Origin: Marinospirillum sp.
GTDB lineage: Bacteria; Pseudomonadota; Gammaproteobacteria; Pseudomonadales; Halomonadaceae
NCBI GenBank assembly: GCA_007116195.1
Contig: SKIX01000188.1
Location: 1 to 17,466 of the forward strand
Length of the DNA stretch: 17,466 nt
Reading direction: 5' to 3'
Positions 1-17,466 of this stretch are shown here, piece after piece. Made by a program: the position numbers and the translations under genes. Under the pieces are notes generated by a model, which worked only from the letters and a program-made list of their open reading frames with translations, was not told where the DNA came from and made no database searches. Position 1 is the stretch's first letter, and each line of letters begins with the position of its first letter.

Positions 1-143
1 CACAATTAATCGCCAAGTCAGGGGCTCAATAACATGCAGCCTGCCCCATAACCCACGCCTTAATCACAGGCGGCGCTGAGTAGTTATAGCGCAGATTAGT
101 TAGCACCTCTAAGCGAGTGTCTGCTTGCTTGGTAAAACAGTTC

Positions 144-163
144 GGGCTGCGATGGAGCAGCCC
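144..163 (-). terminator. Hairpin downstream of xthA, possible terminator
   Basis: A perfect 7-bp inverted repeat, GGGCTGC (144-150) and GCAGCCC (157-163), encloses a 6-base loop about 20 bases past the xthA stop codon. On the minus strand it is followed by GAACTGTTTT, so the T run starts several bases late, which is poor for a classical intrinsic terminator. The rest of 1-182 shows no gene I can support. Confidence 0.35.
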
Positions 164-182
164 AAGATTTTGCTGTTGCAGC

Positions 183-1007
183 CTAGTTTGAAAGAAACTC
201 GAACTCGCTCCACACGGGAGCGTGGTCCGAAGGCTTTTCCATGCCCCGAATGTCGTAGTCGATGCCGCTGTGCTGGCAGTAGCTGATCAAGCCTTTGCTG
301 GCGAGTAGCAGGTCGATACGCAGCCCACGCTTGGGGTCATCATCAAAGCCTTTGCTGCGGTAATCAAACCAGCTAAACAAAGAGGTATCCTCTGGGTGCT
401 GGTTGCGATAAGTATCAATGAGCCCCCATCCCAGCAGTTTTTGCATCCACTGGCGCTCTTCTGGCTGGAAACTGGTCTTGCCCGTTCTTAGCCAGCGTTT
501 GCGATTCTGTTCGCCGATACCGATGTCCAGGTCAGTGCTGGATATATTAAAGTCACCCACGACCAGTACACGATCTTCTGGACTGAAGTTGTCTTCGAGT
601 AGCTTTTGTAAATCCGCATAAAAGCGGCGCTTAGCAGGAAACTTGGTTTCATGCTTGATATTTTCACCCTGAGGGAAGTAGCCATTGATTAGTGTGAGCG
701 GCTTGCCATCTGCGCACTGGTGTCGGGTTGTGATCAAGCGACGTTGAGCTGAGGCTTCATCAGTAGGAAAGCCTTTTTGCACAGCTTCAGGCTGTTTAAG
801 CGATAAGGTGGCAACACCATAATGTGTTTTTTGTCCATGAAAGTCGGCATGGTAACCCAGGGCTTCGACCTGCTTTAGAGGAAAGTCGGGGTCATTAACC
901 TTGGTTTCCTGCAGGGCGATGACATCAGGCTGGTGTTTATTAATCAGGGCTTCAAGCTGGTGAAAGCGGGCGCGCAGACTATTGATATTAAAGCTGACAA
1001 TTTTCAT
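183..1007 (-). CDS. xthA: Exodeoxyribonuclease III (AP endonuclease)
   Basis: Cytoplasmic DNA repair enzyme of the EEP (exonuclease-endonuclease-phosphatase) superfamily. It cleaves at abasic sites and removes nucleotides from 3' ends of duplex DNA. The 274 residues match the usual ExoIII length (about 268). Visible catalytic motifs in order: N7 in FNINS; QETK with metal-binding E34; NGYFPQGE with Y110; GDFN with D152 and N154; RIDLLL with D232; and SDHAPVW with D261 and H262. All key residues are present, so it is a true nuclease and not the catalytically altered Crc relative found in pseudomonads. The ATG at 1005-1007 is preceded by GAGGAA about 11 bases upstream. It is divergent from dcd, with 130 bases between the two starts. 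Confidence 0.96.
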
Positions 1008-1137
1008 GAAAAGGGAATTTCCTCGTCGCGTGAATCGGTAAAGCGGGGCTCAAAACAGGCGATTTTAACATCTTTGTTCTGCTAGAATGAGTCGGATTTG
1101 TTGCCGAGAGTTTTGAGGCCGGAGTCTGGAGACCAGC

Positions 1138-1704
1138 ATGAGTATTAAATCAGATAAGTGGATAAGACGCCTGTCGCAAGAAACAGGCATGATAGAACCT
1201 TTTGAATCCGGCCAAGTTCGCGAAGCAGAAGGCCAGAAGATTATTTCTTACGGCACTTCGAGCTATGGTTATGATGTGCGCTGTGCAGATGAGTTTAAGA
1301 TCTTTACCAATATTAATTCCAGTATTGTTGATCCCAAGAATTTCGATGATAAGAGTTTTGTGGAAGTGAAGGGGGATCGCTGCATCATTCCACCCAACTC
1401 CTTTGCTCTAGCGCGAACCGTAGAGTACTTTCGTATTCCTCGTGATGTGCTCGTGGTTTGCTTGGGCAAGAGTACCTATGCTCGTTGTGGCATTATCGTT
1501 AATGTCACACCCTTGGAGCCCGAGTGGGAAGGGCATGTAACTCTGGAGTTCTCTAATACGACTCCACTGCCTGCAGTTATTTACGCCAATGAAGGAGTGG
1601 CACAAATGCTGTTTTTTGGTGGTGATGAGGTTTGTGATGTGTCCTACGCGGATCGTAAAGGCAAGTATCAGGGGCAGAGAGGCGTTACCCTGCCTAGAAC
1701 CTAG
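1138..1704 (+). CDS. dcd: dCTP deaminase
   Basis: Converts dCTP to dUTP and ammonia, feeding dUTPase and thymidylate synthesis. The 188 residues match the Pseudomonas-type Dcd length, slightly shorter than E. coli Dcd (193). Family motifs: SSYGYDVR (41-48), [10 protein letters not shown] (110-119), the stretch around [17 protein letters not shown] with the catalytic glutamate at about E137, and the C-terminal [12 protein letters not shown] that closes over the nucleotide. The ATG is preceded by GGAG (1128-1131) at 6 bases. A -10-like TAGAAT lies at 1083-1088 but I see no convincing -35. In many pseudomonads dcd follows metG and apbC, but here it stands alone between divergent xthA and convergent mqo. 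Confidence 0.96.
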
Positions 1705-1729
1705 AGTTAAAACGAGAGCCGGAAAAGTT

Positions 1730-1753
1730 AAAAAAGGCCCGCCTAAGCGGGCC
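1730..1753 (-). terminator. Strong intrinsic terminator for mqo, probably shared with dcd
   Basis: The 7-bp GC stem GGCCCGC (1736-1742) and GCGGGCC (1747-1753) has a 4-base CTAA loop. The six A residues at 1730-1735 become a T6 tail on the minus strand, which is a textbook rho-independent terminator about 40 bases after the mqo stop. On the plus strand the tail is AATATTTACTT, so it may also stop dcd transcripts, less efficiently. Confidence 0.88.
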
Positions 1754-1794
1754 AATATTTACTTGCTCACTTCTATTTCAAGCAGTTGCCTGTC

Positions 1795-3312
1795 CTAGGC
1801 AACACCACCGGCAGGTTCTGCCGAGGTCTTTTTGCGTAGCTGCAAGGTTGTCAGTGTTCTTTCTCTGACAGTTGCTAGCAACTCAGCATTTTCAGCCAGC
1901 TTCTCTCCGTAAGAAGGAATCATGGCTTTAATCATTTGCTGCCCCTGTTCACTAGCCAACAAGGTTGGGAAGGCGCGCTCAATTACCTGGAGCATGGCTT
2001 GAACTGCTGTTGAGGCACCAGGCGAGGCACCCAGCAGGGCTGCAACGCTCTTGTCTTCAGAAACGATGACTTCGGTACCAAACTCCAGTTTGCCGCCACC
2101 TTTTTCATTTTTCTTGATAATTTGCACACGTTGACCAGCAATGGATAATTGCCAGTCTTCTTTTTTTGCTTCTGGGAAGTAGTTTTGCAGTGCTTTGACT
2201 CGGGCTTCATGGGACTGCAAAGACTCGCTGATCAGATAGCGGGTCAGGTCAAAATTATGGATGCCAACAGACATAAGTGGGCGCAGGTTATTACCTCTGA
2301 CTGAGCGTGGCAGATCAAAGATGGACCCTTTTTTCAAAAACTTAGTGGTAAAGCCAGCAAAGGGGCCAAACAGCAGTGCCTTTTTACCATTAATGATTCG
2401 GGTGTCCAGGTGGGGTACCGACATAGGGGGAGCACCTAGTGGAGGCTTACCATAAACCTTAGCATGGTGTTGTTCAATAATTGCGGGATTGTTGCAAATC
2501 AGCCACTGACCGCTGACTGGAAAACCGCCATAACCCTGGCTTTCTTTGATGCCGGTTTTTTGTAGCAAGGGCAAGGCAGCACCTCCTGCCCCTATGAATA
2601 CAAACTTGCTTTCAATGATCTTGCTTTGGCCGCTACTGAGATCTTTAACAAGAACGCGCCAGTGACCCTTGTTTTCTTGTTTCAGGCCTTCAATTGAATG
2701 ACTTAGTAGCAAGTCAAAGTCTTCTTGTTTAACCAGGTTATCGACCAGGCTACGACTTAATGCACCGAAATTAACGTCTGAGCCGTAAGCAACCCGAGTC
2801 GCGGCAACCTTTTCCCCTTCAGGTCGCGATTTCATGATAAGAGGCATCCACTCTTTGATAGTGGCGGGATCCTCACTGTATTCCATATCTTTAAACAGAT
2901 GGTGTTGGCTAAGAACCTGATGACGCTTGCGCAAAAAAGCGACGTTGTCATCGCCCCAGACAAAACTACAGTGGGGTGCAGGATTAATGAAGTTTTCAGG
3001 GGAGGGGAGAGAGCCTTCTTCAACTAAATAAGACCAAAACTGCAAGCTTAGCTCGAAGGCTGAGTTGATGTTAAGTGCTTTGCTGGTATCGATGCTGCCA
3101 TCTTGAAGCTGAGGCGTATAATTCAACTCACAATAGGCGGCGTGACCTGTACCTGCGTTGTTGAGTGCATCGGTACTTTCCTGAGCGACCTGATCAAGGC
3201 GCTCAACCATGGCCATTTTGAGGGATGGATCTAGCTGCTTGAGAAGCATGCCTAGGGTCGAGCTCATAGCGCCGGCACCTATCAGCAACACATCCACTTG
3301 CTTTGCTGTCAT
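1795..3312 (-). CDS. mqo: Malate:quinone oxidoreductase
   Basis: FAD-dependent peripheral membrane enzyme that oxidises malate to oxaloacetate and passes electrons straight to the quinone pool. It replaces or complements NAD-linked malate dehydrogenase in the TCA cycle. The 505 residues are within the family range (about 490-550). The N-terminal dinucleotide-binding motif GAGAMSS (12-18) is followed by the VERLD strand end (36-40) and the conserved segment NNAGTGHAAYCELNYTP (51-67). Other Mqo features are GIHNFDLTRYLISES in the middle and AGQRVQIIKK near residue 390. The start at 3312 has only a weak Shine-Dalgarno (TAGGG). A good promoter lies just upstream and a strong terminator downstream, so it is probably monocistronic. 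It is divergent from an SLC13-family transporter. Confidence 0.95.
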   Translation of the reverse strand: MTAKQVDVLLIGAGAMSSTLGMLLKQLDPSLKMAMVERLDQVAQESTDALNNAGTGHAAYCELNYTPQLQDGSIDTSKALNINSAFELSLQFWSYLVEEGSLPSPENFINPAPHCSFVWGDDNVAFLRKRHQVLSQHHLFKDMEYSEDPATIKEWMPLIMKSRPEGEKVAATRVAYGSDVNFGALSRSLVDNLVKQEDFDLLLSHSIEGLKQENKGHWRVLVKDLSSGQSKIIESKFVFIGAGGAALPLLQKTGIKESQGYGGFPVSGQWLICNNPAIIEQHHAKVYGKPPLGAPPMSVPHLDTRIINGKKALLFGPFAGFTTKFLKKGSIFDLPRSVRGNNLRPLMSVGIHNFDLTRYLISESLQSHEARVKALQNYFPEAKKEDWQLSIAGQRVQIIKKNEKGGGKLEFGTEVIVSEDKSVAALLGASPGASTAVQAMLQVIERAFPTLLASEQGQQMIKAMIPSYGEKLAENAELLATVRERTLTTLQLRKKTSAEPAGGVA

Positions 3313-3348
3313 TTTAATTGAACCCTATCCAAGTTTATTATGGCCGCG

Positions 3349-3376
3349 ATTATAGGCGTCAGCCTGCGACAATCAA
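3349..3376 (-). promoter_or_regulatory. Sigma70-type promoter for mqo
   Basis: On the minus strand, TTGATT (3371-3376) is separated by 16 bases from a perfect TATAAT (3349-3354), giving a leader of about 30 bases before the mqo ATG. The -10 is consensus and the -35 matches 4 of 6 positions. Seen by eye only. Confidence 0.55.
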
Positions 3377-3528
3377 TCCATCAATAGTGGAATAAGCCAT
3401 AAAGACTCGTTATGGCAAAAATTTGTGCTGGCCTTTTTGCTTTTGTCTGAGCTGAAGTGGCAAACAGACCTATCATTTTCATATTAAATCGCTAAAATTC
3501 CTGTTCGACTTAAGTATGAGGAGAGACT

Positions 3529-4857
3529 GTGCGTCTTTTACACTGTTTATTGTCCAGCTTAGCTTTTTTAGCAGTTTATTTTTTTGCACCGGTAGAGCAA
3601 GAAGTCGCATCCGGTTTAGCTATTTTAGTCATGATTGCCTGGTTGTGGCTGACCGAGGCTCTGCATGTCAGTGTGACGGCTTTGCTCGTGCCTTTGTTGG
3701 CTACAGCAACGGGTATTTTTAGCTTGCCGAAAGCGGTCTCGCATTTTGCAGATCCTATTATCTTTTTGTTCTTAGGTGGTTTTGCCTTGGCGGCTGGTTT
3801 GCGTCAACAGGGGCTGGATCGTTGGATGGCGTCCTGGGTGATGAAAAAAGCTGGAGGTGAGCTCGGTAAGGCAGCGCGTTGGTTGTTTGCACTGACAGCC
3901 TTTTTATCCATGTGGATTAGCAACACAGCGACGGCGGCCATGATGCTGCCTTTGGCTTTGGGTCTGCTCGCCCCTTTGGAAATGGAGCGTTACCGCGCTA
4001 CCTGGATCTACTTATTACTGGGTGTTGCTTTTAGTGCCAATATTGGTGGCATAGGTACGCTCGTGGGTAGTCCACCCAATGCTATAGCGGCTTCAGCCGT
4101 AGGTGTTAGTTTTGGGCAGTGGTTGCTCTGGGGGTTGCCCCTGGTGCTGGTGTTCTTGCCTGCAATGGACTGGATACTCCGTCGGGTACTCAAGCCTGCC
4201 GTTAAAGCAGAAGTGAGCCTGGCTGCTGTCGAGGTACAGTGGACTTCACGGCATACCGGAATGTTATTGGTTTTTTTGTTGACAGTTGTGTTATGGGTCT
4301 TGGGCGCCCCTTTGGGCCGCTTGCTCGGCATCGAAAGTGGTTATGATTCAGCCGTTGCCCTCTTAGCCTTGGTGTTACTGCATACCTTCGCTTTGGCTAG
4401 TTGGCGTGAAATAGAAAAAAGTGCTGATTGGGGGGTCTTGTTGCTGTTTGGTGGGGGCATTACCCTGAGTGCTGCACTGGGTGCGAGCGGTGCGGGCGCC
4501 TGGTTGGCTGAGTTGCTAGGTGGCACCTTTGCAGTGATGCCAGCCCTGGTGGTGATTGCGTTGATGCTTGTGTTTGCTTTGGCATTAACAGAGGTTGCCA
4601 GTAATACGGCCAGTGCCGCTCTGCTGATTCCCTTGTTTATTGGCATGGTGCCAGAAGTGGACTCGACAGTGATTGCGGTGATGGTTGCTGTGGCAACCTC
4701 CTGTGCTTTCTTACTGCCAGTGGCAACACCGCCCAATGCCATTATTTTTGGCAGTGGTAAGGTACCCCAGCGTGCGATGATCCTTAACGGTAGCTGGGTG
4801 ACCCTGGTTATCTTGCCACTATTAATTCTGGCAGCTGGCATTGCTCTACTGCTTTAA
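3529..4857 (+). CDS. SLC13/DASS-family sodium-coupled anion (dicarboxylate) transporter
   Basis: Inner-membrane transporter of the divalent anion:Na+ symporter family. The 442 residues are almost entirely hydrophobic helices. The protein has the duplicated family signatures: SNT at 131-133 with SPPN at 181-184 in the first half, and SNT at 358-360 with TPPN at 400-403 in the second half. These pairs form the sodium and substrate sites in the VcINDY fold. The GTG start at 3529 is chosen because GAGGAGAG lies directly upstream (3517-3524) and the first helix begins at once. An upstream ATG at 3516 is in another frame. The exact substrate cannot be read from sequence. Divergence from mqo (216-base gap) makes a C4-dicarboxylate such as malate or succinate a reasonable guess, but sulfate-type substrates are not excluded. 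It converges on the PRPP synthetase gene with 4 bases between the stops. Confidence 0.85.
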   Translation: MRLLHCLLSSLAFLAVYFFAPVEQEVASGLAILVMIAWLWLTEALHVSVTALLVPLLATATGIFSLPKAVSHFADPIIFLFLGGFALAAGLRQQGLDRWMASWVMKKAGGELGKAARWLFALTAFLSMWISNTATAAMMLPLALGLLAPLEMERYRATWIYLLLGVAFSANIGGIGTLVGSPPNAIAASAVGVSFGQWLLWGLPLVLVFLPAMDWILRRVLKPAVKAEVSLAAVEVQWTSRHTGMLLVFLLTVVLWVLGAPLGRLLGIESGYDSAVALLALVLLHTFALASWREIEKSADWGVLLLFGGGITLSAALGASGAGAWLAELLGGTFAVMPALVVIALMLVFALALTEVASNTASAALLIPLFIGMVPEVDSTVIAVMVAVATSCAFLLPVATPPNAIIFGSGKVPQRAMILNGSWVTLVILPLLILAAGIALLL

Positions 4858-4861
4858 CGGC

Positions 4862-5788
4862 TTATTGATCTAGCCAGGCTTGCAGACCTTCAGCTAAAGC
4901 CGGTGCCAGGTCGATGGCATTGGAGGGGTGGGGCACCGAATTGCTGGTGACCACCTGCTGGGTGTGACTCGCCTTGAGCAGTTCCCAGGCATTGGCACCA
5001 AATAAGCCGTGAGTGCCAATGCAAACCGCTGGTTGCATACCTGCTTTTTCCAAGTGATCAAGCGTTTGTAGCAGGGTTCGTCCGCTGGAAATAATATCAT
5101 CCACCAAAACAGGCGTGTGGTCGCGATAGTTGTTGACATGAGGAACAGATACCTGAACATCCAAGTCTCCGCTTCTGACTTTTTCTAGCACTTCAAAAGG
5201 GGCACCAGCCAGAGCAGCGACCTCGGCTACCCACTGCTCGCTTTCACTGTCGGGCCCAAGCAACAGCGGGTTGTAGACCTCACGGCTGATCCAGGCAGCA
5301 ACACTGGGTGCTGAATGCAGTGCCAAACTTTCCAGGTCATAAATTTCGTACAGGCTATTATAGCGGTGCAGGTGAGGATCAACGGTAATAAGGAAGTCAA
5401 AACTTTTGGAAATGAGCTGGGCAAAATGCCGTGAAGTGACACATTCACCACTTTTAAAACGCTTATCCTGACGCATATAGCTTAAATAGGGTGCGACTAA
5501 AGCCACTCGCTCTGCACCCAGTTCTTTCAACACTTCGGCGGTGAAAATTAATGGCAGGAACTTGGCATTAGGCTGGTAAAGGCTGCAGACCAAAAGGCAA
5601 TCGCGGCCCTCTACATCACTTTCTATGCGTAAATAGCTTTCGCCATCGGGAAAGTAGCGGTAATCCAGATCGCCGTCTTCACCCTTGAGTAAAGAGGTTA
5701 GATTATCCGCTATGCTGGAGTGAGCAACTGAGGGGTCTTCAAAAAAGAAATCCAGGTTAAAAATCAGGGGTGTAGTGTTGGTGCTCAT
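4862..5788 (-). CDS. Ribose-phosphate pyrophosphokinase-like protein (PRPP synthetase family)
   Basis: Member of the PRPP synthetase family, which makes PRPP from ribose 5-phosphate and ATP. The 308 residues match the family (about 290-315). Visible motifs: FPDGE (46-50); the ATP-binding RQDKR (106-110); VDPHLHR with the catalytic-region histidine H139 (136-142); GPD (178-180); the flexible-loop segment EKVRSGD (202-208); and the PRPP-binding loop VLVDDIISSGRTL (227-239). The last differs from the bacterial housekeeping VDDMIDTGGTL, and several segments resemble archaeal-type Prs more than E. coli Prs. It is therefore probably a second, specialised paralogue and not the essential prs. It overlaps the upstream phosphorylase gene by ATGA and has its own GGAG 7 bases before the ATG, so translational coupling is likely. 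Activity is inferred, not proven. Confidence 0.85.
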   Translation of the reverse strand: MSTNTTPLIFNLDFFFEDPSVAHSSIADNLTSLLKGEDGDLDYRYFPDGESYLRIESDVEGRDCLLVCSLYQPNAKFLPLIFTAEVLKELGAERVALVAPYLSYMRQDKRFKSGECVTSRHFAQLISKSFDFLITVDPHLHRYNSLYEIYDLESLALHSAPSVAAWISREVYNPLLLGPDSESEQWVAEVAALAGAPFEVLEKVRSGDLDVQVSVPHVNNYRDHTPVLVDDIISSGRTLLQTLDHLEKAGMQPAVCIGTHGLFGANAWELLKASHTQQVVTSNSVPHPSNAIDLAPALAEGLQAWLDQ

Positions 5789-7311
5789 GCGCAGACTCCA
5801 ATCATATCAGGGTGAGCTTCCAGAAAATCGACCGCATATTGCAGCTCACCGGGGCTAGCGGCATGCAGGGTTAACAGACGTTGGCCTACCTCTAAGCGGT
5901 CACCTAGCTTAACCTCTAAAGTGACACCTGCAGCAGGGTCTTCCGGTGCACCCGCCAGTTTGGCTAGTTGTGAAAGCTGGCGGTTATCAATGGAGGTGAC
6001 TTGTCCTGCTTGAGGGCTAAGCCAATTGAACTGATAGGGTGCTAGCTGGGGTTCTTTGAAACCGCCTTGAGCTTGGCAAATGGCAATAAATTTTGCCAGG
6101 GCTGCTCCTGAATCCAGGGTCTTTTCTGCTAGAGCCCAGCCTTTTCCAGGTTCAGCTAAGTCGGCCATTTCTAAGAGCTCGCCTGCCAGTAGCAGTGCTC
6201 TTGCACGTAAATCCTCGGGTGCATGGGTTTCGCAGCGTAAAACAGAGAGTAGGTCCTTGGCTTCGAGCACCGGCCCTATGCCTCTGCCAACCGGCTGAGT
6301 GCCGTCTGTTCTGAGTACACGCACTTCCAGGCCCAGGGCTTTGCCGGTTGTAATGAGGTGGCGACTGAGTAAGTCAGCGGCCTCTTCTGAGCGTACCTTG
6401 GCTGTGGGGCCAAGGGGTATATCAATCAGGACGTGGCTAGAGCCAGCAGCAGCTTTTTTAGATAGCACCGAAGCAACCATCTGCCCTTCACTGTCTAAAT
6501 CCAGCATCCTTTCAACTCGGATTAAAATGTCATCGGCAGGAGAAAGGTTGACCGAGCCACCCCAGGCCAAGCAGCCACCTTCTTGGGTGACCACTTTTTG
6601 CAAGGTTTCCAGGCTCAGCTCAACCGGAGTCATGGTTGCAAGGGTATCTGCGGTTCCAGCAGGTGAGGTAATTGCTCGTGAAGAAGTCTTAGGCATAATC
6701 GCACCACAGGCAGTGACGATGGCAACCACAATCGGGGTCGTGCGGTTGCCAGCCAAGCCGCCGACACAGTGTTTATCAACGATGCGAGACTGTCCCCAGT
6801 CCAGTTTGCGACCAGAATTAAGCATGGCGCGGGTGAGTGCTATGATTTCATCTTGATCCAGGTTGTCACCGGCACAGGCCGTCACAAAGCTTGATAAGTG
6901 AACATCCGAATAACGACCAGCGACCATATCATTAATGATTTCCTGCGTTTGTTCTTCGTTGAGCCGGTGCCCATAAATTTTATGACGCAGGTGACTTAAA
7001 GACAGTACTGGATCAGGATGGCGAATGTGCGCTTCACTGGCTTCTGATGGCTGCAGGCGCTGCCAAGCTGATTCAGACAGTCCCATTTCACCAGGTTTGA
7101 GTAGAGTATCGTCGTTAACGATCGACAGGGTGGCAAGAATAGAGCGATCGCCAATGCGGATTTGCACCCGATTGCTAGAAGTGAAGCCTTCAGAGCGGCA
7201 AACATGGCTGTTGCGGCGCAAGTAAACGACCAGCTCTTGATGGGTGTCTATGCCTAAACGTAAAGGTTTGAGGCGAAACGCGGGTTCGTCAGAAGCAACG
7301 GAGACGACCAT
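5785..7311 (-). CDS. AMP phosphorylase / putative thymidine phosphorylase (type 2)
   Basis: Nucleoside or nucleotide phosphorylase of glycosyltransferase family 3. At 508 residues it is longer than classical DeoA (about 440) because of an N-terminal domain of roughly 100 residues, as in archaeal AMP phosphorylase. The helical domain starts near residue 108 (KIYGHRLNEEQ). The phosphate-binding region is DKHCVGGLAGNRTTP (179-193), and SSRAITSPAGTAD (210-222) is the form typical of AMP phosphorylases; classical thymidine phosphorylases have SGRGLGHTGGT-like sequence there. Archaeal enzymes convert AMP and phosphate to adenine and ribose 1,5-bisphosphate; bacterial members are usually labelled putative thymidine phosphorylase. 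The true substrate is unknown here. AAGGA precedes the ATG by about 7 bases. It is the first gene of a two-gene operon with the PRPP synthetase-like gene, preceded by a probable promoter and a 19-bp palindrome. Confidence 0.87.
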   Translation of the reverse strand: MVVSVASDEPAFRLKPLRLGIDTHQELVVYLRRNSHVCRSEGFTSSNRVQIRIGDRSILATLSIVNDDTLLKPGEMGLSESAWQRLQPSEASEAHIRHPDPVLSLSHLRHKIYGHRLNEEQTQEIINDMVAGRYSDVHLSSFVTACAGDNLDQDEIIALTRAMLNSGRKLDWGQSRIVDKHCVGGLAGNRTTPIVVAIVTACGAIMPKTSSRAITSPAGTADTLATMTPVELSLETLQKVVTQEGGCLAWGGSVNLSPADDILIRVERMLDLDSEGQMVASVLSKKAAAGSSHVLIDIPLGPTAKVRSEEAADLLSRHLITTGKALGLEVRVLRTDGTQPVGRGIGPVLEAKDLLSVLRCETHAPEDLRARALLLAGELLEMADLAEPGKGWALAEKTLDSGAALAKFIAICQAQGGFKEPQLAPYQFNWLSPQAGQVTSIDNRQLSQLAKLAGAPEDPAAGVTLEVKLGDRLEVGQRLLTLHAASPGELQYAVDFLEAHPDMIGVCA

Positions 7312-7321
7312 AAAAATTCCT

Positions 7322-7340
7322 TGTAAATAACGGATTTACA
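7322..7340. promoter_or_regulatory. Perfect 19-bp palindrome, probable operator of the phosphorylase-Prs operon
   Basis: TGTAAAT (7322-7328) and ATTTACA (7334-7340) form a perfect inverted repeat with 5 central bases. It lies between the candidate -10 (7344-7349) and the phosphorylase start codon, overlapping the expected transcription start, as a repressor site would. It resembles TyrR-type boxes (TGTAAA-N6-TTTACA) but has 7 bases between those half-sites, so I do not assign a regulator. The stem is AU-rich and unlikely to act as a terminator. Confidence 0.6.
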
Positions 7341-7343
7341 GTC

Positions 7344-7373
7344 ATCTTAGTCCTAGTCCCCAAAAGAGGGCAA
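7344..7373 (-). promoter_or_regulatory. Candidate promoter of the phosphorylase-Prs operon
   Basis: On the minus strand, TTGCCC (7368-7373) and TAAGAT (7344-7349) are 18 bases apart, each matching 4 of 6 consensus positions. The palindrome at 7322-7340 follows directly. The short hairpin GCAAG-CGG-CTTGC (7370-7382) overlaps the -35 and may belong to the end of the upstream EAL gene. Confidence 0.4.
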
Positions 7374-7393
7374 GCGGCTTGCAGTCTAAGCGG

Positions 7394-8641
7394 TTAATTT
7401 TCCAGCCAGGCAGCAGGCAAGTCAGCACAAAGCACCCAAAGGTGATCGCCGCCGGTATTCGTCACAGCGATTGACAGGGTAATGTCCAAAGTAGCATCAG
7501 GCAGCCCTAAATAGGGAGCAGAAACCTGAACCTGACCCGGTTGCTCTAAGGCATTGCGAAAGTAGCTACGCCTTGCCCAGAGTGCACCAGCGCCCTGATT
7601 GAGCGGGGCATAGGTTGCTGTCGCAGTCGACTTTTTGCCTCCTGGGTGAAGGTTTTCAACAATTTGTACGCCTTCAGCATCGAGCAGATAGATGCGCTCA
7701 ATGGCTGAGTGTTGCTGAAGCGGTTGGGTGGCCACTTTAAAGTCTTGGTTGTGCCCTAAGCTAGTGGCTGCTTGTTTCATTAGGTTTTGCAATTGGCGCT
7801 GTTTGCGGGCTTGATTGTGACGTCTGGCGAGCTGCCCATGCAGGGCATGCTGGTGTAAAGATTGAATGGATTCGGCAAGCTCAGGTGCTTGATAGCTGCC
7901 CAGAGGCGAAGGGCGAGCAAAGTAAAAGCCTTGAGCTAGGTCGCTTTCGCTATCGAGCGTCAGCAAGGCATCCTCTTCAGTTTCAACACCTTCTAAAAGT
8001 ACCAGAGCACCCGTTTCACGAAGCAGGGCAACGCAACGACTCAGCCAGCGCTGTCTTTTGGGGTTATTGCGGGCATTAACGAGCATGGAACGGTCAAGCT
8101 TTACAATATGCGGTTCTAGCTGCCAAATACGATCAAAATTGGACTGACCTGTGCCGAAGTCGTCTATGGCAATCAGAAAGCCCGCCTGGCGATAATGCTC
8201 AACAAACTCTTGCAGCAATACGGGATCATCAACAGCATCTTCCAGGATTTCCAATACCATGCGCTCGCTGCCTAATCCTTGGCGTTTTAAAAATTTTTCC
8301 AGCAAATCGGAGCGCAGGTTTTGGGGCTGAATAGTTTCACTGCGCAAATTAAGAAATAGCCACTGGTTTTCAGTTTGCAGTTGCGCAAAATTATTTAAAT
8401 GCTTGGCAATACACTGGCGATCAAACTGCTCTACCCGGTTTTCAAGCTGAGCCAAGTTAAAAGCTTCAAGCGGAGAGCAGGGCTGGTTTGCTCCATGAGT
8501 CGCACGCAAGAGCGCTTCATAGCCCACCACTCGGCGGTGCGTCAGGCTAACGATTGGCTGAAAATGGCTATGAATCTGCATGGATTGAGCTTTTCCCTGG
8601 TTGCCAGTAATCAAAGGGTAGGGCAATTCAAAATAGGACAT
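7394..8641 (-). CDS. EAL-domain c-di-GMP phosphodiesterase with C-terminal sensor-like domain
   Basis: Predicted to hydrolyse c-di-GMP to pGpG. From the chosen start it has 415 residues. The EAL domain (about 20-245) keeps the catalytic set: E42 in YEALLR, N98 in FLNL, E131 and E134 in LEILE, D160-D161 in IDDFGTG, K181 and D183 in VKLDRS, E217 in EGVE, and Q237 in AQGFYFARP. It is therefore likely an active enzyme. Residues about 245-415 are soluble, with a predicted helix and then a PAS/Cache-like mixed fold (YLLDAEGVQIVEN, then YFRNAL and SIAVTNTGGDHLWVLCADL). This is similar in layout to the EAL-YkuI_C architecture, and the assignment is tentative. The frame stays open to 8839, which would add 66 residues including a short hydrophobic stretch. 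I prefer ATG 8641 (GAGAGGA about 11 bases upstream) because a likely promoter and inverted repeat fall in that extension. No GGDEF domain is present. Confidence 0.87.
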   Translation of the reverse strand: MSYFELPYPLITGNQGKAQSMQIHSHFQPIVSLTHRRVVGYEALLRATHGANQPCSPLEAFNLAQLENRVEQFDRQCIAKHLNNFAQLQTENQWLFLNLRSETIQPQNLRSDLLEKFLKRQGLGSERMVLEILEDAVDDPVLLQEFVEHYRQAGFLIAIDDFGTGQSNFDRIWQLEPHIVKLDRSMLVNARNNPKRQRWLSRCVALLRETGALVLLEGVETEEDALLTLDSESDLAQGFYFARPSPLGSYQAPELAESIQSLHQHALHGQLARRHNQARKQRQLQNLMKQAATSLGHNQDFKVATQPLQQHSAIERIYLLDAEGVQIVENLHPGGKKSTATATYAPLNQGAGALWARRSYFRNALEQPGQVQVSAPYLGLPDATLDITLSIAVTNTGGDHLWVLCADLPAAWLEN

Positions 8642-8690
8642 CCTTAAAATGGTCCTCTCGGGTTTCTTGTGGTTAATTCTACCGAGTAAT

Positions 8691-8730
8691 GCAAGAAGAA
8701 TACCAATAAAATAAATTACCATCTTCTTGC
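8691..8730. repeat. 9-bp inverted repeat in the EAL gene leader
   Basis: GCAAGAAGA (8691-8699) and TCTTCTTGC (8722-8730) are exact inverted repeats separated by 22 AT-rich bases. They lie in the 274-base gap between the divergent EAL and YebC-family genes, immediately after the candidate -10 of the EAL gene. This could be an operator or a leader RNA stem-loop. The alternative upstream reading frame of the EAL gene would also pass through it. Confidence 0.45.
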
Positions 8731-8758
8731 TATAAGCTAGGTAGCGACTGGGTTTCAA
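8729..8758 (-). promoter_or_regulatory. Candidate promoter of the EAL gene
   Basis: On the minus strand, TTGAAA (8753-8758) is 18 bases from TATAGC (8729-8734). The -35 matches 5 of 6 and the -10 matches 4 of 6. It would give a leader of about 80 bases to the ATG at 8641, containing the 9-bp inverted repeat. I found no convincing promoter for the divergent plus-strand gene in this gap. Confidence 0.35.
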
Positions 8759-8915
8759 CGGGTTGTTTGCACCAAATAAGTGAGTCGGAGGTTCAGGTGT
8801 CCGGGTTGTGCACTCTAGTGGTGCTTCAATGCTGGACAAGGCTGCGGATGCATTTGATGGGTTTTGTAGTAAACTGAAAGTCCTTTTTACTTCGATTACT
8901 AATAGGACATCATCG

Positions 8916-9635
8916 ATGGGTCGCGCCTTTCAAAACCGTAAAGAATCCATGGCCAAAACAGCGGCTGCTAAAACTAAGGTTTACAGTAAGTACGGACGAG
9001 AAATTTATGCTACGGCTAAAGCCAGTGGTGCCGATCCGGATGGGAACCTGGCATTACGCAGTCTGCTAGATCGTGCCAAAAAAGACCAGGTTCCAGCACA
9101 TGTCATTGATAAAGCTCTCGAGAAGGCCAAAGGCGGTGGCGGTGAGGACTTTGCAGTCGCGCGTTATGAAGGTTTCGGCCCTGGCAATATTATGGTGATT
9201 GTTAGTTGCCTTACCGATAATCCTAACCGTACCTTTGGTGATGTGCGCCAGTGCTTTACTAAAACCAAATGTAAAATCGGCACGCCGGGCAGTGTTAGTC
9301 ATATGTTTGATCACAGTGCGATTTTTGCTTTCCCAGGGGAAGATGAAGAAGCGGTGCTGGATGCTTTGATGGAAGCTGATGTTGATGTCAGTGATATTGA
9401 AAATGAAGGGGGGCAAATTACTGTTTTTGCGCCTCATACTGACTATGCTAAAGCTCGCCAAGCCTTGATTGCGGCTTTTGGTGAGCTGGATTTTGCTCTT
9501 GATGAAATTCAATTTTTGCCGCAAAACACCAGCAGCTTGGACAACGACGAAGAGCGCGCCTTGTTTGAAAAGTTTTTAGACCTGCTTAATGACTTGGATG
9601 ATGTGCAAAGGGTTTACCACAGCGCAGAGCTTTAA
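8916..9635 (+). CDS. YebC/PmpR (TACO1) family protein, YeeN type
   Basis: Cytoplasmic protein of the YebC family, long annotated as a DNA-binding regulator. More recent work on YebC/TACO1 proteins points to a role in helping ribosomes translate difficult, proline-rich stretches; which role applies here is unknown. At 239 residues the size is normal. Family features: [15 protein letters not shown] at the N-terminus, [11 protein letters not shown] (21-31), the block [39 protein letters not shown], and the C-terminal VQRVYH. The [11 protein letters not shown] and QVPxHVIDKA forms resemble E. coli YeeN more than E. coli YebC. The start at 8916 is fixed by the conserved MGRAFQ N-terminus, with AGGA about 8 bases upstream; the open frame back to 8808 has no family similarity. 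The mrp operon starts 40 bases after its stop. Confidence 0.92.
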
Positions 9636-9675
9636 CCCTGATTAGTCATCGTCCTGCAACCCAGAAGGAGCAGTT

Positions 9676-10188
9676 ATGCGCTTTAAACCCCCTTCGGGTT
9701 TTTTGCTGCGACTCCTACTTTTTGCTCTACTCTGGTGGATTCTAACCCAGGGTGAGCCAGCCTCGTGGTGGTGGGGGCTGCCTGTGGTGTTTTGGGTGGC
9801 CTGGATGCCGCCCATCTACGCTAGCCCGCCCTGGCGCTGGCATCTGCTGCCTGCGATGCGCTTGTTACCGCGCTTTCTTTTGCTCAGTGCTCGTGGTGGC
9901 TGGGAGGTGGCCCTCTTAGCTGCCAAGCCGCATTCTGTGTTGAATACTCGCTTGGTTGATTACACCTGGTGCTGTCTGCCTGCTGGCCCAGCTCGTGTTT
10001 TTATGGCCAGCCTGATCAACCTTATTCCTGGTACTTTGACACTACGCTTTTTGCCAGATCAAGATTGCCTGCATGTGCATATTTTAAATTATCGGCCAGC
10101 AACCCTAACCAGCCTGCAACGCTTGGAGGTTGCTATTGCTGATCTTTATGGCTTGCCGGTACCCGCTGCGATCAGGAAGCTGTTATGA
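9676..10188 (+). CDS. mrpE: Mrp-type Na+/H+ antiporter subunit E
   Basis: First subunit of the membrane antiporter complex encoded at 9676-14891. The 170 residues have two N-terminal hydrophobic helices (about 8-25 and 31-48) followed by the MnhE core: RFLLLSARGGWEVA near 66-79 and the signature SLINLIPGTLTLRF (112-125) with LHVHIL (132-137). The length is typical (about 160). AAGGAG (9665-9670) stands 5 bases before the ATG. The stop overlaps the mrpF start by ATGA. A hairpin resembling a terminator lies inside the first codons (see 9685-9704). MrpE is needed for assembly and full activity in studied Mrp systems, but is not thought to carry the main ion path. Confidence 0.9.
   Translation: MRFKPPSGFLLRLLLFALLWWILTQGEPASWWWGLPVVFWVAWMPPIYASPPWRWHLLPAMRLLPRFLLLSARGGWEVALLAAKPHSVLNTRLVDYTWCCLPAGPARVFMASLINLIPGTLTLRFLPDQDCLHVHILNYRPATLTSLQRLEVAIADLYGLPVPAAIRKLL
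9685..9704 (+). other. Terminator-like hairpin inside the first codons of mrpE
   Basis: AAACCC (9685-9690) pairs with GGGTTT (9696-9701) around a CCTTC loop, and the run of six T residues (9699-9704) completes an intrinsic-terminator shape. It is about 50 bases after the YebC-family stop but begins 10 bases into the mrpE coding sequence. The stem is short, and half of it is A-T. It could trim read-through from the upstream gene, attenuate mrp transcription, or be chance. Confidence 0.35.
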
Positions 10189-10472
10189 CTTGGTTTCATT
10201 TTTTGATTTTACTGCTGTTACTGAATGCGGCCGTGGGTTTATGGCGGGTTTTAAAAGGCCCGACAGCCGCTGATCGTATGCTGGCGGTTGAGCTGATTTC
10301 AACTTCAAGCTTGGCCATGGTCTTATTATTAGGTGTGTTGACGGCAACCGATGCCTTGGTTGATGTGGCGTTACTCTTTGCGCTTTTAGCCGCTATGGCG
10401 GTTGCTAATTTTGCGACGCGAACCTGGTCTGTATTAAAACGTCGTGGACAGGTGGCCGATGATGAGCATTGA
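10185..10472 (+). CDS. mrpF: Mrp-type antiporter subunit F
   Basis: Small three-helix membrane subunit of 95 residues, a normal MrpF length. The signature RVLKGPTAADRMLAVELIS (21-39) between helix 1 and helix 2 matches the conserved R-x-x-x-GPT-x-x-DR motif, and two further hydrophobic segments follow. The ATG at 10185 overlaps the mrpE stop by 4 bases (ATGA). The C-terminal end overlaps the mrpG start by 11 or 14 bases. It works with E and G in the small-subunit part of the complex and corresponds to MbhB of membrane-bound hydrogenases. Confidence 0.9.
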   Translation: MTWFHFLILLLLLNAAVGLWRVLKGPTAADRMLAVELISTSSLAMVLLLGVLTATDALVDVALLFALLAAMAVANFATRTWSVLKRRGQVADDEH

Positions 10473-10806
10473 ATTCAGCTTTTGGTTCAGTCGCTTGGCA
10501 ATTACGCTGGGCGTGGCTTTTTTAATAGCTGGCACTCTAGGCTTGTTACGTTTTCCAGATGTTTATGCCCGTCTGCATGCGCTAACCAAGGCAGATACTC
10601 TAGGCTTGGGTTTGGTGTGTTTGGGGATGGCTCTGCAGGCCGCTAGCTTGCCCTTGGCATTAAAATACCTGCTGATTTGGGTGCTCATGCTTATGGCCTC
10701 TAGTATCGGTGCAACGCTGGTTGCTTCAACTGCCTATGCAGCCGGTATAGAGCCAGACCTGGGGCCACAAAAGCCTTTGCATTTGCGTACTGAGGAAGAC
10801 CCTTGA
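10462..10806 (+). CDS. mrpG: Mrp-type antiporter subunit G
   Basis: Three-helix membrane subunit of 114 residues from this start. The MnhG signature spans AGTLGLLRFPDVYARLHALT and continues with KADTLGLG, all in the first half of the protein. Two adjacent ATGs (10459 and 10462) both lie within reach of AGGTGG (10448-10453). I chose 10462, with 8-base spacing, but 10459 is equally possible; the ORF opening at 10444 would put the site inside the gene. The stop TGA shares one base with the next ATG (10806). Corresponds to MbhC in hydrogenase complexes. Confidence 0.9.
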   Translation: MSIEFSFWFSRLAITLGVAFLIAGTLGLLRFPDVYARLHALTKADTLGLGLVCLGMALQAASLPLALKYLLIWVLMLMASSIGATLVASTAYAAGIEPDLGPQKPLHLRTEEDP

Positions 10807-11726
10807 TGTCCGTGCTGTTATTGGATGGCTTGTTGGCGTTGGGCGTATTTTGGCTGGCGTGGCAGACCTTGTTTGCGGCCAGCTTATTTCGCGGCGTGGT
10901 CAGTTTTATGGTGTTTGGCCTGCTGATTTCTTTGATCTGGATACGCTTAGATGCGCCTGATATTGCGCTAGCCGAAGCAGCGATAGGTGCAGGCGTGACC
11001 GGTGCTTTATTTTTATCTGCTTTAGGCCGGCTGGAGGATACGGACTCACCTTCTTTTCGTCGTTTGCCTTGGCGCTCGCCCTGGTTTATCAGTAGCAGCT
11101 TGTTGGTGCTGCTTGGCGTTATTGGCTTAGCGGGTGTTAGCTGGCAACTGCCTGCACCTGGCTTAGCTGAGGCTGTCGAGGAGGAGTTGCAGCGCGCAGG
11201 TGCAACCCATCCAGTAACGGCGGTGCTGTTAAACTTGCGTGGTCTGGATACTTTATTAGAGGTGGCGGTGATGTTGTCGGCCGTGATTTTTAGTTGGTCC
11301 TTGGGTTCAGCTGTGATACCTCACCCGCCAGCCACCCAGTTACCCGGATTGCCCGCGCTTGCAGCCCTCTTGTATCCGGTCTTTTTAGTGGTTGCTGTTT
11401 ATCTGCTGTGGCGAGGTTCACATGCTCCAGGTGGAGCTTTTCCAGCGGGGGCGGTGTTGGGTGCCGGCGGTATTTTAACGCTGTTAGCAGGTGGCTTTGG
11501 TTGGATGGAGCGGGCGGATCGTCAAGGTTTATTACGAACTCTGCTTTCGGCTGGGCTAGCACTTTTTCTACTCGTTGCTTGGGGCGGGCTGTTTATAACG
11601 GGTGCCTTCTTTCAGTTACCTGAAGCTTGGGCTGCGCAGTTGATCATCTTGGTTGAGGTGGCTACTGCCTTATCTATAGCCTTGATGTTGATGGCGTTTT
11701 ACCTCTATGGGGAGCCTCGCTTATGA
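10806..11726 (+). CDS. mrpB: Fused MrpA C-terminal region (MbhD/MbhE-like) and MrpB
   Basis: A 306-residue membrane protein made of three modules that are separate or differently joined elsewhere. Residues 1-80 are a DUF4040/MbhD-like domain with RLDAPDIALAEAAIGAG (47-63), including D52 and E57. Residues about 90-170 are MbhE-like, with HPVTAVLLNLRGLDTLLEVA (135-154), including D148 and E152. Both normally form the C-terminal part of MrpA. Residues about 180-306 are MnhB, with HAPGGAFPAGAVLGAGG (206-222) and ILVEVATAL (E284). A standalone MrpB is about 140 residues. No NuoL-like MrpA N-terminal part is attached or encoded nearby. The start is ATG 10806, with a 1-base overlap (TGATG) with mrpG; an in-frame TTG at 10803 just before it is unlikely. 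It overlaps mrpC by ATGA. Confidence 0.88.
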   Translation: MSVLLLDGLLALGVFWLAWQTLFAASLFRGVVSFMVFGLLISLIWIRLDAPDIALAEAAIGAGVTGALFLSALGRLEDTDSPSFRRLPWRSPWFISSSLLVLLGVIGLAGVSWQLPAPGLAEAVEEELQRAGATHPVTAVLLNLRGLDTLLEVAVMLSAVIFSWSLGSAVIPHPPATQLPGLPALAALLYPVFLVVAVYLLWRGSHAPGGAFPAGAVLGAGGILTLLAGGFGWMERADRQGLLRTLLSAGLALFLLVAWGGLFITGAFFQLPEAWAAQLIILVEVATALSIALMLMAFYLYGEPRL

Positions 11727-12019
11727 CCCAGGTCTATGCCTTGTTAGCGGCTGCCTTAACTGGTTTGGCTTTAGTTGGTTTATTTACGTCTCAGGATTTA
11801 TTGCGTCGCCTTTTGGCAATTAACATTTTGGGTTCGGCTGTTTTTTTGCTGCTGGTTACTATCGCGCGTAAAGCGACGGTTTTAGACCCGGTTCCTCATG
11901 CCATGGTGTTAACGGGCATCGTTGTTGCTGTGAGTACAACTGCGGTGGCTTTGGCTTTAATTCTTCATGCTGCTGATGCCCGTCGGCGTCAGGTTGCTCA
12001 GCGAGCAGCCGATGATTGA
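11723..12019 (+). CDS. mrpC: Mrp-type antiporter subunit C (NuoK-like)
   Basis: A 98-residue, three-helix membrane subunit homologous to NuoK of complex I and MbhG of hydrogenases. Signatures: LLAINILGSAVFLLLVTIA (30-48), then DPVPHAMVLTGIVVAVSTTA (56-75). It is slightly shorter than typical MrpC (about 110-125), missing only tail length. The stop lies inside the next gene (8-base overlap), consistent with coupled translation. Confidence 0.9.
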   Translation: MTQVYALLAAALTGLALVGLFTSQDLLRRLLAINILGSAVFLLLVTIARKATVLDPVPHAMVLTGIVVAVSTTAVALALILHAADARRRQVAQRAADD

Positions 12020-14891
12020 GTTGCTATCAACCTATTGGGCTGAGGCCTTAGCACTACTGGTTAGCTGGCCTTTGTTGCTGGCTTTGTTGGCGTTCAGGCG
12101 CTGGGTAAGCCCTGCTGGTCTGCTGGTTTTAGGGGTGCCCAGTATGCTCTTGGCAACCTGGGTTCCTGGATTGGCAGTGAAAATGGCTGCAGACTTGCCG
12201 CTTGCTTTTGCACTGGGCGGCTGGCTCAGCCCTTTAGGCATTCAGTGGCTGCTGGATGAGGCCGCTTGGGTGTTACTAGTGACTGTTAATGTCATTGCTA
12301 GCTTGGCAGCTATTGCCGCTTGGCTGTTTGGGCGTGCTCTAGGTGGGTCAGATTACTTCTGGCCACTGTGGTGGTTGCTTTGGGGCGGCATGAATGCTCT
12401 GGTTGTTTCTGCAGACTTGTTTAATTTATACGTGACGCTGGAGCTGGTGACTCTGGCTGCTGTGGGTTTGGTTGCTCAGTCGCGCAATGATCCAGAAGGC
12501 AAGGCAGCAATGAACTATTTATTAGCTTCTTTGCTGGCTTCTTTGTTGTATTTGCTGGGCGTGGCGCTTATTTATGGTCAAACCGGTGTATTGGATTTGC
12601 AGCGCTTAACCGGGCAGCTGCAGGCTGATGCTGTAATGGCTTTGGCCGCTTTACTGATGACGCTGGGCTTGTTGCTTAAAGCCGCTGTAGTCCCTTTGCA
12701 TTTTTGGTTGCCTGAAGCTCACTCGCGTGCTCAAGCCCCAGTTAGTGTGCTGCTTTCCTCGGTGGTGATTGCCCTTGCGGTTTACTTGCTATGGCGTTTG
12801 TGGTTAGGGCCTTTTCAACCCTTGCTGGCATCAGCTCAGCCATTTTTTTCCGTACTGGCGACGAGCTGCCTGATTTGGGGTGGTGTGCAGGCCTGGCTAC
12901 AGCCTCGTCTTAAACTGGTGCTTGCTTATTCAACCTTGTCGCAAATAGGTTTTGCCCTTTTATTATTGCAGCTAGTTGCCCTAGAAGACATCTCAGCCTG
13001 GTCAAGCCTGGCGGAGCAGGGGAGTTTGATTTTTATTTTGGCGCATGGCTTAGCCAAAGCAGCATTATTTATGGTGGCTGGAGCTTTGATGCTGGCTTTA
13101 TCGACCGATCGACTCAAGCAACTCCAGGGCAGTGCCAAGTTGATGCCACTGGCTTGGGTGGCTTTTGCCCTGGCCAGTTTGAGCCTGTTGGGTGCGCCAC
13201 CGACGGCTGGCTTTGTTGGTAAGTGGTTTTTGCTTCAAGTAGCCTGGCAGCAGAGTGACTGGATCACGGTGGGGTTGCTCTTGGCAGGTACCTTGATCAC
13301 TGCCATCTATTTGTTTCGAGTGATGCAATTTGCCTGGAAGCCCGCTGCTGAAGAGGCGGCAAGCCTAGCAGCCGATATACGCTGGCGAGCCAGGGCTTTG
13401 GCAGGCTTAGCTTTGCTAACGGCTTTGGCTAGTTGGGCCCTGGGCCTAGGGCTACTGCATGCCCAGCCTTGGCCAATTTTTGCTGTCTTTGGCTTGGATG
13501 CTCTAGCGGCTACCTTCTTGGGGCCAGCTGTATTGATTTGGTCGCTGGCTTGGCTCTATGCCAAGCTTTGGCAAAGCTCGGGTCAGCTCTTGTGGTTGCT
13601 GGCTTGGGGTGGTTTGCTCAATATTTTGCTGCTACTGGCCCAGGACTTGCTCAGCTTTTATATCTTTTTTGCCCTGCTTAGTTTTTTAGGTTGGTGGCTA
13701 GTGATCTCTTCGGGTAAGCCTGAAGCCTTGGCTGCTGGGCGGGTCTATCTGGCAATGAGCCTGCTGGGTGAGTTGGCTTTCTTTACAGCTTTAGGTGTGC
13801 TTGGAGGTCAAGCTTTAGACTTTGCTAGCCTTGCTGCCAACGACTTACCTGCAGCTGCTCTTTGGGCATTGGGCTTGGCTTTTGCAATCAAAGCCGGGGT
13901 ATTGGGTGTGCATTTTTGGTTGCCCCTAGCTCACCCTGTGGCTCCAGCTGCTGCCAGTGCTGTGCTCTCTGGTCTGATGATTAAAGCCGGTTTAATCGGA
14001 GCATTTAGGGTATTTCCTGAGCAGTCAGGGCTAGAGCCTTGGGGCTGGGTATTGTTGGTTTTGGGTTGGGTTGCAGCTTTTTATACCGTTATCTTGGGCT
14101 TGCTGCAAAAGCAACCAAAAAGTTTGCTCGCCTGGTCAAGTGTTAGTCAAATGGGGTTGATGACCGCGCTTTTAGGTAGCAGCTTGATTTTGCAGGGCGA
14201 GGGGCAGCAGCTAGCCCTGGTGAGCTTGTTATTGTTGGCTTTAACTCATGCTTTGGCTAAAGCAGGCTTGTTTTTAGGTGTGGGTTTGGTTGCAACTCTG
14301 CCCCTGAAGTTCAAGCCTGCAATCTTGGTAGGGCAGGCTTGTTTGGCATTAACTTTGGTCGGTGTGCCTATTTTTGCGGGGGTGTACGGTAAGTATGGGT
14401 TGCAGCTAAGTCTAGCCTTGGTTGCTATCCCTGCGGGGTTGTTGTTTGCATCGAGCCTGGCTACCAGCTTGTTGCTGGGGCGTTTTTTGGAGCTACTCGC
14501 TCATCAGGAGCCGCCAAAAAGTGATTCTCCTAAGCTTAAAGGTTTTTGGTTGCTGCCTTGGTGGTTATTGATTGTGGCTGCGGTGCTTGCTGCTGGGCTC
14601 TTTCCTCAAGAGCAAGTTCAGGTTTCCTGGTGGTCTTTTGAAACCTGGTGGCAGGGGTGGCTACCAGTTGGGCTGGCGCTAGCGATGCTGTTACTGAAAA
14701 AGCGCTTTGAATTGCCCTCTGGCTTGCCGAGGTTGGCTTGGCGCTTTCCTGAGTTTATTCCCCGGTTCACTGTAACTCAGTGGCTGCTGACTCGGGAGGA
14801 GCGCTTTCATCCCTGGTCGAGCGTTGGTTGGCTGCTGGCGCTGGTTGCTGCTTTTTTAGGTGCTTTGCTAGCGTATTCACTGGTGTACTAA
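12012..14891 (+). CDS. mrpD: Double MrpD-like antiporter protein (two NuoL/M/N modules in one chain)
   Basis: A 959-residue integral membrane protein, about twice the usual MrpD length (about 500). Module 1 (about 1-485) has E144 in LYVTLELVTL (TM5), K223 before HFWLPEAHS (TM7 region, H230), H345 and K349 in AHGLAKA, and K404 in GFVGKW (TM12). Module 2 (about 486-959) has K627 before HFWLPLAH, K658 in SGLMIKAG (TM8), H746 and K750 in THALAKA, and K794 in GVYGKY. Module 2 has A554 where module 1 has E144, and module 1 has A254 where module 2 has K658. Module 2 seems to lack the first one or two helices and carries extra helices at its C-terminus. The start ATG 12012 is preferred over 11967 because it begins the MrpD-like N-terminus and overlaps mrpC by only 8 bases. 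The protein probably supplies both cation/proton-translocating units of the complex. No stop or frameshift interrupts it. Confidence 0.88.
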   Translation: MIELLSTYWAEALALLVSWPLLLALLAFRRWVSPAGLLVLGVPSMLLATWVPGLAVKMAADLPLAFALGGWLSPLGIQWLLDEAAWVLLVTVNVIASLAAIAAWLFGRALGGSDYFWPLWWLLWGGMNALVVSADLFNLYVTLELVTLAAVGLVAQSRNDPEGKAAMNYLLASLLASLLYLLGVALIYGQTGVLDLQRLTGQLQADAVMALAALLMTLGLLLKAAVVPLHFWLPEAHSRAQAPVSVLLSSVVIALAVYLLWRLWLGPFQPLLASAQPFFSVLATSCLIWGGVQAWLQPRLKLVLAYSTLSQIGFALLLLQLVALEDISAWSSLAEQGSLIFILAHGLAKAALFMVAGALMLALSTDRLKQLQGSAKLMPLAWVAFALASLSLLGAPPTAGFVGKWFLLQVAWQQSDWITVGLLLAGTLITAIYLFRVMQFAWKPAAEEAASLAADIRWRARALAGLALLTALASWALGLGLLHAQPWPIFAVFGLDALAATFLGPAVLIWSLAWLYAKLWQSSGQLLWLLAWGGLLNILLLLAQDLLSFYIFFALLSFLGWWLVISSGKPEALAAGRVYLAMSLLGELAFFTALGVLGGQALDFASLAANDLPAAALWALGLAFAIKAGVLGVHFWLPLAHPVAPAAASAVLSGLMIKAGLIGAFRVFPEQSGLEPWGWVLLVLGWVAAFYTVILGLLQKQPKSLLAWSSVSQMGLMTALLGSSLILQGEGQQLALVSLLLLALTHALAKAGLFLGVGLVATLPLKFKPAILVGQACLALTLVGVPIFAGVYGKYGLQLSLALVAIPAGLLFASSLATSLLLGRFLELLAHQEPPKSDSPKLKGFWLLPWWLLIVAAVLAAGLFPQEQVQVSWWSFETWWQGWLPVGLALAMLLLKKRFELPSGLPRLAWRFPEFIPRFTVTQWLLTREERFHPWSSVGWLLALVAAFLGALLAYSLVY

Positions 14892-14947
14892 AGGAGTATA
14901 CTAGGCGGCTTTTGATAACTGTTTTCTTCAAACACTTAGAGATTACG

Positions 14948-15802
14948 ATGGAACGCACCTACACTCTGACGATTTCTTGCCCTGACCGTGTTGGCATCGT
15001 TGCCAAGGTTAGTAATTTTTTAGCGATGTATGGTGGCTGGATTACTGAAGCTAACCATCACTCTGATTTGCAAGCTAATCGCTTTTTTATGCGTCATGAA
15101 ATCCGCGCTGCGTCTTTACCCTTCGGGTTAGAAGAGTTCCGCACTGCATTCGGCCCTATTGCCCGCGAATATGAAATGGATTGGGATATTACCGACTCAG
15201 CGACCAATAAAAAAGTGGTGCTGATGTGTTCTAAAGAATCCCATTGCATGGTTGATTTGCTGCACCGTTGGCAAAGTGGTGAGCTGGTTTGTGATATCCC
15301 TTTGGTGATTTCCAACCATGAAACCTTGAGAGAACTGGTTGAATGGCATGGCATACCTTTTCACTATGTACCGGTCAATAAAGACAATAAGCCGGAAGCC
15401 TATGCCCAAGTTGAGCAGTTGATTGACGAGGCTGAAGCAGACTGTGTGGTTTTAGCACGCTATATGCAAATTATTCCTCCAGCTCTATGCGATAAGTATC
15501 AGCATCGAATCATTAATATTCACCATAGCTTCTTGCCCTCCTTTGCTGGTGCCAAGCCTTACCATCAGGCCTATGAGCGAGGGGTGAAGCTGATAGGTGC
15601 CACCTGTCATTATGTCACCGAAGAGCTGGATGCTGGCCCGATCATCGATCAAGACACGGTCAGAGTTAATCACCGCCAAACAGCAGCTGACATGGTGCGT
15701 TTGGGTCGAGATGTTGAAAAAAGTGTTTTAGCGCGCGGTTTGGCCTGGCATCTACAAGATCGTGTTCTGGTTTACGGTAACAAGACGGTGGTTTTTAACT
15801 AG
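14948..15802 (+). CDS. purU: Formyltetrahydrofolate deformylase
   Basis: Hydrolyses 10-formyl-THF to THF and formate, balancing the one-carbon pool and supplying formate to PurT. The 284 residues match PurU (about 280-290). The N-terminal ACT domain (about 4-80) begins TLTISCPDRVGIVAKVSNFL. The formyltransferase-type domain follows from SKESHCMVDLLHRW (95-108). Catalytic residues are N190 and H192 in NIHHSFLPSFAG and D228 in DAGPII. The start at 14948 is fixed by the ACT domain; the open frame back to 14780 runs inside mrpD. The Shine-Dalgarno is weak (AGAG). A -10-like TATACT lies at 14897-14902 in the 56-base gap after mrpD but has no good -35. The lrgA start is only 12 bases downstream, so the three genes may be one transcript. 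Confidence 0.95.
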   Translation: MERTYTLTISCPDRVGIVAKVSNFLAMYGGWITEANHHSDLQANRFFMRHEIRAASLPFGLEEFRTAFGPIAREYEMDWDITDSATNKKVVLMCSKESHCMVDLLHRWQSGELVCDIPLVISNHETLRELVEWHGIPFHYVPVNKDNKPEAYAQVEQLIDEAEADCVVLARYMQIIPPALCDKYQHRIINIHHSFLPSFAGAKPYHQAYERGVKLIGATCHYVTEELDAGPIIDQDTVRVNHRQTAADMVRLGRDVEKSVLARGLAWHLQDRVLVYGNKTVVFN

Positions 15803-15814
15803 AGGGGCGCTGCA

Positions 15815-16171
15815 GTGGTACTTCAGGGCTTTGCTGTTTTGCTCTTTTTTCAGTTGCTGGGTGAGTTGCTAGTGCGTGCCAGTGGGTTGTTAGTACCTGG
15901 CCCTGTAGTGGGTATGGCACTTTTGCTGGCTTTTTTACTTTACCGGCGATCAGTAGCTGCGCCTCTTCGCGAAACATCTGAAGGGCTGTTGCGTTATTTG
16001 CCGCTACTCTTTGTGCCTGCTGGTGTTGGGCTTATCAATCATGGCCAGCTTTTGCAGCAGGATGGGCTGGTTATTGCTGTGACCCTGGTGGTCAGTACGG
16101 CGATCACTTTAGTGGTTACCGTGTTAAGTTATTCCTGGTTACGCAAGCTGTTAGGAGCGAGAGATGCCTGA
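15815..16171 (+). CDS. lrgA: CidA/LrgA family membrane protein
   Basis: Small inner-membrane protein of 118 residues with about four hydrophobic helices and the family motif PGPVVGM (28-34). CidA/LrgA proteins were first described as holin-like modulators of murein hydrolase export. Several CidAB/LrgAB pairs are now known to transport small carboxylates such as pyruvate, and the plant homologue PLGG1 carries glycolate and glycerate. The GTG start is supported by GAGGGG (15802-15807) about 7 bases upstream. It follows purU by 12 bases and overlaps lrgB by 8 bases. Confidence 0.88.
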   Translation: MVLQGFAVLLFFQLLGELLVRASGLLVPGPVVGMALLLAFLLYRRSVAAPLRETSEGLLRYLPLLFVPAGVGLINHGQLLQQDGLVIAVTLVVSTAITLVVTVLSYSWLRKLLGARDA

Positions 16172-16889
16172 GATACCTGAGGTTTTTGCTGAGCTTTGGG
16201 TTTATCTGGCGGCGAGCAAACTACTCTACCTGCTGCTGACACTGGTCGCCTTTATGCTGGCTCAGTGGTTAAACCGGCGTGCTGGTGGTAGCCCTTTTTT
16301 GCACCCAGTGCTGGTAGCTATTGCTCTACTTGTAAGTTTTTTGCTGATCACTGAAACACCTTACAGCGTATATTTTGAAGGAGCGCAATTTATTCATTTT
16401 TTGCTAGGGCCAGCGATTGTTGCTCTAGCCGTGCCCCTGTTCGATCACCGTGAACGTATTCGTAGAGAGTTTGTTGCTTTAATTCTGTCGTGTGTATTGG
16501 GGATTTTTGCAGCAGTTGCGTCAACCTGGGCACTGATTCGTTTGCTTGGGGGGCGAGAAGATACGCTTTTGTCGCTGCTGCCTAAGTCCGTTACTTCTCC
16601 AATTGCAATGGGTATTGCTGAGCAAATTGGGGGCTATCCAGCCTTAGCTGCTGGCATCGTCTTGATTACGGGCGCTATAGGCTGTGTGTTAGGGCCGCCT
16701 ATCTTTCGTTTGTTAAAAATCAAAGATCATGCCGTGCAAGGCTTCGCCATGGGCCTGGCAGCCCATGGTTTTGGTACAGCACAAAGTTTTACCGTTAGTA
16801 ATTTGGCCGGTGCCTTTGCAGGCTTAGCCATGGGGGTAACGGGGTTGTTAAGTGCGTTCTTGATTCCTTTGCTGGCAAAGTTTTTCTAG
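16164..16889 (+). CDS. lrgB: CidB/LrgB family membrane protein
   Basis: Partner of the preceding LrgA-like protein. The 241 residues form about seven or eight hydrophobic helices and carry the LrgB motifs FLLGPAIVALAVPL (79-92), KSVTSPIA (141-148) and AHGFGTA (200-206). AGGAG (16152-16156) lies 7 bases before the ATG. Length is typical for the family (about 230). The TAG stop shares the CTAG palindrome with the stop of the converging HAD phosphatase gene, leaving no room for an intergenic terminator. The substrate is unknown; a small organic acid transporter formed with the LrgA partner is the likely role. Confidence 0.9.
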   Translation: MPEIPEVFAELWVYLAASKLLYLLLTLVAFMLAQWLNRRAGGSPFLHPVLVAIALLVSFLLITETPYSVYFEGAQFIHFLLGPAIVALAVPLFDHRERIRREFVALILSCVLGIFAAVASTWALIRLLGGREDTLLSLLPKSVTSPIAMGIAEQIGGYPALAAGIVLITGAIGCVLGPPIFRLLKIKDHAVQGFAMGLAAHGFGTAQSFTVSNLAGAFAGLAMGVTGLLSAFLIPLLAKFF

Positions 16890-17466
16890 CTGTCTAAGCG
16901 ACGCTGGATCCAGCTATTCAACTCAGTCACACTGGTGGCAATAAAGTCAGCCCCCCAGTGGAGTGGGTTGTCGTCAATGCTGATATAGCCAAAACCGGCT
17001 ACAAGAGTTTGCATGCCAGCATTGATGCCAGCTTCTATATCTCTTGCATGATCACCGACATAAAGGCAGTTTTCCGGTGGTATGGCAAGTTGACGGGCAG
17101 CAAAGAGCAACGGAGCTGGGTCTGGCTTGCTAACCCCCAAGTCTTCTGGACAAACTAAAACCTGAGGGTGGAGTTTTAAGGCTTTAATGAGCAGGTCGGT
17201 ATAAAGGCGGGGTTTATTGGTTACTATACCCCAGGGCAGGGGTTGCTTTTCTAAGCGTTCTAATAAGAGCTCCAGACCTGAAAAAACCTGACTGTGTTCA
17301 GCCACCTTGTCTTGATAGAAGTCGAGCAAACTCTGCCTTAGTTGCGCCTGCCCAGGGTCACCCACTTTGACTCCAAAACCTAGCTCAACCAAGGCATTGC
17401 CGCCGTTGGATACCTGGTCGCGAATTAGTTCGTAGGGCAGGTCGGCGAGGCCTTTTTCTTGCCTTA
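16886..17466 (-). CDS. HAD-family phosphatase, MupP/Gph type (5' end beyond window)
   Basis: The reading frame is open to the right edge, so about 192 residues are visible and roughly 30 N-terminal residues, including the nucleophile DxD motif, lie outside. Visible HAD motifs: GIVTNKP (threonine near 17220), the lysine of GVSKPDP (near 17127), and YVGDHARDIEAG (near 17052). The C-terminal pattern of GYI, DNP, then HWGAD, together with VCPEDLGVSKPDP, resembles MupP (N-acetylmuramic acid 6-phosphate phosphatase, peptidoglycan recycling) at least as much as phosphoglycolate phosphatase. Automatic annotation would probably say Gph. In pseudomonads mupP follows ubiG, which could be checked just beyond the right edge. 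A TTG at 17390-17392 is not the true start, because family-like sequence (residues such as NGGNALVELGFG) continues upstream of it. Confidence 0.85.
   Translation of the reverse strand, partial: RQEKGLADLPYELIRDQVSNGGNALVELGFGVKVGDPGQAQLRQSLLDFYQDKVAEHSQVFSGLELLLERLEKQPLPWGIVTNKPRLYTDLLIKALKLHPQVLVCPEDLGVSKPDPAPLLFAARQLAIPPENCLYVGDHARDIEAGINAGMQTLVAGFGYISIDDNPLHWGADFIATSVTELNSWIQRRLDS

Follow-up and report, generated by a model that had tools for sequence, protein, structure and literature searches.

Does a chain in which two Mrp-type antiporter modules are joined act as two pumps or as one, and how did it arise? The window, which is the whole stretch of 17,466 nucleotides of Marinospirillum sp. 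DNA analysed here, contains an ORF at 12012-14891 (+) that encodes 959 aa in an intact frame with a single terminal stop. Two Proton_antipo_M stretches were detected in it by Pfam (E 5.3e-72); in ion exchangers of this kind, such modules are ordinarily made as separate proteins. Module 1 (D1, MrpD/MbhH-like) comprises residues 1-484 with TM1-14 (12012-13463, +), and module 2, a divergent D3 that is shortened at its start, comprises residues 493-959 with TM3-14 plus TM15 and TM16 (13488-14888, +). HFWLP blocks were located at residues 230-234 and 634-638, HxxxK segments at residues 345-349 and 746-750, and TM12 lysines at K404 (13221-13223, +) and K794 (14391-14393, +). Thus, the original prediction was correct in placing two antiporter modules in one uninterrupted chain and in giving each of them these three features. 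Identity between the two halves was 35% over only 79 residues, and a recent tandem duplication was therefore rejected as the origin of the two modules. A fold was predicted for each module, and in a structure comparison the predicted fold of module 1 superposed on MrpD. The D3 tail (14637-14885, +) consists of TM15, a weakly predicted connector, a short helix at residues 920-931 and TM16, and no long lateral helix was predicted in it.

The junction covers residues 485-496 (13464-13499, +), with helix 457-484 before it and helix 497-519 after it. Module 2 begins at TM3, and unfused D3 has two further N-terminal helices. Since the stretch 457-484 was claimed by both the D1 and the D3 profiles in several rows, TM2 of D3 may have been lost or turned into TM14 of D1. 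This stretch falls inside the part that superposed on MrpD. The TM1-2 hairpin of D3 is either missing or partly absorbed into helix 457-484. In 9/50 VIA rows, all of them ND5-type chains, module 2 aligned from chain residue 3-4, which does not fit a missing TM1-2.

The two-module architecture was found in 38 further protein clusters, one of them shortened, and the fused gene was unbroken in 12/201 genomes of the family of Halomonas sp. ML-15, with no internal stop in any of the 12. The fused rows formed one group, so that the clade of intact double-module proteins expected at the outset does exist. Homologues split near residue 485 in close relatives, which had been named as evidence against a real fusion, were not seen among these loci. 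More distant relatives were split, as expected for the ancestor. The cluster search took only candidates of 0.55-1.75 times the query length, a range that excludes split D1 genes, which measure about 490 residues. This gap was partly covered by genome searches at cut-offs of 1e-60 and 1e-55, which scored no more than four candidates and no more than two per genome, respectively, and thus counted strong matches only. The search at 1e-55 also returned one more frame, of 1045 aa, in genome G512, matching residues 469-868 of the fused protein. No plasmid record covered 80% of the fused protein. An assembly error that joined two genes, or two proteins made from one frame via an internal start, is exceedingly improbable, and nothing but its general possibility speaks for it. 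The open frame in 12 genomes and the further clusters contradict an assembly error. Between residues 420 and 560, none of the 18 in-frame ATG, GTG or TTG codons was preceded by any of the six SD-like motifs tested, and separate translation of module 2 from an internal start is therefore unlikely.

The fused gene follows a set of small Mrp genes. An mrpE-like gene (MNHE, PF01899; 9676-10188, +) overlaps by 4 bases with an mrpF-like gene (PF04066; 10185-10472, +), which is followed by an mrpG-like gene (PF03334; 10444-10806, +) whose start is perhaps ATG 10459 or 10462. The next ORF (10803-11726, +; ATG 10806 is the likelier start) encodes a 307-aa protein made up of an MbhD and an MnhB domain, so that the C-terminal part of MrpA and MrpB share one chain; the acidic residues of its MrpA-C-like part are kept. 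An mrpC-like gene (Oxidored_q2; 11723-12019, +) then overlaps the fused gene by 8 bases. All five Pfam domains of MrpE, MrpF, MrpG, MrpB and MrpC are thus present in one operon. Full-length MrpA, with a NuoL-like N-terminal module and MbhD/MbhE, was not detected, as PF00662 was absent from the six operon proteins at E 0.001. The operon has no D2 subunit, and Pfam detected no redox subunits of complex I, MBH or MBS among the 12 flanking genes tested. The gene order E-F-G-B-C-DD was the same in 13/13 loci examined (the window, L003 and 11/11 further fused loci), in agreement with the constant order originally predicted. In the MrpC-like protein, the cation-site positions (H37c and H40c of Anoxybacillus) are Ser and Phe, and no His occurred at either column in 53/53 aligned rows. 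Since MrpC lacks both cation-site histidines, the transported cation is uncertain.

In this study, we found that D1-, D2- and D3-type modules lie on separate frames in 50/80 related loci. With D1 and D3 behind E-F-G-B-C, and a D3 that lacks the TM5 glutamate, the window matches this D1-D2-D3 Mrp-like class, which we define here. As judged from its sequence, the window protein consists of D1 and a trimmed D3 in one chain, without D2. In L009, D2 lies between D1 and D3 and has PF00662 above the cut-off. Both the loci and the trees suggest that the operon descends from one of the form E-F-G-B-C-D1-D2-D3 and has lost D2. In the simplest case, an in-frame deletion would have removed D2 together with about 66 residues where the modules now meet, roughly the length of one two-helix hairpin. 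Because the fused rows form one group, the D1-D3 fusion probably arose once, in the Marinospirillum/Halomonas lineage. Descent from two-gene D1+D3 operons (L032, L033, L041, L043, L047 and L071) was not favoured, as these formed a separate group in the trees. The original prediction had suggested that the fusion might be the cyanobacterial arrangement of two mrpD genes made covalent. This did not hold, since the loci and trees indicate a D1-D2-D3 ancestor and the modules are not equal MrpD copies.

Other pairs of these modules were also found in one chain. D2-D3 fusions occur in L108, L110 and L111 of the same family and in P0044-P0046, and D1-D2 fusions in P0041-P0043. The D3 part of P0044-P0046 keeps its first helices, unlike that of the D1-D3 fusion. 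Joining of these modules therefore recurs, which suggests that they adjoin in the assembled complex. D2 may or may not be a plain equivalent of MrpA-N. When D2 of L009 was compared with solved chains (phmmer), MbhH and MbsH ranked first and NuoL next, followed by MrpA and MrpD at about the same level; the D2-D3 protein P0044 matched NuoL, MbhH and MrpD ahead of MrpA. By sequence score, D2 is equally close to MrpA, MrpD, MbhH and MbsH.

The MrpD key set of Glu-TM5, Lys-TM7, Lys-TM8 and Lys-TM12 is not complete in module 1, which has E, K, A and K. The TM5 glutamate, Glu144 (12441-12443, +), is kept in 40/40 fused rows, and the TM7 lysine is Lys223 (12678-12680, +). The TM8 lysine position is occupied by Ala254 (12771-12773, +); it is Ala or Gly, with the lysine absent, in 40/40 fused rows, and the lysine is present in 75/84 unfused D1-like rows. 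No Lys, His, Asp or Glu that could substitute for it was found on TM8 of module 1 in 34/34 rows. Module 2 keeps the TM8 lysine, Lys658 (13983-13985, +), and the TM12 lysine named above. Its TM5 glutamate position holds Ala554 (13671-13673, +), and this glutamate is also absent from 39/53 unfused D3 rows. The charged residues of TM7, TM11 and TM12 are kept in both modules of the fused rows (P0039 ends before TM11 of module 2). The alanines at 254 and 554 went unmentioned in the original prediction. The loss of the TM8 lysine sits on one branch and can therefore not be linked statistically to the fusion; a link with fusion in general is suggestive only. The unfused D1 of L012 has Met at this position. 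The TM8 lysine is also missing from D3 in the D2-D3 set L108-L111, but P0044-P0046 retain it. A tie between the lysine loss and the loss of D2 was not favoured, as the two-gene D1+D3 operons lack D2, yet keep the lysine.

It is reasonably probable that the fused chain is a subunit of a variant Mrp-type (CPA3) antiporter in which module 1 serves coupling and the bulk of the proton traffic goes through module 2. Module 1 would lie beside MrpC in the MrpD position, where its Glu-TM5/Lys-TM7 pair would couple to the cation path; lacking the TM8 lysine, it would have no separate path for protons to the cytoplasm. The outer position would fall to module 2. As module 2 keeps Lys-TM8, His/Lys-TM11 and Lys-TM12, we propose that most transmembrane proton traffic passes through it. 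Lys404 of module 1 and Lys627 of module 2 would face each other, with the usual glutamate between them absent. The covalent link would keep the modules in register and may partly stand in for the long lateral helix found in MrpA. The accessible text of PMC7419157 assigns the main proton entry to MrpA-N, and the NuoL-type N-terminal domain belongs to D2, the module lost here; this counts against the mechanism.

As for the number of pumps, two pumps at a fixed 1:1 ratio had been predicted. Each module lacks one key residue, and the picture may therefore be too simple. The chain could instead form one pump from two half-equipped modules, with the coupling pair in module 1, the proton path in module 2 and one shared route. 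The proton exit of module 1 and the coupling glutamate of module 2 would then have been lost. We hold this reading only tentatively. It is rather unlikely that each module is a complete pump and that the joining serves stoichiometry, with the missing residues bypassed by waters or neighbouring residues. The charged residues kept on TM7, TM11 and TM12 of both modules would agree with complete pumps, and so would unfused D3, which presumably works without the TM5 glutamate in those 39/53 rows. However, the Lys/Glu pairs are invariant and essential and the TM8 lysine is key according to the accessible part of PMC7419157, and TM8 of module 1 offers no replacement.

The missing histidines of MrpC would also fit a complex that no longer exchanges Na+ but moves protons, K+ or another ion, or acts as a slow regulated leak, so that the residue losses would be decay. 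In Marinospirillum celere, a separate D1-D2-D3 operon is kept besides the fused one and could do the main job. We consider this quite unlikely, as the frames are intact in 12/12 fused loci in the family, all 13 loci examined share the operon order, and the MrpA-C-like part retains its acidic residues. Two genomes, G002 and G007, have both operons, and the fused protein might assemble with subunits of the second Mrp operon and not with its own E-F-G-B-C partners. This is highly improbable, because the fused gene has a full complement of small-subunit genes around it, with ends that overlap, and no second D1 reached 1e-60 in the other ten fused genomes. In one of these ten, G001, an apparent weaker D1-D2-D3 set was nevertheless seen on contig C17.

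The accessible part of PMC7419157 (section 7) leaves open, for Mrp and complex I alike, whether each antiporter-like subunit moves one proton across the membrane or only the outermost does so, with redistribution along the axis. A conserved chain with a fixed 1:1 ratio, in which the key residues missing from the two modules are complementary and which has unfused D1, D2 and D3 relatives, would make this question testable. If the two modules do form one pump, the fusion would be a natural experiment deciding between a proton of its own for each subunit and sharing along the central axis. The residue loss is the unexpected part of the finding and could be a natural test of how pumps share work. 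For an antiporter that is still putative, the practical reach is modest.

We regard the fused D1-D3 protein as a new variant within the known Mrp (CPA3) antiporters. No description of fused two-module MrpD proteins was found in the accessible text of the open-licence literature, including PMC12361115, PMC5703873, PMC7684303, PMC7419157, PMC9568556 and PMC9040806. Unlike group 1/2 Mrp (Bacillus, Anoxybacillus, Dietzia), the window has no full-length MrpA, its MbhD is joined to MnhB, its second antiporter module is a D3 fused to D1, and it lacks the histidines of MrpC as well as the lysine on TM8 of module 1 and the glutamate on TM5 of module 2. Group 3 Mrp, as described for Aphanothece halophytica mrpCD1D2EFGAB in the available text of PMC5703873, likewise has more than one mrpD-type gene in the operon, but on separate chains and in another gene order than the single fused gene of E-F-G-B-C-DD. 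According to the portion of PMC7684303 available, Pyrococcus MBS also has two adjoining antiporter-like modules, MbsH and MbsH', in one membrane arm; these are separate chains that both keep the axis residues (MbsH E138, K250; MbsH' E128, K248), and MBS has a long lateral helix and redox subunits. Extra MrpD-like pump modules also occur in the array of the rhizobial 'green' complex I and of Ca. Manganitrophus Complex_I_3; as far as the accessible text of PMC9040806 goes, these are separate subunits inside a redox enzyme, unlike in the window. The D2-D3 and D1-D2 fusions belong to the same operon type and, like the window protein, form one chain, but with other pairs joined.

The ORF at 12012-14891 (+) was uninterrupted and encoded a 959-aa chain with two Proton_antipo_M stretches, designated module 1 (D1) and module 2 (D3). 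This confirmed the original prediction that two antiporter modules share one chain, and every motif it had named was found in the fused protein. The fused gene closes a tightly packed set in which mrpE starts at 9676, mrpF at 10185, mrpG at 10444, the MbhD+MnhB gene at 10803, and mrpC at 11723. The set is flanked upstream by a YebC-type gene and downstream by a formyltransferase with an ACT domain, followed by LrgA and LrgB.

A protein search gave 649 matches among 7994 scored candidates, and the best 120 of the 649 were listed. Among these 120, clusters P0001-P0040 carried D1 followed by D3 in every entry. P0001 and P0002 represent one protein, and P0039, at 712 aa, is a shortened copy; the same 120 thus held 38 further D1-D3 clusters, one of them shortened. 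In the Halomonas sp. ML-15 family, 16 of 201 genomes had a match at E<=1e-60. The full-length D1-D3 fusion with no internal stop was present in 12 of the 16, and the remaining four matched through the D1 part only. A separate D1 was found besides the fusion in 2 of the 12 fused genomes. In genomes G002 and G007, the fused D1-D3 operon coexists with a second, separate operon of D1, D2, and D3, D2 being the third module type. In the class sample, 33 of 369 genomes matched at E<=1e-55, with the full-length D1-D3 match in the Halomonas centre genome only (one further 1045-aa frame was left out). The order E, F, G, B, C and then the fused gene was found in the window, locus L003, and all 11 refetched loci (L112-L122). 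Flanking genes including the formyltransferase were common to the window, Marinospirillum celere (L122), L112, and L113, which makes a Marinospirillum-like bacterium the probable source of the window.

From a contig scan of genomes, the best 80 of more than 80 loci were kept, and profiles of D1, D3, and D2 were run on their frames. The three types lay on separate frames in 50 of the best 80 loci, and 41 of those 50 had them directly adjacent in the order D1, D2, D3. These separate-frame loci came from Proteobacteria, other phyla, and a second Marinospirillum celere operon (L009). The D1-D3 fusion was found in one of the 80, L003. Separate D1 and D3 without D2 occurred in six proteobacterial loci (L032, L033, L041, L043, L047, and L071), with the archaeal L068 in the same bin; eight loci had D1-type frames alone, and the remaining 14 had other sets. 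In L009, PF00662 (NuoL N-terminal domain) was above the cut-off in D2, below it in D1, and not found in D3. Since phmmer against solved chains ranked MbhH and MbsH, then NuoL, nearest to L009 D2, equating D2 with MrpA-N goes too far.

Other modules were also joined. D2 and D3 formed one chain in three Halomonas sp. ML-15 family genomes (L108, L110, and L111, where a separate D1 adjoins the fusion) and in P0044-P0046, with frames of 1080-1133 aa. L109 had the same layout with the frame broken into pieces of 418 and 804 aa, by sequencing error or real decay. A third kind, D1-D2, was found in P0041-P0043 (979-997 aa; P0042 carries the label Verticiella sediminum), with charged key positions intact in both modules and Gln for His in D2. 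When a phylum sample of 299 genomes was searched for the D1-D2 fusion, 24 genomes matched at 31 places, and none of these places had a frame longer than 656 aa. An open frame of 1265 aa in Photobacterium chitinilyticum (L070:7992-11786) combined three stretches of Proton_antipo_M with two of Proton_antipo_N in a single chain, and a 1306-aa open frame in a Thermoanaerobacteraceae bacterium (L050) had a similar set by profile. P0063, P0088 (labelled Paraburkholderia panacisoli), and similar entries represent a different fusion of ~1030 aa, whose first module, judged by eye, has Glu at the TM7 lysine position, as MbsH is reported to have at E219 (PMC7684303). The D3 of Thiohalocapsa marina (L042, 10813-13281) is an open frame of ~823 aa with a long additional C-terminal part.

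In midpoint-rooted trees, in which the closest unfused relatives of the fused rows were weakly resolved, the fused D1 rows formed one group (SH-aLRT 99), as did the fused D3 rows (100/97). The group with separate D1 and D3 genes lay apart from both. A second D3 tree recovered the fused D3 group (100/98) and placed the D2-D3 fusions in another (96/93). Because the two fusion groups stood apart, the trees indicate at least two separate joinings within this gene set. An intact double-module clade and a fixed operon order, originally named as support, were found, but the suggestion that the fusion may be a covalent form of the cyanobacterial two-mrpD layout gave way to a probable D1-D2-D3 ancestry.

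The six key positions (TM5 Glu, TM7 Lys, TM8 Lys, TM11 His and Lys, and TM12 Lys) of both modules shared columns in a joint alignment. In module 1, all 40 fused rows had E at TM5, K at TM7, A or G at TM8 (Ala in 39, Gly in one), H and K at TM11, and K at TM12. In module 2, the TM5 position was Ala in 37 of the 40, Thr in two, and Ser in one; the remaining positions were kept, save where P0039 stops early. Across residues 242-260, none of the 34 fused rows in alignment A1 had a Lys, His, Asp, or Glu, and 32 of them had Arg at residue 262. Outside the fused clade, 75 of 84 D1-like rows had the TM8 lysine, which indicates that its loss from D1 belongs to the fused clade. The nine exceptions were eight distant or additional-antiporter rows (two each from L011 and L046, one each from L048, L049, L061, and L068) and the unfused D1 of L012, with Met at this position. 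The TM5 glutamate was present in 14 of 53 unfused D3 rows (13 Bacillota and L078) and absent in 39, indicating that its loss from D3 predates the fusion. The D3 of the D2-D3 set L108-L111 had neither the TM8 lysine nor the TM5 glutamate, and P0044-P0046 kept the TM8 lysine. As each case is a single branch, a possible tie between fusion and the loss of the TM8 lysine should be taken as a lead rather than a result.

In antiporter-like subunits, proton paths have been proposed around Lys-TM8 and Lys-TM12, with Glu-TM5/Lys-TM7 and the neighbour's Lys-TM12 as coupling points (PMC7419157, section 7). Glu-TM5 of MrpD has been placed at the cation cavity beside MrpC (PMC7419157, section 8). If this scheme is applied to the retained residues, module 1, with Glu144 and Lys223 retained but the TM8 lysine absent, would be coupled to the cation path with no proton exit of its own, and the proton path would run through module 2. 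The module interface would be Lys404-Ala554-Lys627 in place of the usual Lys-Glu-Lys. In known complexes, a lateral helix ties MrpA to MrpD (PMC9568556, PMC7684303). No lateral helix was predicted in the fused protein, where the space between TM15 and TM16 holds only a helix of 12 residues (920-931) and one stretch of weak prediction; the covalent link may stand in for part of this tie. The tail after TM12 measured 169 against an unfused D3 median of 190, inside the unfused range of 115-234. The fused complex seems to operate in the manner of an Mrp antiporter arm.

The MbhD+MnhB gene keeps the APDIALAEAAIGAG and VTAV..N.RGLDTL.E segments, as seen in MBH and MBS chains. The window MrpF has Glu at the position of Anoxybacillus MrpF Asp35. 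Both cation-cavity histidines of Bacillus-type MrpC are absent from the window MrpC, as in all 53 aligned rows (the window and 52 loci). Their absence leaves the transported ion uncertain and would cast doubt on Na+ as what this class of operon transports. Several features that define characterised Mrp complexes are absent from the fused system, namely the MrpA N-terminal module, the TM8 lysine of module 1, and the MrpC histidines.

Elsewhere in the window, on the minus strand, a ribose-phosphate pyrophosphokinase-like gene (4862-5788) overlaps a pyrimidine nucleoside phosphorylase-like gene (5785-7311), and the pair may have a joint role in nucleotide salvage.
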